IMG/VR virus record: IMGVR_UViG_3300008267_000009
Span: 36,564-100,563 of that record
Length of the DNA: 64,000 nucleotides
From: a virus
Direction: 5' to 3' (one strand)
Position numbers and translations under genes: made by a program. The notes below the pieces were generated by a model. It saw only the letters and a list, made by a program, of their open reading frames with translations. It did not search any database and was not told the DNA's origin. Below are positions 1-64,000 of this stretch, piece after piece (the first letter of the stretch is position 1; the number at the start of each line of letters is the position of its first letter).

Positions 1-140
1 AGTTTAAGTTCTACAGCATTTTTATATCAGAGATTTCCCCAACTAGTCCTTCTGAAGAAATCCAGGGATTTTTGTCTTCAGATGTAATCCTTGAAGTTAA
101 GTATGCCAGGATATCTGACGTAAATGGCAGGTTTGTATAG
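1..140 (+). CDS. 3' end of upstream structural gene (partial)
   Basis: Frame 3 is open from the window edge to a TAG at 138-140, giving about 45 residues of a C-terminus ending ...DVNGRFV. It lies directly upstream of the tail tube gene, where siphophages usually encode a tail terminator or neck protein; that role is inferred from position only. The 101 bases that follow hold no clear promoter, only the strong Shine-Dalgarno AGGAGGT at 230-236 of the next gene. Confidence 0.5.
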   Translation, partial: FKFYSIFISEISPTSPSEEIQGFLSSDVILEVKYARISDVNGRFV

Positions 141-241
141 AGTTTGCCTTTGGGTCGTTTATCCACTACAATTAGACAAGAGGAACGGCCTAGCCAGCCA
201 CAAAAACTTAATATTATGTTTAAAAAACAGGAGGTATAACA

Positions 242-955
242 ATGGCATTTAATAATGCAAAGAATATTCTTGTTGGTGCATCACCACTATATGTATCAGT
301 CAAGGATTCAACAGATCCATCATACGTTGAAAATATTCTAGATTCAGGTTCAGGAGTTTCATTTGCTCCAAGAACATCAGCCGCAACTACACTTGCAGCA
401 TCTAATCTAGTTCGTAACGTTGGTTTCACCAACAATGGTCTTCAGATCACTTACAACCCAACATATGATTCAGTAACAGTAGATCAGCTTCTTGATACAG
501 CTAAGCTTTTCAAGTCAGCGATGGAAGTTATGATTGCAACCGAAATGTCTGAAGGAACACTTGCAAACGTTCTTTTGGTATTCGGACAGGGAGCTTCAAC
601 TCTCACAAAGGATAACGTAGCATCAACAGATGCATACCCTACAAAGGGCGCAACAGGTGCAGACGATAAGTCTCTAACACTTGGCCTTGAGGCTGGAGCA
701 CTTGGTGTTCAGCCAACAGAGCGTCAGTTGTTTGCAGTTGGTCAAGCACCAACTCTTGCAAAGGGTGCATCGGCAGAAGTAGCAGCAACAACAGAGCGTG
801 TATATTATGCACGTCGTGTTCTTTCTGTACAACAGTCACAGTTCTCACTAGCACGTAATACACCAACAACTTTCCCAGTAACATTCCGTCTGCTTCCAGA
901 CGCTAATTACACTGGTTCAGAATATGGTAAGATTATTGACCGAGTTCTTGCGTAA
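242..955 (+). CDS. Major tail tube protein
   Basis: A 237-residue protein without membrane segments, rich in Thr, Ala and Ser, encoded just before the tail chaperones and the tape measure gene, which is the conserved slot for the siphovirus tail tube subunit that polymerises around the tape measure protein. The start ATG follows AGGAGGT by 5 nt. Every lysine codon I read is AAG, unlike the AAA-rich tape measure gene, consistent with strong translational selection on an abundant virion protein. A strong terminator follows. Family assignment rests on position, size and composition rather than a diagnostic motif. Confidence 0.75.
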   Translation: MAFNNAKNILVGASPLYVSVKDSTDPSYVENILDSGSGVSFAPRTSAATTLAASNLVRNVGFTNNGLQITYNPTYDSVTVDQLLDTAKLFKSAMEVMIATEMSEGTLANVLLVFGQGASTLTKDNVASTDAYPTKGATGADDKSLTLGLEAGALGVQPTERQLFAVGQAPTLAKGASAEVAATTERVYYARRVLSVQQSQFSLARNTPTTFPVTFRLLPDANYTGSEYGKIIDRVLA

Positions 956-970
956 TTAATTTATTAATTA

Positions 971-1004
971 ACAGGGCCCCCCAGAAATGGGGGGTCTTCT
1001 GTTT
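971..1004 (+). terminator. Rho-independent terminator after tail tube gene
   Basis: Six C (977-982) and six G (989-994) form a stem with loop AGAAAT, extended by weaker pairs on both sides and followed by TCTTCTGTTT. Its position directly after the abundant tail tube gene suggests it limits readthrough into the chaperone genes, which have their own promoter. Confidence 0.8.
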
Positions 1005-1031
1005 GTGGTGATAATACCTATATGTTATAAT
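1003..1031 (+). promoter_or_regulatory. Promoter for tail chaperone and tape measure operon
   Basis: TTGTGG (1003-1008), 17 nt spacer, TATAAT (1026-1031). The -35 box begins in the T-rich tail of the preceding terminator. Transcription would start near 1038, downstream of the ATG at 1034, so that ATG cannot be the start of the next gene. Confidence 0.7.
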
Positions 1032-1060
1032 AAATGAGACTAGATCCTAGGAGGATTAAA

Positions 1061-1393
1061 TTGGCAACAACAGTATATAATGTAGAAGAAATCACCTTAC
1101 AAAATGGTGCCGTAGTAAAACTTAAGCCTTTAACAATTAAAGAGCTTAGAAAGTTTATGCAAGCCATCCAAAGAACTGGTGAAGCAACAACAGAAGATGA
1201 AACTCTAGATATTTTAATTGATGCAGTAGCAGTAGCACTAGAAAAGCAGCAACCAGAACTCGTAGCAAATAGAGACGCATTAGAAGATGCTCTTGACGTT
1301 CCAACCATCAACCGCATACTTGAAGTATGTGGTGGTATTAAGTTGGACGACCCAAACCTACTAGCGGCAGCGGTTCTGGCTGGTCAGAACTAG
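1061..1393 (+). CDS. Tail assembly chaperone (gpG-like), 0-frame product
   Basis: A 110-residue protein starting at TTG 1061, six bases after AGGAGG (1049-1054); the upstream ATG at 1034 lies before the expected transcription start. Sequence begins ATTVYNVEEITLQNG, a typical start of actinophage tail chaperones that bind the tape measure protein during tail assembly. It ends in TAG at 1391-1393, but a -1 slippery site at 1351-1357 lets some ribosomes continue into the overlapping frame to make the longer GT-type product. The pair precedes the tape measure gene, as in lambda G/GT. Confidence 0.8.
   Translation: MATTVYNVEEITLQNGAVVKLKPLTIKELRKFMQAIQRTGEATTEDETLDILIDAVAVALEKQQPELVANRDALEDALDVPTINRILEVCGGIKLDDPNLLAAAVLAGQN
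1351..1357 (+). other. -1 programmed ribosomal frameshift site CCCAAAC
   Basis: The heptamer C CCA AAC is in the correct X XXY YYZ register for the zero frame (codons CCA 1352-1354 and AAC 1355-1357). After slipping back one base, reading continues at 1357 in frame 1, which is open from 1342 to 1722. The zero-frame stop is only 34 nt downstream. This matches the known G/GT arrangement of siphophages. Confidence 0.85.
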
Positions 1394-1722
1394 ACTTAGC
1401 CGCTTTATTAGGAGAAGTTTTTCTTTTAGGTCATTGGAAAAATTACGAAGAACTAGAAGAAAGTCTTTCAATGCCAGAGTTATTGCAAACATTGAAATCT
1501 ATTAAAAAGAAAGAGTCGGAGGAAAGAAAGTTTCTTGCAGGAATGCAAGGTATCGATCTTAACATCGAAGAAGAAAAAAACGAAGGTCCTACCTTTGAAG
1601 ATGTCAGAAGAAAAGCATTAGGAATTGAAGCAGACGGATCTGACATAGTTTCACTACAAGGACAATTTGCTGCAGAAGCAGGATTTGGAATTGGAGCAGG
1701 TTTAGGATATTCTAAGGAGTAA
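1357..1722 (+). CDS. Frameshift extension of tail assembly chaperone (gpGT-like C-terminus)
   Basis: This frame has no well-placed start of its own: the first ATG (1471) lacks a clear Shine-Dalgarno site, while the frame is open back to 1342 and overlaps the end of the upstream gene. With the -1 shift at 1351-1357 the fusion is about 220 residues: 99 from the zero frame and 121 from here. The extension is highly charged (runs of E and K around residues 140-190 of the fusion) and ends in a Gly/Ala-rich tail, as in T-domains that recruit the tape measure protein. It ends 3 bases before the tape measure ATG. Confidence 0.8.
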   Translation, partial: PTSGSGSGWSELDLAALLGEVFLLGHWKNYEELEESLSMPELLQTLKSIKKKESEERKFLAGMQGIDLNIEEEKNEGPTFEDVRRKALGIEADGSDIVSLQGQFAAEAGFGIGAGLGYSKE

Positions 1723-1725
1723 TAA

Positions 1726-4700
1726 ATGGCTGATGAACAAGTAAGAACCCGAATTACCGCAGATGCGGATTTTTCGGGACTCATTGCAGATGTTCATAAA
1801 GTAACCGCATCCCTATCTAAACTGCAAGAAAAAATTGCATCATCAAACAAGATGTTTGCAAATCAAATTGCAGTAATGAATAGGTCCTTTTCGGACACTT
1901 TAAGAAGCACAGGCCAATTTTCAACACACTTTGTAAGCTTAAATTCTGATGTAGAAAAATTTGGAAAAAATTTAGATTCAGGACAGCTTAAGTTAAATCA
2001 ATATTATAAGACTATGCAAAATCACGCCAAAACATCTGGCGGACTTATTAGAGATCTTGCAAAACAACAAGTAGCATTGCAAAACGCAATTATACAGCCT
2101 CTGGGAAGAAATGCTCAGGGGCTAATGCAATTTAACGTACAGGTGCCTAGAGGCCTTGACGAAGTAAAAAATAAAACTGCAATTGCAAGACAAGAACTTC
2201 AGATTATGAATAAAGTTGTTCAGCAGGGCGCTGGTCAACTTATTAACTGGGGTAAAAATACACAGTGGGCAGGTCGTCAGTTAACTGTAGGTCTTACACT
2301 TCCTCTAGCAGCATTTGGAAAAGCTGCAGCAGATGCTTTTAGAACGGCAGATGCAGAGTTAACAAGACTTGTAAAGGTTTATGGAGATACTGCTGGAACT
2401 ACAACAGAAGAATTAGGTAAGGTAAGACAAGAGGTTGAGGCAACAGCTAAAGCTTTATCTCAAAATTTAGGTGCGTCATATAGAGAAACTTTAGCGCTAG
2501 GCGCAGATATTGCAGCAACAGGAAAAACTGGACAGGAGCTTATTGCTTCAATCGAAGAAACAACTAGACTTGCAGTGCTTGGAGAAGTTGATAGAGCAGA
2601 AGCAATGAAAGCAACATTAGCAATTCAATCTGCATTTAAACAAAATACAGATCAACTATCAGAATCAATTAACTTTTTAAACGCAGTTGAAAACCAAACA
2701 TCAACAAGTCTAAATGATTTGGTGGAAGCAATTCCAAAGGCTGGACCAGTAATTCAAGGTTTAGGCGGAAGCGTAAAAGATTTAGCTCTTTATTTAACAG
2801 CTATGCGTGAAGGTGGAATTAATGCATCTGAAGGTGCTAACGCACTAAAATCAGGTCTTGCATCTTTAATTAACCCTACAGATAAAGCTGTAGAACAATT
2901 TAAGGGATTTGGAATAGATCTTTTAGGAATTGTAAATGACAATGCTGGAAGCACCACAGATACCTTACTTGCTTTGCAAGCAGCATTAGATCAGCTTGAT
3001 CCATTAAAAAAGCAACAAGCAATTGAAAATTTATTTGGTAAATTCCAGTTTTCTAGAATGAATGCCCTATTTGAAAATCTAGGAAAACAAGGAAGCCAGA
3101 CACTACAAGTTTTAGACTTAATGAAAGCAAGCACAGGCGATTTGGGAGCATTGGCTGATCGAGAATTAAAGGCTGTTACAGAATCTGCTTCTGGAAGATA
3201 TAATAGAGCTGTAGAAGGATTAAAGGCTGAGTTGGCCACAGTAGGAAATCAATTTTTAGCAATTAACACAACATTAATTAATGTTGTTACAAAAATATTA
3301 GAATTTGTAGATAATTTACCTAAGCCATTAAAACAAGTACTAACATTATTTGGAGGGCTAACAGCTGTAGCTGGACCACTTATTATGTTAACTGGTGTAC
3401 TTGCAAACTTCTTTGGATATATAGTAAAGGGTGTATTCCATATGAAGGCTCTGTTTAAAGGCGGAGAAGGATGGAAATATTTAACTCCAGAAATTTTAGC
3501 AGCAGAAAAAGCTGGAAGTTTAATTGAACAAACTCTTTATAGCGATGCTAAAGCAGCAGGAGTTTTACAGCTAGCATTAAGAAATCTTATTGATGAGTTT
3601 AGTGTTCTAGAAGCAAAAGCAGCAACTGGTTCAATATCTGTAGCCCCAGCAGTTAACACTATGGCTGGAAATTTAGTTCAACGAGCAGGCGCAGGAGCAA
3701 GAGTAGTTGATAAAAATCACCCACTTGTAGGACCAGCTTATTCAAGGGCAAGTTCTCACATGAATCCTCGTGGAGTTATGTCAACAACAGAAAGACTTAA
3801 TCAAACAATGTTCGGCATGGTTCCTGGATCTATTCCAGTAAATCAAAGAATTGGTCAGAACCCACAAATTTATGCAGAGTCAGAATTACCAAATATACCA
3901 GGACTTACAAGAGTTAATGGAGCATCTACTGGCATAGTCGCCTCTGAAGCTGGAAAATGGCATGCAATGATGGCGACATTAGGCATGCAGTCAAAAGCAG
4001 AAATTGCTGCACTTAAAAAATCTATTGCTACTACTGGATTAGCAAGCGCAGAATTTATGCAAGTGTTTGACGATGTTTTGCCAGCAGTTCAAGCTATTAC
4101 TAAAAATGCAGCAATTGAGTCAAGAGCAATCATAGCACAACTTGAAGCAGGAGCAATGAATGTTCAACAGGCTAGAGCAGAAATTATGGCACTAAACTCT
4201 AGGACAGAAGCTCTTATTGCAGAAACAACTATGGCACAAGCAAAGGGAATGGGTAGGACTTTAAATCCAACTGTAATTCCTACATTAAATCAGCCAGTTG
4301 TAACGGCTACTGGTAAGTCTAATATGCGTGAGCTTTTTAAGAAAAGCAAAACAAAAAACTTTATTGATAGTATTGCTAGAAATTTAGGAGTAAGAACATC
4401 AGGTGCTGGTTATAATATAGAGACTACTAAGCCAAAAAATTTCAATGATGGTGGATATGTATATACAGCAAATGATGGAAGCATAGTTCCTGGGCCAAAC
4501 ATAAATGCAGATGTTGTTCCAGCAATGCTTACACCAGGAGAATTCGTTGTAAATGCTCAGGCAACAAAACAAAACCTACCATTGCTTATGGCTATTAATG
4601 GTGGCGCTGGAGGAACAGGTCCAAACTTTAATGGCGGAGGAACAGCCACAGATCTAGATTTATACAGACAAATATTGTCTATTGAAGAAAGATATGCAAC

Positions 4701-7700
4701 ATCTCCAAACTGGGGAGATGAGGCTAGATTTAGAGCTATAATGAATAATGCTAGCGCACTAGTGCCTCTTGGCGTAGATCCGTCAGATGCAATTGCTATG
4801 GCAACAGCGGACGTAGATACTGCTTTAAGAAATTCTTTTAGAAAAGATTTACGTGGCGGGCAAGGTGAGATTGATAGAAGATTATTTAAAGAGCAAGCAA
4901 GAAAAGTAACTCAAGCTAGACACAGATATATTAAACAAAAATATGGAAGATCATTGCTTACAAAAAATGCTGGCGGTCTGCAGGCTTTGTCTGCAAAACA
5001 AGCAAATCAAGATTCTGTAAAACTTTTAAGATTACTAGAAGCATCAGATCCAAAAATGGCGGCAAGGGTTTTCCCTAGATTATTCCCAGACGTAGACCCT
5101 TCTAAAATTAGACTATCAGATTTAACAAGTAGAAATCTTTTTGAATCAGAACACGTTTCTCCAAAAGACAAGTCTGGCTTTAGAAACTGGGGATATAATG
5201 CTGCAGGTAATTATATGCAGGCAATTGCTGGCGAGTCTAATATTAATAGATTGCACAACACTCTTGGAAATAGAGGCCTTGTTCCAAATGCCGTGCCGTT
5301 AACAACATCATCTGCAGAATCAGTGCAGAAACAAATGAGAGCTAAGCGTGGAAATATATCTTATCCAAAAGCAGTTTCAATGTCTCCTTCTAGAAGTACC
5401 AGAATTGCTAAAGCAATAATTGGTGCATCTTCAAGAAGAAGATTATTTAGTATGGCTTCTGCTGGCGGAATGAATAAGGGCGGAATGGTTTATGCAAACA
5501 AGGGAGGAATAATACCTTCATTAAGATCTGGATTTAGCGAGGGACGTGCTGGAAAATCTGGAGGAGAGCCTTCCGAAATGGGAGGAATGGGACAATTTGG
5601 TTTAGGTATGGGCTTGCAAATGGCTGGCATGTATACTGGAGGAAGCCTTGGAACTGGAATGATGGCTTCAGGAACTGCTCTTCAAATGTTGCCTATGTTA
5701 CAAATGCTAAAGCCAGCAATGGGACAATTAAAAAATATTACTGGGGCAGTAAGTTTATTTGGAAGAATTGCTGGATCAGCGTTTAGAATAGCTGGAGCAG
5801 CAGTAAAATTCTTTACTGGCCCTGTTGGACTAGCAATAATTGCAGTAGGTGGTTTAGTTGCAGCATATAAATTAATTAAAAAAGAAATAGCAGAACAAAG
5901 AAGAGAAACAGCTTTGTTAAATGGAATAACAAAAGAAGGCGCAAAAGAAGCTGGAATATCTTATGAAACAATGACAGAAAAGCTAAAGCGTGTTAACGCT
6001 GAACTAAAGCTTCAAAGAGAAAAAGGATTGCTTGCCTATGAAGCAACAACAAATTCTGGAGTATCTGGATTAACATTAACAATTGCAGAGTTAAAAAAGC
6101 TTAAAGAAACTGCAAAAGAAACTATGCCTACGCTGTATGCAACATTTAATAACATTGATTCTTCTAAGGTAAATGATTTAGCTGCTAACCTAAAAGCACA
6201 ATTTGTTGCAGGCGGAATGAGTGCACAAGACGCTACAAATAAAATTTATGCATTAATTGAGGCATCTAATAAGGCTGGTCAAGGATTTAATGCAATAGCT
6301 CAAAAGGGTTTTCAGCAAATTGTAGATAAAGGGTCTGCAGCATCCTTTACTATAGAAACATTAAAGGGAAATATTTTAGATTTTGAAAAAGGAATTAGAG
6401 ACGTAGATTCTGCAGCTTTCTCTGGCAATGTTGATTCAGTTATTAATTCTTTAGAAGGAGCAGTAAATGCTTTAGTTGGAACAAGAGATGCTAGTGGGCA
6501 AAAAATAACAGAAGCTCAAGCATTAGTTATGCAATACGAAAAGCTTAATACTCTAGGGGTAAAAAATCTTCAAATTGGAGAAACCGCTCTAAATAATTTA
6601 AAGAAAGAAAATCCTTTGCTAGCAAGCATATTAAAGTCAACGGATACTGTTGGAGGAATGTGGGCAAAGGTAAGATTACAGACTGCTGGAGTTAATGTTA
6701 ATTTAAAAAACATGAGCTCTGAACTAGCAATATCTCTTTCTCTTTACCAAGATGCTTTAGAGCAAGCAGGCGATCAAATAGAATCTGGAGAAGTTGTTTC
6801 AGATGCATTAGGAAAAGCAGCAGCGGGATCCAAAAAACTTGGCGAAGAAATTAAAAAGAATTCTGATATTCTTAAAAAGGCAGAAGATGCTCAAATAGGA
6901 ATGGATAGGGCAGCTATTAAAAGAATTAATGACAAGATTGCTGCAATAAGAAAAGAGGCAGATGCAAAAAAGAAAGCAATGTCAGATGCCCTTGAATCAG
7001 AAAATACAGAATTAGAGTTACAAAAACTTCAATTAGAAGCACAGGCTCAACTAGCTCGTGGAGACAGAGATGGTTATGCACAGACACAGCTTGCTATTAA
7101 ACAATTGGTAAATGAAACCCAAGCTAAAAAGGCTATGCAAAAAGTTGATGAACTTGCTCAAAAAGAAGAAGACAAGTGGAGAAAGAAGCTAGATGACGAT
7201 CAAGAAAAGAAAGATAGACAAGGTGATAAGGTTGATGCTGCAAATAAAGGAAACAATAGAGCGGTAGAGACAAAAGCCAAGGTAGACGAGTACCTTGCAA
7301 AGCTTACAGCTCTTGCACAAAGAATGTCTAATGCTCAAAGATTAAAAGATCCAACAAGAAGAAAAGAATCTGTAGATGCTGTAACTGGAGAAAAAAATCT
7401 TTTAATTGAAAATCTTGGCAAAGAGTCTAAAGAAGTAAGAGAATTTTTTAGCAATTATGTTGACCCTTCAACTGGTAAAAAATTAAAGGGTGTTGCTAAG
7501 TGGGGTGGCGGAGCAGATTCTGAATTTAATAAGCTTGTTCAAGAAATGGAAAAACAGGCTGGCACCAACTATGACAAGATGGTTAAAGACCTTGGTGGGG
7601 GTTCAACTTTAAATGACGTTGTAAGAGCAATGGGTGGTAAAGCTCCAGTAACAAGAAACATTACAGCCGATAATTTAAGTTCTATTTTAAAGGGTTCAGA

Positions 7701-8196
7701 AAAACTTAGCGACTTGTTTAAAAAGAATGGTGACCTTACAGACATAGCTAGAACAAGACTTATAAATAAATTTAAGTTAAAGCAAGATGATGTCTTTAGA
7801 TATGGGGAAGATGAATATAGAGTCACAATAGGAGAAGATGCTATTCTTCATGATGCTAAGGCTGTAAAAAGAGCTGGCGGAGGAAGATTTACCCCTGGAC
7901 AAACATATACCATAAATGATGGAATGAAAACAGAAGGTATTAGGTTTGATATGCCTGGAACCATATATCCTAATATTAACACTTCTCCAAGATATAATAT
8001 TCCTTCAAATAGCATAAATGGAATGAGCGGCGTATCAAATAATGCATCTTCTTCAAATTGTGTGTATAATGTTAACATAGCTCTCAACGGAACAAATGTA
8101 AGCGTTGATGAGGTTGTAATGAGATTTAAGCAAGAGCTTTCAAGAATGGGAGCTAAAGAGGGAAGAATTAAAACAATTGGAGCTGGTGTAGTATGA
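1726..8196 (+). CDS. Tape measure protein
   Basis: At 2156 residues this is the largest gene in the window. It sets tail length and is expelled into the host envelope at infection. It has a helical N-terminus, a hydrophobic stretch at about 528-566, a second membrane-like segment at about 1363-1385, a long charged coiled coil near 1720-1795, and the signature LTPGEFVVN at 935-943 shared by many actinophage tape measure proteins. A Gly-Tyr-rich motif before it (909-923) recurs at about 1250-1265, and the roughly 300 residues between the copies look like an inserted globular domain. The start ATG overlaps the Shine-Dalgarno and stop region of the chaperone gene (AAGGAG 1715-1720). Confidence 0.93.
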   Translation: MADEQVRTRITADADFSGLIADVHKVTASLSKLQEKIASSNKMFANQIAVMNRSFSDTLRSTGQFSTHFVSLNSDVEKFGKNLDSGQLKLNQYYKTMQNHAKTSGGLIRDLAKQQVALQNAIIQPLGRNAQGLMQFNVQVPRGLDEVKNKTAIARQELQIMNKVVQQGAGQLINWGKNTQWAGRQLTVGLTLPLAAFGKAAADAFRTADAELTRLVKVYGDTAGTTTEELGKVRQEVEATAKALSQNLGASYRETLALGADIAATGKTGQELIASIEETTRLAVLGEVDRAEAMKATLAIQSAFKQNTDQLSESINFLNAVENQTSTSLNDLVEAIPKAGPVIQGLGGSVKDLALYLTAMREGGINASEGANALKSGLASLINPTDKAVEQFKGFGIDLLGIVNDNAGSTTDTLLALQAALDQLDPLKKQQAIENLFGKFQFSRMNALFENLGKQGSQTLQVLDLMKASTGDLGALADRELKAVTESASGRYNRAVEGLKAELATVGNQFLAINTTLINVVTKILEFVDNLPKPLKQVLTLFGGLTAVAGPLIMLTGVLANFFGYIVKGVFHMKALFKGGEGWKYLTPEILAAEKAGSLIEQTLYSDAKAAGVLQLALRNLIDEFSVLEAKAATGSISVAPAVNTMAGNLVQRAGAGARVVDKNHPLVGPAYSRASSHMNPRGVMSTTERLNQTMFGMVPGSIPVNQRIGQNPQIYAESELPNIPGLTRVNGASTGIVASEAGKWHAMMATLGMQSKAEIAALKKSIATTGLASAEFMQVFDDVLPAVQAITKNAAIESRAIIAQLEAGAMNVQQARAEIMALNSRTEALIAETTMAQAKGMGRTLNPTVIPTLNQPVVTATGKSNMRELFKKSKTKNFIDSIARNLGVRTSGAGYNIETTKPKNFNDGGYVYTANDGSIVPGPNINADVVPAMLTPGEFVVNAQATKQNLPLLMAINGGAGGTGPNFNGGGTATDLDLYRQILSIEERYATSPNWGDEARFRAIMNNASALVPLGVDPSDAIAMATADVDTALRNSFRKDLRGGQGEIDRRLFKEQARKVTQARHRYIKQKYGRSLLTKNAGGLQALSAKQANQDSVKLLRLLEASDPKMAARVFPRLFPDVDPSKIRLSDLTSRNLFESEHVSPKDKSGFRNWGYNAAGNYMQAIAGESNINRLHNTLGNRGLVPNAVPLTTSSAESVQKQMRAKRGNISYPKAVSMSPSRSTRIAKAIIGASSRRRLFSMASAGGMNKGGMVYANKGGIIPSLRSGFSEGRAGKSGGEPSEMGGMGQFGLGMGLQMAGMYTGGSLGTGMMASGTALQMLPMLQMLKPAMGQLKNITGAVSLFGRIAGSAFRIAGAAVKFFTGPVGLAIIAVGGLVAAYKLIKKEIAEQRRETALLNGITKEGAKEAGISYETMTEKLKRVNAELKLQREKGLLAYEATTNSGVSGLTLTIAELKKLKETAKETMPTLYATFNNIDSSKVNDLAANLKAQFVAGGMSAQDATNKIYALIEASNKAGQGFNAIAQKGFQQIVDKGSAASFTIETLKGNILDFEKGIRDVDSAAFSGNVDSVINSLEGAVNALVGTRDASGQKITEAQALVMQYEKLNTLGVKNLQIGETALNNLKKENPLLASILKSTDTVGGMWAKVRLQTAGVNVNLKNMSSELAISLSLYQDALEQAGDQIESGEVVSDALGKAAAGSKKLGEEIKKNSDILKKAEDAQIGMDRAAIKRINDKIAAIRKEADAKKKAMSDALESENTELELQKLQLEAQAQLARGDRDGYAQTQLAIKQLVNETQAKKAMQKVDELAQKEEDKWRKKLDDDQEKKDRQGDKVDAANKGNNRAVETKAKVDEYLAKLTALAQRMSNAQRLKDPTRRKESVDAVTGEKNLLIENLGKESKEVREFFSNYVDPSTGKKLKGVAKWGGGADSEFNKLVQEMEKQAGTNYDKMVKDLGGGSTLNDVVRAMGGKAPVTRNITADNLSSILKGSEKLSDLFKKNGDLTDIARTRLINKFKLKQDDVFRYGEDEYRVTIGEDAILHDAKAVKRAGGGRFTPGQTYTINDGMKTEGIRFDMPGTIYPNINTSPRYNIPSNSINGMSGVSNNASSSNCVYNVNIALNGTNVSVDEVVMRFKQELSRMGAKEGRIKTIGAGVV

Positions 8197-8666
8197 CAAC
8201 AGTAAAGTTGCCTAGAGGATCAATATTACAAATAGAGGCAAAAGATTTATTGGCAACCCCTGCTGGCACCACTCTTATTTGGAATAAGGTTACAGAGCAT
8301 AATAGATCTGAGTTTAATATGTCTATTGAAAGAATAGAAAAAGTTGTTAGAACATCAAATGGCACACTTAGAAAAAACCATATTGCTGATAAAAGAATTT
8401 TTTCTACATCTTGGGACATGCTTCCTTCATATAGAACTTTTACTGTAGACGGAGCATGGGGAGCAGAAGACATTAGATCATTTTATTTATCTGATGCTGG
8501 AAAATCTCCATTTAATATTAGAATTAATTTAGCAAAAACTGGATCAGATCAATCTTCTTCTGGATACGAATCAGCAACAGTAATGTTTAGCTCATGTAAT
8601 TTTACACTTATTAAAAGAGGCTCCCAGCCTTTTTGGAATGTTTCTCTGACATTGGATGAGGTATAA
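8193..8666 (+). CDS. Probable distal tail / minor tail protein
   Basis: A 157-residue protein whose ATG overlaps the tape measure stop (ATGA) and whose stop overlaps the next start. The position right after the tape measure gene is where distal tail or tail-tube-adaptor proteins are encoded. No motif is recognised; the sequence looks beta-rich (alternating hydrophobics, FNIRINL, FWNVSLTLDEV at the C-terminus). Function by position only. Confidence 0.5.
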   Translation: MTTVKLPRGSILQIEAKDLLATPAGTTLIWNKVTEHNRSEFNMSIERIEKVVRTSNGTLRKNHIADKRIFSTSWDMLPSYRTFTVDGAWGAEDIRSFYLSDAGKSPFNIRINLAKTGSDQSSSGYESATVMFSSCNFTLIKRGSQPFWNVSLTLDEV

Positions 8667-10549
8667 TGATATCTGCTCTGGAGTCTACTAAAACAAATAT
8701 TAATCAAAGTGCTTCTTTAAGATTAAAGTCTGGCTGCACATTTGAGTATAATATGAATAGATTAGTAGATAATATTGTTGCTTCTGGTACAGAGTATGTT
8801 GCCGCAGATGGAAGCAAACCATTTAAAAAATTGTTTCCAGTAGATTCAGTTATTAAACCAAATAGACCGCTATCGGCAGGAATTAAGTACGCAATTAGCG
8901 GAGACGTATCACAAAATAGTTATAGAAATCCTAAATCAATTTCTTACCCTATAAGCTATAGAACGTATTATCCTGGAGCAGATACACTATATAAATATTA
9001 TATTTCTCCAAAAGGTTCTGGTCTTTCTGTTACATTAACTTATCCAAAAACAATCTTAACAAATAAGATAGTGGCAAGGTTTGAGCTTGCTCATTCAACA
9101 CCAGCAACATGGACAATATCTGGAAATGGATCAACTTTAGCAACTGGAACATCAGCAAGTATTGCAGCATTTGGAACTAGCAATGCAGGAACTTTAACAA
9201 TATATTGGAACGGTACTTCATGGTCCACAACAGAGCCATCAACTATATCTGCACCAGTTAGCCTTACAAGCATAGGAATTTCAACTCCTGGAGTTACAAA
9301 TAAATATATTGGTCTCATAGAGCTCTGTCCAAAATGGGTAGTGGATGTTTCAGATAGAATAACAGAATTTTCAATGTCTAAAGAGTCTTCTACTGGAGCA
9401 GATGAAATTCTTCCAGTTGGAAAAATAACAGCAAACTCACTTTCGTTGTCCTTGGTTTCTTACGAAGATAATAGAGTTGTTCAGACATTTGATAAAACAA
9501 ACAACTTTGATTCTTCAAAAATATACATATATAAACAAATTGAAGTTCATCCTTATATTAAAGTTTATCATTCTGGTGGAAATTTAACAGACTCAGAAGG
9601 ATCTTATGAAAAGATAGAGCAAGGAGTTTTTTTCTGCGACAATTGGAGCACACAAGAATTTGGAGAAATAGAACTAGAGGCCCTTGATTCTGCCAAGCTT
9701 TTGCAAGAAACTATGTGCCCAAATATTGTTTGTGAAGGGTATTCTGTTCCTGGAATTATAAGAAGATTGTTAGATGCAGTAGGTTTTACGTCTTATAATA
9801 TTAATCTTTTATCTACAGAAACTTCACCATTAAGTCCAAAATACTGGTGGTCGGATGACACAAAAACTGTATGGCAAGCGCTTCAAGAAATTTGTAGGGA
9901 TGCACAAATTACAGGAGTTTGTGATGAAAACAATATACTTCAATTTTACACTAGAGATTATATATTTAGCCCAACTAGACCAGTTGATTGGACGTTTAGA
10001 TATGCTTCAGATGGCTTAAACTTAGCAAACATTTTGTCTTTAAATAAAACAGATCTTCCATCTGCAAACCAAATAAAGATTTTATGGAATAGCGTTACAA
10101 CTAATCAATATGCTGGAGGATCTCAACAAATTTGGTCATCTAGCAATAGTTTTATGGGAGCACTTTCTTTAGAACAAAATTTATTAACTACAGCAGGAAC
10201 AGGTTCATTTGTTTCATTAAAAGCTGTAGAAACAAATGAGTATGCAGCAAACCAAATACTTTTTGAATACAGTGGATATTTAGTTATTGATTCTGAAATT
10301 ATAGAATATGATGCTGTTGAATATCAATATGAACAAGAAAATGGAAATAAAGTTTTAGTTATTGTTCAAAGCGATTCCGATGTGTTAAAGTTCCTAGGAC
10401 TTGGTGCAATTGGTTCTGATAAATATATTAGAACTGGAAGAGTTAGAATTAAAACAAGAGGGGCATTTGGTACAACAATTGATAATCATTATGCTGCAGC
10501 GCAAGATATATTAGACTCCTGGTCGGGGTATGAGGTGAAGTGGGTATAA
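8666..10549 (+). CDS. Minor tail protein, baseplate hub-like
   Basis: 627 residues. The N-terminal third contains a Ser/Thr/Gly-rich beta region. The central part (about 225-480) has the hub-like pattern of a domain starting DVSDRITEFSMSKE, then a segment with EQGVFFCDNW and ELEALDSAKLL, and a region around VPGIIRRLLDAVGF with a following WQALQEICRDAQ helix, as in siphovirus Tal/gp27-type hub proteins that close the tail tube. The C-terminus is beta-rich. It is co-translated with its neighbours by 1-nt overlaps on both sides. Confidence 0.6.
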   Translation: MISALESTKTNINQSASLRLKSGCTFEYNMNRLVDNIVASGTEYVAADGSKPFKKLFPVDSVIKPNRPLSAGIKYAISGDVSQNSYRNPKSISYPISYRTYYPGADTLYKYYISPKGSGLSVTLTYPKTILTNKIVARFELAHSTPATWTISGNGSTLATGTSASIAAFGTSNAGTLTIYWNGTSWSTTEPSTISAPVSLTSIGISTPGVTNKYIGLIELCPKWVVDVSDRITEFSMSKESSTGADEILPVGKITANSLSLSLVSYEDNRVVQTFDKTNNFDSSKIYIYKQIEVHPYIKVYHSGGNLTDSEGSYEKIEQGVFFCDNWSTQEFGEIELEALDSAKLLQETMCPNIVCEGYSVPGIIRRLLDAVGFTSYNINLLSTETSPLSPKYWWSDDTKTVWQALQEICRDAQITGVCDENNILQFYTRDYIFSPTRPVDWTFRYASDGLNLANILSLNKTDLPSANQIKILWNSVTTNQYAGGSQQIWSSSNSFMGALSLEQNLLTTAGTGSFVSLKAVETNEYAANQILFEYSGYLVIDSEIIEYDAVEYQYEQENGNKVLVIVQSDSDVLKFLGLGAIGSDKYIRTGRVRIKTRGAFGTTIDNHYAAAQDILDSWSGYEVKWV

Positions 10550-12381
10550 TGACAGTTAATACAACAACACTAGCAGGAATCATGGCAGCATCATGGGGCA
10601 ACTTTTATGATGTTGATAGACCAGCAACTTCACCAACACCAGCTCAACTAGCTATTCCTTGGATACATGTTTCAATTATAAATTCTACAGATGTTCAGGT
10701 TATTATAATGACTCCGTCTGTTACTCCAGGAAGTTATAGGGGAGATGTCTCAGAGTCTACATCGTTTAGCAGCCCAGTAAGAACGTTTAATGATGTAGAT
10801 GGAATTTTTACATTAACAGGATTAACTCCAGGAAAAGAATATAGGCTTAGAGCAGCATGTCACGCAGCAGATCCATCAATATACGGAGCATATAAATATC
10901 ATACATTTACAATGCCTAAAGCAGCAAATGTAGGTTCTGTTAGTTCTACTGCTAATGGAGTTGCAGTTCCAAGAAATGTACCTCCAGAGCCATCGTATGT
11001 TGATACAACAACTTTGTCTGGAATACAAGCTGCTTCTGGTAACGTAGAGAATAATGCTAATGATGCTGGAGACTCAAATGAAACTCTAACTCCAGTGCCA
11101 ACTGGAAGCTACAACGCAGTTGCTGGAAATAGACAAGTAACTAGATCGCTCTTTAAGGTTACAAATAACTCAAAAGATAAAGATGCATACTCCATTGCAG
11201 TTAAAAATCTTGGAATATCTACATCATCTTCTTACTATACTTTTGGAGCAGCTCTGTTCTTTCAGAGCAGCGTAACAAATACGGATGCTTCAGGAGGATT
11301 TGGATTTTTTACAAGTAGTAATGGTATGGATGGATACTATGTTATGATGGAAACTACATCCAATCTTTCTATTCATGGAGAAAAAGAAGTAAAGATTTTA
11401 AAGGTTGTTGGCGGTAAAAAAACAATATTAAGTGACAGTCAAAATAGCAGCTCTTCTACAATGAATGGTATTGTGGGGGCAAAAAATTATAAAATTGATA
11501 TTAAGGTAAAGGCAAGTGCTACAGTTAATGTTATAGATATTTATATTAATAACTTTAAAATATCTGCAGTTGACACTAATACGCCAAATACTACTGATCC
11601 AACAAAATTAATTTTACCAGTAACATCAAATGTTGCTCTTGTTTCCTCAGTTGGATCATCAAACTTTGACTATGTTTATGCTGCTCCAATTAGTGAAAGT
11701 CAATATACTACTGGAGTTCTTCAAAACGTATACAACGGCCAGTTTGCAACAACCACCCTAGACTTTTTATATGGAGAAAAGGTACTAAGCAATTTTAATA
11801 AAGCAGAAATTCCTGGAGGTAAACTAGAGGAATTTGGAACGGTTGCTAGAGAGCTTAGAAAGGTTGCTGTAAAATATCAAGATAGGCCAGCACAACCTTT
11901 ATATTCAACTGTTGGTATTAATAAATTTATTCAAATACTAGGACAAAGACTTACAAGTTTTGGGGCTGAAATATATCTATTAAATAATTCAGGCACCTTT
12001 GTACCTTTAAGCGATGGTCAATTTAATTCATTTAACGTGATAGGAAACTATGTGGTTCCTACTGGACAACACGAGTATACAGACAGTACAATAAATGAAT
12101 TCAGTACTCCAGAGCCAGCAATATTTGAATCTGTATGGATTCAAACAGAATCTGATGCTAAAAAACTATCTGATTGGATTAAAACCCAGTGGTCAAAACA
12201 ACAGGTTATTTTAAGCATGAATGTATTTAGTAATCCTTTGATCAGTGTAGGAGACGTCATTTCTGTAAACTATCCAGACAATGGATTAGATGGAACTAAA
12301 AAGTACATTGTTACAAACGTAAATCAATCATTTAATCAGGGCCTAGATACATCTATAACTGCAAGGTCTATATATGTTTAG
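10549..12381 (+). CDS. Minor tail protein with FN3-like and lectin-like domains
   Basis: 610 residues from ATG 10549, which overlaps the previous stop (TAATG) and lies 10 nt after GAGGTG; the GTG at 10540 is too close to that site. Residues of about 40-120 look like a fibronectin-III domain (GLTPGKEYRLRA). The middle (about 180-370) resembles a concanavalin-like jellyroll (DGYYVMMETTSNLS, IDIYINNFKISAVD). The C-terminal part (ISVGDVISVNYP, GLDTSITARS) resembles the late domain of tail proteins that follow the hub. Probable baseplate or receptor-contact component. Confidence 0.55.
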   Translation: MTVNTTTLAGIMAASWGNFYDVDRPATSPTPAQLAIPWIHVSIINSTDVQVIIMTPSVTPGSYRGDVSESTSFSSPVRTFNDVDGIFTLTGLTPGKEYRLRAACHAADPSIYGAYKYHTFTMPKAANVGSVSSTANGVAVPRNVPPEPSYVDTTTLSGIQAASGNVENNANDAGDSNETLTPVPTGSYNAVAGNRQVTRSLFKVTNNSKDKDAYSIAVKNLGISTSSSYYTFGAALFFQSSVTNTDASGGFGFFTSSNGMDGYYVMMETTSNLSIHGEKEVKILKVVGGKKTILSDSQNSSSSTMNGIVGAKNYKIDIKVKASATVNVIDIYINNFKISAVDTNTPNTTDPTKLILPVTSNVALVSSVGSSNFDYVYAAPISESQYTTGVLQNVYNGQFATTTLDFLYGEKVLSNFNKAEIPGGKLEEFGTVARELRKVAVKYQDRPAQPLYSTVGINKFIQILGQRLTSFGAEIYLLNNSGTFVPLSDGQFNSFNVIGNYVVPTGQHEYTDSTINEFSTPEPAIFESVWIQTESDAKKLSDWIKTQWSKQQVILSMNVFSNPLISVGDVISVNYPDNGLDGTKKYIVTNVNQSFNQGLDTSITARSIYV

Positions 12382-12386
12382 GGAAA

Positions 12387-12395
12387 TGGTATAAT
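12387..12395 (+). promoter_or_regulatory. Extended -10 leaderless promoter (tail fibre genes)
   Basis: TG-G-TATAAT with TATAAT at 12390-12395, six bases before the ATG at 12402. There is no Shine-Dalgarno site between box and ATG, so transcription is expected to start at or next to the start codon. Confidence 0.7.
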
Positions 12396-12401
12396 AATAA
12401 A

Positions 12402-12785
12402 ATGACTAGCAAAAAAATATCAACTACTGGAATTGGCAATGTTGCTCCAGTAACTGTTTATTCTAATTCCAAAGAAAATAATGATCTTAGCCCAAACTCT
12501 AAGGTTGTTCTTCCAGGCAATGTTGTTGGTCCTATGTTGGTTGCATCTGCTGAGCTAGACTCCGACGAGGTAAACCTTGAAATAGTTCCAGAAGATGACC
12601 CAGCAGTTGTTGTGGCCAACCCAAATCCTTTATATGGGGTACCGCAATTATCTGATATACAGTTAGTATCAAATTCTGTTATCTATGATGCATCTGGGAA
12701 TCCTAGTGTAACTGCAGTATTTAAAATTAAAAATTCTAGCGGAAGAGAGCTAAAGGGAATAAATGTGAGGGTTCAATCAGCATGA
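12402..12785 (+). CDS. Hypothetical tail-region protein
   Basis: 127 residues, no recognised family. The C-terminal half (about 85-127) reads as a beta-sandwich strand series ending in INVRVQSA, so it may be a small structural or decoration protein. It has its own leaderless promoter and overlaps the next gene by 4 nt (ATGA), placing it in the fibre operon. Confidence 0.5.
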   Translation: MTSKKISTTGIGNVAPVTVYSNSKENNDLSPNSKVVLPGNVVGPMLVASAELDSDEVNLEIVPEDDPAVVVANPNPLYGVPQLSDIQLVSNSVIYDASGNPSVTAVFKIKNSSGRELKGINVRVQSA

Positions 12786-13687
12786 TAACAAAATTTGGAA
12801 AAAGATTTTTAACAAACTATTTAGCAGGTAATGTCCCATTTGGAAATAAAGATATTGCTTTGGGCATAGGCTCAACAACTCCAAATGCTAAAGGTAAAGA
12901 CACAAGATTAGAGTTTGAGTTTTATAGACTTCCAGCATCTATTGGAAGTATTAATATAGAACAAACAGGAGTTGACGGAGACGGTGAAGCCGTATTTGCT
13001 TATAGTGTAATATACCAAGCAACAATACCGCAAGATGTTGCTGGAATTATATCCGAAGTTGGACTGTATCCTGGAATTAAATCGTCAAAAAATAATTTTG
13101 ATAGCAAGTTTTTAACTGACTTTGAAAATAATTTACTATGGTCTGATGGCTCCTTTAACCCAGTGCTAAGACCAAACTCTGATTTATTTAAAGCAAAAAT
13201 TGGAGAAAATATGGTGCAAGTAGATGTTGATTCTGCTAGCTCATCTAAAGAATATAAAAACTCTTTAATTTCTTATGATATATCTGGGTATAGTGTAAAT
13301 GACACAGTGACACTTGCTTACAAAAAAATGGATAACAATTTATCCAAAATTAGAGTAAAGCTTTATAGTTCAGACACAGCATATTGCTTTGTTGATTTTA
13401 CTCCAACATCTGGAACAGGAGATAGAATACAATCTCAATCGGTTTCCACACTATTTGCTAATTCTATAAATAGTCCAGATTTAACTTTAATTACAAAACT
13501 AGGAGTTGAAGTTTATTCAACTTCTGGAGGAGCCACACAGGTATATTTTGACGGAGTTAGAATAAATGATGAAGACACATTTGATCCAACCTATGGATTA
13601 ATAAGCAGGTCTTTACTAACAACTCCATTAGAAAAAAAGTCTGGCAGAACAGTAGACATAGAATATAAGATTTTGTTAGGATTCTAA
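12782..13687 (+). CDS. Tail-associated protein (fibre base or collar-like)
   Basis: 301 residues. The N-terminus (KFGKRFLTNYLAGNV, then ALGIGSTTP and a segment ending GIISEVGLYPG) resembles the N-terminal module of baseplate-bound tail fibre proteins, in which a helical start is followed by a beta sandwich. The second half is a separate beta-rich domain (about 145-260). It sits between tail genes with a direct stop-start junction to the next gene (TAAATG). Role is inferred from context. Confidence 0.5.
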   Translation: MITKFGKRFLTNYLAGNVPFGNKDIALGIGSTTPNAKGKDTRLEFEFYRLPASIGSINIEQTGVDGDGEAVFAYSVIYQATIPQDVAGIISEVGLYPGIKSSKNNFDSKFLTDFENNLLWSDGSFNPVLRPNSDLFKAKIGENMVQVDVDSASSSKEYKNSLISYDISGYSVNDTVTLAYKKMDNNLSKIRVKLYSSDTAYCFVDFTPTSGTGDRIQSQSVSTLFANSINSPDLTLITKLGVEVYSTSGGATQVYFDGVRINDEDTFDPTYGLISRSLLTTPLEKKSGRTVDIEYKILLGF

Positions 13688-15637
13688 ATGACAAATACTC
13701 AAGACGCTGGAAAGGGAATTGTTCCATCTGATTTAGCTTTAGTGGCTCAACCAGATATTAATAAAGATTATTTTAATGTAACAGTTAAAGACCTTAAAAT
13801 AAATAAAGCATATGCAATTCAATTTCAGTGGGTAGAGTTAGACGGAAAGCTTGGGTCTTGGTCCCCAGGATTTATTTTTACTACATCAAACGAGGTTGCT
13901 CCAGCAGTGCCAACTGGAGTTACAGTTCCATCTACAGCAAGCGGCAGTATTCCTGTTACACTTTCATCATTTCCCACAAATGCTAAAAGAGTAGATGTAA
14001 TTATAACTGGCGGTATTTTTGGAACAAGTACAGTTGCACATTCATTTACTACAGCAGGAACAACAACTATTGCTGCGCCAGCTGGAACATATCAAGTACA
14101 GTTAAGATCAATATCGCCAACTGGAGTAACAAGTACAGTTGGAACAACATTTACTGTTACAGTATCTTCTGCTGATATTGTTGTACTTCCTTCAACTGCA
14201 CCTTCTACTCCAACAGCTTCTTCCACACTTGGAGCAATACAACTTTCATGGAATGGAAAAACTTCAACTGGATCAGATCAACCTTCAGGGTTCGTTGCTG
14301 CAAAAGTTTATGTAGGAACAACTTCTGGATTTACTCCAGTAGATACTGGCTCTGCAGGAGCTAATCAAGTAGATGTTTTAAATTTTGCTAACGGCCAAAA
14401 CACATTAAATATAGCAGTTGGCACAGTTGTAAATGGAACTGCATTAACTTATGGCGTAGATTATTTTATAAAAATAAAAACAACTAATGGAAATGCTGCT
14501 CAGGATTCAGCAGCAGTTTTAGCTAGCGGAAGCCCAGTAAGAATTGGGCAAGTTGGTAATGGCGACATTGTAGAAATAACAGCAGATAAAATTAGAACTG
14601 GAACAATATCAACACAAACAATAACTGTTGGTGCACCAGGCGGCAAAAGAGTAGAATTACGTGGAAGCGGTAACTCATTTGAAATATTTGGAACTGGCGG
14701 AACATCTCTTTTATCATATAATGCTGCTGGAAACAAATTATCTGTAACTGGAGAAGGTTCTTTTACTGGAAGTATTACTGGAGCTAGCGGTCAATTTGAC
14801 GGAGATCTTGGAGCTTCTGGAGGAAACTTTACAGTAAGAAGCGGCATAGTAACTGCACTTGCTGGATCAATTGGTGGATGGGTAATAAATAGTCAAGCAC
14901 TAAAAAGCTCAGCAGTAACATTTCCTTCTATACAACTAGACCCAGTTGGCTCTAAGATAGAATTAAGGGGAAGTCCTGGTGGAAGTGACATAGGTAACTA
15001 TATTAAAATGGATACTACCACTGGACTAAGAATTGGATCAGTTAGTAGTCCAGCATTTACAGTTGCAATGGACGGATCAATGACTGCAACAAAAGCTAAT
15101 TTTCAAAATGAAGTTGGTGGAAATACAATTATATTAGATAACACTAGTTTTAGAATGTCTGGGGCTAACGGAACAACGACACTTGGATATAATTCAAACA
15201 TTACTTTATCTAGTACTGGAAATATTTATAACAGCAGCGGAAGCTACATAAGTTTGCTAAATAGCGAATCTTCAACAGAGCTATGGCCAGGAGGAGTGAG
15301 ATACTTCCAAGGATCGATATTTGGGTCAGCTCCAGTAAGTTTTTCTCAATATATTTATAATAGTCAATTAGTAAATTATACAAACTCACTACTTGGAATA
15401 ACCTGGACATCTGGACTTTACGTTACAGGTTCTTATGCATATAACAATAATAGCGTTTCAACAAGGTTTGGGGATGAGTTTAGGCCTCTTGGAGTAACTC
15501 CGTTTGGAGAGCAAACTCTTGGACAAAGATTGTTTAGCGGAACGGCAACTACAAACTCAGCAATTAATACAGATATTAACAATAGAGGGTACGCAGCGAA
15601 CTCTCAAAATGGCGATTTTTACTTTAGTACAGCGTGA
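13688..15637 (+). CDS. Tail fibre / tail spike protein with FN3-like repeats
   Basis: 649 residues. Residues 30-75 and about 165-285 look like fibronectin-III domains. From about residue 295 there is the RTGTISTQTITVG type sequence seen in trimeric actinophage fibres, followed by a Gly/Ser-rich repetitive beta region (SFTGSITGASGQFDGDLGAS, GGWVINSQALKS). It probably forms an extended trimeric fibre for host recognition. There is no chaperone-like peptidase motif at the C-terminus that I can see. Confidence 0.65.
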   Translation: MTNTQDAGKGIVPSDLALVAQPDINKDYFNVTVKDLKINKAYAIQFQWVELDGKLGSWSPGFIFTTSNEVAPAVPTGVTVPSTASGSIPVTLSSFPTNAKRVDVIITGGIFGTSTVAHSFTTAGTTTIAAPAGTYQVQLRSISPTGVTSTVGTTFTVTVSSADIVVLPSTAPSTPTASSTLGAIQLSWNGKTSTGSDQPSGFVAAKVYVGTTSGFTPVDTGSAGANQVDVLNFANGQNTLNIAVGTVVNGTALTYGVDYFIKIKTTNGNAAQDSAAVLASGSPVRIGQVGNGDIVEITADKIRTGTISTQTITVGAPGGKRVELRGSGNSFEIFGTGGTSLLSYNAAGNKLSVTGEGSFTGSITGASGQFDGDLGASGGNFTVRSGIVTALAGSIGGWVINSQALKSSAVTFPSIQLDPVGSKIELRGSPGGSDIGNYIKMDTTTGLRIGSVSSPAFTVAMDGSMTATKANFQNEVGGNTIILDNTSFRMSGANGTTTLGYNSNITLSSTGNIYNSSGSYISLLNSESSTELWPGGVRYFQGSIFGSAPVSFSQYIYNSQLVNYTNSLLGITWTSGLYVTGSYAYNNNSVSTRFGDEFRPLGVTPFGEQTLGQRLFSGTATTNSAINTDINNRGYAANSQNGDFYFSTA

Positions 15638-15642
15638 TATAA

Positions 15643-18600
15643 ATGCCTAGATTATTTCAAAAGCGTGGTGGTACATGGTCAGAAATTCTTTCTGTATTTC
15701 AAAAACAGGGCGGTACATGGGTTGAAATATTAAATATATTTCAAAAAATTGGTGGTACATGGACTAAAGTTTTTGCAGCCGCAAAAATACCAGGCAATAC
15801 AGTAGCACCAACAATAACTGGAACAGGATATTTATATAGCACTTTAACAAACAATAGCTTAGGTACATGGACAAATTCTCCAACATCTTATACTAGACAA
15901 TGGAGAAGGGGAACTCCTCCAGCAGGAGGCGGAGAACCTCAAGGTTATTCTAATATAACAGGAGCAACATCTAGCACATATGTAACAACAGCTGCAGACG
16001 ATGGTAAATACATAATTTGCCAAGTAACTGCAACAAATGCTTTGGGCTCTAATTCAGCAGCATCAAATCCAATATATGTTAGCAAATATAGTCCAGTAGC
16101 AAATGGAATTTATACGATAACTGGATCGCCAGTTGTTGGTGGAACATTAACTGCAGTTGAGCAAGTCGGTACATGGAAAGCAACAACAACAAATACTGGG
16201 GATACATCACCAGATACATTTGTTTATACTTGGTCTAGAATAGTATCAGGTATTACACAAACACCTCCACTACAAGAAGGTACTTCTTCAAGCTATTTAA
16301 TTCAGCCTTCAGACAACAATACCACTATAGCAGTTGCAGTAACTGGAACAAATACTGGTGGATCCGCTACAACTGCTTATTCTGTTGTAGTAAATGTTTC
16401 ATCTGTTTATTCTTTTTCAATGGGTAAAACTTTACATATGAGCACAAACTGCTTTGTGTCTCTAGATAATCCTAGTGCTAGCTTTACAACTCTACCAAAT
16501 GGATATTCTATTCCAGTATCTCTTCAAGATTTTTGGAATCCAGTTGGATATAAATGGTCTAACGGAGAAGAGTTTGTTTTGCATTATGATGGATATAAAT
16601 TAAATCAATCAACAACAGCTTTCAGAGCAACATGGCAAATGAGATTTTATACAAATCAAAATTATGCAGATTTTAAAATAATTAGATGGGGAAGCAGTAC
16701 AGGGCCTGGAAGTAAAACTGTTGCTATGTATAAAGACGACGCTGTATTTGGAACAGCGGTTGCAGGCCCAATTGCTCAGTATATAGCAGGACAAACATTT
16801 AGAGTATACTATAGTGGAAGTCAGCCTACTCAATCTGTAGGCTTTACTGAAATTGTTACAGACTCAATGGTTCCAATATCAATAACTGCTGGTAGCGCAG
16901 ATGACGGCTACTTTTCTGTTGTTACATCAACAAATCAATATACTAAGCCATTTATATCTGGATTAACATCTTCTGGAACTGGCACAAGTATATCTACTAA
17001 TTCATTTACTACTGGCGGAGGATATAATGGGTTTAATTATGTTATTAGAACAGGTTCACACTTTGGAACACTTGTAGCTTCTGGATCATCTTTTGCTGGT
17101 TCATATTCTCAATCTGGACTTACAAGTGGAACAACATATTATGTAACACTAACACCATTTAATGCATATTCTCAATTAGGTGATTCAGTTCAATTTAGTC
17201 AAGCAACAACAAATGCTCCTGGACCATTTAGCGTAAATAGTGGAAGTAAGGCTATTCCTTCTGGCGGATACAGAACAGTTACTGTAGGATGGACAACTTC
17301 TACAAATGGTCCAAACTATGAAGTTCAACTAGAAGGAAGTGATGATGGTACTACATGGTCTGTAGTGACTGGTACATTTGAAACAAGAACTGTACGGCAA
17401 ACATTAAATTTATTATCTTCACCATATTTTACATCAAACTCTACAACATTTACAAACGTTGATTATCGATATTTTTATCGTGCAACAGCAAGAGCACGAA
17501 ACTCGTCCCTTGATTCAGAAAATGCTGCTTACTCAAATGGTGGAACATCTACTTCATTAGCATATTATGAAATACCAGGAGTTGCTCCAGGAACCCCAAC
17601 ATTAGGAACCATAACTGTAACAAAAACTACAGCTTCTATACCTTATACATTTCCATCAAATACTGGATCAAATACAATTGACTGGATTCAATTTTCATTA
17701 GATGGCATTTCGTTTAATAATGATTTTACTAGCCCATACGATTTTACTGGGTTGACATCTGGTACAACGTACACTCTTTATTATAGAGCATTAAATTATG
17801 ATAAGCTTTATTCAAGCACTTTAACTACTACATTTACTACTACAGCAGCTAAACCACCAGGGTTTGTACAATCAATAACAGCTGGCACTAAAACCAATAC
17901 AAGTATAGCTTGGAGCTGGACTGCTCCAACTGTAACAACATCAAATAATGCTGCTACTGGATATGAATATGCTCACACACAAAGTACAGCAACTCCAACA
18001 TCATGGACAGCTCAAACTGGAACAAGCGTTACTGTTTCTAATTTAACAAAAAATACAACATACTATATGCATGTTAGAGGCACAAATGCTGATGGTCCTG
18101 GACCGTCGACATATAATTCTGCCTCAACAAATAACGATAGCTTTTATACGGTTTCATTTAACGTTAATGGCTCTGGAGGAACTAATCCTGCATCTGTTAC
18201 TCAGACTACCGCAGGAGGATCAGTAACCCTTGCGGCAGCTCAAACAAGAACTGGTTATACTTTTGGCGGATGGAATACTAATACTTCTGGCACTGGAACA
18301 AATTATAATGCTGGATCTTCATATACACCAACTGCAGATATAACACTTTATGCAAAGTGGACGTTGGCATTTGTTACGCCAGCACCAACAACACCACCAA
18401 GCTTTATATTTTCAAGAGGATTAAATGGAGCTACATCTTCAACTAGACGTAACTGGGGATGGAACGTATCAAGTGGTATGGGAAGTTACAGTTATGTTAT
18501 ATATACTTTAGAGTGGCATAATGTTAACTCAACAACGCCTCCTTCAACAACAAGAACCCCAGACGCACTACTTACATTCGGATCTTCTGGTTCATCAGCT

Positions 18601-18801
18601 CCAGTATCAAATGGACAGACATATAACTTGAGCGGAAATTCAACTCCAAACTATAGAACAATGGCAAGGGGTTCTTCTTATGCAGGAACAAACGGAACAA
18701 CTATTACAGCCTCAACCAATTTTTCATGGGCTAGAGCAATATGTAGGGTAACAGGAACAAACGGAACTACCTATCCAAGTGGCTATACAGGATTCTTATA
18801 A
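15643..18801 (+). CDS. Large tail fibre/adhesin with Ig-like, FN3 and InlB-type repeats
   Basis: 1052 residues. It starts with three 14-residue repeats of the form FQKxGGTWxEIL. Two Ig-like domains follow (about 50-147 and 160-255) of the type with GTW...YTRQWRRG and DDGKYIICQVTATNALGS that is common in actinobacterial surface proteins. Next come a lectin-like stretch and several FN3-like domains. Residues of about 835-905 match a Listeria-Bacteroides (InlB B-type) repeat: RTGYTFGGWNT ... ADITLYAKWT. The C-terminal 140 residues are unassigned and may be the binding tip. Likely a receptor-binding or glycan-adhesion protein of the virion. Confidence 0.7.
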   Translation: MPRLFQKRGGTWSEILSVFQKQGGTWVEILNIFQKIGGTWTKVFAAAKIPGNTVAPTITGTGYLYSTLTNNSLGTWTNSPTSYTRQWRRGTPPAGGGEPQGYSNITGATSSTYVTTAADDGKYIICQVTATNALGSNSAASNPIYVSKYSPVANGIYTITGSPVVGGTLTAVEQVGTWKATTTNTGDTSPDTFVYTWSRIVSGITQTPPLQEGTSSSYLIQPSDNNTTIAVAVTGTNTGGSATTAYSVVVNVSSVYSFSMGKTLHMSTNCFVSLDNPSASFTTLPNGYSIPVSLQDFWNPVGYKWSNGEEFVLHYDGYKLNQSTTAFRATWQMRFYTNQNYADFKIIRWGSSTGPGSKTVAMYKDDAVFGTAVAGPIAQYIAGQTFRVYYSGSQPTQSVGFTEIVTDSMVPISITAGSADDGYFSVVTSTNQYTKPFISGLTSSGTGTSISTNSFTTGGGYNGFNYVIRTGSHFGTLVASGSSFAGSYSQSGLTSGTTYYVTLTPFNAYSQLGDSVQFSQATTNAPGPFSVNSGSKAIPSGGYRTVTVGWTTSTNGPNYEVQLEGSDDGTTWSVVTGTFETRTVRQTLNLLSSPYFTSNSTTFTNVDYRYFYRATARARNSSLDSENAAYSNGGTSTSLAYYEIPGVAPGTPTLGTITVTKTTASIPYTFPSNTGSNTIDWIQFSLDGISFNNDFTSPYDFTGLTSGTTYTLYYRALNYDKLYSSTLTTTFTTTAAKPPGFVQSITAGTKTNTSIAWSWTAPTVTTSNNAATGYEYAHTQSTATPTSWTAQTGTSVTVSNLTKNTTYYMHVRGTNADGPGPSTYNSASTNNDSFYTVSFNVNGSGGTNPASVTQTTAGGSVTLAAAQTRTGYTFGGWNTNTSGTGTNYNAGSSYTPTADITLYAKWTLAFVTPAPTTPPSFIFSRGLNGATSSTRRNWGWNVSSGMGSYSYVIYTLEWHNVNSTTPPSTTRTPDALLTFGSSGSSAPVSNGQTYNLSGNSTPNYRTMARGSSYAGTNGTTITASTNFSWARAICRVTGTNGTTYPSGYTGFL
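15655..15774 (+). repeat. Three tandem 42-nt coding repeats
   Basis: Units at 15655-15696, 15697-15738 and 15739-15774 (last incomplete), each beginning TTTCAAAA and containing GGTACATGG, encode FQKxGGTW repeats at the fibre N-terminus. They are probably the anchor to the baseplate or to a neighbouring fibre. Confidence 0.8.
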
Positions 18802-18803
18802 TA

Positions 18804-18812
18804 TGATATACT
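18804..18812 (+). promoter_or_regulatory. Extended -10 promoter for the small coiled-coil cluster
   Basis: TG-A-TATACT directly after the fibre stop, followed by TGGAGG (18821-18826) five bases before the ATG at 18831... A TATAAT also overlaps the stop codon at 18797-18802. No convincing -35. Confidence 0.5.
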
Positions 18813-18830
18813 TGGAAAAATGGAGGATAA

Positions 18831-19067
18831 ATGACAAATAATTATTTAAGTAAGCAAGATATGCTAAATGTTGTAACAGCTCATATTAGAGATTTACATG
18901 CTGAGAAATATAGTCATCAACTTAGAATTATAGAATTTGATGCTGCTGGATCAGAAAATATTGATCAGCTTCTTTATAATCAAATAGCAGATATGGTTAC
19001 CCAATATGATTTAAGAATTTCAGCTTTAGAGGCTGAGAAAGAAAAAGTTTTGGCTTTGCCAGAATAA
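18831..19067 (+). CDS. Small helical protein, paralogue 1 of 3
   Basis: 78 residues, predicted entirely alpha-helical with a C-terminal coiled coil (LRISALEAEKEKVLAL). It aligns over most of its length with the next protein (shared pattern of VxxxIxxLxxxKYxxxL and a second helix ending in QxxAL). Preceded by TGGAGG. It lies between fibre genes, so a role as fibre-associated or assembly protein is possible, but no function is known to me. Confidence 0.6.
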   Translation: MTNNYLSKQDMLNVVTAHIRDLHAEKYSHQLRIIEFDAAGSENIDQLLYNQIADMVTQYDLRISALEAEKEKVLALPE

Positions 19068-19079
19068 AAAGGAGATAAA

Positions 19080-19310
19080 ATGACAACGCTATCAAATGCA
19101 GAAAAAGCTCAAGTTATTAATCAAAGAATTAAAAATTTGAACTATACTAAGTATAATTATGATCTAGACCTGCTTGTTGAAAACACTAAGGCAGCACCAC
19201 TTGCCAGTGCTATTTCAACAATAACTACATCTATATCTGATATTAATGCTCAAATTGCTGCTCTAACAACTGAGCTTGCAAAGTATCCAGTAGAACAATC
19301 AGAGGAATAA
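19080..19310 (+). CDS. Small helical protein, paralogue 2 of 3
   Basis: 76 residues, related to its upstream neighbour (INQRIKNLNYTKYNYDLDLL aligns with VTAHIRDLHAEKYSHQLRII). Predicted two-helix hairpin with coiled-coil character. AAGGAG lies 6 nt before the ATG. Ends one base before the next start. Confidence 0.6.
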   Translation: MTTLSNAEKAQVINQRIKNLNYTKYNYDLDLLVENTKAAPLASAISTITTSISDINAQIAALTTELAKYPVEQSEE

Positions 19311-19311
19311 A

Positions 19312-19497
19312 ATGGCTGAAAAAGCAGAACTAGTAATTACGGCATTGCAGCAAAGAATCGGTGAGTTAGTCTCAAATTATGAGACTCAAATTGCAATATT
19401 AAGAGCAGATCTTACAAAGCTGGTAGAAGAAAAGGACGCAAAGGTTGAAGCTACGAAGTCGTTCGAAGCCCATCTCGATAATATCACAACCAACTAA
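19312..19497 (+). CDS. Small helical protein, paralogue 3 of 3
   Basis: 61 residues with heptad-like hydrophobic spacing throughout (ITALQQRIGELVSNYETQIAI), similar in design to the two upstream proteins. Its last 53 bases overlap the next gene, which uses another frame. Confidence 0.55.
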   Translation: MAEKAELVITALQQRIGELVSNYETQIAILRADLTKLVEEKDAKVEATKSFEAHLDNITTN

Positions 19498-19843
19498 TTT
19501 CCCTTCAGGTATTGCTGTTAAAACAGACAAAGATACATACTGGATTAAAGATGGTAAAAGGTATAAATTAATTTCTGATAGGGCTGCCCAGTCTTGGTGC
19601 TTTACTACGGCATTAGCAACTGAAGCGGCATTGTCTGGGATTAAGCTTGTAGGTAAATTAGGGTTTAGAGACGGCGCTTTGATCAAGAACGTTGCAGATG
19701 GTAAAATGTATCTAGTATCACAAAATAAACTAAGACACATTGTTGACCCAGACGCTTTTGACAGATATGGGTTAGATAGGTCAAAATTAATTGAAGTGTC
19801 AGAAAAAGAAATTTTGGCACACGATTTAGGAGAAAACTTATAA
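19445..19843 (+). CDS. Hypothetical protein with surface-protein-like repeats
   Basis: 132 residues from TTG 19445, eight bases after AAAGGA; no ATG or GTG lies in frame before the conserved part. Two short repeats (GKRYKLISDRAAQSW and NKLRHIVDPDAFDRYGLDR) resemble the 'xLRHIxDPxxFxxLGL' motifs found in bacterial surface and wall-associated proteins. The overlap with the upstream coiled-coil gene leaves open a +1 frameshift fusion instead of an independent start. In the fibre region, so a virion role is plausible. Confidence 0.5.
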   Translation: MKLRSRSKPISIISQPTNFPSGIAVKTDKDTYWIKDGKRYKLISDRAAQSWCFTTALATEAALSGIKLVGKLGFRDGALIKNVADGKMYLVSQNKLRHIVDPDAFDRYGLDRSKLIEVSEKEILAHDLGENL

Positions 19844-20265
19844 TGGCATTTAATGATGGAGAGCCTTTAGACGCAGCAAAACTCGGAGCCTTAGAGCTAC
19901 AGGTAAATAACCTTGCGTCTAGTATTCCAAAGATTGGTGCATCAACTACAAATGTTACTGTAACTAATAATACAGTTCAACAGGCAAATATTCCACAAAT
20001 TGTAGCAAGTGCTCCTGGTACAAAGTTTGAGTTAAAATCTGGGCAGGTTAACGAACAATATTTTTCTTTTAATGGGACAGTTAATAGTGTGCCTAGAGCC
20101 GTTATAATTACATCTAGGCATAGCGGAAGCGGTACTGGCTGGCATCCACAAATTAATACAAAAACTCAATCTATTACAAAAGACGGTTTTACCGCAGTAG
20201 TATATATGCCGTCAAGTGCCCCCACACACACAGTATATATTACTTGGCTAGCTATCTGCTATTAG
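19843..20265 (+). CDS. Putative fibre-tip / receptor-contact protein
   Basis: 140 residues. An N-terminal helical part (DGEPLDAAKLGALELQVNNLAS) is followed by a beta-rich domain that ends in hydrophobic strands (VYITWLAICY), resembling small C-terminal head domains of phage fibres. It is the last gene of the tail operon: a promoter and a hairpin terminator follow directly. Function inferred from architecture and place. Confidence 0.45.
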   Translation: MAFNDGEPLDAAKLGALELQVNNLASSIPKIGASTTNVTVTNNTVQQANIPQIVASAPGTKFELKSGQVNEQYFSFNGTVNSVPRAVIITSRHSGSGTGWHPQINTKTQSITKDGFTAVVYMPSSAPTHTVYITWLAICY

Positions 20266-20267
20266 TA

Positions 20268-20295
20268 TTGACAATTTTTAATCATATGTTACAAT
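20268..20295 (+). promoter_or_regulatory. Strong promoter for replication module
   Basis: TTGACA (20268-20273), 16 nt spacer, TACAAT (20290-20295). A perfect palindrome covers the -10 box and start region, and a hairpin terminator begins only about 6 bases after the expected start. Confidence 0.75.
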
Positions 20296-20306
20296 TACTG
20301 TAACAT
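20286..20306 (+). promoter_or_regulatory. Operator-like palindrome over the -10 box
   Basis: ATGTTACA (20286-20293), 5-nt spacer, TGTAACAT (20299-20306): a perfect 8-bp inverted repeat spanning the -10 element and predicted +1. The geometry is that of a dimeric repressor site. The binding protein is unknown; the MerR-like and WhiB-like proteins of this phage are candidates by inference only. Confidence 0.65.
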
Positions 20307-20307
20307 C

Positions 20308-20332
20308 AAAGTCACGTACCCGTGACTTTTTT
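20308..20332 (+). terminator. Rho-independent terminator / attenuator
   Basis: AAAGTCACG (20308-20316), loop TACC, CGTGACTTT (20321-20329), then TTT. It would end tail-operon transcripts, but it also lies inside the first 30 nt of transcripts from the promoter at 20268, so that promoter would need readthrough or antitermination. Confidence 0.85.
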
Positions 20333-20350
20333 ACATATTTAAGGGATTTA

Positions 20351-21151
20351 ATGAGTAACGACTTAAAGTGGATGCTGTCATCAGACCAGCAATTCCCATA
20401 TCAAGATGACAAGATGATAGCTCTATGGTTTAAGGTTATGAAGTGGTTTAAGCCAGATGTAGTAGATTATTTGGGAGACACAGATGATCAAGCATGCTAC
20501 AGCAAATATAATGAAGGCTTGTCCTCAGAATTTCTTGCATTGCATAAGACTGACAGTAAGGATTTAATTGTTCCAATGATGCGTCATGAAGCAAAGGGAG
20601 CAAGAGATTTTTATGCAAAGACTAGAGAGATGTTACCAGATGCTCAGCTTTTTTCTGCTTTAGGAAATCACGATATTAGAATTTTTAATTACATGGATGC
20701 AAAGCTTCCAGAATATTTAAAAGAAGTAACACCAGAAACTCTTTGGAATTTAGACTCATTAGGTTATGAATATATATATTATGACTCTTTGCCAAAGCGT
20801 CGCTTTGGTGACGTGCATGTCCACCATGGAATCTCAATATCTGCAACTGGATCAGTAAGAAAAGATATGGAAGATCTTCAGGTATCTTTAATTAGAGGAC
20901 ACTCACACAGAATTGCCTCACACATGGTAACATATGAATTAAGAAATAATGGCGAAGGAGAAACCCTTCGTGGATATGAGATTGGTCACATGTGTGATGA
21001 AAAGGGGCCAGGGATGAAGTATACCCAGCACCACGACTGGCAAAAAGGTTTTGCTATTGCACATATTGTAAATGATTATCCTCACATTCAAATGATTCAT
21101 GTGTCCCCAGACTACTCTTGCGTTGTGGACGGAAAGGTGTTTACTCTATAA
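20351..21151 (+). CDS. Calcineurin-like metallophosphoesterase
   Basis: 266 residues with the order of metal motifs of this family: D12-x-Q14 in place of the usual DxH, GD at 42-43 (YLGDTDD), GNHD near 111, an HH pair near 155, and GHSHR near 188. It probably cleaves phosphomono- or diesters; phage members have been linked to DNA repair or nucleotide handling. First gene of the replication module, and TAATG-coupled to the next gene. Confidence 0.85.
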   Translation: MSNDLKWMLSSDQQFPYQDDKMIALWFKVMKWFKPDVVDYLGDTDDQACYSKYNEGLSSEFLALHKTDSKDLIVPMMRHEAKGARDFYAKTREMLPDAQLFSALGNHDIRIFNYMDAKLPEYLKEVTPETLWNLDSLGYEYIYYDSLPKRRFGDVHVHHGISISATGSVRKDMEDLQVSLIRGHSHRIASHMVTYELRNNGEGETLRGYEIGHMCDEKGPGMKYTQHHDWQKGFAIAHIVNDYPHIQMIHVSPDYSCVVDGKVFTL

Positions 21152-21336
21152 TGTGGTGCGGAAAATGTGGTGGAAGAGTATTCGTTGATCGAGTATTTTC
21201 ACAAAAGCTTCACGTAGAAGTGTTCTGTATACTTTGCGGAAAACGTAATATGATTAATAAAGAAACGAGTGCGTTTGGAAAATGGCTAGAGAGAAAAGAA
21301 ACAGCAAATCAAAAAGCTTACGGTATTTCTTCTTAA
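21151..21336 (+). CDS. Small zinc-ribbon protein
   Basis: 61 residues from ATG 21151, which overlaps the phosphoesterase stop (TAATG); the in-frame TTG at 21118 lies inside that gene and is not needed. Two CxxC pairs (CGKC at 3-6 and CILC at 27-30) form a probable zinc ribbon, followed by a basic helical tail. Possibly binds nucleic acid. Confidence 0.65.
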   Translation: MWCGKCGGRVFVDRVFSQKLHVEVFCILCGKRNMINKETSAFGKWLERKETANQKAYGISS

Positions 21337-21761
21337 ACGATAAAATACATAAAGTTTTAAAGTTATCTAGAGCAAAAGACGAACTAGTTTCCTGGTGCTA
21401 CCCAGATAAAAAAAGATATTTATATTCTTATTCTCAAGTTAAAAAGAATATGGAAAACGCTTACGATATTAATCAAGTTGGATTTATGCTTAACAAGCAC
21501 AAAGTTACAATAATAGATTATATATTAGAAGGAAAAATATCTGCTCCTCAGAAGGTGTACCCTATTGGAAATCCAGGTAGTAAATGGTCTAAGTATATGT
21601 TTAGTCAAAAAGACATTTTAGACATACATGAATTTATTTTAGACTCTGGACATTCTTTAGAGTTGCCATCACGCTCAGAATTATTAGCTCTTCTCAAACA
21701 CAACATTATATTGTATACTAAGACCGATAACGGATTCGTACCAGTATGGAAGGCGGAGTAA
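21282..21761 (+). CDS. Helix-turn-helix protein, MerR/excisionase-like
   Basis: 159 residues, starting inside the end of the zinc-ribbon gene in another frame. Residues of about 45-125 look like a winged MerR-type fold: YSYSQVKKN, VGFMLNKHKVTIIDYILEG (helix-turn-helix) and a wing followed by FSQKDILDIHEFILDSG. Basic N-terminus. A DNA-binding regulator or architectural factor is likely. Confidence 0.6.
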   Translation: MAREKRNSKSKSLRYFFLNDKIHKVLKLSRAKDELVSWCYPDKKRYLYSYSQVKKNMENAYDINQVGFMLNKHKVTIIDYILEGKISAPQKVYPIGNPGSKWSKYMFSQKDILDIHEFILDSGHSLELPSRSELLALLKHNIILYTKTDNGFVPVWKAE

Positions 21762-21871
21762 TGGCAAGTAGCAGAATTGTAATTTGCCCAGATTGTAACA
21801 AAGAGCTTGAAGTTAGATCTGATTTTGCACACCTAACATTATCTAACCATATTAAAAAGGAGCATAAATGA
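21761..21871 (+). CDS. 36-residue C2H2-type zinc finger
   Basis: Begins at ATG 21761 overlapping the previous stop (TAATG) and ends with ATGA overlap to the next gene, so coupling on both sides supports it. The sequence has CPDC at positions 9-12 and H29 plus H34 in SNHIKKEH, the spacing of a single C2H2 finger. A stand-alone finger of this size may bind DNA or a protein partner. Confidence 0.7.
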   Translation: MASSRIVICPDCNKELEVRSDFAHLTLSNHIKKEHK

Positions 21872-22071
21872 CAACGAGAGTTAAGGTAGACCTTTCATTT
21901 ACACGTAATCTAGGCAATTATGAAAGCATTAAGATTGGTGTCGGCATAGAAGATGATGTAAGATCTGGAGAAAATGTTGATGCGGCAACAGAGCGTGTCT
22001 ATAAGTTTGTTGAAAATAAACTAATTGAAAAGACAACTGAGATAGAGAAAGAGCTAAAAGATGGCAAATAA
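21868..22071 (+). CDS. Hypothetical small acidic/basic phage protein
   Basis: 67 residues: an N-terminal beta part (RVKVDLSFTRNLGNYESIKIGVGI) then a long helix (AATERVYKFVENKLIEKTTEIEKELKDGK). Similar small proteins occur in phage replication operons but I know no assigned function. It overlaps the next gene by 11 nt. Confidence 0.55.
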   Translation: MTTRVKVDLSFTRNLGNYESIKIGVGIEDDVRSGENVDAATERVYKFVENKLIEKTTEIEKELKDGK

Positions 22072-22384
22072 TAAAGAGCCTTACATAATGCTGACTTTAT
22101 ATCAAAACCTATACAAGCAAAAATATAACACTGCTCCTAAAATTAATAAGTTTAGAGAAAAGTGGGCTATGCAAGATGTTATAGATAGCGTAGGTCTAGA
22201 ACGTGCAATAGAGATATTAGAGTATTACTTTAGTCTGCAAAAATCTGGGCACCCACTAAATTTCTTTTTCTATAATTTTGATAAAATGGAAGCTGCTATT
22301 ATTGCTATTAAAAAAGATAAAGAGGCAAGGAAAGCCTTGCTAGAAAAAACTAAAACGTTAGTAGAAAAAGGCGGTATAGAATGA
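22061..22384 (+). CDS. Hypothetical replication-accessory protein
   Basis: 107 residues, helical and basic (KYNTAPKINKFREKWAMQDVIDSVG, ERAIEILEYYFSL). It lies directly upstream of the DnaB-like helicase with an ATGA overlap, the usual place of a helicase loader. No loader motif can be read, so this is contextual inference. Confidence 0.5.
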   Translation: MANNKEPYIMLTLYQNLYKQKYNTAPKINKFREKWAMQDVIDSVGLERAIEILEYYFSLQKSGHPLNFFFYNFDKMEAAIIAIKKDKEARKALLEKTKTLVEKGGIE

Positions 22385-23628
22385 ATACTGAGGCAACATT
22401 AATTTCTGCAGTATGTAAGAATAAAGACATCAGTGTACTTCTTGCTGATAATGTTGATGAAATTTTTACATCACATAGAGATATTTGGGAGGGCTTAAAG
22501 TCTTATTATTATAAGTTTAAAGCAGTTCCAGAAGTTGGTATTCTTCAAGAAAAGTTTAAAGACTTTGATCCAGACACAAACATTAAAGGCGAAACCGCAT
22601 ACTACTTGGATAAGTTAAAGAATGAATATCTTACTAGCAGAATTAAGAATATAATTCTTAAGGGTGGCTCTATGCTAAAAGAAGATGCTGCTTCAAGAGT
22701 TTTGTCTCAAATGCAAAGTCAGCTTTCTATGCTTAGTAAATTTACAAATAATGTTAGAGACCTAGAAGTTACAGATATTGAAAATGCTACTAAGCACTTT
22801 GAGTCAGTTAAACTTCGCTCTGCAACAATGGGTGGGTCCCCAGGAATTAAAACAGGGTTTGAAGCAATTGATTTAGCGTATCCAACTGGTATGGCTCCAG
22901 GACATTTAATTGTTGCTATTGGTTGGCCAGGACGAGGAAAAACTTGGTTTACATCTTACCTTGCATGTAAAGCTTGGGAGCAAGGATTTAAGCCAATGAT
23001 TGTTTCTCTTGAAATGTCTCCAGAAAATATGCGTGACCGCATTTACACAATGATGGGTTCAGGACTATTTCGTGCTAGCGATTTATCAAAGGGAGAAATT
23101 AATATTGATGATTTTCGTTCATGGGGACAAAAGAAGTTTGATAATAAAAACGGATTTGTTCTTGTCTCAAATGAGGGAATGTCAGAAGTAACTCCAGCAA
23201 CCATTCAAGGTAAAATTGATCAGCATAAACCAGACCTAGTTATCTTAGACTATCACCAACTTTTTTCTGATAATAAAAAGAGTATGGGCGCAACAGAGCG
23301 TAATATGAATATATCTCGTGAGTTTAAAATGCTTGCAATGACAAACAATATTCCTATTATTGATATTACTGCAGCGACAATGGATGATGTATCAGATCAA
23401 GATAATCCACCAATGCTTTCCCAAGTTGCTTGGTCTAAGGCTATCGAATATGATGCAGATATGGCTATTGCTATTCATAAGTATACTGGTACAAATATGA
23501 TTGAGGTTGTATCTAGAAAGAATAGACATGGACAAGAATTTGGAATGTATTTAGATTGGGACATCAACAGAGGTCTTGTAAAGGAAATATACGAAAACCC
23601 ATTTGCAAATGACTCATCGAAGAATTAA
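22381..23628 (+). CDS. dnaB: DnaB-like replicative helicase
   Basis: 415 residues. A helical N-terminal domain (1-130) precedes a RecA-like ATPase core with Walker A GWPGRGKT (181-188), a following EMS motif, Walker B LVILD with D290, and a late RKNRHGQE motif typical of DnaB. It unwinds DNA ahead of the phage fork as a hexameric ring. ATGA-coupled to the upstream small protein; primase is encoded two genes on. Confidence 0.92.
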   Translation: MNTEATLISAVCKNKDISVLLADNVDEIFTSHRDIWEGLKSYYYKFKAVPEVGILQEKFKDFDPDTNIKGETAYYLDKLKNEYLTSRIKNIILKGGSMLKEDAASRVLSQMQSQLSMLSKFTNNVRDLEVTDIENATKHFESVKLRSATMGGSPGIKTGFEAIDLAYPTGMAPGHLIVAIGWPGRGKTWFTSYLACKAWEQGFKPMIVSLEMSPENMRDRIYTMMGSGLFRASDLSKGEINIDDFRSWGQKKFDNKNGFVLVSNEGMSEVTPATIQGKIDQHKPDLVILDYHQLFSDNKKSMGATERNMNISREFKMLAMTNNIPIIDITAATMDDVSDQDNPPMLSQVAWSKAIEYDADMAIAIHKYTGTNMIEVVSRKNRHGQEFGMYLDWDINRGLVKEIYENPFANDSSKN

Positions 23629-23911
23629 AAGATTTCAGGTTCAGGTTGAGTTTCATGATAATTCTCAACTTATAAGCTTAAGGCCTCAGTATGAAAACTT
23701 GTTAATTCAAGATATGCGTGGCAAAGGATACATCAGGGTACTTGACATAGATCCAGCTTTTTCGGTAGAATTTACTGGTGAAACATGGAAGTTCTTAATG
23801 AGCATTCATGGCGTTTATGTAGGAAAGAAGAAGGCATGGCAATTAGAGGGTACAACACAGAACAAATTGATACCACGAGCTACTCACCAGCCCACATCAA
23901 GTCTGTCCTAA
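23609..23911 (+). CDS. Hypothetical protein between helicase and primase
   Basis: 100 residues from ATG 23609, overlapping the helicase end by 20 nt and the primase start by 76 nt in another frame. Basic N-terminus (THRRIKRFQVQVEF), then mixed alpha/beta. No family recognised. The large overlap with primase is unusual, but the reading frame up to 23835 has no other gene. Confidence 0.5.
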   Translation: MTHRRIKRFQVQVEFHDNSQLISLRPQYENLLIQDMRGKGYIRVLDIDPAFSVEFTGETWKFLMSIHGVYVGKKKAWQLEGTTQNKLIPRATHQPTSSLS

Positions 23912-24834
23912 AATCTTTAGGGCTTAGTATAACTGGAGAAACTTCTAACGACTTTCTTTGCTACTGCCCATTTCATTCTAATAGACATACTTCAAGTTTT
24001 AGCGTTAGTCGTGAAAAGGGTGCATTTATATGCTTTAACCCATCCTGCGGAGAAGCTGGAACACTACAAGAGCTAGTTAAAAGAATTACAAATAAAAATG
24101 AGTTTGAAGCTATGAGATTTATATCTTCAAAAGAATCCGAAGCTTTAGAAAATTTTGATGAACTACTTGCAGAATCACTAGAAGAAAAGCCAACTTTTGA
24201 AGAGTTCTCTAAAGAAACTCTTGCAAAATTAAACGACGACCTTGTAACAGAATGGAGAGCACAAAAGTATTTTGAGTCCAGAGGCATTAAAATGGAGTCT
24301 GGAAAATACTTTAATTTAGGATATTCAAAGAATATGGATATGGTAACGGTACCAGTACATAGCCCAGATGGAATGCCTATCGGTATTGTTGCTAGATCAA
24401 TTGAAGGTAAAACTTTTAAAAATAGTACAAATTTGCCTAAGAGTAAAACGCTATTTAATATACACCGTGCTAAAAAAATTGGAGACCATGTAATAGTTGT
24501 TGAGTCTAGCTTTGATGCAATTCGTGTTCATCAAGCAGGATTTCCAAATGTTGTTGCTACTTTAGGAGGATTTCTTTCTACGGAACAACACAATTTGCTT
24601 AATAGGCATTTTAATAAAATAACTATAATGACAGATGCAGATACTGCAGGCAGGGAGCTAGGTAAAAGTATTGCTTCAAAATTAAAGTTTAAAGACCTAT
24701 TGTGGGCTTCCTATGAATATGGTAGAATATATCCTCATGATGCAAAAGATGCTGGCGATATGACCGATGAAGAAATAAAAATATGCATTAAAAATTCTGT
24801 TTCCGATATGGAATACAGATCTTGGAACTCGTGA
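23836..24834 (+). CDS. dnaG: DnaG-type DNA primase
   Basis: 332 residues from ATG 23836, eight bases after AGGAAAG; an upstream GTG or ATG near 23785 is possible but adds a poorly related segment. A CHC2 zinc motif (C44, H47, C66, C71) is followed by a TOPRIM domain with VIVVESSFDAI and a late IMTDADTAG. Short for a DnaG, lacking a clear helicase-interaction domain. Makes RNA primers with the neighbouring DnaB. Confidence 0.9.
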   Translation: MAIRGYNTEQIDTTSYSPAHIKSVLKSLGLSITGETSNDFLCYCPFHSNRHTSSFSVSREKGAFICFNPSCGEAGTLQELVKRITNKNEFEAMRFISSKESEALENFDELLAESLEEKPTFEEFSKETLAKLNDDLVTEWRAQKYFESRGIKMESGKYFNLGYSKNMDMVTVPVHSPDGMPIGIVARSIEGKTFKNSTNLPKSKTLFNIHRAKKIGDHVIVVESSFDAIRVHQAGFPNVVATLGGFLSTEQHNLLNRHFNKITIMTDADTAGRELGKSIASKLKFKDLLWASYEYGRIYPHDAKDAGDMTDEEIKICIKNSVSDMEYRSWNS

Positions 24835-24840
24835 TATAAT
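24832..24840 (+). promoter_or_regulatory. Extended -10 promoter of ssDNA-binding protein gene
   Basis: TG-A-TATAAT overlapping the primase stop. The leader holds a small hairpin (GATGG 24850-24854 with CCATC 24862-24866) and AAGGAG (24879-24884) ahead of the ATG at 24889. Confidence 0.7.
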
Positions 24841-24888
24841 GAAAACACAGATGGATATATACCATCAACTACAAACAAGGAGATATAA

Positions 24889-25560
24889 ATGAGTATAGTA
24901 AAGGGTCTAAAAGACCTAAACAAGGCATTGGACAAGCCTACTTATAGCGGTGGAGAAGACAATAAAGGTCGCTGGCTAAAGATTGAAGATGGAGAAAGCG
25001 TAAAGATTCGCTTTTTGCAAGAGTTGGATCCAGACTCACCAACATACAACGATAAGCTAGGTTGTGGATTTATTGCGTTAGAGCATACTAATCCAAAAGA
25101 CTATCGTCGTAAAGCATTAGATACAATGGAAACAGAAGGTCGTGATTGGGCTAACGAGCAACATCGTAAAGACCCAAAGGCTGGTTGGAAAGCTAGAACA
25201 CGTTTATATATTAACGTATTGGTGGATGACGGTAAGGAAGAGCCATACGTAGCAATTCTTTCACAAGGTACAAGCGGTAAAACAATTACGCCAACGCTAA
25301 TTGAATATGCTGGTGAAATGGGAAGCATTTCAAACCTAATGTGGCGCATTAAGCGCTCAGGCTCAAAAACAGATACAAGTTATACAATCATTCCTTTAGC
25401 TAAGGATGAGACTCCTTTCGACTCATCTGGGCTAACATTGTATGACTTAGAAAAAACTGCGGTTCGTCATGTTCCATATGCGGAACAAGAAGCATTCTAT
25501 ATGGGCGAATCTCAGGATAAAGAAGAAGCCTCTTCAACAAGCAACAATTTGGAGTGGTAA
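24889..25560 (+). CDS. Single-stranded DNA-binding protein (gp32-like)
   Basis: 223 residues. The start MSIVKGLKDLNKAL followed by GRWLKIEDGESVKIRFLQEL is typical of phage ssDNA-binding proteins annotated in actinophages. The centre is rich in basic and aromatic residues, and the C-terminus is an acidic/Ser tail ending NNLEW, as used for partner recruitment. It has its own promoter and terminator and mixed but AAG-biased lysine codons, consistent with high expression. Confidence 0.75.
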   Translation: MSIVKGLKDLNKALDKPTYSGGEDNKGRWLKIEDGESVKIRFLQELDPDSPTYNDKLGCGFIALEHTNPKDYRRKALDTMETEGRDWANEQHRKDPKAGWKARTRLYINVLVDDGKEEPYVAILSQGTSGKTITPTLIEYAGEMGSISNLMWRIKRSGSKTDTSYTIIPLAKDETPFDSSGLTLYDLEKTAVRHVPYAEQEAFYMGESQDKEEASSTSNNLEW

Positions 25561-25567
25561 TTATATA

Positions 25568-25599
25568 CAATGAGGCCAGTCTATTGACTGGCCTCATTG
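25568..25599 (+). terminator. 14-bp hairpin terminator after SSB gene
   Basis: CAATGAGGCCAGTC (25568-25581), loop TATT, GACTGGCCTCATTG (25586-25599): a perfect stem with no strong T-run behind it. The next promoter's -35 box (TTGACT) lies in its loop and right arm. Confidence 0.75.
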
Positions 25600-25612
25600 C
25601 ATATAGTAGAAT
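25584..25612 (+). promoter_or_regulatory. Leaderless promoter inside the SSB terminator
   Basis: TTGACT (25584-25589), 17 nt, TAGAAT (25607-25612), then 6 nt to the ATG at 25619 with no Shine-Dalgarno site. Confidence 0.75.
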
Positions 25613-25618
25613 AGCAAA

Positions 25619-25825
25619 ATGAAATCATACGACATACCAGACCCATTTACGCAGTTTCGTATAGATAAATACAACCGCACAAAAGGATTACGATACGATT
25701 TCTTTTCTGGCGAATGGGACATGGAATGTGGTTGTTGTGGTGAGCCACTCAGTGCTCCAAACCGAAAGACTATGACAAAGATTAGACTTTATCATACTAG
25801 AAATGAATGTTTAGGCGGATACTAA
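25619..25825 (+). CDS. Small Cys-containing protein upstream of polymerase
   Basis: 68 residues, with a CGCC cluster (38-41 region) and a further Cys near the C-terminus that may bind zinc. Expressed from a leaderless promoter; the stop overlaps the polymerase start (TAATG), so translation is likely coupled. Function unknown. Confidence 0.6.
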   Translation: MKSYDIPDPFTQFRIDKYNRTKGLRYDFFSGEWDMECGCCGEPLSAPNRKTMTKIRLYHTRNECLGGY

Positions 25826-28800
25826 TGAATTTTACACATTTACATGTTCACTCCTACTATTCATTAATGGATGGACTAAATTCTCCAAAAGAGTTATGCC
25901 AAGCTGCCCTAGATGCTGGTCAAACTTCAATTGCAATCACAGATCATGGTACAATTTCTTCACATAGAGATATGCAAATAGCAGCAAAAGAACTGGGCAT
26001 AAAGCCTATTCTTGGCGTAGAGGCTTATATCTCTTCAACAGATAGATTTGATAGATCTTCTAAAACAGATAAAAGTATACAAGCGTATAACCACATTATT
26101 TTATTGGCTAAAAACCAAATTGGTTTAAATAATATTAATGTCTTGCAGGAAATTGCTTGGAACGAGGGTTTTTATCACAAGCCACGTATTGATAGAGAGG
26201 TTTTAAAAGAATATGCGGAAGGTATTATTGTTCTTAGCGGATGCCTTAATGGGCTTATTAGTAAGTGCATCGAAAAAGGCGAATTGGGAGAAGCAAAGCT
26301 TATACTCAAAGATTTTAAAAAAACTTTTCAAGAAGATTTTTATGTTGAAGTACAGTCTCATAATCCGCCAGAAATAAACTCTGCTCTTCTTAAACTTGCT
26401 GATGAGCTTAAAATTAAGGCGGTGGCAACTGGAGATGCTCACTTTGCTAAAGAAGAAGATAGAGTATTAGAAGAAGCCATGCTTATTCTTTCAACATCTC
26501 CTAAAGTAGATAAAGATGCAGATGTTGAAATGTCTAGAAATATAAAGGACATTAATGAAAGATTAAACTATCTTTATCCAGATAGAAAAATATCATTTCA
26601 GGATATGAATTTGTTTATTCAAACTCGTTCCGAAATTGAGGCAGACTTTAATAAGTCAGGTATTAATCGAACAGACATTTACGATAATACCATGGAGATA
26701 GCCTCTAAAATTGAAGAATACGATTTTAACAGGGGTCTAGACCTATTGCCTGTACCTAAGACCAATGCCGACCAAAAGCTCCGCCAAATGGCCCTAGAAG
26801 GCCTTAAAAGGCTAAACAGGGACGAGGATCAGACCTACCTAGATAGAATTGAAGAAGAGTTATCTATAATTAAAGATAAGGCATTTGCGTCCTACTTTTT
26901 AGTTGTTGCAGATATGATTAACTGGGCTAAAGGCCAAAATATTATGGTTGGTCCAGGTCGAGGTTCTGCTGCTGGCTCTTTAGTCTGCTATGCCCTTGGT
27001 ATTACAGATGTAGATCCAATTGAATATAACCTACTGTTTTTTAGATTTATTAATCCAGAGCGTAATGACTTTCCAGATATTGATACAGATTTTGAAGATC
27101 GTCGTCGCAAAGAAGTTAAGGATTATTTAAAAAAGAAATTTAAGCACGTTGCGTCTATTTCAACATATACTTATTTTAAAGATAAGGGTGTAATTCGTGA
27201 TGCTGCTCGTGTATTTATGGTTCCACTTCAAGAAGTTAACCGTGCAACAAAACAAATAGACACGTTTGAAGATTTTTTAAGTTCTCCAAATACTAGAGAG
27301 TTTAGAGCCAAGTATCCAGAAGTTCAATGGTTGGCAGATAAACTTCGTGGAAGAATTAGATCTGTAGGAGTACATGCTGCTGGTGTTGTTGTTGCAAAAG
27401 ATGAACTTAGAAATTATGCTCCTGTAGAATCTAGAGCAGATGCTAATGATGATGTTTCTGGAAGAATTCCAGTTGTTGGATATGACATGGACACTGTGGC
27501 AGATATTGGACTTATCAAGCTTGATGCACTCGGCCTAAAAACACTTTCTGTAATATCTGATACATTAAAATCAATCAAAGAGCGCAGCGGTAAAGATGTA
27601 GATCTATCATCAATACCAATGGACGATAAAAAGGTTTATAAGAATTTGAGCGAAGGATATACTAAAGGCGTGTTTCAAGCAGAAGCAACTCCGTACACCA
27701 ATCTTCTTATAAAGATGGGTATTGATAAGTTTGAAGATCTAGTTGCATCAAATGCTTTGGTTAGACCAGGAGCTATGAATACTGTTGGCGCTTCTTATAT
27801 TAATAGAAAAAATGGCAAGGAAGCTGTAGATTATAGCCATACTATTATGAAGGAGTTTACTGAAAATACATATGGTGTTATTATATATCAGGAGCAGGTA
27901 ATGCAAGCCTGCGTATACCTAGGTGGTATGTCTTGGTCAGAGGCTGATAAGGTCCGCAAGATTATTGGAAAGAAAAAAGATGCAAAAGAATTCGACCAGT
28001 TCAAAGATCAGTTTATTACTGGGGCTTCAAAACACATTTCTCAGAAAAAAGCAGAAGAGCTCTGGCACGATTTTGAAGCTCACGCAGGTTATTCTTTTAA
28101 TCGCTCTCACGCCGTTGCTTACTCTATGCTTAGTTATTATACTGCTTGGCTTAAAACTTACTACCCGCTTGAGTTTATGTTTTCAGTTCTTAAAAACGAA
28201 AATGATAAAGATGCCAGAACAGAATATTTAATTGAGTGTAAAAGATTAGGATTAAAAATTCTCCTGCCTCATATTAATGAGTCAAAGCTTTATTTTTCAC
28301 TTCAAGGGGAAGCAATTAGATTTGGTTTATGTGAAATTAAATTTATTTCAGACAGTATTGCTAATAAAATAATAGAGAAAGGACCATATAAAAATTATGC
28401 TGAATTTATTGAAAGGGCATCGCAAAAAGGTAGCGGTATTAATAGTAGGGCTGTTTCTGCTCTTAATGCCGTGGGCGCTGCGGCGTTTGATGATAATCCA
28501 AGACAAGGTGACGAAAAAGAAAGATACTACGAGTTCTTAGGAATTCCTACATTTAACTTAGACTTACCTCCAAGAATTAAATCTCAAGCAAGACCTATCT
28601 CTGAATTTGATGACCTAGGATCGTTCGTGATGTTTGGAATGGTCAAGGGAATTAAAAGAGGTAATGGTTGGTCAAGAATAGAAATTGTAGATGAGACTGG
28701 TTCTATAGGATTATTCCATACAGAGCAAACACAAATTGAGTCTGGCCAGATGTATTTTGTATTAGTTGGAGACAATAGAATTGCAAGATATATTAAGGTT

Positions 28801-29091
28801 TCAGAAATAGATCCAAAGTCTAATGATTTGTTTGTAGACTATTTGTATAGAAAAGAATATGATATTGCAGAAGATGAATATGTTGTTGTAAACTTTACTC
28901 CATATAAAACTAAAGCTGGGAAAATGATGAGTCATATAGTTTTATCTAATAAAAATAAAGAGTTAACTAGAGTAATTGTTTTCCCAACAATGTACAAAAT
29001 GTCTTTAGCAAAAATGCGTGAAGGAATGAAATGTAAGCTAGTCTTGTCAAAACTAGATGATGGGACTTTAAACGTAAAGGAAATAAAATGA
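25825..29091 (+). CDS. dnaE: DNA polymerase III alpha subunit (DnaE) with PHP domain
   Basis: 1088 residues from ATG 25825 (TAATG with the upstream gene). The PHP domain begins HLHVHSYYSLMDG (5-17) and keeps the metal ligands DHG, GVEAY and TGDAH, so PHP proofreading nuclease activity is plausible, as in mycobacterial DnaE1. Polymerase motifs: GPGRGSAAGS, PDIDTDF with D418 and D420, and KLDALGLKTL with D567 as third catalytic aspartate. A C-terminal OB-like region follows. Replicates the phage genome; a C-family enzyme instead of the common phage PolA type. Confidence 0.95.
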   Translation: MNFTHLHVHSYYSLMDGLNSPKELCQAALDAGQTSIAITDHGTISSHRDMQIAAKELGIKPILGVEAYISSTDRFDRSSKTDKSIQAYNHIILLAKNQIGLNNINVLQEIAWNEGFYHKPRIDREVLKEYAEGIIVLSGCLNGLISKCIEKGELGEAKLILKDFKKTFQEDFYVEVQSHNPPEINSALLKLADELKIKAVATGDAHFAKEEDRVLEEAMLILSTSPKVDKDADVEMSRNIKDINERLNYLYPDRKISFQDMNLFIQTRSEIEADFNKSGINRTDIYDNTMEIASKIEEYDFNRGLDLLPVPKTNADQKLRQMALEGLKRLNRDEDQTYLDRIEEELSIIKDKAFASYFLVVADMINWAKGQNIMVGPGRGSAAGSLVCYALGITDVDPIEYNLLFFRFINPERNDFPDIDTDFEDRRRKEVKDYLKKKFKHVASISTYTYFKDKGVIRDAARVFMVPLQEVNRATKQIDTFEDFLSSPNTREFRAKYPEVQWLADKLRGRIRSVGVHAAGVVVAKDELRNYAPVESRADANDDVSGRIPVVGYDMDTVADIGLIKLDALGLKTLSVISDTLKSIKERSGKDVDLSSIPMDDKKVYKNLSEGYTKGVFQAEATPYTNLLIKMGIDKFEDLVASNALVRPGAMNTVGASYINRKNGKEAVDYSHTIMKEFTENTYGVIIYQEQVMQACVYLGGMSWSEADKVRKIIGKKKDAKEFDQFKDQFITGASKHISQKKAEELWHDFEAHAGYSFNRSHAVAYSMLSYYTAWLKTYYPLEFMFSVLKNENDKDARTEYLIECKRLGLKILLPHINESKLYFSLQGEAIRFGLCEIKFISDSIANKIIEKGPYKNYAEFIERASQKGSGINSRAVSALNAVGAAAFDDNPRQGDEKERYYEFLGIPTFNLDLPPRIKSQARPISEFDDLGSFVMFGMVKGIKRGNGWSRIEIVDETGSIGLFHTEQTQIESGQMYFVLVGDNRIARYIKVSEIDPKSNDLFVDYLYRKEYDIAEDEYVVVNFTPYKTKAGKMMSHIVLSNKNKELTRVIVFPTMYKMSLAKMREGMKCKLVLSKLDDGTLNVKEIK

Positions 29092-29288
29092 CAGAAGATA
29101 TTGATAGCTTAGTTCAATCAATAAGCATGAACCAAGTTTTGGTGGCATTGTTAGAAGAGTATGGAAAGCTAACAGTTCCAACCCTTAAGTTTTTAGATGT
29201 AGATATAAAAAATAAAGAGTTGGTAATAGATTATGATGAGGATGGCCCATCATTTACATTTAGTTTGAGAGATAAAAATGAACAGTAA
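29088..29288 (+). CDS. Hypothetical small acidic protein
   Basis: 66 residues, ATGA-overlapping the polymerase gene. A helical N-terminal half (NQVLVALLEEYG) precedes a beta hairpin-like acidic end (KELVIDYDEDGPSFTF). Resembles small proteins of unknown function next to MazG-like genes in other phages. Confidence 0.55.
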   Translation: MTEDIDSLVQSISMNQVLVALLEEYGKLTVPTLKFLDVDIKNKELVIDYDEDGPSFTFSLRDKNEQ

Positions 29289-29625
29289 TCAAATTGTAAC
29301 TGAGTATGGGTTAGATGCATTGTCTGCTATGCTGCATGAGACTGCAATACAAAAAGGATTTTGGGATGGAGAATATTCTAATGACAAGATTGGAAACAAG
29401 CTGGCTTTAGTACACTCAGAAGTTACTGAAGTTTTAGAAGCAATTAGAAAAAGTAAAGGCTCTGAAGAAGTTGTAGAAGAAATGGCCGATGTAATTATTA
29501 GGCTTCTAGACATTTATGCGGCAATGATGAATGAAGGATCTGTAACACATAGCCTAGATGAAATTTTAGACAAGAAAATTAATATAAATAAAGAGCGTCC
29601 AAGACTTCACGGGAACTTATTTTAA
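29278..29625 (+). CDS. MazG-like NTP pyrophosphohydrolase
   Basis: 115 residues with the metal-binding helices of the all-alpha NTP-PPase superfamily: HSEVTEVLEAI (EVxEV) and EEMADVIIRLLD (EExxD). Such enzymes hydrolyse (d)NTPs, or ppGpp in some phage proposals, to shape the nucleotide pool during replication. Overlaps its upstream neighbour by 11 nt. Confidence 0.8.
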   Translation: MNSNQIVTEYGLDALSAMLHETAIQKGFWDGEYSNDKIGNKLALVHSEVTEVLEAIRKSKGSEEVVEEMADVIIRLLDIYAAMMNEGSVTHSLDEILDKKININKERPRLHGNLF

Positions 29626-29626
29626 A

Positions 29627-29635
29627 TGGTATACT
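29627..29635 (+). promoter_or_regulatory. Extended -10 promoter of recA
   Basis: TG-G-TATACT just after the MazG-like stop, with AGGAG at 29636-29640 and AAAAGG (29645-29650) ahead of ATG 29656. No good -35. Confidence 0.6.
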
Positions 29636-29655
29636 AGGAGAAAGAAAAGGTAAAT

Positions 29656-30660
29656 ATGAAAATAGATATAGATAGTGTACTATCAAAATTAGATCCAAAA
29701 ACAAGAGCAAGAGTTCAGTCAGCACAAGACGTTCAAGTTGAAAAACAACTTACGCCAAGTATTGGGCTAAACTTTGCGCTCCGTGGCGGTTTAGGTTACG
29801 GCAGACAAGTTCTTGTATGGGGAAATAAGTCCGCAGGAAAATCATCATTTTGTTTACAAATGATTGCTATTGCACAAAAGCAAGGTAAGACATGCGCTTG
29901 GATTGATGCTGAAGCTTCATATGATCAGTCTTGGGCAGAGTCTTTGGGAGTAGATTCATCTTCCCTTATTTATTCTCCAGCAAAAACTGTTAATGACATG
30001 GTTGATGTTGCAACTAAATTAATGGAAGCGGGAGTTGACATGATTGTTGTTGATTCAATTTCTGCATTACTTCCTGCAATTTATTTTGAAAAAGATGGAA
30101 ATGAAATGAAAGATTTGCAAGATACAAAGCAAATCGGCGCTGAAGCAAAGGATATGACCCACGCAGTCAAGATGTTAAATTATGCAAACAAAAACACACT
30201 ACTTGTTCTCATCTCACAACAGCGAAATCAATTTGGATCTATGCATGCTAGTCACATCCCCACGGGTGGCATGGCAGTCAAGTTCTTTTCTTCCACTGTC
30301 ATTAAGCTATGGTCGTCTGAAGCTGAGGCAAATGCTATTAAGGCTGGGATTAAAGTTGGCGACAAGATCATTGAACAAAGGGTTGGGCGACCAGTTAACT
30401 GGATTATTGATTACAACAAACTCGGCCCCCCAAATCTATCGGGACAGTACGACTTTTACTACCAAGGGGAAACTCTTGGTGTAGATAGAGTCGGAGAAAC
30501 TTTAGATGTCGCAGAAATGTGTGGTATTGTAGAAAAAGGTGGCGCATGGTATACAGTAAATGGAGAACGTTTTCAAGGACGTGCAAAGGCTGTAGCATAC
30601 TTAAGGGAAAATCCAGATGTTGCAGACAGCTTAGTCGAGGAAATAAATGCCAAATCTTAA
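29656..30660 (+). CDS. recA: RecA/UvsX-type recombinase
   Basis: 334 residues. Walker A GNKSAGKS (56-63), Walker B region MIVVDSISALLP, a QQRNQFGSMH segment in the L1/L2 region, and a C-terminal lid. It forms filaments on ssDNA and drives strand exchange in phage recombination and repair. Own promoter; the end overlaps a zinc-ribbon gene by 14 nt. Confidence 0.93.
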   Translation: MKIDIDSVLSKLDPKTRARVQSAQDVQVEKQLTPSIGLNFALRGGLGYGRQVLVWGNKSAGKSSFCLQMIAIAQKQGKTCAWIDAEASYDQSWAESLGVDSSSLIYSPAKTVNDMVDVATKLMEAGVDMIVVDSISALLPAIYFEKDGNEMKDLQDTKQIGAEAKDMTHAVKMLNYANKNTLLVLISQQRNQFGSMHASHIPTGGMAVKFFSSTVIKLWSSEAEANAIKAGIKVGDKIIEQRVGRPVNWIIDYNKLGPPNLSGQYDFYYQGETLGVDRVGETLDVAEMCGIVEKGGAWYTVNGERFQGRAKAVAYLRENPDVADSLVEEINAKS

Positions 30661-30835
30661 TGAGTTTCTTAATAAAGAAATTAAACAGAAAGACTATGAA
30701 CTAGAAAATCTTCCAGGTGTTAGAGCATGCAATACATGTGATGAAGATGTAAACGGTGCAGCTTGGGACCCTATAGAATTAGTAATGTCTTGGAGATGTT
30801 CTAAGGGTCATGAAACGGTTTTTAAGGTTCAATAA
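30647..30835 (+). CDS. Small zinc-ribbon protein
   Basis: 62 residues with CNTC (28-31), then C and H (WRCSKGHE) forming a probable CCCH zinc site. Overlaps recA upstream and shares TAATG with the resolvase downstream. Possibly a recombination accessory factor, by context only. Confidence 0.6.
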   Translation: MPNLNEFLNKEIKQKDYELENLPGVRACNTCDEDVNGAAWDPIELVMSWRCSKGHETVFKVQ

Positions 30836-31149
30836 TGTCAGAAAGATCAGAAGTTAAAAGAGATGGCGCTAAGGCTCAAAAAAATAGTGGTCGTGGTGAT
30901 TATCAAAAAGGTGATGCAAAATGGAATCAGTTTCTTGTAGATTATAAAGAAGCAGGATCATCTTTTACTTTAAATAAAGATAACTGGGCAAAAATATGCA
31001 CAGATACATTTAAAGTTAGTAGAGACATGCATCCAGCATTAAAGATTATTATTGGGACGGAGTCTAAGGTTAGGCTCGGTATTATTGAGTGGGCAGTATT
31101 AGAAGAACTGATCCAGTTTTGGGAGGACAACAATGGCAAACAAGCGTAG
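30835..31149 (+). CDS. Hjc-like PD-(D/E)XK Holliday junction resolvase
   Basis: 104 residues. The layout KNSGRGDYQKGDAKW followed by FLVDYKEAGSSFTL and a late PALKIIIG strand matches small archaeal/phage Hjc-type nucleases, with D27 and D36-x-K38 as the likely metal site and serine/lysine-rich DNA contact loops. It would resolve four-way junctions made by RecA. A RuvC-fold protein is also encoded downstream. Confidence 0.6.
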   Translation: MSERSEVKRDGAKAQKNSGRGDYQKGDAKWNQFLVDYKEAGSSFTLNKDNWAKICTDTFKVSRDMHPALKIIIGTESKVRLGIIEWAVLEELIQFWEDNNGKQA

Positions 31150-31261
31150 GTTTAACGATACCATTATTAGAAATGGCATGATTATTAAAATTCGTAAAGA
31201 TGGAACAGTAAGATCAGTAGTTGGTCCATACGTTGTCAATCATAAAAAGGAAAAGAAATGA
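31133..31261 (+). CDS. 42-residue basic protein
   Basis: ATG 31133 follows GGGAGG (31121-31126) at good spacing; the stop overlaps the next start (ATGA). Very basic (KRR, KIRKDG, NHKKEKK), so nucleic-acid binding is possible. No family recognised. Confidence 0.55.
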   Translation: MANKRRFNDTIIRNGMIIKIRKDGTVRSVVGPYVVNHKKEKK

Positions 31262-31413
31262 AAGAAATATTTATGACTACATTAGTTGGAACTGCAGTAG
31301 GTGCCGTATTTAGTATATTTAGATTGCCAATCCCTGCCCCTCCAGTATTTGCAGGACTAATGGGTATCGTAGGTCTTTGGATAGGCTATGGAATTGTTCA
31401 GAGGTTTATCTAA
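31258..31413 (+). CDS. XapX-family (DUF1427) small membrane protein
   Basis: 51 residues, essentially two membrane segments. The core VFSIFRLPIPAPPVFAGLMG and the following GIVGLWIGY match the XapX pattern (RLPIPAPP between two transmembrane helices). Its cellular role is unknown. Coupled by ATGA and TAATG overlaps to neighbours on both sides. Confidence 0.75.
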   Translation: MKEIFMTTLVGTAVGAVFSIFRLPIPAPPVFAGLMGIVGLWIGYGIVQRFI

Positions 31414-31523
31414 TGGAAATGTTTCTGATTGCAGGAATTGCAATAGGTTTTCTAATTGGATACCCTTTAGGCTTATTTATAGATAAGTTAGATAAAAGAG
31501 AGCGAGCTAAAAATGGCAGATGA
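31413..31523 (+). CDS. 36-residue single-span membrane protein
   Basis: One Gly-rich transmembrane helix (LIAGIAIGFLIGYPLGLFI) then a charged tail (DKLDKRERAKNGR). TAATG overlap with the XapX gene and an 11-nt overlap with the next gene support expression. Function unknown. Confidence 0.55.
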   Translation: MEMFLIAGIAIGFLIGYPLGLFIDKLDKRERAKNGR

Positions 31524-31848
31524 AAATACATTAGAGTTAATTAGTGCTATAACTGAATTTAATGATCTTCACGAATACATGAAAGACGATCAGCTAGATA
31601 AAGCCTTAGCTGTTGTGGTAAAACTATTAATGAATCCAGATGTTCCTTCAGCAAAGGCTCCGTACTTGATTATTGAATTGCAAGCCATGTCAACTAAATT
31701 TGCAATGATGGCATCTTATTATTCTACAATTGCTAAAGATAAAGCTGGCACTACAAACAACAACAAGAAAAATATTTATTATTCAGCAAAGGAGTCCATA
31801 GACAAACTTGTAGATGCACTTAAGTATGTCGTTAGGTACAATTCATAA
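31513..31848 (+). CDS. Hypothetical helical protein
   Basis: 111 residues, all-alpha, no recognised motif. A stretch AKDKAGTTNNNKKNIYYSAKESIDKLVDAL resembles proteins located beside Cas4-like nucleases in other phages, where the partner function is not known. TAATG with the exonuclease gene. Confidence 0.55.
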   Translation: MADENTLELISAITEFNDLHEYMKDDQLDKALAVVVKLLMNPDVPSAKAPYLIIELQAMSTKFAMMASYYSTIAKDKAGTTNNNKKNIYYSAKESIDKLVDALKYVVRYNS

Positions 31849-32633
31849 TGGGTAGAGATATAGTAAAGAATCTTAAATTTAAAAAGCATACTGGGAAACA
31901 TTTTGATCCAGAAAGATTTGCTCAGTTGCTTGATGAGTCATATCGTAATACTAAAAGAGCAGACGGAGAAATGACAAAGAAATCATTTAGTCCAAGTTCT
32001 TTAGGGTATGGGCATGGAACATGCCCTAGATACTGGTATATGGCTTTTAGTGGGGCAATGTTTATAGATGACAACGATGCTGTTGCCGTTGCAAATATGG
32101 CTCAGGGAACACAGGCGCATGAAAGACTTCAAAAGCTAATTGCTACAATGCCAGAGTTTAGAGCCGAAGAAGAAGAAATTATAAATGAATATCCTCCAAT
32201 TCGTGGATTCATTGACTTGATTATGGAATATGACAATGAAACAGTGATTGGTGAAATTAAAACTGCTAAGCAGGAAGTGTGGGACGCAAGACAGTCAGAG
32301 ATGAAACCCACTGCCAATCACTTGTTGCAGTTATTGACATACATGAAATTAAAAAATGCAAAAGAAGGATTCTTTTTGTATGAAAATAAAAACACTCAAG
32401 AAATACTTGTAATACCAGTATCAATGAATGAAAGAAATACTAAAATAATTGAAGATACATTTTTATGGATGTGCGAAGTTTGGGATAATTTTAAAGATGG
32501 CGATCTTCCTATGAAGCCAGCAGGAGCATCTAAGTCAAAAATGCCTTGCACCTATTGCCCAGTTAAAAAGGAGTGTTATGCTGGATTAACTGGAACAGTT
32601 CAGATAGAAAGATTTGAAGTGCCATCACTATGA
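31848..32633 (+). CDS. Cas4-like PD-(D/E)XK exonuclease with Fe-S cluster
   Basis: 261 residues. Nuclease motifs are H91, D123 (RGFIDLIME), E136-x-K138 (GEIKTAK) and Q161/Y165 (QLLTYM). The four cysteines C59, C234, C237 and C243 have the spacing of the 4Fe-4S cluster in Cas4/AddB-type nucleases. It likely resects DNA ends for phage recombination with RecA; no CRISPR array or other cas gene is present. TAATG with its upstream gene and ATGA with its downstream one. Confidence 0.85.
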   Translation: MGRDIVKNLKFKKHTGKHFDPERFAQLLDESYRNTKRADGEMTKKSFSPSSLGYGHGTCPRYWYMAFSGAMFIDDNDAVAVANMAQGTQAHERLQKLIATMPEFRAEEEEIINEYPPIRGFIDLIMEYDNETVIGEIKTAKQEVWDARQSEMKPTANHLLQLLTYMKLKNAKEGFFLYENKNTQEILVIPVSMNERNTKIIEDTFLWMCEVWDNFKDGDLPMKPAGASKSKMPCTYCPVKKECYAGLTGTVQIERFEVPSL

Positions 32634-32917
32634 TTTGTGCCAATAAGGAATGCTTAAATGGTAAAGAGTTTACTCCTAAAACTCATAATCAAAAATATTG
32701 TTCAGAAGAGTGTTGCAGAATTGCAACTAATAAAAGAATAATGGAAAAGTATTATGAAAAAAAAGCAATACGAAATGGAACAATTATAAGAAAGTGCAAA
32801 AAGTGTAAGGCAAAGTTAAGTATATATCACAACGAAAGTTTTTGTTCTAGTTGTGAAAAGTCTATAAATTTAGAATCTAGAAACAACCTTTTAAGGATGA
32901 TAGATGACATTAGCTAG
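32630..32917 (+). CDS. Double zinc-finger protein
   Basis: 95 residues with two cysteine clusters: CANKEC...CSEECC near 3-32 and CKKCKAKL...CSSC near 56-77. The first resembles the Cys cluster of MYM/FCS or HNH-associated fingers (NQKYCSEECC). Very basic. Likely nucleic-acid binding. Confidence 0.65.
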   Translation: MICANKECLNGKEFTPKTHNQKYCSEECCRIATNKRIMEKYYEKKAIRNGTIIRKCKKCKAKLSIYHNESFCSSCEKSINLESRNNLLRMIDDIS

Positions 32918-33470
32918 CCTTGTTAAAACAAAAGCCAATAGAGTTTTAGGTATAGATGCTTCTACAAACTCTGTAGCTTTTTGCCTTATGGAAAATGATA
33001 AGCCTTTAAAATGGGGTAAGATAAATTTAGTTGGAGCAGACATATATGAAAAGATATATAATGCAAAAGTAAATACTCATGCTATGCTAGAAGAATTAAA
33101 ATCAGATTATATTGCAATAGAGGGAGCAATACTTGTCAAATCACCAGATGCTGTGATAAAATTATCTTATGTCTATGGAGTTGTTATTGCTGAGCTTATG
33201 TCTACTGGCGCTGAGGTTATTACAATTAGCCCTTCCTCGTGGCAGGCGTTCATTGGCAATAAAAATCCAACGAAAGATGAAAAGTCTGCAATAAGATTGT
33301 CTAACCCAGGTTACGCAGAATCTTGGTATAAAACTCAGTTGCGTAATATGCGTAAGCAAAGGACTGTAGATTATTTTAATAATAAATACGGTTTATCAAT
33401 TACAGATTTTGACGTAGCAGATGCATTCGGCATTGCTCATTATGCAAATAAGGTGTTGACACAAAGATGA
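32904..33470 (+). CDS. ruvC: RuvC-like Holliday junction resolvase
   Basis: 188 residues with an RNase H fold: LGIDASTNSVAF (D18), IAIEGA (E73), and DVADAFGIAHYA (D170, D173) give the four acidic metal ligands. It would cleave branched DNA before packaging. Together with the Hjc-like protein, this phage has two unrelated resolvase folds. Its end overlaps the first glycosyltransferase gene by 4 nt. Confidence 0.85.
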   Translation: MTLASLVKTKANRVLGIDASTNSVAFCLMENDKPLKWGKINLVGADIYEKIYNAKVNTHAMLEELKSDYIAIEGAILVKSPDAVIKLSYVYGVVIAELMSTGAEVITISPSSWQAFIGNKNPTKDEKSAIRLSNPGYAESWYKTQLRNMRKQRTVDYFNNKYGLSITDFDVADAFGIAHYANKVLTQR

Positions 33471-34321
33471 TTCCAAAGAATTTATTTCAAACATACTATT
33501 GTGATTACAAGGATTTACCTAGTTATGTAAAAAATTGTACAGAAACATGGCAGCAAAACAACCCAGATTTTAATTATATCTATATGAATGAATCTGAATG
33601 TCATAAATGGCTACTAGAAAACTATGATCCTCAATACGCAAGAGCTTACGAGTTGTTAAAGCATAAAGCACAGAAGGGAGATCTTTGGAGATATAGTGTT
33701 GTAAATAAACTTGGCGGGATATACATGGACATAGACACTGTGTGCAGAAGACCTCTTTCTGATGTAATTGATTACAATTATAATTTTATCACATCGCTAG
33801 AGCTAGAAAAAAATTCAATGTTTACTCAATGGGGTTTTGGAGGACAAGCAAATAATCCTATTCTAACTAACCTAACAAACTATATTATAGAAAATGTTGA
33901 TGGTTGGCCAGATAATCAAAATTCTTTAAAAACTGATTTAACTGGGCCAGTGTCTTTTCAAAAAGCGGTAGTTAGCGTATTGGGTAACGACGCAGACTCA
34001 ATAGTTAATTTAATGGATTCACATGATAGTAGTGTTTTAGATTTTGGTTTGACCTGGGAAGATCGAATTAAAAGTGCTACAGAAGAAATAAATAATTCTC
34101 CTGCAGCGCAAAAAGAAAAATTTGGGCTGTACACCTATAACTTTAATCAAGCTGGTAGACATTTTATGTCTTCGCAAAGGTGGACAGACAATACATTTGG
34201 CAAACCAGGAGTTGTAACTAGAATTCTTGGTAGAAATCCTAGACAAATAAATACTGATTATGCTGAGGTTAAAATATATTTAAAAAATAGACCTGGCTAT
34301 AACTCGTTTGGAGGAATGTAA
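33467..34321 (+). CDS. Glycosyltransferase, OCH1/Gly_transf_sug type
   Basis: 284 residues. IPKNLFQTYY at the start, KGDLWRY (70-76), and YMDIDTVCRRPL with the metal-binding D88-x-D90 are the marks of DXD sugar-binding glycosyltransferases (OCH1/capsular family). It transfers a sugar from a nucleotide donor to an unknown acceptor. First gene of the glycan cassette, ATGA-linked to ruvC. Confidence 0.85.
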   Translation: MIPKNLFQTYYCDYKDLPSYVKNCTETWQQNNPDFNYIYMNESECHKWLLENYDPQYARAYELLKHKAQKGDLWRYSVVNKLGGIYMDIDTVCRRPLSDVIDYNYNFITSLELEKNSMFTQWGFGGQANNPILTNLTNYIIENVDGWPDNQNSLKTDLTGPVSFQKAVVSVLGNDADSIVNLMDSHDSSVLDFGLTWEDRIKSATEEINNSPAAQKEKFGLYTYNFNQAGRHFMSSQRWTDNTFGKPGVVTRILGRNPRQINTDYAEVKIYLKNRPGYNSFGGM

Positions 34322-34660
34322 ATGGCATTTGATTTAATTGGTTTAAATCCAACTGGAATAGAGGGAAGGCATTTTAGAAGAAATATTACTGCCTGGTACT
34401 ATTTTTGGGATAGTATTAGTGATCTTTATCCAGAGATAGCGTCTAAAGTTGAATACGCATATTCTAATGATGGAGATATATTAGACAAAGAGTCTTGCGA
34501 AAAGTTAGCAACATTAATGATTGATGACATAGAAAATGGAACCATTAATCATTATTGTTATCAAAACTTTACAGTAAAGAAAATTATATCTCCTTCATAC
34601 GCAGACTACTACGATTTTTATTTATTTTTAACTCAATCAGGTGGATTTAAAATATGTTAA
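34322..34660 (+). CDS. Hypothetical conserved-phage-type protein
   Basis: 112 residues. Starts DLIGLNPTGIEGRHFRRNITAWYYFWDSI, a pattern seen in small phage proteins that carry IGxxPxxxxGxxFRxNxWxWxP-like starts; their function is unknown. Directly abuts the glycosyltransferase stop. Confidence 0.55.
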   Translation: MAFDLIGLNPTGIEGRHFRRNITAWYYFWDSISDLYPEIASKVEYAYSNDGDILDKESCEKLATLMIDDIENGTINHYCYQNFTVKKIISPSYADYYDFYLFLTQSGGFKIC

Positions 34661-34803
34661 AGCTTTATCAGAGCAAAGAGTGGTTGTATAGAAGATATGT
34701 TGTTCAAAAGAAAACCGTAACAGAAATAGGAAAAGAATGCGGTGTATCTGCTATGACTATACAAAGATACCTAGAACAGTTTGGGCTGATTAAAAAAAGA
34801 TGA
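34654..34803 (+). CDS. 49-residue helix-turn-helix protein
   Basis: ATG 34654 overlaps the upstream gene by 7 nt and the stop overlaps the methyltransferase ATG. A clear helix-turn-helix is seen at residues 21-49: TVTEIGKECG then VSAMTIQRYLEQFGLIKK. Basic. Similar mini-HTH proteins occur in phages; possibly a regulator or terminase-like accessory. Confidence 0.65.
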   Translation: MLKLYQSKEWLYRRYVVQKKTVTEIGKECGVSAMTIQRYLEQFGLIKKR

Positions 34804-35381
34804 CTAATCCAGAAGCTTTTGATAATATTTATATAAATAATACGTGGGGTTTTAAAAGTGGAGCAGGCTCAAACCCAGTATTTGCTAAGCCATGGATTGA
34901 TCTTGTTAATTATTTTCTTTCAAGAAAAGATGTTAAGACTGTAATTGATGTTGGTTGCGGAGACTGGAGAATAGGTAAATGTTTAAATTTAGAAGGTAAA
35001 GATTACACTGGTATAGATATAAGTTCAGTTATTTTAGAAGAAACATCATTAAATGCTAAAGAAAATATTAAATTTATACATGGAGATTTTGAAACTTTAG
35101 ACATACATGATGCGGATTTAATTTTAATTAAAGATGTATTACAACACTTGACAAACTCTTCTATATATAATATTATTAATAAAATCATGGGCAAAACAAA
35201 ATATGCTTTGATTTGTGATGATTTAGGTAGAGATAATAAGGCTAATAATAATGCAGATATTTTGCCAGGATTACACAGATTTATTGATCTATCTCAAAAA
35301 CCCTTTAACTTTAATTTTATACAATTAGAATATTTTAAGGGCAAAAACATTAGTCTATATATTAGAGATGAGGAGCGGTAA
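34800..35381 (+). CDS. SAM-dependent methyltransferase (class I)
   Basis: 193 residues. Motif I VIDVGCGDWRIG (about 48-59), GIDIS at the acidic loop, HGDFETLD, and a KDVLQHL motif IV/post region. The substrate is unknown; given its neighbours, a sugar or peptide acceptor is more likely than DNA. No DNA methyltransferase catalytic motif (NPPY/DPPY or PCQ) is seen. Confidence 0.8.
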   Translation: MTNPEAFDNIYINNTWGFKSGAGSNPVFAKPWIDLVNYFLSRKDVKTVIDVGCGDWRIGKCLNLEGKDYTGIDISSVILEETSLNAKENIKFIHGDFETLDIHDADLILIKDVLQHLTNSSIYNIINKIMGKTKYALICDDLGRDNKANNNADILPGLHRFIDLSQKPFNFNFIQLEYFKGKNISLYIRDEER

Positions 35382-35705
35382 ATGTTAAAGCCAGTATTTG
35401 AAGATGTAAAAGATTTTAATTGTTCAGATTTATATTTAAAGTCAGTTAGTGCTCCTTCAGGCGCTAAAATCTGGGGCGCATGCCATGAAATTGCACATTT
35501 ATTAATTGAAAAGAATATATCATATGGAGACTCAGCATTAAGTCCAGCACGTATATTTTCTCAAGCGGATTCTGTAGAACAACTTAAAGTTAGAATTGAT
35601 GATAAATTAAATCGGGTTATGCACAATCAAGGGTATGCTGGGGATAATGATGTCGACGATCTGATTGGATATTTAGTTTTATATAAAATAGCTAAATCTG
35701 TTTGA
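35382..35705 (+). CDS. Hypothetical protein, DUF1599/Nmad-like
   Basis: 107 residues. LIEKNISYGDSAL, a following KxxRIDDKLNRV and a C-terminal DVDDLIGYLVLYKIA match the layout of the small helical family around DUF1599, linked to modified-nucleotide and MazG-like contexts. Assignment is tentative. Last gene before the terminase promoter. Confidence 0.5.
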   Translation: MLKPVFEDVKDFNCSDLYLKSVSAPSGAKIWGACHEIAHLLIEKNISYGDSALSPARIFSQADSVEQLKVRIDDKLNRVMHNQGYAGDNDVDDLIGYLVLYKIAKSV

Positions 35706-35730
35706 TTTTTTAGTCGACTAGAAGTATAAT
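35702..35730 (+). promoter_or_regulatory. Leaderless promoter of terminase genes
   Basis: TTGATT (35702-35707), 17 nt, TATAAT (35725-35730), then 6 nt to ATG 35737. The -35 overlaps the preceding stop codon. Confidence 0.75.
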
Positions 35731-35736
35731 GTATAT

Positions 35737-36273
35737 ATGACAGAATTAGAGCCAGCGGTACATTTTGACCGAATGAATAAAGTAGTTGAAGAGCTGCTAA
35801 AAGGAAATACTCCAACTCAAATAGCAACTGCTACTGGTTTTAAAAGAGCTGAAGTAGTTGAACTAATTGATGAATGGAAGCAAGTAGTCCATAACGATGT
35901 AAGTTTGCGTGGTAGGGCTAAGGAAGCAATTTCTGGAGCAGACCAGCATTATGCTATGCTTATTAAAGAAGCCTGGAAAACTGTAGAGGATGCAGATACT
36001 CAAGGTCAGTTAAACGTTAAAGCAGGCGCACTTAAATTAATTGCAGACATAGAGACTAAAAGAATTACAATGCTTCAGGCCGTTGGCGTTTTAGAAAGCA
36101 ATGAAATTGCATCTCAAATTGCAGAAACAGAAAGAAAGCAAGAAATTTTAGTTGGCATATTAAAAGAAGTAACCGCTGGATGCCCTAAATGCAAACTAGA
36201 TGTAGCAAAAAGATTGTCTCAAATAACTGGTATTGTTGAATCCGTAGTAGTAGAAGAGTCCGATGTCGTTTGA
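35737..36273 (+). CDS. terS: Terminase small subunit
   Basis: 178 residues. An N-terminal helix-turn-helix (EELLKGNTPTQIATATGFKRAEVVELIDEW), a long helical oligomerisation region, and a CPKC pair near the C-terminus (AGCPKCKLD). Located immediately before the large subunit, with an 11-nt overlap. It recognises the packaging site and stimulates the large subunit. Confidence 0.8.
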   Translation: MTELEPAVHFDRMNKVVEELLKGNTPTQIATATGFKRAEVVELIDEWKQVVHNDVSLRGRAKEAISGADQHYAMLIKEAWKTVEDADTQGQLNVKAGALKLIADIETKRITMLQAVGVLESNEIASQIAETERKQEILVGILKEVTAGCPKCKLDVAKRLSQITGIVESVVVEESDVV

Positions 36274-38062
36274 TTTTAACGATCTAATTGATCTACTTGA
36301 TGGCGAAGAGTTTGAAGAGAAACCAGTAGACCTTCGTGAATTTGTTACAAGCCCAAACTATTTAGGTCTTCCTCCGTTATCAGATCTTCAATATACTTTG
36401 ATTGAAAAAAGTTCACAGATATATAAAGAGTCCACACTTATAAAACTATTTGGAGAAGAAGAAGGAAAAAGAATTGCAAAACAAACTGCAACAGAAGTAG
36501 TTGCACAGTTAGGCAAGGGAAGTGGAAAAGATTACTGTTCTACTATTGCTGTTTCATATATAGTATATTTACTATTATGCTTAAAAGATCCAGCTTCTTA
36601 TTATGGGAAGCCACCAGGAGATGCAATTGATATTATTAATATTGCTATAAACTCACAACAAGCAAACAATGTTTTCTTTAAAGGATTTAAAACTAGAATC
36701 GATAAATCTCCTTGGTTTGTAGGAAAATATGAAGCTAAAGCATCTGAAATGAAATTTGATAAAGCAATTACAGTTCATTCAGGACACTCAGAGCGTGAAG
36801 CGTGGGAAGGTTACAATGTTATTGTTGTTATTCTAGACGAGATATCTGGCTTTGCTATTGAAAATACAACAGGACACGATCAAGCTAAAACTGCTGATGC
36901 TATATACGATATGTACCGTGCATCTGTGGATTCTCGTTTTCCAGATTTTGGTAAAGTAATTCTTCTATCATTTCCAAGATTTAAAAATGATCCAATTCAA
37001 AAGTTTTATGAGTCAGTTATTGGAGAAAAAGAGACAGTAATTAGAACACATAAATTTAAAATTGACGAGGACCTTCCAGATGGAACTGAAGGAAATGAGT
37101 TTGAAATTGAATGGGAAGAAGACCATATAAAATCATACCTTATTCCAAAGGTATATGCGTTAAAGAGACCCACATGGGAAGTAAATCCAACAAGAAGTAT
37201 TGAAGATTTTAAAACAGCATTTTATAAAAATACTATGGACGCTTTGGGTAGATTTGCTTGCATGCCTCCAGAAATGATTGATGCATTTTTTAAGTCAAGA
37301 GAAAAAGTAGAAAAGGCTTTTAATAATACTGGAATTGCAGTAGATAAATTTGGAAGACTAGAAGAATGGTTTAAGCCAGACCCAGACAAAAAATATTTTA
37401 TTCACGTTGACTTGGCTCAAAAGCACGACCATTGTGCAGTTGCAATGGCACATGTTGATAGATGGGTAAATGTTAAAGTTACAAATGATTACTCTCAACC
37501 AGCTCCAATAGTACATGTAGATGCAGTAAGATATTGGACTCCTACACCAGATAAGTCTGTAGACTTTACTGAAGTAAAAGACTATATTCTTTCTTTAAGG
37601 ACAAGAGGTTTTAATATCGGTGTCTGTACCTTTGACCGATGGAACTCTCACGATATGATGCAACAATTAAAGCAATATGGAATTAATACAGAAATTTTGT
37701 CAGTTGCAAAAAAACATTATGACGATATGGCTATGGTTATTTTAGAAGAAAGAATTAGTGGCCCACACATACCGTTACTTATTGATGAATTGCTTCAGCT
37801 TAAAATTATGAGAGACAAGGTAGACCACCCACGAAAGGGCTCAAAAGATTTAGCTGATGCAGTTTGTGGATCAATATTTAATTCAATTAGCAGAACAAGA
37901 CCAGACTTGAATAATGAAATAAATATTCATACATATGAATCTATGTCCATGTATGATGATTTTAGTAGAGATAAATCAGACGTTATTAGCACAAACATGA
38001 TTCGTCCGCCCAGGATGCCAGAACGTTTGTCAGATGCCTTGGAAGGGATGGAAATAGTATGA
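36263..38062 (+). CDS. terL: Terminase large subunit
   Basis: 599 residues. ATPase domain: GKGSGKD with K89 as Walker A, VVILDEIS with D192 and E193 as Walker B and catalytic carboxylate. Nuclease domain: HVDLAQKHDHCAVA with D383, a middle acidic region, and SKDLADAV (D529, D532). It powers DNA packaging and cuts concatemers. It is far from the tail genes and sits inside the glycan cassette. Confidence 0.93.
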   Translation: MSFDFNDLIDLLDGEEFEEKPVDLREFVTSPNYLGLPPLSDLQYTLIEKSSQIYKESTLIKLFGEEEGKRIAKQTATEVVAQLGKGSGKDYCSTIAVSYIVYLLLCLKDPASYYGKPPGDAIDIINIAINSQQANNVFFKGFKTRIDKSPWFVGKYEAKASEMKFDKAITVHSGHSEREAWEGYNVIVVILDEISGFAIENTTGHDQAKTADAIYDMYRASVDSRFPDFGKVILLSFPRFKNDPIQKFYESVIGEKETVIRTHKFKIDEDLPDGTEGNEFEIEWEEDHIKSYLIPKVYALKRPTWEVNPTRSIEDFKTAFYKNTMDALGRFACMPPEMIDAFFKSREKVEKAFNNTGIAVDKFGRLEEWFKPDPDKKYFIHVDLAQKHDHCAVAMAHVDRWVNVKVTNDYSQPAPIVHVDAVRYWTPTPDKSVDFTEVKDYILSLRTRGFNIGVCTFDRWNSHDMMQQLKQYGINTEILSVAKKHYDDMAMVILEERISGPHIPLLIDELLQLKIMRDKVDHPRKGSKDLADAVCGSIFNSISRTRPDLNNEINIHTYESMSMYDDFSRDKSDVISTNMIRPPRMPERLSDALEGMEIV

Positions 38063-38295
38063 GTACATATCAAGAAAAAGCAAAAGAGTGTAAGTGTTGT
38101 GGTAAGCACGTTCCTCTTCCTACAGTTTTAAAAGACTACAATGGAGTTACTGTATGCCCAACTACATTTTCAAACTGCATGGAATATAAAAGAATATGGA
38201 AGTCTTTAGGCCAAAGGCCGAGTGGCTCAGTTAGGAAACATTTTTCAGAGTACGTTCAAAACCTTGTTGAACAGGAAAATTTAAATGAGTCATAA
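38059..38295 (+). CDS. Small Cys-rich protein after terminase
   Basis: 78 residues with CKCC (11-14) and two later cysteines (VCPTTFSNC) that could bind a metal. ATGA overlap with terL and an 11-nt overlap with the next gene. Function unknown. Confidence 0.6.
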   Translation: MSTYQEKAKECKCCGKHVPLPTVLKDYNGVTVCPTTFSNCMEYKRIWKSLGQRPSGSVRKHFSEYVQNLVEQENLNES

Positions 38296-39241
38296 TCAAT
38301 GGTTCTTAAATCCTTTAGGAGACATTAATTTAACAGATGAAAACTATAATACACTTCTATATAACAATATAGACAGAGGAAACTTTAGTTATTTAAAAAC
38401 ATTAGGAAGATCTGGTTCGGTTCATGATTATATACGTTACAACTATAATAGTCATGGATATAGAAGTATAAAATTTGAAAAAACAAAAGATTTTTTAGCT
38501 GCAGGATGCTCACAAACATTTGGTGTTGGTGTCGATGAAGAGTTTATATGGTCAAATGTTTTATCTAAAAAACTAAATGTAGAAATGCCTAATTTATCAA
38601 TTGTTGGAGGCTCAATACCTTCCATAATCAACAACCTGTTCGCCTACTTTAAAAGTTTTGGGGAACCTAAGACCCTATTTTTATTTTTGCCAGACCCATA
38701 TAGAATGCAAATACCTACACAAAGAAAATATATAACTTCTGATCATATTAGAGAAGAAGACCCCAGAGAGCCAAATCCAAACTACTTGACCTATCTTTAT
38801 CTTCAAAGAAACAAAAGAAGAGAATTTGAAAAATATCAAAAGATGCCATTCGACTTAGAAAGCATTCTAACTCCAGACATACCTTTTCTTTATAGCATGA
38901 GAGCAATAGAAAATTTAATACAATATTGTGATAATTTTAATATAAAGTTAATGTGGTCTACTCACGACATGGGCTTTAATTCAATGATGTCTGATGTAAA
39001 ATATAAAAATTATGTAGACTCCGAAGAACATTTATGGGCTGTAGAAGGTTACTATGGTAAAGATCATTTTGGCTATGAAAAGTTTATTACGACAAAAACT
39101 GTATACAAGGGCATTCCATGTCATGAAGAACTAAGAAATTTAGACCCAAGGATATTTGAGCGTGGTAACGATGGCTCTCATTACGGGATACATCAACACT
39201 ACCATATTGCAGAAATTTTTGAAAAGGCTTTTAATGACTAA
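38285..39241 (+). CDS. SGNH/GDSL-like hydrolase paralogue A
   Basis: 318 residues. AAGCSQTFGVG contains a GDS-like block I with S76 as candidate nucleophile; NLSIVGGSIPSI a block II-like glycine; and DGSHYGIHQH near the C-terminus a D-x-x-H block V-like pair. Together these suggest an esterase or acetyltransferase-type SGNH fold. It is clearly related to the protein at 40812-41834 and may add or remove acyl groups on a glycan. An enzymatic role is inferred. Confidence 0.6.
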   Translation: MSHNQWFLNPLGDINLTDENYNTLLYNNIDRGNFSYLKTLGRSGSVHDYIRYNYNSHGYRSIKFEKTKDFLAAGCSQTFGVGVDEEFIWSNVLSKKLNVEMPNLSIVGGSIPSIINNLFAYFKSFGEPKTLFLFLPDPYRMQIPTQRKYITSDHIREEDPREPNPNYLTYLYLQRNKRREFEKYQKMPFDLESILTPDIPFLYSMRAIENLIQYCDNFNIKLMWSTHDMGFNSMMSDVKYKNYVDSEEHLWAVEGYYGKDHFGYEKFITTKTVYKGIPCHEELRNLDPRIFERGNDGSHYGIHQHYHIAEIFEKAFND

Positions 39242-39332
39242 ACAGCCCGTATATAGAATAATGTATTTTGTCCAAAGAGTTAAAGTTAAACTTTTTAAAA
39301 AAGATAAAGATCAGAGAAAGTACATATACTAA
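39234..39332 (+). CDS. 32-residue basic peptide
   Basis: ATG 39234 overlaps the upstream stop by 8 nt and its TAA overlaps the next ATG (TAATG). Very basic with one hydrophobic stretch (YRIMYFVQRVKVKLF). Supported by coupling only; function unknown. Confidence 0.4.
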   Translation: MTKQPVYRIMYFVQRVKVKLFKKDKDQRKYIY

Positions 39333-40819
39333 TGATAATAATGGGAATAAATGAATCTTCTCACGATGCATCAGTATCTTTAATTCAAGACGGTGAGATA
39401 CTTTTTGCTGGGCATGCAGAAAGATATAGTAAAGAAAAAAATGATTGGTACATTAATGAATCTTTAATTAAAGATGCATTACAATATGGGTTTCCAGATC
39501 GTATAGCTTATTACGAGAAACCCCTTTTAAAGGCCTCTAGGCTGCTTTTAAGAGGCGGAAACGGAGACTGGATACCAAAGTATACGGTCAGGAATATTTT
39601 TGGCAGACCAGTCCCTCAAACGTCATTTAAACACCATTACTCTCATGCAGCAGCAGGATACTATACTAGTAAATTTAATGACTGCGTTATTGTTGTTTTA
39701 GATGCAATAGGAGAATTTAATACTTCAACAATATGGGTCGGCGAAGGAAATAAAATAAAGCAAATAAAAAAGTTTAACTACCCACTTAGCTTTGGACTTT
39801 TTTATTCTGCATTTACAAAACTTATTGATTTAAAGCCTAACGAAGAAGAATATATTATGATGGGTATGTCTGCATATGGAGACCCAGAAAGATATTTTAA
39901 TCAGGTTAATTCGTATTTCCCTTCAATAATAGAACAAAAATATAACTTTCATAAAGGTATACATGATTTTAATTGGGGTCGCATACCATGTATGGCAGGG
40001 TTAGAAGGCACTGGATATGCAAAAGAATACTTCGATCAAATGAAGTTTGATCTTGCTGCCGCTGTTCAAAAAGTATATGAGATTAGGCTCATGGAATTCA
40101 TGAGATATGCAAAAGCAAAAACTGGTAAAGAAAAGTTAGTTTTTATGGGTGGATGTGCATTAAATTGTTCTGCTAATACTAGATTGTGGGAAATATTTGA
40201 TGACATATGGATTATGCCAAACCCAGGAGACGCAGGAAGTTCTTTGGGGGCAGCTGCAGCTTTGTATGGAAAACATTTAAATTGGCAATCCCCCTACCTT
40301 GGACATAATATTGTTGGAAAGTATCCAGTTGATGAAATTGTAAATGGCATTAAGCAAAATGGAATTGTTGCCGTTGCAAACGGCAGGGCTGAGTACGGAC
40401 CCAGAGCACTTGGAAATAGAAGTATTTTTGCTGACCCAAGAGATATTTCTATAAAAGATAAAGTAAATAGCATTAAGCAGAGAGAAAAGTTTAGGCCATT
40501 TGCTCCAGTAATTTTAGAAGAGTTTGCTAGCGAATGGTTTGATATGAATTTTTCTTCTCCATACATGCAGTATGCAGTTAAATGTAAATATCCAGATAAA
40601 GTTCCAGCAGTTGTTCATGTTGACGGAACCTCAAGAGTGCAGACTGTAAATAAAGAACAGCACCCAGGCCTGCATATGGCTCTAAGAAAATTTTACTGGG
40701 AAACTGGTATACCAATGCTGCTAAATACAAGCTTAAATATTAAAGGGCAACCAATTGTAAATGATTTAAATGATGTTAAAATCTGGCAAGAGCATTACGG
40801 GGAAAAAATATATGTCTGA
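39332..40819 (+). CDS. Carbamoyltransferase (NodU/CmcH/TobZ family)
   Basis: 495 residues. GINESSHDASVSLI start, HHYSHAAAGYY (H101, H102, H105), FMGGCALNCSAN, GPRALGNRSIFADPR, REKFRPFAPVIL and LLNTSLNIKGQPIV give the Kae1-like plus YrdC-like carbamoyltransferase order. It makes carbamoyl-AMP from carbamoyl phosphate and transfers the group to a hydroxyl, usually of a sugar. Flanked by two SGNH-like paralogues, so a glycan is the likely acceptor. Confidence 0.9.
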   Translation: MIIMGINESSHDASVSLIQDGEILFAGHAERYSKEKNDWYINESLIKDALQYGFPDRIAYYEKPLLKASRLLLRGGNGDWIPKYTVRNIFGRPVPQTSFKHHYSHAAAGYYTSKFNDCVIVVLDAIGEFNTSTIWVGEGNKIKQIKKFNYPLSFGLFYSAFTKLIDLKPNEEEYIMMGMSAYGDPERYFNQVNSYFPSIIEQKYNFHKGIHDFNWGRIPCMAGLEGTGYAKEYFDQMKFDLAAAVQKVYEIRLMEFMRYAKAKTGKEKLVFMGGCALNCSANTRLWEIFDDIWIMPNPGDAGSSLGAAAALYGKHLNWQSPYLGHNIVGKYPVDEIVNGIKQNGIVAVANGRAEYGPRALGNRSIFADPRDISIKDKVNSIKQREKFRPFAPVILEEFASEWFDMNFSSPYMQYAVKCKYPDKVPAVVHVDGTSRVQTVNKEQHPGLHMALRKFYWETGIPMLLNTSLNIKGQPIVNDLNDVKIWQEHYGEKIYV

Positions 40820-41834
40820 TAGAAGAAATAATCCATGGCAAAGGTCTGGTAAGCTATATGGAACTATACAAGATGCAATATTTGGCAATGTCGATAACGA
40901 CTTTGAGATGAACGATTACAAAAAGAGACGAATATATTTAAATGATCTAGGAGAAGAAAATTTTGTAGCTTATACTCATACTGGGTTTAAGCATAATATA
41001 TTGTATAAACACAATAAATTGCACTATAGATGCGAAGATTTTGATAAAAATGTTGACATATTATTTTCTGGATGCTCAATGACATATGGGTATGGCCTTC
41101 CAGTAGAACTTACATTTCCACATATTGTATCTAATAAACTAAATTATTCTTATGCAAACATAGGCTTGTTGTCTGAATCAGTTTCATCTCAAGTCAGAAG
41201 AACATTTGCTTACTTTAAAAAATATGGACACCCTAAATATTTATATGCAGTTTACCCAGATTTTGGAAGAATGGAATTTCCAACAAATAGTAAAGGTTTT
41301 ATTACTGGAACCCAGAAAAAAATTACAAAACAAGATATTATGGAGAGAAGTAATAACTTAACTGCTTGGCTTCAAAGAAATTTTTTGCAAAATGCACATA
41401 TGCCTGGAAACTTACCTAATTTAAAACTTTCTGCCCAACCTCATATTGCAGAAGAAGTTATTACTCCAGAAATACCACATTTTTATTCTTCTCAACTAAT
41501 ATTAATGTTACAACAATATTGTGATATTGCTGGAATAAAGTTTGAATGGACTACGTGGGACCAAGATCAATACAATATAATGTCTCAGTTTGAAGATTTT
41601 CCAAATATATTTAATCTTAATATGGATAAATGGACACCAGACTATGATAATACTTTAGACAACTATACAGACAATTCAAGCTGCCATAGTCAAATGAGAG
41701 AGGATTTAGGCACAATGTTTCATTTTGGCATGGATAGAGAGTACGGCATAGACCACGCTCATTGGGGAGCTCATAGGCATGCACATGTTGCAGATATTAT
41801 ACTTTCTCGTATAAACAGAATTCTTGTTGACTAA
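40812..41834 (+). CDS. SGNH/GDSL-like hydrolase paralogue B
   Basis: 340 residues from ATG 40812, which overlaps the carbamoyltransferase stop (ATGTCTGA). LFSGCSMTYGYGLP (S89) and HAHWGAHRHAHVAD near the C-terminus parallel the blocks of the protein at 38285-39241, and the middle regions also align (RTFAYFKKYGHPKYLYAVYPD against FAYFKSFGEPKTLFLFLPD). Likely arose by duplication around the carbamoyltransferase gene. Probable glycan acyl-ester enzyme; unproven. Confidence 0.6.
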   Translation: MSDRRNNPWQRSGKLYGTIQDAIFGNVDNDFEMNDYKKRRIYLNDLGEENFVAYTHTGFKHNILYKHNKLHYRCEDFDKNVDILFSGCSMTYGYGLPVELTFPHIVSNKLNYSYANIGLLSESVSSQVRRTFAYFKKYGHPKYLYAVYPDFGRMEFPTNSKGFITGTQKKITKQDIMERSNNLTAWLQRNFLQNAHMPGNLPNLKLSAQPHIAEEVITPEIPHFYSSQLILMLQQYCDIAGIKFEWTTWDQDQYNIMSQFEDFPNIFNLNMDKWTPDYDNTLDNYTDNSSCHSQMREDLGTMFHFGMDREYGIDHAHWGAHRHAHVADIILSRINRILVD

Positions 41835-41855
41835 AAATATTCATAAAGATATAAT
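41827..41855 (+). promoter_or_regulatory. Leaderless promoter within glycan cassette
   Basis: TTGACT (41827-41832), 17 nt, TATAAT (41850-41855), 6 nt to ATG 41862. The -35 overlaps the upstream stop. Confidence 0.8.
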
Positions 41856-41861
41856 GTGATT

Positions 41862-42170
41862 ATGGATGACTTTATGGATTACGACTCAAGGCTAAGCCAC
41901 TACATTGAAATTGGGGCTATATCAATTGAGGGGGTAGATCCAAATGGAGAACTAATACTTTCTGTTACTGATAAGGCTAAAGAGTTAGCTCCAGATTTAT
42001 GGCAGGCTCATATAGAATACGTAGACAAACAATTAATTAATTTGTATGAAAAGGGATTAATTGAAGTAGAATACAATGAAAATTTAGAGGCAACATTTAA
42101 ACTTTCTCCCACAGCGGTAGAAGACATAAAAGATAAAGGCATATGGTTAGTAGATGAAAAAGATGAATAA
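41862..42170 (+). CDS. Hypothetical protein, winged-helix-like
   Basis: 102 residues from ATG 41862 (the GTG at 41856 touches the -10 box). The layout of an acidic helical start, then LYEKGLIEVEYNENLEATFKLS and a final VEDIKDKGIW helix resembles a small winged helix. Function unknown. Overlaps the next gene by 17 nt. Confidence 0.5.
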   Translation: MDDFMDYDSRLSHYIEIGAISIEGVDPNGELILSVTDKAKELAPDLWQAHIEYVDKQLINLYEKGLIEVEYNENLEATFKLSPTAVEDIKDKGIWLVDEKDE

Positions 42171-43257
42171 TATTGTCATCCCCCTTGCAGGAGAAGGCAA
42201 GCGCTTTGCAGATTTTGGATATGACGTGCCTAAGCCTCTTATTGTGGTTGATGGCAAAACTTTAATTGAGCATGCAATAACAACAATTGGTATACCTGGA
42301 AGATTTATTTTTATCACCAAAAAATATAAAAATGAAAAATATAACCAAGAGCTTACATCTATATTAAAATCATGTGCTCCAGATTGTGTGGAAATAAAAG
42401 TCGACGTTAAGCATCGTGGTGCTGCAGACGCAGTTATGTTTGCTAAAGAGTATATTGATAATGATAGTCCACTATATAATGCTAACTGCGACCAGATACT
42501 TGATTGGGATGCAGAAGAGTTTGTAAATACAGTAACAAATAATGGGTGCGACTCTGCTGTAGTTTTGTTTAAGTCTAGAAGCCCAAAGCATGGGTATGCA
42601 GAAATTGTAGACAATAAAGTAACTAAATTAGTAGAAAAAGATCCTATAACAGATCATGCTATGGTAGGCTTTCATTATTGGGCAAAGGGTTCAGATTTTG
42701 TAAGGTCTGCAGAAGCTTTATTAAACAACGATGGATCAGATGAGGTTTATATATCTCATACAATAAATGGATTAGTAAATGATGGATACTATGTTTATCC
42801 ATATTTTATTCCAAATAACGAGTATATTAATCTAGGCACCCCTGACGACGTGGCTTTGTATTTAGGCAAGGTTAAAGAATTTTATACAGAAAAACCAAAA
42901 ACAATATTTTGCGATATAGATGGAACAATAATTAAGCATGCACATATGTTTAGCGAGATAAGCAAACATAAATCAGAAGCGCTTGCTGGTGTTGTTGCAA
43001 AGTTTAATGAGTGGGACGCAAAAGGCCATAAAGTAATTTTAACTACCGCAAGAAAAGAATCGGCAAGGCAAGGTACTGAAAAAGCTTTAGAAGAGTTAGG
43101 TCTTTCTTGGGACCTTTTAATTATGGGGGTTACTAGCGGCACAAGAGTTTTAATTAACGATAAACTAAATAGAAGAGATCCAGATAGAGCAGTTGCAGTA
43201 AGTTTAATTACAGACGAAGGATTTATTTCAGAGGATTGGTCTAAATACGGATTATGA
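42154..43257 (+). CDS. Bifunctional sugar nucleotidyltransferase and HAD phosphatase
   Basis: 367 residues. Residues of about 5-240 are a nucleotidyltransferase: PLAGEGKRFADFG with KPL, and NANCDQIL for the metal site. Residues 250-367 are a HAD domain: IFCDIDGTI (D254, D256), TTARKE, and a late INDKLNRRD. Such fusions may make nucleotide-activated sugars and remove a phosphate from the sugar precursor. Start could also be ATG 42163. ATGA overlap with the cupin gene downstream. Confidence 0.8.
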   Translation: MKKMNNIVIPLAGEGKRFADFGYDVPKPLIVVDGKTLIEHAITTIGIPGRFIFITKKYKNEKYNQELTSILKSCAPDCVEIKVDVKHRGAADAVMFAKEYIDNDSPLYNANCDQILDWDAEEFVNTVTNNGCDSAVVLFKSRSPKHGYAEIVDNKVTKLVEKDPITDHAMVGFHYWAKGSDFVRSAEALLNNDGSDEVYISHTINGLVNDGYYVYPYFIPNNEYINLGTPDDVALYLGKVKEFYTEKPKTIFCDIDGTIIKHAHMFSEISKHKSEALAGVVAKFNEWDAKGHKVILTTARKESARQGTEKALEELGLSWDLLIMGVTSGTRVLINDKLNRRDPDRAVAVSLITDEGFISEDWSKYGL

Positions 43258-43583
43258 AGTTGTCTAAGCTAAATGAAACAATAGGCGGATGGTTTGTTGG
43301 TAATTTCCCACAGGCGGCTTTTCAAACAGATGCATGCGAAGTTTCATATAAATATCACCATAAGGGTGAACATTGGCCCGTACATTATCAAGAAAAAGTT
43401 ATAGAAATAAATCTTATGGTTCGAGGAACTATGAAAATGCATGACAAGATTTTACAGGAAGGCGACGTATTTATACTTTATCCATATGAAATAGCAGATC
43501 CAGAATTTATAACTGACTGCGAAGTTGTTTGTGTTAAAGTTCCTGGAATAACAAACGACAAGGTTGTAGTAAAAAAACAATGA
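43254..43583 (+). CDS. Small cupin-like protein
   Basis: 109 residues, all-beta, with cupin-like turn motifs (EKVIEINLMVRGTMKMHDKILQ, then EGDVFILYPYEIADPEF). The histidine and glutamate pattern is partial, so it could be a sugar isomerase or epimerase-like cupin, or a non-catalytic binding protein. ATGA overlap with the neighbours on both sides. Confidence 0.6.
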   Translation: MKLSKLNETIGGWFVGNFPQAAFQTDACEVSYKYHHKGEHWPVHYQEKVIEINLMVRGTMKMHDKILQEGDVFILYPYEIADPEFITDCEVVCVKVPGITNDKVVVKKQ

Positions 43584-44047
43584 AGCTTATAGCTCACAGA
43601 GGAAATGTTTTTGGACAAAATCCTGAAAAAGAAAATCATCCTGATTACATATTAGAGGCTTTAGAGTATGGCTGTGAAGTAGAATTAGATTTATGGGCAA
43701 AAGATAACGATTTATTTCTAGGGCATTCAAGCCCCGATTATCCAATATCTTCAGAATTTCTTGAGTCAAATTCTGAAAAATTTTGGGTTCATTGTAAAAA
43801 TATAGAGGCCCTTTGGATTTGCATGTTTAAATTAAAAAATATCCATTATTTTTGGCATCAGGAAGATGACGTATCGGTTACAAGCAAAAAAATTTTTTGG
43901 ACATATCCAGGTAAACCTTTAACTCCAAACTCTGTTTTACTTATTTTAAATGAAGAGGCTTTAAAAAAAGAACAAATTGGTGGAGATATATACGGAATAT
44001 GTACAGACTATGTAGATGAAGTAAAGGGGCGCTTAATTAATGCATAA
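43580..44047 (+). CDS. Glycerophosphodiester phosphodiesterase-like protein
   Basis: 155 residues. IAHRGN at 4-9 (H6, R7), VELDL with E35-x-D37, and H49 in FLGHSSPDY are the catalytic set of the GDPD/PI-PLC-like TIM barrel, but the protein is half the usual length, so the barrel may be incomplete. It may act on glycerol-phosphate linked glycans or lipids. Confidence 0.7.
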   Translation: MKLIAHRGNVFGQNPEKENHPDYILEALEYGCEVELDLWAKDNDLFLGHSSPDYPISSEFLESNSEKFWVHCKNIEALWICMFKLKNIHYFWHQEDDVSVTSKKIFWTYPGKPLTPNSVLLILNEEALKKEQIGGDIYGICTDYVDEVKGRLINA

Positions 44048-45185
44048 CAATGGCATGAAGGCTAGATTTGAGTTTGATTCCGTAGAAGCAGTTGATGTTC
44101 CAGAATCAGTTGGAAAAATATTTAAATTAAAAAATGTTAATTTTACTCCTAAACAGGGTGCTGAAGTTGTTGAAGTTCCAGGTAAAACATTTTTTGTTAG
44201 TGCAGGGTATTACATATGGCATTTTTTGTTTGATGAAATTGCTGCCTACATATATGTTAAAAAACATGTTAAAGATTTAAATTTAATGTGGGTATATCAG
44301 CCAGATATTAGATCTAATACCAAAGAAGATTTTTTAAATGAAATAAAAACAAGATCTTTTCATAATGAAAACACAACTGGAATAGAAGTTCATAAATACT
44401 TTGAAGATGTTATGAGAATTTTTGGCGGACAAGACTATGTTTTTTGCCCTAAAGAAAGAGAAACAAACTATCATTTTGAAGAATTATATTTAGTTTGGGA
44501 TCCTCATGATTTTTTTGTTGATAAAAAATATAAATTTTTACAGCTAGGAAACCATTGGTCTGGTGTGCCGTATGCTTGGTGGACTAGATATAATTGGCAA
44601 GAAGGCGATAGATTTACTGGCGATATATTTGAGCATCAATGGTGGAGAAGAATAGGTATATCTGAAATGAGAAGTATCTTCTTAAAAGAATTAGAATCTT
44701 ATCCTGAAATGCCTTATAAAAAAATTTTTATTTCTAGAAGAGATGCTGATGCAAGATACAGTAAGGAGTTAACAGAAGAAAAAGATAAATTATCTTTTTT
44801 TAGATACGTGGATCCAGAAATTAATAATATGATTGAAGATTATTATGTAGAGCGTGGATACCATCCAGTTAATTTTGAGGGCATGTCTTATTTAGATCAA
44901 TTAAATTATATAAGAAGCGCCACACATGTTGCTGGATTAATTGGATCTGGATTTACAAGCCTGTTTGTTGCAAAGCCAGGTTGCGTAGTAACAGAGATAC
45001 TAGTAAATAAAAAATATAACTACACGTATAAGTTTCTTGCGGATATTGTTCCATTTAGGCTACACAGAATAGATCTTAGGTTACTAGTAGGAACACCAGA
45101 AAAGTTTCAAGAAATTTTTAAATTAAAAAATGATTACATAGATTCTTTGGAGGAAAGCTATCAAAAATATAATCCAAACAATTAA
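44040..45185 (+). CDS. Glycosyltransferase family 61-like protein A
   Basis: 381 residues. The C-terminal half has KKIFISRRDADARYSKELT, a further F...MSYLDQLNYIRSATHVAGLIGSGFTSLF and KPGCVV, as in GT61 (DUF563) enzymes. A large, Trp-rich N-terminal domain precedes it. AAGGGG lies 10 nt before ATG 44040; ATG 44055 is an alternative. Transfers an unknown sugar. Confidence 0.75.
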   Translation: MHNNGMKARFEFDSVEAVDVPESVGKIFKLKNVNFTPKQGAEVVEVPGKTFFVSAGYYIWHFLFDEIAAYIYVKKHVKDLNLMWVYQPDIRSNTKEDFLNEIKTRSFHNENTTGIEVHKYFEDVMRIFGGQDYVFCPKERETNYHFEELYLVWDPHDFFVDKKYKFLQLGNHWSGVPYAWWTRYNWQEGDRFTGDIFEHQWWRRIGISEMRSIFLKELESYPEMPYKKIFISRRDADARYSKELTEEKDKLSFFRYVDPEINNMIEDYYVERGYHPVNFEGMSYLDQLNYIRSATHVAGLIGSGFTSLFVAKPGCVVTEILVNKKYNYTYKFLADIVPFRLHRIDLRLLVGTPEKFQEIFKLKNDYIDSLEESYQKYNPNN

Positions 45186-45189
45186 TGTT

Positions 45190-46146
45190 ATGGACATATT
45201 TCCAGTTACCGAAACTACTTTTTGTATGAGGTTTCCTAATATGCAATACACTTCTTACGCAATGAAGCAGAGTGAGTATCCATTGATTCCAAAGTTAGAC
45301 GTTGAGCCAAATTTAAATAGAGACATACTTGTTCTTCCCTATGTTGAAAAATATTTTCATACATTTTTTGAGTATATTCCTAAAATTTTATTTTTAAAAA
45401 ATATTAATCCAGCAGTCTTAGTTATATTTGTGTGTTCTGAAAAAACACAGTATGATGAGGATACGAATCTTTTTCATTCTTGGAAAAATATTGGTAATCA
45501 TAGAGAAGATCATTTTAAAGATTTTTTAGATAGATCTCAAATTAGTTATGTTTGCACCTATAAAGACTCTGATTTTTTTAAAAATATGATTGCTCGTTCT
45601 GGATATGTATTTTATGATTCAATAAAAAAGATTCATATGAAAAGATGGATGAATGATTTTTATAAATTTCCAAGCTCGATATCTTATTTTCCAACCTGTT
45701 CTCAGACTACAGATACGCTTTTACCAATGGTAAAATATTTAAAGGGCATCAACAATGACAATATAGAATCTTTTAGGTCTATATATATATCTAGAAGAAA
45801 TTTTCCAGAAAGAACTTTAGATAATGAAAAGCAACTAGAACAATTTATGCTAGATAGTGGGTATGAAGTATATTGTTTTGAAGATATGAATATTTTTGAT
45901 CAAATAAGGTTAGCAAAAGAATCAAAAAGAATTATTATTTTGAATGGTTCGTCTGCTGCTAATTGCGTATTATCAAATCCAGGAACAGAAGTTATTGCTT
46001 TTAATAATGGCGCTGAAATTGTAGGGGTTTACGAAAATGCATGTAAAATGTATAATATAGATTATAAATTAATAGAGATGCCAAATAACGATGCATTATG
46101 GATTATTGATTATTTAAAACAAAATAATTTAAACAAGCCTTTGTAG
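45190..46146 (+). CDS. Glycosyltransferase family 61-like protein B
   Basis: 318 residues with RSIYISRRNFPERTLDNE, EDMNIFDQIRLAKES, GSSAANCVLSNPGTE in the same order as its upstream neighbour, so a shorter GT61 relative. Its stop TAG (46144-46146) lies inside the tRNA-Arg gene, overlapping it by 10 nt. Confidence 0.7.
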   Translation: MDIFPVTETTFCMRFPNMQYTSYAMKQSEYPLIPKLDVEPNLNRDILVLPYVEKYFHTFFEYIPKILFLKNINPAVLVIFVCSEKTQYDEDTNLFHSWKNIGNHREDHFKDFLDRSQISYVCTYKDSDFFKNMIARSGYVFYDSIKKIHMKRWMNDFYKFPSSISYFPTCSQTTDTLLPMVKYLKGINNDNIESFRSIYISRRNFPERTLDNEKQLEQFMLDSGYEVYCFEDMNIFDQIRLAKESKRIIILNGSSAANCVLSNPGTEVIAFNNGAEIVGVYENACKMYNIDYKLIEMPNNDALWIIDYLKQNNLNKPL

Positions 46147-46209
46147 CTCAGAGGACAGAGCAGGACTCTTCTAAGGTCTTGGTCGCAGGTTCGACTCCTG
46201 CCAAAGGCG
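46137..46209 (+). tRNA. tRNA-Arg (anticodon TCT)
   Basis: 73 nt without encoded CCA. Acceptor GCCTTTG (46137-46143) pairs with CAAAGGC (46202-46208), D stem GCTC/GAGC, anticodon stem GGACT/GGTCT with loop CTTCTAA giving TCT, T arm GCAGG-TTCGACT-CCTGC. It reads AGA, the dominant arginine codon in this phage. Its 5' end overlaps the last 10 bases of the upstream gene. Confidence 0.9.
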
Positions 46210-46213
46210 CAAT

Positions 46214-46286
46214 TGGGGATTAGCTCAGCAGGCAGAGCGGGAAGCTGTTAACTTCTAGGTCATAGGTTCGAATCCTATATCCCCAG
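46214..46286 (+). tRNA. tRNA-Asn (anticodon GTT)
   Basis: 73 nt. Acceptor TGGGGAT (46214-46220) pairs with ATCCCCA (46279-46285), D stem GCTC/GAGC, anticodon stem GGAAG/CTTCT with loop CTGTTAA giving GTT, T arm ATAGG-TTCGAAT-CCTAT. Asparagine is very frequent in these proteins. Confidence 0.92.
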
Positions 46287-46306
46287 CAAACATTATCAAA
46301 TAAATT

Positions 46307-46621
46307 TTATTTTTTACCCCATATGTATACAGGAATATTAATTTCTTTTGCTATTTCTAATTCAAGGCGGGCACCCTTTGATTGCTCCCACCCTTCTATC
46401 ATTACTATGGCTTCTGCTTCCAGTAATTGTTTAATATCTTTACGCATGTACTCATGTCTTGGCAAATCTTTTTTACCTTCAAAAGCCTCAGCAGGATTAA
46501 ATACTATTGCACCTTCTTGCCTAAGTATTTTAGCAACTTTATTAAAAGCTGGATGGTTAAATTCTGGAATACCAGTCATAGGTCCAGATATATATATATA
46601 TTTACCATTCATTATTGTCAC
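46307..46621 (-). CDS. DUF4406-like / nucleoside 2-deoxyribosyltransferase-like protein
   Basis: 104 residues. YISGPMTGIPEFNHPAF at the start, and a C-terminal MIEGWEQSKGARLELEIAKE are typical of DUF4406, a small relative of nucleoside deoxyribosyltransferases and of sugar/nucleotide-binding flavodoxin-like folds. GTG 46621 sits eight bases after AAGGA on the minus strand; ATG 46612 is an alternative. It likely binds or cleaves nucleosides. Confidence 0.8.
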   Translation of the reverse strand: MTIMNGKYIYISGPMTGIPEFNHPAFNKVAKILRQEGAIVFNPAEAFEGKKDLPRHEYMRKDIKQLLEAEAIVMIEGWEQSKGARLELEIAKEINIPVYIWGKK

Positions 46622-46639
46622 TAATTATTTCCTTTTTTA

Positions 46640-47218
46640 TTAAGGCATAAAATATCCAGGATGTGGTATTAAGCAGTCCATATATGCGTATCTTGTACCA
46701 GAAGTAACCTCAAGTGTTTCATGCTCATACTCTCTATCAACTTTAAAAATCAATAAATCATTTTCTTCTGGTTTATACTTAAAATTAATTTTTGGAAAGT
46801 TAATCTCTCCGCCTTCAAAATCTCCAATATACAACCCTATTTTGTAATAAGCTATTGGATTATCGTTAATATAAAAAGAAGAATTGTTATTTATTTCAGC
46901 AAATTGTCCAGTTTTTAATCTTACAAAATTAGCATGTTGATACATCCAATACTCTGGAGCAAAATAGTTAAATATTGGATCATGAAACTGATTATCTATG
47001 ACATCAAGGCTGCACTTATCTCCCCAAAATGTACCCTCTATGTCGCCTATTTCATAGTTTCCATGTCTATGCCAATCATTTTCTTCAAAACTATTTAGTT
47101 TATCTTTATATATTGTTAATAGTTCTGGATCTAAATAATTTTTAATTAAATAAATTTCATCAAACAGCTTAACTGTTCTAGGATCAGATTTAAATCTAGG
47201 CTCAGTTACGAGCATCAT
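46640..47218 (-). CDS. 2OG-Fe(II) oxygenase-like protein lacking HxD
   Basis: 192 residues of the prolyl 4-hydroxylase-like fold: GDFEGGEINFP (131-141), H166 in EHETLEV, and R176 in SGTRYAY. The first two iron ligands appear replaced (E109 and N111 where the sibling at 47202-47942 has H99 and D101), so it is probably catalytically dead or unusual. Overlaps the sibling gene by 17 nt. Confidence 0.7.
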   Translation of the reverse strand: MMLVTEPRFKSDPRTVKLFDEIYLIKNYLDPELLTIYKDKLNSFEENDWHRHGNYEIGDIEGTFWGDKCSLDVIDNQFHDPIFNYFAPEYWMYQHANFVRLKTGQFAEINNNSSFYINDNPIAYYKIGLYIGDFEGGEINFPKINFKYKPEENDLLIFKVDREYEHETLEVTSGTRYAYMDCLIPHPGYFMP

Positions 47219-47942
47219 CGGCAGTCCAAAGGTCTCCGAGTAGCCATCTTCCTATAGACTCTTCAGATCGGTCATTTACGTACTTAAAGTACTTATCACT
47301 CTTGTAATTATAAAAAGTTCCTGGGGCCATATCATATTTTGTTGCAAAACAAGAAAATGCGTATCTTACGCCCTTTGTTACAGGTTTAGTTGCATGAAAA
47401 TATGGAGCTTCTGCTCCGTGAATAACCACGTCTCCAGGTTCTGGCTTATATACTAATTCTCCAGGCATGCATTCAATATCACCATTAGGCTTTAATGTGC
47501 CATCTGCTAAAAATGCTGGATAAAAAACTTCTCCGCCTTCAAATTCAGATAGGTAGGTTACTACTCCGTAATCAATAAGACTACATGTTCCGTACGTATC
47601 TTCTTGGGTTAACTCATGAGCCTTGTCTTTTCCAGGATTGTCTGCATGTAAAAACATTCCTTCGTGACCAACTCTAGATGTAATTACTTGTGATTGAGGA
47701 TTAATTACATAATCTGGGTAGAGCAATTCTGAAACATGCTCCCATAGATCTATAATTCCAGGCACTGGTGGACTCATTTTATCGTCATACCAAGGAATTG
47801 CATTGCCCTCTTCTTTAAAAGATTCTGGATTAAATGTGTCTAATATTTTAACAAATCTATCGCACATTTCACGAGGAACATACCCTTTAAATACGTATAT
47901 ACCTTCGGTTAATTTAGTGCATCCTGGCTTATCATAGAACAT
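47202..47942 (-). CDS. 2OG-Fe(II) oxygenase (prolyl 4-hydroxylase-like)
   Basis: 246 residues. H99-A-D101 (FLHADN), H183 (APYFHATKPV) and R193 (GVRYAFSCF) form a complete iron/2-oxoglutarate site, with SEFEGGEVFYP as the DFEGGE-type strand. Oxidises an unknown substrate, probably proline or another residue in a protein. Expressed from a leaderless minus-strand promoter. Confidence 0.85.
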   Translation of the reverse strand: MFYDKPGCTKLTEGIYVFKGYVPREMCDRFVKILDTFNPESFKEEGNAIPWYDDKMSPPVPGIIDLWEHVSELLYPDYVINPQSQVITSRVGHEGMFLHADNPGKDKAHELTQEDTYGTCSLIDYGVVTYLSEFEGGEVFYPAFLADGTLKPNGDIECMPGELVYKPEPGDVVIHGAEAPYFHATKPVTKGVRYAFSCFATKYDMAPGTFYNYKSDKYFKYVNDRSEESIGRWLLGDLWTADDARN

Positions 47943-47948
47943 ATATGT

Positions 47949-47957
47949 ATTATATCA
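47949..47957 (-). promoter_or_regulatory. Leaderless extended -10 promoter (minus strand)
   Basis: On the minus strand TG-A-TATAAT is followed by ACATAT and then the ATG of the oxygenase at 47942: again exactly 6 nt. No -35 match, but the extended -10 compensates. Confidence 0.7.
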
Positions 47958-47994
47958 CAGCTAAAATTCGACCCTTCCTACATTATAAATAAAA

Positions 47995-48003
47995 TGCTAT
48001 AAT
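47995..48003 (+). promoter_or_regulatory. Leaderless extended -10 promoter
   Basis: TG-C-TATAAT with TATAAT at 47998-48003 and 6 nt to ATG 48010. It is divergent from the minus-strand promoter 45 bp away, forming a bidirectional control region. Confidence 0.7.
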
Positions 48004-48009
48004 ATATAA

Positions 48010-48297
48010 ATGAGTATAGAAAACCATAAATGGGTTCGCCTACCTAGCGGGGAAGTAAACGAGGCCTATCTTGACCATAACACACACAAAGGTCCTTTTT
48101 GTGTAAACTGTTTTAAATTTTTCTGTTTACAATGTGAAAAAGACTTAGGGCTAAATAGTAGTGGATCTGCATCTGATGGATCTGTAGATTATTATTTACC
48201 TAAGTGTGAAGCAAATCTTGATAATGAGGTAGAAGCGTGGTCTCCAATTGGTGGAGAACTAGCAGTTTCATTAATAGAAAGAAAAGTACATGCCTAA
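48010..48297 (+). CDS. Small Cys-containing protein upstream of oxygenase
   Basis: 95 residues. CVNCFKFFCLQCEK in the middle (two CxxC-like pairs) suggests a zinc knuckle. Starts KWVRLPSGEVNEAYLDHNTHKGPFCVNC, a phage-type sequence I cannot assign. Overlaps the next gene by 8 nt. Confidence 0.6.
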   Translation: MSIENHKWVRLPSGEVNEAYLDHNTHKGPFCVNCFKFFCLQCEKDLGLNSSGSASDGSVDYYLPKCEANLDNEVEAWSPIGGELAVSLIERKVHA

Positions 48298-48877
48298 TCC
48301 AGTATACGTTAAAAACGATATTTTGTTGATAGAAGATTTTTTAACACCAGAAGAAACACAAAAACTTTTTGAGTTTGCAAGCAACCCCGAAGCAGACTGG
48401 TCGTACCAATATGATTATGATATTGCAGAACAAGCTTCTCAAGGCGGTAGATTTAAAGAAGGTGATCCAGAGTTTGATGAAGTAGTTGCAAAGAAAAACC
48501 CATTTTGGTCAGACAAGATGCTTGCAATAAAGTTTCCAGCACTACAAACAGAATTAACAAAAAGAACATTAGCAGTTTTTGATGATAAATATAGAATTAA
48601 TCAGATTGCAAGAATCCAAAGACAGTACCCTGGATCAGAACTAAAGCAACACCACGATCAGGGCTATGATTTAACTTTACAAAGAGCTGTTATTATTTAT
48701 TTAAACGATAACTATGAAGGCGGAGAAATTTATTTTACACAACATGATGTTAGGCTAAAACCAAAGGCTGGGTCACTAATAACTTTCCCAGGCACAGACG
48801 ATTACTTGCATGGAGTTGCAACAGTTCAGCCAGGTGAAACAAGGTACGTAATAAGCACCTTTGCTTTCAATAAATAG
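48290..48877 (+). CDS. 2OG-Fe(II) oxygenase (prolyl 4-hydroxylase-like)
   Basis: 195 residues with H121-x-D123 (KQHHDQ), H174 (YLHGVATV) and R185 (GETRYVIST), plus NYEGGEIYF. Fe(II)/2-oxoglutarate hydroxylase; the substrate is not known. Third member of this family in the window and possibly related to the T4-like and cyanophage oxygenases. Confidence 0.88.
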   Translation: MPNPVYVKNDILLIEDFLTPEETQKLFEFASNPEADWSYQYDYDIAEQASQGGRFKEGDPEFDEVVAKKNPFWSDKMLAIKFPALQTELTKRTLAVFDDKYRINQIARIQRQYPGSELKQHHDQGYDLTLQRAVIIYLNDNYEGGEIYFTQHDVRLKPKAGSLITFPGTDDYLHGVATVQPGETRYVISTFAFNK

Positions 48878-48889
48878 GGGGAGATTAAA

Positions 48890-49426
48890 ATTTTAAAAGT
48901 ATCAATAATTGGATGCGGTTTTGTAGGAGCCAGACTTGTAGAAGAAATAAACTCTGAAAGAGAAGAAAGTTTTCTACTGGCAAGAGAAGAGCACGGAGCA
49001 AAGATTGTTTTAAACACCGTTTTAGTTAAAAATGTTGCAAAGTATTCTGATAACACACCAGCTAACTACACATCTAATCTTAATGATTTATTGTCTGATG
49101 ACTCAAACCTTGTAATAGATGCTAGCAATAATTCAACATCTGAGTGGGCTAGAGGAACATTAACTGAGCTAGCTAAAGCTGGAAAGTCTGTAATAATTCT
49201 AAACAAACCCTTGCTTGCTAATAATGTAAATCTTTTTGGTGAGTTAGAAAAAACTTACGGCGTAAAATTTTTAATTGGTGCCTGCATTTCAAAAAACTCT
49301 CCAATTAACGTAAGCCAACTTAATTATTTATTTAATGGCACTGAACGATTTGAACAGCGTGGGCACTCTTCAGATGAAGTATGCCGAGCAATTTTTGAAG
49401 AAGTTCTATATTTTTATAATAAGTAA
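48890..49426 (+). CDS. Homoserine-dehydrogenase-like NAD-binding protein with ATT start
   Basis: The frame from 48890 encodes 178 residues: VSIIGCGFVGARLVEEI (GxGxxG, G8/G10/G13), VIDASNN, AGKSVIILNKPLLA, and IGACISKNSPI, the N-terminal domain of homoserine dehydrogenase, but no catalytic domain. GGGGGAG (48877-48883) lies 6 nt before ATT 48890, and no ATG, GTG or TTG occurs in frame between the upstream stop and the GxGxxG motif. The first ATG (49091) would drop the nucleotide-binding half. A rare ATT start or a decayed start codon is implied. Confidence 0.7.
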   Translation: MLKVSIIGCGFVGARLVEEINSEREESFLLAREEHGAKIVLNTVLVKNVAKYSDNTPANYTSNLNDLLSDDSNLVIDASNNSTSEWARGTLTELAKAGKSVIILNKPLLANNVNLFGELEKTYGVKFLIGACISKNSPINVSQLNYLFNGTERFEQRGHSSDEVCRAIFEEVLYFYNK

Positions 49427-49430
49427 AATA

Positions 49431-49466
49431 TGATATAATTGTTACAGGACGCCCAATAGGGGTCCT
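49431..49466 (+). promoter_or_regulatory. Extended -10 promoter and leader hairpin of hsp20
   Basis: TG-A-TATAAT at 49431-49439. The leader holds a hairpin (AGGAC 49446-49450 with GTCCT 49462-49466, inner CCC/GGG) and GGAGG ahead of the ATG at 49498. Confidence 0.7.
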
Positions 49467-49497
49467 AATTAACTTATTCGCTTGAAGGAGGAATAAA

Positions 49498-49920
49498 ATG
49501 GTAACAACATTTGCATGGGACCTTTTTAAGGACCCATTTTTTATTGGGTTTGATAGAGCCCTAGATACATGGAATCATGTACAAACAGTATCTGGATCTA
49601 CAAATTACCCACCATATAACGTAATCAAGGTAGATGAAGACAACTTTGTTGTCGAACTAGCTGTTGCTGGATTTTCTAAGTCAGACATTGAAATTTCAAC
49701 AGCAGATGGAAAACTCATTGTAAAGGGAGAAACAGAAGCGGAGAATAACGATTCGAAGTTTATTCACCGTGGTATTGCTGCTCGTAAATTTACTCGTGAG
49801 TGGGCGCTTGGCGAACATATGGAAGTCAAGACGGCTGAACTTAAGGACGGAATGCTAAAGATTGATATTGAACGCATTCTTCCAGAAGAAAAAAAGCCAA
49901 AGACAATTAAAATCAAGTAA
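49498..49920 (+). CDS. Small heat shock protein (Hsp20/alpha-crystallin)
   Basis: 140 residues. The crystallin domain covers about 35-135: YNVIKVDEDNFVVELAVAGFSKSDIEIS, GKLIVKGE, a central RKFTREWALGEHMEVKTAELKDGMLKIDIE, and a short basic tail (KKPKTIKIK). It keeps unfolded proteins from aggregating; phage Hsp20 may help host or virion protein folding. AAG lysine bias and a strong leader suggest high expression. Confidence 0.9.
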   Translation: MVTTFAWDLFKDPFFIGFDRALDTWNHVQTVSGSTNYPPYNVIKVDEDNFVVELAVAGFSKSDIEISTADGKLIVKGETEAENNDSKFIHRGIAARKFTREWALGEHMEVKTAELKDGMLKIDIERILPEEKKPKTIKIK

Positions 49921-49922
49921 GG

Positions 49923-49928
49923 TATAAT
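49923..49928 (+). promoter_or_regulatory. -10 box of FmdB-family gene leader
   Basis: GGTATAAT immediately after the hsp20 stop; the predicted start is near 49934, at the base of the first leader hairpin. No clear -35. Confidence 0.55.
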
Positions 49929-49931
49929 AGA

Positions 49932-50029
49932 AGTCTGCACCCCGTCACTGGGGAGTCGCAGACTATTCGGGTCGCTACCCGAAGGATACACCTGAGCATG
50001 TGTATAAACTGCTCCTTAATTTTAAGGAG
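49932..50029 (+). promoter_or_regulatory. Structured 5' leader RNA with sequestered Shine-Dalgarno
   Basis: Four consecutive hairpins: A, AGTCTGC 49932-49938 with GCAGACT 49958-49964, enclosing CCCC/GGGG (49940-49943/49950-49953); B, TTCGGGT 49966-49972 with ACCCGAA 49977-49983; C, ATACAC 49986-49991 with GTGTAT 50000-50005; D, CTCCTTAA 50012-50019 with TTAAGGAG 50022-50029. Hairpin D contains the Shine-Dalgarno of the next gene (AAGGAG 50024-50029, nine bases before ATG 50039). Candidate riboregulator; no known class recognised. Confidence 0.7.
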
Positions 50030-50038
50030 AGTGAAGTA

Positions 50039-50224
50039 ATGCCCATTTATGAATACAAATGTGAGTGTTCACCAGAAAAAATTGTATCAAAAGAAAGATC
50101 AATAACATCTATTGAGCCTAACTATCTTTGTACAAGTTGTGGTAAAAGACTACAAAGACATTACGGATCCTTTGGAATACAGTTTAAAGGTACAGGATTT
50201 TATAAAACAGATAACGTTAAGTGA
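50039..50224 (+). CDS. FmdB-family zinc-ribbon protein
   Basis: 61 residues from ATG 50039; the GTG at 50000 lies within hairpin C and would precede the Shine-Dalgarno site. MPIYEYKCEC...CTSCGKRLQRHYG, then FKGTGFYKTD, match the FmdB regulatory protein family (CxxC pairs at 9-12 region and 33-36 region). Possibly a small regulator or zinc-binding factor. Confidence 0.85.
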   Translation: MPIYEYKCECSPEKIVSKERSITSIEPNYLCTSCGKRLQRHYGSFGIQFKGTGFYKTDNVK

Positions 50225-50229
50225 TTAGA

Positions 50230-50260
50230 TGATATAATTACTATGTAACAAAATTTGTTA
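50230..50260 (+). promoter_or_regulatory. Extended -10 promoter with downstream palindrome
   Basis: TG-A-TATAAT (50230-50238) followed by TAACAAA-A-TTTGTTA (50246-50260), a 7-bp inverted repeat at the expected start of transcription. TAGGAG (50263-50268) then leads to the TTG start at 50275. The palindrome may be an operator or a small 5' hairpin. Confidence 0.6.
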
Positions 50261-50274
50261 TGTAGGAGTTATAG

Positions 50275-52275
50275 TTGACTAGGACTAAGCTATGGAGATT
50301 AACATTAACAGCCATTTTAGGGTTTGGTTGGCTATTCCTTACACCTGCTTATAGCGATGATCCATTAAGTTTAGCCGCTCAAGAAATACAAGAGCTAAAC
50401 GAAAAAGTTGGCAACCTAACAGAAGAGGCTGAAACTCAAGCCCTCATAGATATAGCAGAAGATAAATATGATGATGCAGTAGCCGCAAAAGAGGCTAGAG
50501 ATGATGCATATGATGCATATGATGCGGCGGTAGCATCAGAGGCAACATCATTACAAGAAAAGAATACAGCTCAATCAGCAGTAGATGGGCAAACAGCAAC
50601 AGTTGCTACATATTTGTCACAAAAAAATTCTGCTAAAGATGATTTAGATATAGCACAAATAAATTTTTCTACTGCAAATAGCAATCTTCAATCAGCTCAG
50701 TCAGTAATTGATAATGCTGGCGGAGATGGTCTGCAATATACCGTATACAATTTAGCAAGAATTTGGCCTAGTTATGCAGTACTAGATTCTGTAATTTGTT
50801 CTGGCACATGGAACTCAAGCTATATGGACTTACCAGTTTGTGGCAATAGATATGAAAATATAGTAGTAAAGTTTACTGGAAAAATCACTGTACCGTCATG
50901 GTTTACAACAGTAGCGTTTGCAGGATATACAGATGACGGCTTTAAAATGTATATAGATGGAGTGCTTGCAGTTAATAACTGGGTAGAGCAGGGGGCAAGA
51001 TGGAGTGCTTGGTCTCCAACGTATGATGTAACTGAAGATAAGACTTTGGATGTAGAAATATGGTGGTATAACGGAGGAGGCCCAGGATCCTATCATCTTG
51101 GATGGACAATTCCTGGTGGATCTACTGGCGCAGGTTGTGATTATGCTGGAAATCCAAGAGTATGGGGACAAGATTTTAGTTGTAATCTTAATACATTTTC
51201 TTCTGGCCCTGGTGCAACACAGGCAGAAGTTAACGCATACAATGCAGCAGTAACTGCAAAGGCGGCGGCACAGACAGATTATAATACTAAGTTAGCAATT
51301 TATAATAATAAGGTTACTGCATATAACACTGCAAATTCTACATTAACAGCGTATAATCAAACGCTGACAACTAAGACTAATACATATGATGCTGCTGTAA
51401 TAACTACAGCAAATGCTTTAACTGCTAAAAATAATACACAGTCATCTTATAATCAATCTATTATTGATTTAAATAATGCAATAGATGACGCATGGGAATT
51501 ATATAATGAAACTTGGCAATTTGAAGAACAACAAAGAGTTGCTGCAGCAATAGCTGCTGCTATGGCAAATCAACCGCAGCCAACTCCAGATGCAACAACT
51601 GATCCTACGCCTGAACCTTCTCCTGAGCCATCACCTGAACAAACTGAACCAGACGATTCCACTCCAACTCCAGATTCTGAAACCACAGATGAACCGACAC
51701 CAGATCCAACTCCTGAGACAGAGCCCACTGATGAGCCTTCACCAGAGCCTTCACCTCAGCCATCGGATATAGATCAAGAGCCAACTCCTGAACCAGAGCC
51801 AACTCCTGCTGAACCTTCTGAAGAACCATCTACCAATACTATCACAGAAGAGACAGCAAACCTAATTGCAGATTTAACAAGCAAAGATACATTAACTAAA
51901 TTAACTCCAGAGCAAAAAGCGGCGGTTGCAGAAGGCCTTGGAATTAAAACGGAAGAGATAGCAAAGGTGGCAGTATTAGCAGCTTCTGATAAAAATTTAG
52001 CAACAGCTCTAGAAGAATTCGGTGATAGAATTAAAGAGAACGCTAGTGCTCCAATGCCATATACGTTAGCAGATGCAACAACAGAGGTTGCGACAGAAGC
52101 ATTTTTATCAGACCCAATCGGAGCCATTGCAGATATAGATTTTGAAAAATTACTTAGCCCATCAGAATGGGGTAAGGATATGACAGATGACCAAAGAGAA
52201 AAAGCACAAGAAGTAGTTGTACCTGTAATTATTGCAGGAAATATTGTGGCAGCAGCCATGACAAGGAGGATATAA
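50275..52275 (+). CDS. Secreted PA14-like, coiled-coil and Pro/Glu-rich protein
   Basis: 666 residues, TTG start 6 nt after TAGGAG. Signal peptide 1-27 (hydrophobic LTAILGFGWLFL, cleavage after AYS). Coiled-coil segments at about 30-145 and 310-430 flank a PA14/GLEYA-like beta domain (about 150-285: FAGYTDDGFKMYIDG, WWYNGGGPGSYHLGW). Residues of about 434-517 are a P/E/T/S linker (TPEPSPEPSPE). A C-terminal helical domain follows. Probably exported and exposed on the host cell wall or virion. Confidence 0.65.
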   Translation: MTRTKLWRLTLTAILGFGWLFLTPAYSDDPLSLAAQEIQELNEKVGNLTEEAETQALIDIAEDKYDDAVAAKEARDDAYDAYDAAVASEATSLQEKNTAQSAVDGQTATVATYLSQKNSAKDDLDIAQINFSTANSNLQSAQSVIDNAGGDGLQYTVYNLARIWPSYAVLDSVICSGTWNSSYMDLPVCGNRYENIVVKFTGKITVPSWFTTVAFAGYTDDGFKMYIDGVLAVNNWVEQGARWSAWSPTYDVTEDKTLDVEIWWYNGGGPGSYHLGWTIPGGSTGAGCDYAGNPRVWGQDFSCNLNTFSSGPGATQAEVNAYNAAVTAKAAAQTDYNTKLAIYNNKVTAYNTANSTLTAYNQTLTTKTNTYDAAVITTANALTAKNNTQSSYNQSIIDLNNAIDDAWELYNETWQFEEQQRVAAAIAAAMANQPQPTPDATTDPTPEPSPEPSPEQTEPDDSTPTPDSETTDEPTPDPTPETEPTDEPSPEPSPQPSDIDQEPTPEPEPTPAEPSEEPSTNTITEETANLIADLTSKDTLTKLTPEQKAAVAEGLGIKTEEIAKVAVLAASDKNLATALEEFGDRIKENASAPMPYTLADATTEVATEAFLSDPIGAIADIDFEKLLSPSEWGKDMTDDQREKAQEVVVPVIIAGNIVAAAMTRRI

Positions 52276-52472
52276 TGAAAATAATTAAAGGTTTCTTTAA
52301 TTGGATATGGGAAGCAATAAAGGAAAGCATAGCCCAGCTATGGACCCTCCTTGGATTCTTCATAGCCTGGTTGACCCTTACAGGGACGGCACAGGATGTA
52401 GTGGGTATAGCAACAGTGGCAGTTACTGTAATTTGGCTAATTACCATACCTCTCAGAAAAGACGAAGAATAG
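52275..52472 (+). CDS. Trp-rich small membrane protein (holin candidate)
   Basis: 65 residues. An amphipathic N-terminus (FFNWIWEAIKESIAQLW), then two hydrophobic stretches (LLGFFIAWLTLTG, VVGIATVAVTVIWLI) and a charged tail RKDEE. ATG 52275 overlaps the upstream stop. In the lysis region, so holin-like, without proof. Confidence 0.55.
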   Translation: MKIIKGFFNWIWEAIKESIAQLWTLLGFFIAWLTLTGTAQDVVGIATVAVTVIWLITIPLRKDEE

Positions 52473-52474
52473 GG

Positions 52475-52480
52475 TATAAT
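52475..52480 (+). promoter_or_regulatory. Leaderless promoter of lipoprotein gene
   Basis: GGGTATAAT (TATAAT 52475-52480) six bases before ATG 52487; the upstream stop is at 52470-52472. No Shine-Dalgarno in between. Confidence 0.65.
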
Positions 52481-52486
52481 AGTGGT

Positions 52487-52705
52487 ATGAAAAGAATAAC
52501 TGCTATTGCTTTGTCAGGGCTATTAATGCTATCATTAACTAGTTGCGGGTATCAGGGTTTTTATAGATACCCATGTCAAGATCCTGCTAATTGGGAGAAG
52601 GCAGAATGTAATCCTCCAATTTGTGAAGCGACAGGCACATGCACTAAAGATGTAATTGGTAAAGATCAAATTACAACAACCGAAACAGGTACTTCAAATG
52701 GCTAA
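52487..52705 (+). CDS. Small lipoprotein
   Basis: 72 residues from ATG 52487. A type II signal peptide (MKRITAIALSGLLMLSLTSC) ends in the lipobox LTSC; the mature part has six more cysteines (YPCQD, AECNPPICEATGTC) that may form disulfides. An upstream in-frame ATG at 52301 would run through the neighbouring gene and is rejected. Exported, membrane-anchored; could act in superinfection exclusion or lysis. Confidence 0.75.
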   Translation: MKRITAIALSGLLMLSLTSCGYQGFYRYPCQDPANWEKAECNPPICEATGTCTKDVIGKDQITTTETGTSNG

Positions 52706-53108
52706 AGAAAGACTTACTGCATCAGATCTAGATGCTAGATTAAAATTTATTTTAGGAATCACATTAGGCACAATCCTTTTGTGCACAACATTGGGCATTC
52801 TGTATGCTCTAATTTTCGTAACACAACCAATTGGCGGACAATCAGAGAACGATAAGATGTTCTTTAATGTGCTTGGTTCTGTTGCAACATTTATTACAGG
52901 AACACTTGCAGGTCTACTGATTGGTCAATCTGGTGCTAAGGATATTATGTCAGCACAATTGGCAAATAAAGAAATGGATGCAAAGAACACACAGGCAGAC
53001 AAGAAGCTTGAAGCAGAAATTGATGCAACTGCAGCACGTTTAGCAGCAAAGCCAAACGGCGCAATGCCAGCAGAACAACCAGTTGATACAGATTGGGATA
53101 AAGAATAA
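52698..53108 (+). CDS. Membrane protein with two transmembrane helices (holin candidate)
   Basis: 136 residues from ATG 52698 (inside the lipoprotein 3' end). TM1 at about 17-45 (FILGITLGTILLCTTLGILYALIFV) and TM2 at about 60-85 (FFNVLGSVATFITGTLAGLLIG), followed by a coiled, acidic C-terminus. The pattern and position before the endolysin suggest a holin. Confidence 0.6.
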   Translation: MAKERLTASDLDARLKFILGITLGTILLCTTLGILYALIFVTQPIGGQSENDKMFFNVLGSVATFITGTLAGLLIGQSGAKDIMSAQLANKEMDAKNTQADKKLEAEIDATAARLAAKPNGAMPAEQPVDTDWDKE

Positions 53109-53311
53109 TGTCAGAGTCAAATAAGAAAAGTTTAATTAAAACAGCAAGCTGGGAAACATTCCATCTAATTGGTGTTGCTGGCGTTATTTACTTGTTTACT
53201 GGAGAGTGGGAGTACGCAAGTCTTGGAGCACTATTGTATATAGGATGGGAAGCAATAGGCTACTACATTCATGAAAGAGCATGGGCTAAGTTTGGAAAGA
53301 AGGTTAAATAA
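53108..53311 (+). CDS. DUF2061-family membrane protein
   Basis: 67 residues. KTASWETFHLIGVAGVIYLFTGEWEYASLGALLYIGWEAIGYYIHERAWAKFG is the DUF2061 pattern (two helices with a final YYxHERxW). Sits between holin candidate and endolysin with TAATG overlap on both sides; may be part of the lysis apparatus. Confidence 0.8.
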   Translation: MSESNKKSLIKTASWETFHLIGVAGVIYLFTGEWEYASLGALLYIGWEAIGYYIHERAWAKFGKKVK

Positions 53312-53907
53312 TGTCACAAGATTTTCCAGTACCAGCAGAAACAGCAAAAGCTCCCAAAGGTAGCGCTGCTAGATTAATTCAAGTTGCTAAGTCTCAGGTA
53401 GGATATATTGAAGGTCCTAAAGACAACGAAACCAAATACGGTGCTTTCATGAAAGCAAACTTCCAACCATGGTGCGGAAGTTTCGTTAACTGGTGTGCGT
53501 CAGAAAGTGGCGTAAAGATTCCTAACACTGTTTATACCCCAGGAGGTGCACAGGCTTTTAAGAAGGCTGGTGCATGGATTGATGGAGATCTTGCAGATCC
53601 AGAGCCAGGAGATATCGTCTATTTTGATTTTCCTTCAGATGGTGTCGATAGAATTTCTCACGTAGGAATTGTGATTGAAGATAATGAAGACGGAACAGTT
53701 TGGTGTATAGAAGGAAATACTTCTTCTAAAAAGTCAGGAAGCCAAAGAAATGGCGGAGAGGCTTGTAAACAACTTCGTGCATTTAAGAAAAATAAAGCAG
53801 GAGTAATGGTTTCTATTGTAGGGTTTGGCCGTCCAAAGTTTAAGTCTGGAGGAGCGGCAAAGCCATCGACATCATCTACTGGAGTTTGCCCAACCTGCGG
53901 TAAATAA
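53311..53907 (+). CDS. CHAP-domain endolysin
   Basis: 198 residues. CHAP amidase/peptidase domain at about 20-165: PWCGSFVNWCA (C55 nucleophile), RISHVGIVIE (H117), and CIEGNTS (E134, N136). A short Gly/Ser linker leads to a C-terminal CPTCGK hook that may be half a zinc ribbon. It degrades host peptidoglycan to release virions. No secretion signal, so holin dependence is expected. Confidence 0.88.
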   Translation: MSQDFPVPAETAKAPKGSAARLIQVAKSQVGYIEGPKDNETKYGAFMKANFQPWCGSFVNWCASESGVKIPNTVYTPGGAQAFKKAGAWIDGDLADPEPGDIVYFDFPSDGVDRISHVGIVIEDNEDGTVWCIEGNTSSKKSGSQRNGGEACKQLRAFKKNKAGVMVSIVGFGRPKFKSGGAAKPSTSSTGVCPTCGK

Positions 53908-54051
53908 ATGAACACCTATAAAGTAAAACTTGAAGTAGAGGCAGAAGTAGAAGCCTTTGATGAGGGTGATGCTTTAGATTATGCTAACGATATTTTTGGC
54001 ATAGATGATGAAATTAAAAATGTAAAAGTAGTTAGCATAAAGGAGAAATAA
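53908..54051 (+). CDS. 47-residue acidic protein
   Basis: Starts at ATG 53908, 1 base after the lysin stop, and its TAA overlaps the next ATG (TAATG). YKVKLEVEAEVEAFDEGDALDYANDIFG looks like a single alpha/beta domain of unknown function known from other phage small proteins. Confidence 0.55.
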   Translation: MNTYKVKLEVEAEVEAFDEGDALDYANDIFGIDDEIKNVKVVSIKEK

Positions 54052-54416
54052 TGGAAAAGGGATTAAGACCAGAAGTTACTCGTGAACAAATGTATGCGGT
54101 AATAGAACATCTTCAAGAAGCTATTGAAGCAATGATTGATGACGAGGTAGAAACAGAAGATGCAGAAATGGAGTCAGAAGACTCTACAGAAATTGAAGAT
54201 ATGTCTAAATCAGAAGATTATCAATCAGATAACGAAGAAGAAGACAAATGGAATAACATGGAAAAGGCTTGTTGGTCTGGATATAAGCAAGTGGGCATGA
54301 AAGAAAAAAATGGCAGAATGGTTCCAAATTGTGTTCCAGTAGAAAAGTCATACGATAAAGAAGATAAAGAAGAGCCAATTAAAAAGTCTATATGGAATGG
54401 AACTTTTATTAAATAG
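54051..54416 (+). CDS. Acidic protein with conserved CWxGYxxVGMKxKNGxxVPNCVP motif
   Basis: 121 residues. A helical, highly acidic N-terminal part (about 1-75) is followed by ACWSGYKQVGMKEKNG and VPNCVPVE, a short motif that recurs in phage proteins from several groups, often near virion proteases or scaffolds. Function unknown. RBS AAGGAG 54040-54045. Confidence 0.6.
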   Translation: MEKGLRPEVTREQMYAVIEHLQEAIEAMIDDEVETEDAEMESEDSTEIEDMSKSEDYQSDNEEEDKWNNMEKACWSGYKQVGMKEKNGRMVPNCVPVEKSYDKEDKEEPIKKSIWNGTFIK

Positions 54417-54419
54417 GTA

Positions 54420-54449
54420 TTGACATACCATGTTTAAAAACGGTATAAT
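54420..54449 (+). promoter_or_regulatory. Strong promoter of whiB operon
   Basis: TTGACA (54420-54425), 18 nt, TATAAT (54444-54449). A leader of about 20 nt carries AGGCGG (54460-54465). Confidence 0.8.
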
Positions 54450-54470
54450 AGTTATACCTAGGCGGAATAA

Positions 54471-54719
54471 TTGATTGGAAATAAAATGCTCTGCCTAACC
54501 GAAAAAGGCGTAGATGTCTTTATTAAAAGATATAATAATGGACAACGAGAATCTTTTTGGAACAATTATGATCTATTAATATGGAATAAAGATCACAACG
54601 GGTATACCAGCGTAAATGGGCTTTTTAAAAATAATTCATGGGGATTGGTAGATAGAATATCTATTAGTAATCAAGGAACATGGAAACTCTCAAAAAAATA
54701 TGTCAAATATTTTAGATAA
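54471..54719 (+). CDS. Hypothetical protein upstream of whiB
   Basis: 82 residues from TTG 54471, five bases after AGGCGG; the ATG at 54486 is too far from it. No recognisable domain (alternating aromatic and charged residues, WNKDHNGYTSVNGLFKNNSW). Overlaps whiB by 20 nt. Confidence 0.5.
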   Translation: MIGNKMLCLTEKGVDVFIKRYNNGQRESFWNNYDLLIWNKDHNGYTSVNGLFKNNSWGLVDRISISNQGTWKLSKKYVKYFR

Positions 54720-55011
54720 GCTTGGTATAGATAGAAACGATTTTCAATGGTTTCATTTAGCTTTATGCCGTGGTATGGATACAAATTTATTTTATGATAA
54801 ATATGAAGTAGACGTTAATGTTGCAAAAAGTATAGATGAAGCTTGTTTGGGTTGTCCAGTAATAAAAATTTGTTATGAAACTGGAGTTAAAAATAATGAA
54901 CATGGTATATGGGGCGGAGTTTATTTAAATTCAGGGTCTGTAGATAAATCTAGAAATGTACATAAAACAAAAGAAGTCTGGAAGAGAATAAAAGATAAAC
55001 ATGGCAAATGA
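54700..55011 (+). CDS. whiB: WhiB-family Fe-S transcription factor
   Basis: 103 residues. Four cluster cysteines C23, C49, C52 and C58 in the C...CxxCxxxxxC arrangement, with the conserved GIWGG turn (69-73) and a basic C-terminus for DNA contact. WhiB proteins are confined to Actinobacteria and their phages, where they bind the sigma factor and change transcription. Good evidence for the host phylum. Confidence 0.92.
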   Translation: MSNILDKLGIDRNDFQWFHLALCRGMDTNLFYDKYEVDVNVAKSIDEACLGCPVIKICYETGVKNNEHGIWGGVYLNSGSVDKSRNVHKTKEVWKRIKDKHGK

Positions 55012-55303
55012 TCATTTTAAATATGGCATAAATCATTGGAATGGTGAGCCAAACAAACCTGTTTTTTATACTGAAGAAATGAAAAAGGCTATACGTCAAA
55101 TACAAAAGCCTCAAATGTTATTGTTAGATATAGCAAAATACCCAGATTTTTTAGCATTAAGGCTTTATGAAGATAATTTTCTTCAATTTGAAGGAATAAA
55201 AAAAGAAATGGTTATTGATTATGTTACTAAAGTAAAGAAAGTAATAGAATCATATGGAGTAAGATGTGAACTTGAAGGAGTGCCAAGTGCCAACATTTTA
55301 TGA
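55001..55303 (+). CDS. Hypothetical protein downstream of whiB
   Basis: 100 residues, alpha/beta. The LLDIAKYPDFLALRLYEDNFLQFEG and following KKVIESYGVRCELEG read like a small phage protein family without known function. Overlaps whiB by 11 nt. Confidence 0.5.
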   Translation: MANDHFKYGINHWNGEPNKPVFYTEEMKKAIRQIQKPQMLLLDIAKYPDFLALRLYEDNFLQFEGIKKEMVIDYVTKVKKVIESYGVRCELEGVPSANIL

Positions 55304-55481
55304 AACTGTAATAGTTGTATATTTACATAACTACCAAACTACAGGTACCGTAGAATCTTTAGGGGCATATGCATCCTTAGTTAAATATAAAAAAGATGAT
55401 GAAGAGCACGAAGAATTAATAGATAATTCTGAATTCGCCATATTGGACGAGTTTGTTTTTGAAAGGACTACAGAAGAATAA
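55287..55481 (+). CDS. Small acidic protein
   Basis: 64 residues from GTG 55287, six bases after a perfect AAGGAG (55275-55280); GTG 55266 upstream has no such site. Beta-rich start (ETVIVVYLHNYQ) and an acidic end. Followed directly by the next gene. Function unknown. Confidence 0.55.
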   Translation: MPTFYETVIVVYLHNYQTTGTVESLGAYASLVKYKKDDEEHEELIDNSEFAILDEFVFERTTEE

Positions 55482-55718
55482 ATGGACAAAATACTATGCT
55501 ATTCTTGTAACAAGAGCAAGAATAAATTAAATTTAAAACCGTCTGGACTTTTAAATATAAACCTATTAATGTGCGAAACATGCATAGAGTCAAAATTTGA
55601 GCCTAGGTGGGTAATTATCCTTGCTGGAAGACAGCACGGAGCAGAATTTGTTAGAGAGCAAGTACTAAAAAAGAGGTATGTTGGGGCAGAAATTACTGCT
55701 TCTGAGCTCATTTTGTAG
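55482..55718 (+). CDS. Small zinc-ribbon protein
   Basis: 78 residues. CYSC (6-9) and CETC (31-34) form a zinc ribbon, followed by a helical domain with FEPRWVIILAGRQHG; such proteins recur in mycobacteriophages without known function. Confidence 0.65.
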   Translation: MDKILCYSCNKSKNKLNLKPSGLLNINLLMCETCIESKFEPRWVIILAGRQHGAEFVREQVLKKRYVGAEITASELIL

Positions 55719-55744
55719 CCCTGGACCTTCGAATTTATAAATAG

Positions 55745-55750
55745 TATACT
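55745..55750 (+). promoter_or_regulatory. Leaderless promoter of proteasome-like gene
   Basis: TATACT six bases before ATG 55757, with a CTGGAC -35-like element at 55721-55726 (18 nt spacing). Confidence 0.65.
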
Positions 55751-55756
55751 TATATT

Positions 55757-56311
55757 ATGACCTGCATAGTAGCAATAGCCCAAAATGGGGTAGTATACAT
55801 GGGAGCCGATCACGCTGCCTCAGATGATAAAACAGGATGGATTCTTTCTAGAAAAGATCCTAAAGTTTTTAAAGTTGGACAATACGGCATTGCATTTACA
55901 GATTCCTTTAGAATGGGTCAAATTCTTCAATACAACTGGACACCACCAAAGTATACTCCAACAAAAACAAATTCTGGTTTAGATAAATTTATGAGAACAA
56001 AATTTGTTGATTCTGTAAAAGATGCTTTCAGGTCACAAGGTTTTGGATCTCAAGTTTCTGGGCAAGAAGACGAAGGCGGAATTTTTCTTATTGGAGTAGA
56101 AGGAAGAATCTTTACTATGGACGAAGACTTTCATATAGGTGAAAATGTTGTAAACTTTATGGCAGAAGGAAGCGGCGGAGCAATAGCTCTGGGAGCATTG
56201 TATGCAACCAGAAATCAAAAGAATCCTCAAGTAAGACTCAAGTCAGCACTTGAAGCAGCGGCAGAGTTTAATATGGCTGTAAAGGCACCCTTTTCTTATA
56301 TCAAGGTTTAA
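55757..56311 (+). CDS. Proteasome-beta/HslV-like Ntn hydrolase
   Basis: 184 residues. The start MTCIVAIAQNGVVYMGADHAASD places Thr2 at the N-terminus once Met is removed, followed at the proper distance by D18 and by a lysine (K36) in KVFKVG, the classic Thr-Asp-Lys set of proteasome-type peptidases. The C-terminal part MAEGSGGAIALGAL...ALEAAAEFN is also typical. It may be a self-compartmentalising protease, perhaps modulating host proteolysis. Leaderless promoter. Confidence 0.75.
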   Translation: MTCIVAIAQNGVVYMGADHAASDDKTGWILSRKDPKVFKVGQYGIAFTDSFRMGQILQYNWTPPKYTPTKTNSGLDKFMRTKFVDSVKDAFRSQGFGSQVSGQEDEGGIFLIGVEGRIFTMDEDFHIGENVVNFMAEGSGGAIALGALYATRNQKNPQVRLKSALEAAAEFNMAVKAPFSYIKV

Positions 56312-56313
56312 GG

Positions 56314-56319
56314 TATAAT
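56314..56319 (+). promoter_or_regulatory. Leaderless promoter
   Basis: GGTATAAT (TATAAT 56314-56319) directly after the previous stop, with 6 nt to ATG 56326. Confidence 0.65.
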
Positions 56320-56325
56320 AAGACT

Positions 56326-56664
56326 ATGAATACTTTCATTGTTGCTATATTATCTGTTTTAGGTTTTTCTGCTTATAAGAAAGCAAATGATTTTTTTTCT
56401 AAAAATGTTTTAATGGTAGTTGATAAAAACGATGTAGAGCCATTTTTAGAAGACAATGACTTAGAAATAAGCAAGCAAAATATGGAAGCTATGGACTTAA
56501 GGGGAAACCCTACGCATGAATGTGTATGCGGCTCTGTAATATGGAAAGTTCATGCACAATTTGATGATTATCAAATAGCTCAGTATTTTCTAGATATGGA
56601 ATGTGCCAGATGTGGATCTTTGGCAACAGCACCAACCCCACTAGACAGAGAGATACAGGAATGA
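56326..56664 (+). CDS. Membrane-anchored zinc-ribbon protein
   Basis: 112 residues. A hydrophobic N-terminus (FIVAILSVLGFSAY) acts as anchor; a C-terminal zinc ribbon has CVCG and CARCG (about 66-70 and 97-101). Similar 'CVCGSxIW...MECARCG' proteins are known in phages without function. ATGA overlap with the next gene. Confidence 0.65.
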   Translation: MNTFIVAILSVLGFSAYKKANDFFSKNVLMVVDKNDVEPFLEDNDLEISKQNMEAMDLRGNPTHECVCGSVIWKVHAQFDDYQIAQYFLDMECARCGSLATAPTPLDREIQE

Positions 56665-56822
56665 GAAAGTCTGAAAGACTAAGAGAACTTGAAATTCAAA
56701 TGGCTGTTTTATCAGAAAGAGTCGGAGTTTTAACAGAAACATTACTTAATTTAATAGAGATTAGAAAGCTTGAGCGTAAAGAGCTTGAGTCTGGTAAGTG
56801 GTATACAAAGCCAAAAGAATAA
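56661..56822 (+). CDS. 53-residue coiled-coil protein
   Basis: ATG 56661 overlaps the upstream stop (ATGA) after CAGGA. The sequence is one long amphipathic helix (ERLRELEIQMAVLSERVGVL, TLLNLIEIRKLERKEL). Likely oligomerises; function unknown. Confidence 0.6.
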   Translation: MRKSERLRELEIQMAVLSERVGVLTETLLNLIEIRKLERKELESGKWYTKPKE

Positions 56823-56826
56823 GTTG

Positions 56827-56855
56827 TTGACAAGCTTGTACCTATTTAGTAGAAT
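56827..56855 (+). promoter_or_regulatory. Consensus leaderless promoter of subtilase gene
   Basis: TTGACA (56827-56832), exact 17-nt spacer, TAGAAT (56850-56855), 6 nt to ATG 56862. The best-formed promoter of this class here, together with the one at 62076. Confidence 0.85.
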
Positions 56856-56861
56856 GAGTCT

Positions 56862-57806
56862 ATGAACAAAAAAATAATGGCGGTATTCGCCTCACTAAGC
56901 GTAATATTATCTCAATATTCTTATGCTGGTAACGCAGCAGTAAAGAATAACACAATCAATACACCATCGCTAGCCATACTTGATACTGGGCTAGACACCT
57001 CATTGCCAATTTTTTCAGGCAAAGTAATCCATGAAGTTTGTTTAATTGGATGGAGCACATGTCCAAATGGTTCAGGATACCAAGAAGGTTTGGGAGCTTC
57101 AGTAGTAGATCGTAAGTTTATATCTACAAACGAATTTTCACATGGAACACAAATGGCATCTGTTGCTGTCAATACTAATCCAAACATGAACATTGTTTTT
57201 ATTAGAATAGTTGGGCATACTGCCGATGGCAGGAGACAAATAGTTCCAGACAGCACAATTGAAAGTGCATTAAACTGGGTGGCAACAAATAAAGACAAGT
57301 ACAACATTAAAGCAGTCTCTATGGCACAGGGCTCTATGAGTAGACACTCACGATCTGCAGATTATTGCCCTAAGATTTCAAATGTGGATCTAGCAATAAA
57401 CAAGCTGTCTTCATTGGGAATCCCTGCATTTTTTTCAGCAGGAAATAATTTTAATTACACACAAATTAATTGGCCAGCCTGTGTGCCATCAGCAATTGCA
57501 GTTTCTGCAACTGACCAAAGAGGCGGTATCAATAACTATACAAACTATGATAAAAACCTAACAGATATTTTTGCCCTTGGCGAAACAAATGCAACTTTGC
57601 CTGGTGGTAAAATTTCTAGAGTTTCTGGAACTTCTGTTTCAGCTTCAATTGCTGCTGCAAACTGGGTAAAGCTTGCAACTGCAAAACCACTTTTATCGTA
57701 CTCTGAACTTTATGCTCTAGTATTAAAAACTGCTGGAGAAACTAAAGGTTCAAAAATTCCTACAGTTAAAGCACGATTTGATATTGAGAAGGCTATAAAT
57801 GGCTAA
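56862..57806 (+). CDS. Secreted subtilisin-like serine protease
   Basis: 314 residues. Signal peptide 1-22 (hydrophobic IMAVFASLSVILS, AxA-like cleavage at YAG). Catalytic triad D41 (AILDTGLD), H94 (FSHGTQMAS) and S258 (SGTSVSAS), plus FFSAGNN for the oxyanion asparagine. Extracellular protease of family S8, unusual in phages; possible roles are cleavage of host surface proteins or of competing phage receptors. No propeptide is obvious. Confidence 0.88.
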   Translation: MNKKIMAVFASLSVILSQYSYAGNAAVKNNTINTPSLAILDTGLDTSLPIFSGKVIHEVCLIGWSTCPNGSGYQEGLGASVVDRKFISTNEFSHGTQMASVAVNTNPNMNIVFIRIVGHTADGRRQIVPDSTIESALNWVATNKDKYNIKAVSMAQGSMSRHSRSADYCPKISNVDLAINKLSSLGIPAFFSAGNNFNYTQINWPACVPSAIAVSATDQRGGINNYTNYDKNLTDIFALGETNATLPGGKISRVSGTSVSASIAAANWVKLATAKPLLSYSELYALVLKTAGETKGSKIPTVKARFDIEKAING

Positions 57807-58011
57807 TCAGCATACCGTACTTGAAGGCATTGTAGAAAGCGTAACAACTGATCTATACAATCAGTGGGTAGTTGCGCTTCCACAATCAGAAAAAACTGAA
57901 GAAAAGTTTAAATCATTGCAAAAAAATGCTCATGACACTACATTATTTATTATTCAAAATTTTATGGATAGATTTAATGCAGCAGCAGAAGAGCTAAAGG
58001 ATAAAGAATAG
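57799..58011 (+). CDS. Hypothetical helical protein
   Basis: 70 residues, predicted all-helical (TVLEGIVESVTTDLYNQW, FIIQNFMDRFNAAAEELKDKE). Overlaps the protease end by 8 nt. No function recognised. Confidence 0.55.
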   Translation: MANQHTVLEGIVESVTTDLYNQWVVALPQSEKTEEKFKSLQKNAHDTTLFIIQNFMDRFNAAAEELKDKE

Positions 58012-58015
58012 AGAC

Positions 58016-58324
58016 ATGATGATTAATGTTAACGACAGTGATTTTGATGCAGTACTAAAGTCACATAATCTAATTCTAATAGACTTTTGGGCAGAATGGT
58101 GCAGACCATGTAAAATATTTTCTCCAATATTAGATGAAATATCAGAAGAATATGGAATCTGGGTTGGGAAAATAAATGTTGATGATAACCCTATTAAGTC
58201 CGTAGAGTATGAGGTTGTTAGCATTCCAACAGTTATTCTTTTTAAAGATGGAAAACCAGTCAAGAGAATAATTGGAGCTAAGCCAAAACACTCCCTAATT
58301 AAGGAGTTAAAGGAATGGCTATAG
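58016..58324 (+). CDS. Thioredoxin
   Basis: 102 residues with the thioredoxin fold: IDFWAEWCRPCK (C29 and C32, active-site CRPC instead of CGPC) and SIPTVILF with the cis-proline P71. A cytosolic disulfide reductase, perhaps a processivity or redox partner for ribonucleotide reduction or Fe-S proteins. The Arg in the active site may change redox potential or partner choice. Confidence 0.9.
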   Translation: MMINVNDSDFDAVLKSHNLILIDFWAEWCRPCKIFSPILDEISEEYGIWVGKINVDDNPIKSVEYEVVSIPTVILFKDGKPVKRIIGAKPKHSLIKELKEWL

Positions 58325-58509
58325 AAGATTTTGATTCAGATAATGCTGAATTTGAAATTTGGATAAAGAACGGTTATGATAGGGGCTGGATTTCAGATGT
58401 GTTTTGTAATACACACGAAGGTCCACCATTATCAGAAGAAGAAATTAAAGAGTGGGATGAAGGCGGAGATCCGTGCTCTTTTCAAGTCAAAGTAAATATG
58501 CTAAACTAG
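58315..58509 (+). CDS. Small acidic phage protein
   Basis: 64 residues. EFEIWIKNGYDRGWISDVFCNTHEGPPLSEEE is a pattern of short phage proteins with GWxSxxxCxTHxGxPxxxEE, function unknown. Overlaps the thioredoxin stop by 10 nt. Confidence 0.6.
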   Translation: MAIEDFDSDNAEFEIWIKNGYDRGWISDVFCNTHEGPPLSEEEIKEWDEGGDPCSFQVKVNMLN

Positions 58510-58556
58510 GATTCCACGCTCATTCAGAGGTGGATAAATTAAGGAGAATATATTAA

Positions 58557-59615
58557 ATGAAGTCATTTAAGAAGATCGCTCTTGCAATGGTTGCAGCCGT
58601 TGCTATGGGTACACTCGCAACACCTGCAAGTGCTGCGCCAATGGTTGTAACTTCTGTTAAGAAGAACACTGGCACAGTGGCATCGCCGACATGGACAGCA
58701 CAGACTGCTGGAACATCGGCAACATCACCAATTACAATTCCAGTACCAACAGATAACTCTGTTGACTCACTAGATGTAGTTGAATTTGTAGTAACAGTTG
58801 ATACAGGAACAGCAGTAAATGTTTCTGCAACTAATGCAGTAGTAGTTTCAGCATTTGCAACTTCTACAGCACCAGTAACAGCATCTTCAGGTTCAGCAAC
58901 ATGGAGCCTAAATGTTGGTACAGGAACAACAGCAACGTTTTATGTATATACTAAAACGACAGCAGTAAGCTCTGTAGCAATTACAAATCAGGGCACAACT
59001 GTAACATATTTCCTACAAGGAACATCTACTCTAATCGATAAGATTGCCGTAACTGGTGTAGATTCTGCTCCAGCAGGAACATCTGTAACAGTAACAGCAA
59101 CAGCACAGGACGTATTCGGAAATAAGATTTCTGGAAAGACTCTTAATGCAATTGCAAATGGTGCAACTCTTGATACAGTAACAGTAACAACAGGAGCAAC
59201 ACTAACAAACTTTGGATCAGCAGACGTTAAGTTTGTTGCCCCAGCAACAGGTCCAGTAACAATTGTATTCTATGCTGCAGCAGCAGACATGGCAGCAGCG
59301 GTTACAGGATTCAGCACACCTTCTGCATCATCTGTAAAGATTATTGCAGTTCGTGATTTGGCTGGAGATCTAGCAGCACTTACAACACAACTTGCAGCAG
59401 CAAATGCTGCTAAGTTAGCAGCAGAGGCATCTCTAGCAGCAGAGAGAACAGCACTTGCATCAGCAAAGGCAGAACTTGATGCTCTAAAGGCTAAGGCTAT
59501 TGTTGATAAGGCAGCAGCAGATCTTGCTAAGGCTACATACGTCAAGGAATACAACGCCCTTGCTAAAAAGTGGAACGCTAAGTTCCCTAAGCTTAAGGTA
59601 ACACTTAAGAAGTAA
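58557..59615 (+). CDS. Abundant secreted Ig-like/coiled-coil surface protein
   Basis: 352 residues. Signal peptide 1-27 ends in ASA-AP. The middle (about 30-260) consists of Thr/Val-rich beta repeats, with an invasin/Big-like segment (VTATAQDVFGNKISGKTLNA). Residues 267-352 form an Ala-rich coiled coil and a basic C-terminus (FPKLKVTLKK). AAGGAG precedes the ATG. Almost all Lys codons are AAG, a sign of very high expression. It resembles actinobacterial surface-layer or cell-wall proteins and may have been taken from a host. Confidence 0.65.
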   Translation: MKSFKKIALAMVAAVAMGTLATPASAAPMVVTSVKKNTGTVASPTWTAQTAGTSATSPITIPVPTDNSVDSLDVVEFVVTVDTGTAVNVSATNAVVVSAFATSTAPVTASSGSATWSLNVGTGTTATFYVYTKTTAVSSVAITNQGTTVTYFLQGTSTLIDKIAVTGVDSAPAGTSVTVTATAQDVFGNKISGKTLNAIANGATLDTVTVTTGATLTNFGSADVKFVAPATGPVTIVFYAAAADMAAAVTGFSTPSASSVKIIAVRDLAGDLAALTTQLAAANAAKLAAEASLAAERTALASAKAELDALKAKAIVDKAAADLAKATYVKEYNALAKKWNAKFPKLKVTLKK

Positions 59616-59618
59616 TTT

Positions 59619-59655
59619 AATATGTGGGGCAGGATAACTTCTTGCCCCACATATT
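59619..59655 (+). terminator. Strong hairpin terminator after surface protein gene
   Basis: 15-bp stem (59619-59633 with 59641-59655) around ATAACTT, containing GTGGGGC/GCCCCAC. The right arm carries the -35 of the next promoter. Confidence 0.85.
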
Positions 59656-59670
59656 TATAAATGATACAAT
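59642..59670 (+). promoter_or_regulatory. Leaderless promoter overlapping terminator
   Basis: TTGCCC (59642-59647) in the 3' arm of the terminator, 17 nt, TACAAT (59665-59670), 6 nt to ATG 59677. Confidence 0.75.
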
Positions 59671-59676
59671 AAACTT

Positions 59677-59826
59677 ATGGAACCCAGTGTATATGAACTA
59701 GAAAATTATTTTAAAGAAAAATATACAAAGCAAATATTAAAAGAAATAAAAGACTTTGAATTACCAGAGCACTGGAATCCAAAACAAGTAATAGACTATA
59801 TTACTTATAAACTAGATCGGAAATAA
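59677..59826 (+). CDS. 49-residue helical protein, paralogue of 60027-60176
   Basis: Leaderless gene. Sequence ends LPEHWNPKQVIDYITYKL, which aligns with IPPSWSPDFTLRYIINYI in the protein two genes on; both are short and helical. Function unknown. Confidence 0.65.
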   Translation: MEPSVYELENYFKEKYTKQILKEIKDFELPEHWNPKQVIDYITYKLDRK

Positions 59827-59827
59827 A

Positions 59828-60022
59828 ATGTTTAAGAAACTAAGACTATGGATGCTTGAGCAGCAGGTTAATGCCATTGTTGCACAAGATTCAGGAAAGA
59901 AGGAATCTACCGTGGCAAAAACTACAAAGAAGACTGTAGCTAAAAAGGTGGAAAAGAAGTCAGAGGCTAAGAAGGCTCCTGTCAAGAAGACTGCACCAAA
60001 AAAGACTACAAAGAAGAAGTAA
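59828..60022 (+). CDS. Lys/Ala-rich histone-like protein
   Basis: 64 residues. A short helical start (FKKLRLWMLEQQVNAI) precedes a low-complexity tail of K, A, P and T (residues 30-64, 'KKxAPVKKTAPKK' type) as in bacterial histone-H1-like proteins. Codons favour AAG. It may bind DNA or RNA non-specifically, or be a nucleoid-associated protein. Confidence 0.65.
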   Translation: MFKKLRLWMLEQQVNAIVAQDSGKKESTVAKTTKKTVAKKVEKKSEAKKAPVKKTAPKKTTKKK

Positions 60023-60026
60023 TACT

Positions 60027-60176
60027 ATGTCAGATATCCCTGTAGAACACGAAAATATAATTCGTGAAAAGGTTATTCAAAGTTTACTTGCTCTAACTAT
60101 ACCTCCATCATGGAGCCCAGACTTTACATTAAGGTATATAATTAATTATATAGGAGCTGATATTAAACGTGATTAA
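60027..60176 (+). CDS. 49-residue helical protein, paralogue of 59677-59826
   Basis: ATG 60027 follows the upstream stop by 4 nt; its stop overlaps the start of the oxygenase gene. Aligned with the protein at 59677 over its C-terminal half. Tandem duplication separated by the Lys-rich gene. Confidence 0.6.
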   Translation: MSDIPVEHENIIREKVIQSLLALTIPPSWSPDFTLRYIINYIGADIKRD

Positions 60177-60915
60177 AGAAATAACTACAGGGATATTTGC
60201 CATTGAAAATTATATAAGTTTAGATACATGTAAATTTTTAAGCAATTGTTTTGATTTATCTATAACTCCTACTAGCAGAAAATCGATTTATGCTGGACCA
60301 TCTTTTTCAGAAAAAAATCCCAAGCAGGGATTGTCTGATGGACAAAATTATTTTAAATATGATCAAGCCGAAGGCAATTCCTTAGAAGCATCTAACTATA
60401 AAGTAGGCTTGGATTTATTGGCTGGGATTGCAGATAGAACTGCAAAGACAATTTCTCATCATTATAATGGAGACTATTACCTAAAAAGTATGTTTTGGAG
60501 CAGGATGTTGTCTGGAGCGAAAAATACTTTACATATGGACAATTGGTATGAAACATCAGACGGTAATTTAAAGCCAAGACCGTTTAATAAACACGACAGA
60601 TCAGGCCTCTTGTATTTGAATGATGATTTTGAAGGCGGAGAAATTAGATTTATAAAAAATGATTTTAAGATTAAACCAAAGCCTGGTACATTCATATTCT
60701 TTGAAGGAAACTTAGACTCGGCACATGAAGTTTTAGAGGTTACTTCGGGTATTAGAAACAACATTATATCTTTTTATGGAGATAATGAATTTTATACCTC
60801 TGATACAAATATACAAATAGAAAACCTAGAAATTACAATAGATGAAGTTCAAAGCACCGAAGAAAGCTTAGCAAAAATTAAGCAGATTATAGAGGACTAT
60901 GACCAATACGTGTGA
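60169..60915 (+). CDS. 2OG-Fe(II) oxygenase (prolyl 4-hydroxylase-like)
   Basis: 248 residues from GTG 60169. H122-M-D124, H186 (SAHEVLEV) and R196 (SGIRNNI) complete the iron and 2-oxoglutarate site; NDDFEGGEIRF is the typical strand. Fourth member of the family in the window and closest in layout to the minus-strand copies. AGGAG is 12-13 nt upstream of GTG, a loose spacing. Confidence 0.85.
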   Translation: MIKEITTGIFAIENYISLDTCKFLSNCFDLSITPTSRKSIYAGPSFSEKNPKQGLSDGQNYFKYDQAEGNSLEASNYKVGLDLLAGIADRTAKTISHHYNGDYYLKSMFWSRMLSGAKNTLHMDNWYETSDGNLKPRPFNKHDRSGLLYLNDDFEGGEIRFIKNDFKIKPKPGTFIFFEGNLDSAHEVLEVTSGIRNNIISFYGDNEFYTSDTNIQIENLEITIDEVQSTEESLAKIKQIIEDYDQYV

Positions 60916-61015
60916 AATAAAAGGCTGTGATAAGCCTGCTACAAGGCTTACAAGTACCGAATCTAACTATATAGAGATATGTGAAGGCCATTGGTACGAG
61001 AAATACAGAAAATGA
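60899..61015 (+). CDS. 38-residue zinc-finger-like protein
   Basis: ATG 60899 overlaps the oxygenase end by 17 nt. CEIKGCDKP at 5-10 and ICEGHW at 27-32 give a C...C...C...H set in a possible zinc knuckle. Its stop precedes an extended -10 promoter. Confidence 0.5.
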   Translation: MTNTCEIKGCDKPATRLTSTESNYIEICEGHWYEKYRK

Positions 61016-61021
61016 TATAAT
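61013..61021 (+). promoter_or_regulatory. Extended -10 promoter
   Basis: TG-A-TATAAT overlapping the upstream stop; the leader has a small inverted repeat (GATAG 61030-61034 with CTATC 61046-61050 area) and ATAGGAG before ATG 61078. Confidence 0.6.
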
Positions 61022-61077
61022 AGAGGGATAGATAGACTTCTAGACCTATCTAAATAAAAACCTATAGGAGAAATAAA

Positions 61078-61224
61078 ATGTCAGACGGAAAGAATTTAAC
61101 AGGCTTTAACGAAACAAAGCCAGGAGCAACAAACAGCTTGGGAGAGCAGTACGCTGCAGATCCAAAGTCAGCATTCCCATCAACAGATGTATCAAATCAG
61201 GCATCAGCACAGGGACCAAAGTAA
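61078..61224 (+). CDS. 48-residue low-complexity protein
   Basis: Starts after AGGAG at 61065-61069. Polar, rich in Gly, Asn, Ser and Ala (ETKPGATNSLGEQYAADPKSAF). Codons include AAG, suggesting decent expression. Not recognised; possibly a small virion or scaffold-like peptide. Confidence 0.5.
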   Translation: MSDGKNLTGFNETKPGATNSLGEQYAADPKSAFPSTDVSNQASAQGPK

Positions 61225-61227
61225 ATC

Positions 61228-61386
61228 ATGTGCGTTGAATGCGGTTGTGAAAGCATCGGAAGCGAAACAGGTATTGCAAATATTCCTGGCGGCATCCTTG
61301 ATGTTACAAGAGATGGGGAAGCAGGATTAACATTAAATATGTCAGCAACTCCAGAACAAAGAGAAAGATTTATATCTGGTGAGTGA
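61228..61386 (+). CDS. 52-residue Cys-motif protein
   Basis: ATG 61228 starts MCVECGCES, a CxxCxC motif that could bind metal, followed by a Gly-rich beta part (IPGGILDVTRDGEAGLTL). Overlaps the next gene by 8 nt. Function unknown. Confidence 0.55.
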   Translation: MCVECGCESIGSETGIANIPGGILDVTRDGEAGLTLNMSATPEQRERFISGE

Positions 61387-61567
61387 TAACGGAACTGGTA
61401 TGGGAACCCCACCTAATCCATCACCATCGGGTGCGGTAACAAGTAGAGAAGCTACTAGAAAGAACCCAAGACAGGGTTTAAAAATAGATACAAATAAACA
61501 TGGTATACGTAGAGAAACATCTCTAATTCCAAAAGCGCCTAGAAAAACAAGGCCTAAAAAGGTATAG
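61379..61567 (+). CDS. Basic low-complexity protein
   Basis: 62 residues from GTG 61379 (alternative ATG 61400). Proline- and lysine-rich (PPNPSPSGAVTSREATRKNPRQG, PKAPRKTRPKKV). Possibly disordered and nucleic-acid binding. Followed by a strong terminator. Confidence 0.5.
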   Translation: MSDNGTGMGTPPNPSPSGAVTSREATRKNPRQGLKIDTNKHGIRRETSLIPKAPRKTRPKKV

Positions 61568-61577
61568 TATATAAAGC

Positions 61578-61606
61578 AATTCCCCCCTATTACTTAGGGG
61601 GGAATT
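61578..61606 (+). terminator. 12-bp C/G hairpin terminator
   Basis: AATTCCCCCCTA (61578-61589), loop TTACT, TAGGGGGGAATT (61595-61606), followed by TCAT. It can work on both strands and separates the small operon from a minus-strand gene region. Confidence 0.85.
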
Positions 61607-61621
61607 TCATATTAGGACAAT

Positions 61622-61714
61622 ATGTGTAAAAATTGTGGGAACTGTTCAAAAGAACATAGCGGAAGAACAATCGATGATTCAATAGATGAATCAGAAGCTA
61701 GTATATTGGTTTAG
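61622..61714 (+). CDS. 30-residue Cys-rich peptide
   Basis: ATG 61622 starts MCKNCGNCSKEH (CxxCxxC...H), possibly a small metal-binding peptide. The stop overlaps the 3' end of the minus-strand gene. Weak ribosome site (AGGA). Low certainty. Confidence 0.4.
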   Translation: MCKNCGNCSKEHSGRTIDDSIDESEASILV

Positions 61715-62007
61715 TTGTCTTTAGTAACGGCACGTTCAATTCTATCAATTGAATCACGCAATGAAGATCCGCCGTTGTTAAATAGTTCAGCTTTAATAAT
61801 TGCAAGCTCAGCATCTATTTTTTCAAAATGCTCTTGACCGTCATTTAGCCTCTTAGTAATACCTGGTTTATCTTCTGTGCCGTACCAATCATCAATAAAC
61901 TGAAACCAAGTTTTAAATAGCTTTGAAACTTTGTTAATTATGTATATAAGAGCCGAAAGGGCGGCTCCTATCAAAACTATCCATTGTAGAGGGTTCATGT
62001 TACTCAT
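61711..62007 (-). CDS. Membrane-anchored coiled-coil protein
   Basis: 98 residues: a transmembrane helix at about 6-30 (WIVLIGAALSALIYIINKV) and a soluble, charged helical C-terminus (HFEKIDAELAIIKAEL). Resembles bactophilin-unrelated phage holin-like or antiholin-like 'DUF2746'-type proteins of actinophages, a tentative comparison. Lone minus-strand gene with own promoter, convergent with the previous operon. Confidence 0.6.
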   Translation of the reverse strand: MSNMNPLQWIVLIGAALSALIYIINKVSKLFKTWFQFIDDWYGTEDKPGITKRLNDGQEHFEKIDAELAIIKAELFNNGGSSLRDSIDRIERAVTKDN

Positions 62008-62016
62008 AATTGTTTA

Positions 62017-62045
62017 ATTATACATTCCTAGTATACTCAATGCAA
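62017..62045 (-). promoter_or_regulatory. Minus-strand promoter of membrane protein gene
   Basis: On the minus strand TTGCAT (62045-62040), 17-nt spacer, TATAAT (62022-62017), then 9 nt to ATG 62007, so a leader of only 2-3 nt or none. Confidence 0.7.
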
Positions 62046-62075
62046 TTAACTAAAATTGCTCAACAGACATTATGG

Positions 62076-62104
62076 TTGACAAGGATCTGTATAAATTATA
62101 TAAT
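62076..62104 (+). promoter_or_regulatory. Consensus leaderless promoter
   Basis: TTGACA (62076-62081), 17 nt, TATAAT (62099-62104), 6 nt to ATG 62111: a perfect consensus promoter with no room for a Shine-Dalgarno site. Confidence 0.88.
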
Positions 62105-62110
62105 TAAGAA

Positions 62111-62284
62111 ATGCTAAATATTATTGAAAAAATTGTGTGCTTATTTAAAGGGCACGACACTCGGTTTGCTGGGAATTGCCCGTATACCAGAAGGTCCTAC
62201 AACGCATGCCTAAGATGCGGTAAAGTATCCGATCAGGGGATAGTGTTTGATCTTACAGAAGAAATAGATAAAGAGGAAGTATAA
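62111..62284 (+). CDS. Small DUF1660-like zinc-ribbon protein
   Basis: 57 residues. CLFKGHDTRF near the start and CPYTRRSYNACLRCGK in the middle match the DUF1660-type prophage proteins (C..H..C..CxxC). First gene of the AdoMetDC operon. Metal binding is likely; function unknown. Confidence 0.65.
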   Translation: MLNIIEKIVCLFKGHDTRFAGNCPYTRRSYNACLRCGKVSDQGIVFDLTEEIDKEEV

Positions 62285-62285
62285 A

Positions 62286-62672
62286 ATGATATACCACAAG
62301 CACCTTTTGGTTAATGCTAAGGTCAACTCACCAATTAGAACTGAAGAAGAAGGAGTGGCATTCTTAGAAAACCTTGTGAACAAAATTGATATGAAAATTA
62401 TCAAAGGACCATTTGCCAAGTTTGTAGATAATGACGCAGAGGGAAACTCTGGGTTAACAGCAATAGTTATGATCGAAACAAGCCACATAGCATTTCATAT
62501 TTGGGACCAGGTAAATCCAGGACTGTTGCAGTTTGACCTATACACATGCGGAAAGCTAGAACTAGAAAAGGTTATAGGATTAATTAAAGAAAGATTTGAT
62601 ATTGTATCTATGGACTATGTATTGTTTGATAGAGAAAATGGATTTAATGTGGAAGCGCAGGGTCAAATTTAA
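62286..62672 (+). CDS. speD: S-adenosylmethionine decarboxylase-like protein
   Basis: 128 residues. AIVMIETSHIAFHIWDQ...FDLYTCGK aligns with the proenzyme motif of bacterial AdoMetDC (S66 as pyruvoyl-forming serine, H67, C88 as proton donor). The residue before the serine is Thr65 rather than the usual Glu, so self-cleavage may be altered. AdoMetDC makes the aminopropyl donor for spermidine; a phage copy could support polyamine supply for DNA packaging. Confidence 0.75.
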   Translation: MIYHKHLLVNAKVNSPIRTEEEGVAFLENLVNKIDMKIIKGPFAKFVDNDAEGNSGLTAIVMIETSHIAFHIWDQVNPGLLQFDLYTCGKLELEKVIGLIKERFDIVSMDYVLFDRENGFNVEAQGQI

Positions 62673-62812
62673 TGCCAGCAATGTGCCATTGCAATATGTC
62701 TAGAAACTACCCGTTTTGTGACAATACACATAAAAAGATAAGCCCACAAGGCACTGTAACTCCAGAAAAATCTGAAGGATTTCCTAGTCCAGAACAACCA
62801 CAAGAAGGCTAG
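62672..62812 (+). CDS. Miniature CDGSH-type iron-sulfur protein
   Basis: 46 residues from ATG 62672 (TAATG with speD). CHCNMSRNYPFCDNTH fits the CDGSH rule C-x-C-x2-S-x3-P-x-C-D-x-x-H with C5, C7, C16 and H20 as 2Fe-2S ligands (CDNTH replaces CDGSH). The rest is a polar tail. One of the shortest proteins with this motif; likely a redox or cluster-transfer protein. Confidence 0.75.
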   Translation: MPAMCHCNMSRNYPFCDNTHKKISPQGTVTPEKSEGFPSPEQPQEG

Positions 62813-62831
62813 ACGTAGTATTTTTTTTTAG

Positions 62832-62839
62832 TGTATAAT
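62832..62839 (+). promoter_or_regulatory. Promoter of abundant small protein
   Basis: TATAAT (62834-62839) after a T-rich run; a TAGACG -35-like element lies 18 nt upstream (62810-62815). The leader has a hairpin (GACTG 62850-62854 with CAGTC 62861-62865) and AAGGAG at 62875-62880 before ATG 62887. Confidence 0.65.
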
Positions 62840-62886
62840 AAGGAGAGAAGACTGGGATCACAGTCATAAACAATAAGGAGAAACTC

Positions 62887-63087
62887 ATGAGTCTAGAAGC
62901 AACTTGGTCAGACAAGATCGGAACCTGGGAAGTCGACGTTCCAGGCAAGAAGTTCGTTCGTAAGGACGCAGAAGGCGCAGCTAACGGCGAGGTAACATTT
63001 GATTATGTCGCTGAAACAGATTGCCCACAGTGGTTCAAGGACCACCTTGCTGCTAATGCACCAGCAGAAGAACCAGCAGCAGAATAA
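62887..63087 (+). CDS. Small acidic protein, probably abundant
   Basis: 66 residues. WSDKIGTWEVDVPGKKFVRKD, then a C-terminal Ala/Pro/Glu tail (ANAPAEEPAAE). All lysines I read are AAG and the GC content is raised, both signs of high expression; it has its own promoter and terminator. No family is recognised. Confidence 0.6.
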   Translation: MSLEATWSDKIGTWEVDVPGKKFVRKDAEGAANGEVTFDYVAETDCPQWFKDHLAANAPAEEPAAE

Positions 63088-63102
63088 GTAAACTGTTTTA
63101 AG

Positions 63103-63133
63103 TTAAGGCTAGGGAATAACTCTCTAGCTTTAA
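63103..63133 (+). terminator. Hairpin terminator
   Basis: TTAAGGCTAGGGA (63103-63115), loop ATAAC, TCTCTAGCTTTAA (63121-63133), 13 pairs with two G-U, followed by TTATTTAT. Confidence 0.75.
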
Positions 63134-63149
63134 TTATTTATATTAGAAA

Positions 63150-63155
63150 TATAGT
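63150..63155 (+). promoter_or_regulatory. Leaderless-type promoter
   Basis: TATAGT five bases before ATG 63161, after the terminator. No -35 recognised. Confidence 0.5.
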
Positions 63156-63160
63156 GTATT

Positions 63161-63322
63161 ATGACCGAATATAGTGAAGCGAAAAGTGCGGCGGCGAGAG
63201 AGATGAATTCAGATCAATTCGACGATGAGTATGACCTAGATAGGTCTATGCGTCTTAAGATCGCCATAGAGAAGGTATTTGAAGAAAATGCGGATCTCTT
63301 TGAAAGGCTTAAAAATGAATGA
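63161..63322 (+). CDS. 53-residue acidic helical protein
   Basis: Starts at ATG 63161 after a leaderless-type -10. Acidic and helical (YDLDRSMRLKIAIEKVFEEN). The stop overlaps the next start by 8 nt. Function unknown. Confidence 0.55.
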   Translation: MTEYSEAKSAAAREMNSDQFDDEYDLDRSMRLKIAIEKVFEENADLFERLKNE

Positions 63323-63419
63323 GCCTAAAATAATGAAAATGGACTGGCGTCCATTGGGATATTGGCCAGTTTATAGGGATGGAAGATTAGAGTGGGAAAA
63401 GGATCCAGATAATGATTGA
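63315..63419 (+). CDS. 34-residue Trp-rich peptide
   Basis: ATG 63315 overlaps the upstream end; its TGA overlaps the next ATG. MDWRPLGYWPVYRDGRLEWEKD is conserved-looking and aromatic. Function unknown. Confidence 0.45.
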   Translation: MNEPKIMKMDWRPLGYWPVYRDGRLEWEKDPDND

Positions 63420-63750
63420 AGCTATTGTAAATAGGATTATGAGATGGGACTCACTGAGAAATGCTGTATTTGATGAAGTCAATATGTATAACTCATTAAC
63501 TAGAATAATTAATGATCCAGAGTCCATGAAAACAGCAGCAGCATATTGGGAAGAAAAGGCGGGCTGGAAGGGCTGGAATACCAATAATAACAAGTACTAC
63601 TTTAATGATATAGAAGAGAATACTATAGGAGATGCAATGGAAGCACTTGATATAATGTCTAATAGATCTATAGGATACTCTACAGGCAAATGGTCAGATG
63701 ATGATGATATTCATCCAACAATTACTCCCTTGTTTGGACCTAATAGATAA
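63412..63750 (+). CDS. Hypothetical protein
   Basis: 112 residues, alpha-helical with aromatic, glycine-rich centre (AAAYWEEKAGWKGWNTNNNKYYFNDI). An IGDAMEALDIM helix and a disordered C-terminus follow. No family recognised. Confidence 0.5.
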   Translation: MIEAIVNRIMRWDSLRNAVFDEVNMYNSLTRIINDPESMKTAAAYWEEKAGWKGWNTNNNKYYFNDIEENTIGDAMEALDIMSNRSIGYSTGKWSDDDDIHPTITPLFGPNR

Positions 63751-63771
63751 ATCTAGTTGAGTAAAATATTA

Positions 63772-63780
63772 TGCTATAAT
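63772..63780 (+). promoter_or_regulatory. Leaderless extended -10 promoter
   Basis: TG-C-TATAAT (TATAAT 63775-63780), 6 nt to ATG 63787. Confidence 0.7.
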
Positions 63781-63786
63781 CAGATT

Positions 63787-63945
63787 ATGGGCATATTAGA
63801 TAATTTAGAAGCTTACCTTGAACACCAAGACAAATGTGTCTATTGTGGAGAAAAGGCTTTGTATACACAAATAGGACAAGTAGGTAGAATCTACCGTGTT
63901 GTCGATGTGTGTAAGAAGCATTTCATCCAAGATGAACCTTCATAA
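63787..63945 (+). CDS. 52-residue zinc-finger-like protein
   Basis: From ATG 63787; the upstream in-frame TTG at 63757 precedes the -10 box. CVYCGEKALY and CKKHF form a CxxC...C..H set as in small phage zinc fingers. Function unknown. Confidence 0.6.
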   Translation: MGILDNLEAYLEHQDKCVYCGEKALYTQIGQVGRIYRVVDVCKKHFIQDEPS

Positions 63946-63952
63946 ATAGAGA

Positions 63953-63958
63953 TATAAT
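63953..63958 (+). promoter_or_regulatory. Leaderless promoter of the last gene
   Basis: TATAAT six bases (AGACTC) before ATG 63965. Confidence 0.65.
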
Positions 63959-63964
63959 AGACTC

Positions 63965-64000
63965 ATGAAGAAATATATGGTTGCTGATTTAGTTAAAGAC
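63965..64000 (+). CDS. 5' end of next gene (partial)
   Basis: Twelve codons, MKKYMVADLVKD, before the window ends. No prediction possible beyond the start, which is set by the leaderless promoter. Confidence 0.4.
   Translation, partial: MKKYMVADLVKD

Follow-up and report, generated by a model that had tools for sequence, protein, structure and literature searches.

The window analysed here is a stretch of 64,000 nucleotides from a virus record of 100,563 bases, and the region of interest lies on its plus strand, where an hsp20 gene is followed by a promoter, a structured leader and a gene encoding an FmdB-like zinc-ribbon protein. The features of this region are as follows:

49498-49920, plus strand: hsp20 gene (Pfam HSP20, PF00011, 8.8e-21)
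49900-49928, plus strand: sigma-70-type promoter, AAGACA-17-TATAAT, a 10/12 match and the best site of the region
49932-49964, plus strand: hairpin A, the 5' module (CUGCACCCCGUCACUGGGGAGUCGCAG), conserved, with helices 93-99% paired
49966-49983, plus strand: hairpin B, variable in sequence, with UA/GC/AU exchanges
49987-50014, plus strand: H-type pseudoknot, with S1 formed by 49987-49991 and 50000-50004, S2 by 49994-49998 and 50010-50014, L1 reading CU and L3 ending in AAAC
50012-50029, plus strand: hairpin D (CUCCUUAAUUUUAAGGAG), predicted to be stable in the window phage, competing with S2 and unconserved
50024-50029, plus strand: Shine-Dalgarno sequence AAGGAG of the FmdB-like gene, read from the sequence and kept in position in the leaders
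50039-50224, plus strand: FmdB-like zinc-ribbon gene, 61 amino acids (PHROG FmdB-like, 3.5e-4, for the identical homologue in L001)

The Pfam match to HSP20 confirms a sequence-only reading of this DNA that had placed the leader after hsp20, and the FmdB-like protein additionally matches Pfam Zn_ribbon_8 at 5.7e-5, which is below the family cut-off. That reading had also described a structured leader behind a -10 box. The leader (49923-50041) has a predicted minimum free energy of -42.3 kcal/mol compared to a mean of -26.9 kcal/mol for shuffled sequences (z -4.85; none of 200 shuffles equalled it), and the -10 box (TATAAT, 49923-49928) is preceded at 17 nt by a -35 element (AAGACA, 49900-49905) that lies inside the coding end of hsp20. 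The description of the leader as more structured than any other was slightly overstated, since it ranks fourth by GC-adjusted folding energy on the plus strand of the window; two stretches near gene ends (25491-25609 and 59571-59689) fold better after this adjustment. Four consecutive, perfect-arm hairpins had been proposed. Their coordinates hold, including those of the third (hairpin C, 49986-50005), but hairpin A is not perfect-armed because its internal loop is asymmetric, and the hairpins are not independent: GAGCA in the loop of hairpin C (49994-49998) pairs with UGCUC downstream (50010-50014), forming S2 of a pseudoknot. Because the UGCUC strand begins the 5' arm of hairpin D, S2 and the outer pairs of hairpin D are mutually exclusive. 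The pseudoknot lies 66 nt past the hsp20 stop codon, within the 5' leader, and is the single copy in the virus record that contains the window.

Homologous leaders were gathered by a search with the FmdB-like protein and with two DNA patterns, and 49 distinct ones were aligned. These have in common a TATAAT box (49 of 49, the leaders having been gathered partly by that box), an almost unchanging hairpin A, and module C in last position; hairpin B differs from leader to leader or is absent. Covariation is seen in hairpins A and B and in the stem of C: 93.8% of alignment cells are paired compared to 88.9% after shuffling, both sides have changed in 77 cells compared to 34.7, and the covariation score of 0.182 (shuffled, 0.096) was reached by none of 500 shuffles and is abolished when pairing partners are slid. 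A compensatory exchange of C-G to U-A occurs in two rows in hairpin A, and in hairpin B one pair has changed on both sides in 26 rows. The proposal of a conserved, structured RNA transcribed from a promoter of its own is thus borne out by the fold, the leader covariation and the promoter match. S1 of the pseudoknot also covaries within this alignment, and S2 varies there on one side only (C-G/U-G). Hairpin B is missing in L052, and in other leaders a second pseudoknot-like element replaces or follows it. This element (GUCGGGGGAGACAGCGAC..UAAAYAACUGG), located between hairpin A and the pseudoknot (for example in the 602-720 region of L004), is present in about 34 leader copies representing eight distinct sequences with S1 exchanges, and is possibly a further class that shares the UAAAY spacer.

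Most of 106 leaders are preceded by an hsp20-like C-terminus (PKTIKIK and variants), and in most the TATAAT box lies 0-5 nt 3' of the hsp20 stop codon. The downstream gene is more diverse; about 75 leaders precede a phrog_452 endonuclease-type protein and about 22 an FmdB-like protein. The usual partner of a window-type (module-A) leader is therefore hsp20 upstream, with FmdB downstream in a minority. In a cluster of 22 elements elsewhere, an Hsp20-family gene is followed directly by the pseudoknot without an intervening promoter. The simplest reading is that the leader is the 3' untranslated region of hsp20, which also yields an RNA of about 80 nt ending in the pseudoknot, with read-through to the next gene. 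The small RNA from its own promoter that was the second alternative of the sequence-only reading fits the promoter-driven RNAs described below, which end in the same pseudoknot.

A scan of viral contigs with the pattern ACCTGAGNANGTNNNTAAACTGCTC returned at least 120 matches in unrelated contexts. Since S2 varies in the leaders only between C-G and U-G, it was tested outside of them. In an independent bacterial genome scan that left S1 almost free, 118 places were recovered; S1 of at least 3 bp was present in 90 of these 118 chromosomal places compared to about 5% expected by chance, and the distribution was bimodal. In two further scans, S2 was required to carry a non-canonical base at position 2 or 3 while the partner base was unconstrained. 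The free partner was complementary in 112 of 113 cases in one scan (G-C 107, G-U 4, C-G 1) and in 93 of 94 in the other (A-U 78, U-A 9, C-G 6), and S2 position 4 was almost always a pyrimidine. Two crossing helices, S1 and S2, thus each show compensatory change in sets that were selected without them, which establishes an H-type pseudoknot, and the RNA family is very secure. Its consensus is NNNNC-CU-GRNYA-N-GNNNN-(N)WAAAC-UGNYC, where S1 is NNNNC/GNNNN, L1 is CU, S2 is GRNYA/UGNYC, and L3 ends in AAAC. At least 579 non-redundant copies were collected, with up to 8 per locus, and 577 of 579 have the C-G closing pair; no conserved bases were found outside the knot among the 579 copies. In the window and the further loci scanned, no Rfam 15 family reached its gathering score over the pseudoknot, and overlap was limited to a 2-nt edge at most, with hammerhead (RF00008) and DUF2800 RNA (RF02960) as neighbours; at E<=10, nothing credible matched the leader. 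A description of the pseudoknot was not found in the openly searchable literature; subscription papers and supplements were outside reach, so a prior description is possible and the family is regarded as new provisionally.

Most copies are carried by phages, and the hosts are many. Cultured carriers (including Lactobacillus phage KC5a, Roseobacter phage SIO1, and Arthrobacter phage Amigo) infect Lactobacillus, Bacillus, Arthrobacter, Synechococcus, and bacteria of the Roseobacter group, and crAss-like phages also carry the element. Variants that depart from the strict consensus occur in Staphylococcus, Streptococcus, and Sinorhizobium phages, in Bacillus phage Page, and in enterobacterial Chaseviridae, whose hosts are E. 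coli, Erwinia, and Pectobacterium, with a mismatched S1 in the E. coli Chaseviridae. In the Chaseviridae loci L435, L436, and L444 (hosts E. coli, Pectobacterium, and Erwinia), the S1-mismatched element lies in a stretch of 0.5-1.5 kb that has no annotated genes, where further noncoding RNAs may be encoded. Chromosomal copies are rare, a search of about 1,700 genomes of six classes giving a single match apart from those in the genomes chosen as centres. Loci of Aminicenantes and others (L320, L321, L325, L345, L375, and L379) show the fold in use on chromosomes instead of in phages; they have a conserved open reading frame of about 20 codons (MKRYLIPRVAHCKEGC..S-stop type) whose UGA falls inside the CUGAG of the pseudoknot, followed in several by an intrinsic terminator.

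The copies are placed in a consistent manner relative to genes. A total of 498 of 579 are intergenic, and flanking genes are sense on both sides in 379 cases and antisense on both sides in 9. Most copies lie within operons, where the next start codon is 20-50 nt downstream. The CUG follows the upstream stop codon at a distance (n=273) that has a sharp minimum at 8-9 nt (<8 nt, 1 copy; 8 nt, 6; 9 nt, 49; 10 nt, 35; then a decay) and is typically 9-13 nt. Stop codons 9-16 nt upstream (n=167) are UAA in 112, UAG in 42, and UGA in 13 cases and occur in all three frames. What follows the knot is a tRNA, a type III hammerhead, a U-rich tract, or the next gene. Neighbouring genes named by PHROG are diverse and point to no single pathway. 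Downstream genes include those for an endonuclease, FmdB-like protein, scaffold, tape measure, and PhoH; scaffold and capsid genes follow the element in phages of Lactobacillus, Staphylococcus, Streptococcus, and Bacillus. U-richness is confined to the first 10 nt downstream (runs of five T in 15% of cases, compared to 1.4% further on) and is weaker ahead of tRNAs. TATAAT boxes occur 0-30 nt downstream in about 48 cases. Nothing lies in sense downstream in L633, L499, L551, and L433, where genes converge, or in L320 and L332, where a terminator follows. Sixteen placements were called divergent, as expected of pure 5' leaders. Upon inspection, some were window-type leaders with a mis-called antisense open reading frame, one was a promoter-driven small RNA, and others had a sense stop codon or small open reading frame shortly upstream. 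Among the copies inspected, no clear 5' leader was found that lacked both a stop codon and a structured RNA module immediately upstream.

In 19 cases the knot is followed at 3-11 nt by a tRNA, never in antisense; in all 14 of these that have an upstream gene call, the knot is within 12 nt of that gene's stop codon, and the order DUF932 gene, pseudoknot, tRNA recurs in many phages. The window itself has tandem tRNA-Arg(UCU) and tRNA-Asn(GUU) genes (46137-46287) at the end of a coding gene with no pseudoknot between. Type III hammerheads start 0-2 nt downstream of the knot in six loci (L333, L416, L427, L451, L201, and L389). Their three stems and core were checked by eye, and five of the six were called by eye alone; that of L451 was also matched by the Rfam model (E 0.0019). 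As read by eye, the putative cleavage site (NUH) lies 6-8 nt past the knot, so that cleavage would leave the knot on the upstream fragment. Upstream of the knot at comparable spacing, four hammerhead pattern matches were found, none of them convincing. In L333, a hammerhead above the Rfam threshold (7541-7595, minus strand) lies about 190 nt upstream, besides the one directly behind the knot. DUF2800 RNA starts 2 nt downstream in L346, L369, and L406, with a degenerate S1 in L346. Further loci (L216, L227, L275, L294, L299, L309, and L311) encode promoter-driven RNAs of about 100 nt with the conserved core UUCCGUCAUGAUACAUGCAGUUGC..GCAAC..UUGCUGAGUACGGA that end in the pseudoknot immediately ahead of the next promoter; six of these were searched against Rfam and none had a match.

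This placement, which is consistent with a 3'-end role, leads us to propose tentatively that the pseudoknot could be a general exonuclease-resistant end of phage RNAs. The knot would be positioned just behind a stop codon and, once RNase P, a hammerhead, or a U-tract had formed the end, would remain as the 3' terminus of the upstream RNA, where it would resist 3'-to-5' exonucleases. In the window, it would end both the hsp20 mRNA and the RNA of about 80 nt from the promoter at 49923, and the FmdB-like gene would be transcribed by read-through past it. A 3'-end element is favoured because RNase P acting at a tRNA (3-11 nt) and hammerhead cleavage (6-8 nt) would detach the knot from the downstream RNA, because some loci have nothing in sense downstream, because promoter-driven RNAs (L216, L227, L275, L294, L299, and L309) end in the knot before the next promoter, and because the clear opposite case of a pure 5' leader was not found. 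Variants in phages of hosts without RNase J (E. coli Chaseviridae) also speak for it. Counting against it are the position of the window copy in a 5' leader well past the hsp20 stop codon, the location of most copies inside operons with a start codon close behind, the identification of all but one of the hammerheads by eye rather than by Rfam, and the copies that precede scaffold and capsid genes, for which a block to exonucleases arriving from the 5' side is at least as good an explanation.

Such a roadblock, in which the knot would stop 5'-to-3' exonucleases such as RNase J and shield the RNA behind it, is rather unlikely. RNase J occurs in many of the hosts, the scaffold and capsid genes of four phage groups are preceded by the element, and its outline resembles that of coremin (GUCCGAAGACGUUAAACUAC) in having a small hairpin, a GA-containing loop, and a UUAAAC spacer; however, cutting by RNase P or by a hammerhead downstream would separate the knot from the RNA to be protected, some loci have nothing in sense downstream, and variants also occur where the host (E. 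coli, Erwinia, or Pectobacterium) has no RNase J. The sharp minimum distance from the stop codon would also suit a barrier that keeps read-through or scanning ribosomes out of the next cistron, tRNA, or ribozyme, and coremin-type knots do block scanning ribosomes (PMC10520033). This is quite unlikely, as no translated region immediately precedes window-type or promoter-driven small RNAs and the Shine-Dalgarno sequence of the next gene is often directly behind the knot. A role of the knot in stimulating readthrough or frameshifting was rejected given the lack of any pattern in stop codon or frame, and neither a leaky stop codon nor a slippery site with an open frame beyond was found.

A pseudoknot-type transcription terminator or attenuator would explain why the U-rich tract is limited to the 10 nt behind the knot and why TATAAT boxes follow in about 48 cases, but it seems unlikely when tRNAs, hammerheads, and Shine-Dalgarno sequences lie within a few nucleotides downstream in many cases, five consecutive Ts are present in only 15%, and separate hairpin terminators follow in Aminicenantes. 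That the knot itself cleaves as a ribozyme, or is cut by an endonuclease to divide transcripts, is suggested by the company of hammerheads, DUF2800 RNA, and tRNAs; it is highly improbable considering that no base outside the knot is conserved and that a second cleaving device directly behind a self-cleaving one would be redundant. Control of the FmdB-like gene in cis by a riboswitch, thermosensor, or protein operator acting through a Shine-Dalgarno-sequestering hairpin D, as the sequence-only reading had put forward, likewise has very little probability. Hairpin D and the AAGGAG within it exist as described, its predicted energy is -8.3 kcal/mol in the window phage, and since it is stable there and excludes S2, a two-state switch is possible in that phage. 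The hairpin is not conserved, however: across the 49 homologous leaders 81.4% of its cells are paired compared to 81.8% in shuffled alignments, with one double change, so that the surrounding sequence is kept without pairing beyond that expected from composition, and in relatives the predicted energy comes close to zero (0.0 kcal/mol in L084). No conserved alternative pairing of the Shine-Dalgarno sequence was found in these leaders, the gene behind the leader differs among loci with no tie to a single gene or pathway, and the pseudoknot module occurs at hundreds of sites that have no FmdB gene, some of them immediately ahead of tRNAs and ribozymes.

This 28-nt fold covaries very strongly, has at least 579 copies with far more to be expected, and is absent from Rfam 15; it looks like a standard component of phage transcripts that had gone unrecognised. 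If the proposed 3'-end role is true, it would represent an exoribonuclease-resistant RNA class of DNA phages that is spread across phages of many bacterial phyla. Protection of RNA ends would show how individual cistrons of a phage operon are given their own stability and why a coding gene is directly followed by a tRNA or hammerhead in some phages; the knot could then also serve as a very compact device for making bacterial mRNAs more stable.

Several known systems share parts of this description. Pseudoknots that stimulate frameshifting (luteovirus type) or readthrough (MuLV type) are H-type, have a short L1 and an A-rich L3, and stand at a preferred distance behind the ribosomal event. The phage family resembles them in all of these respects and differs in its mostly UAA stop codons, its occurrence in all three frames, and the absence of signs of recoding. 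REP sequences and terminator hairpins are 3'-stabilising hairpin elements located behind stop codons or between cistrons; the phage element is likewise a structured RNA in these positions, but it is a pseudoknot with a conserved core and is found mostly in phages. The type III hammerhead and DUF2800 RNA are neighbours directly behind the knot and are distinct from it. The pseudoknot in the gene 32 leader of phages T4 and T2, an H-type fold in a phage mRNA like the one described here, binds gp32, which thereby regulates its own synthesis, and lies 67 nt upstream of a single start codon (PMC3014915), whereas the present family is found beside unrelated genes as well as tRNAs and ribozymes. Coremin (xrRNAC) of plant and fungal RNA viruses, a motif that resists Xrn1 in plant viruses, comprises two hairpins, the second of which is needed, and a spacer containing UUAAAC, and its small first stem carries a GA-containing loop with the consensus YGAD/YGNNAD (PMC10520033). 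It is the nearest system in outline, sharing the small stem, the GA-containing loop, the UUAAAC spacer, and a location in viral untranslated or intergenic regions. The phage pseudoknot departs from it in two definitional points, having an 8-nt loop (CUGAGYAN) and no general second hairpin, which it does not require; its fold is defined instead by a covarying 5-bp helix between the loop and the downstream strand, its S1 is free in sequence, and its genomes are those of DNA phages.
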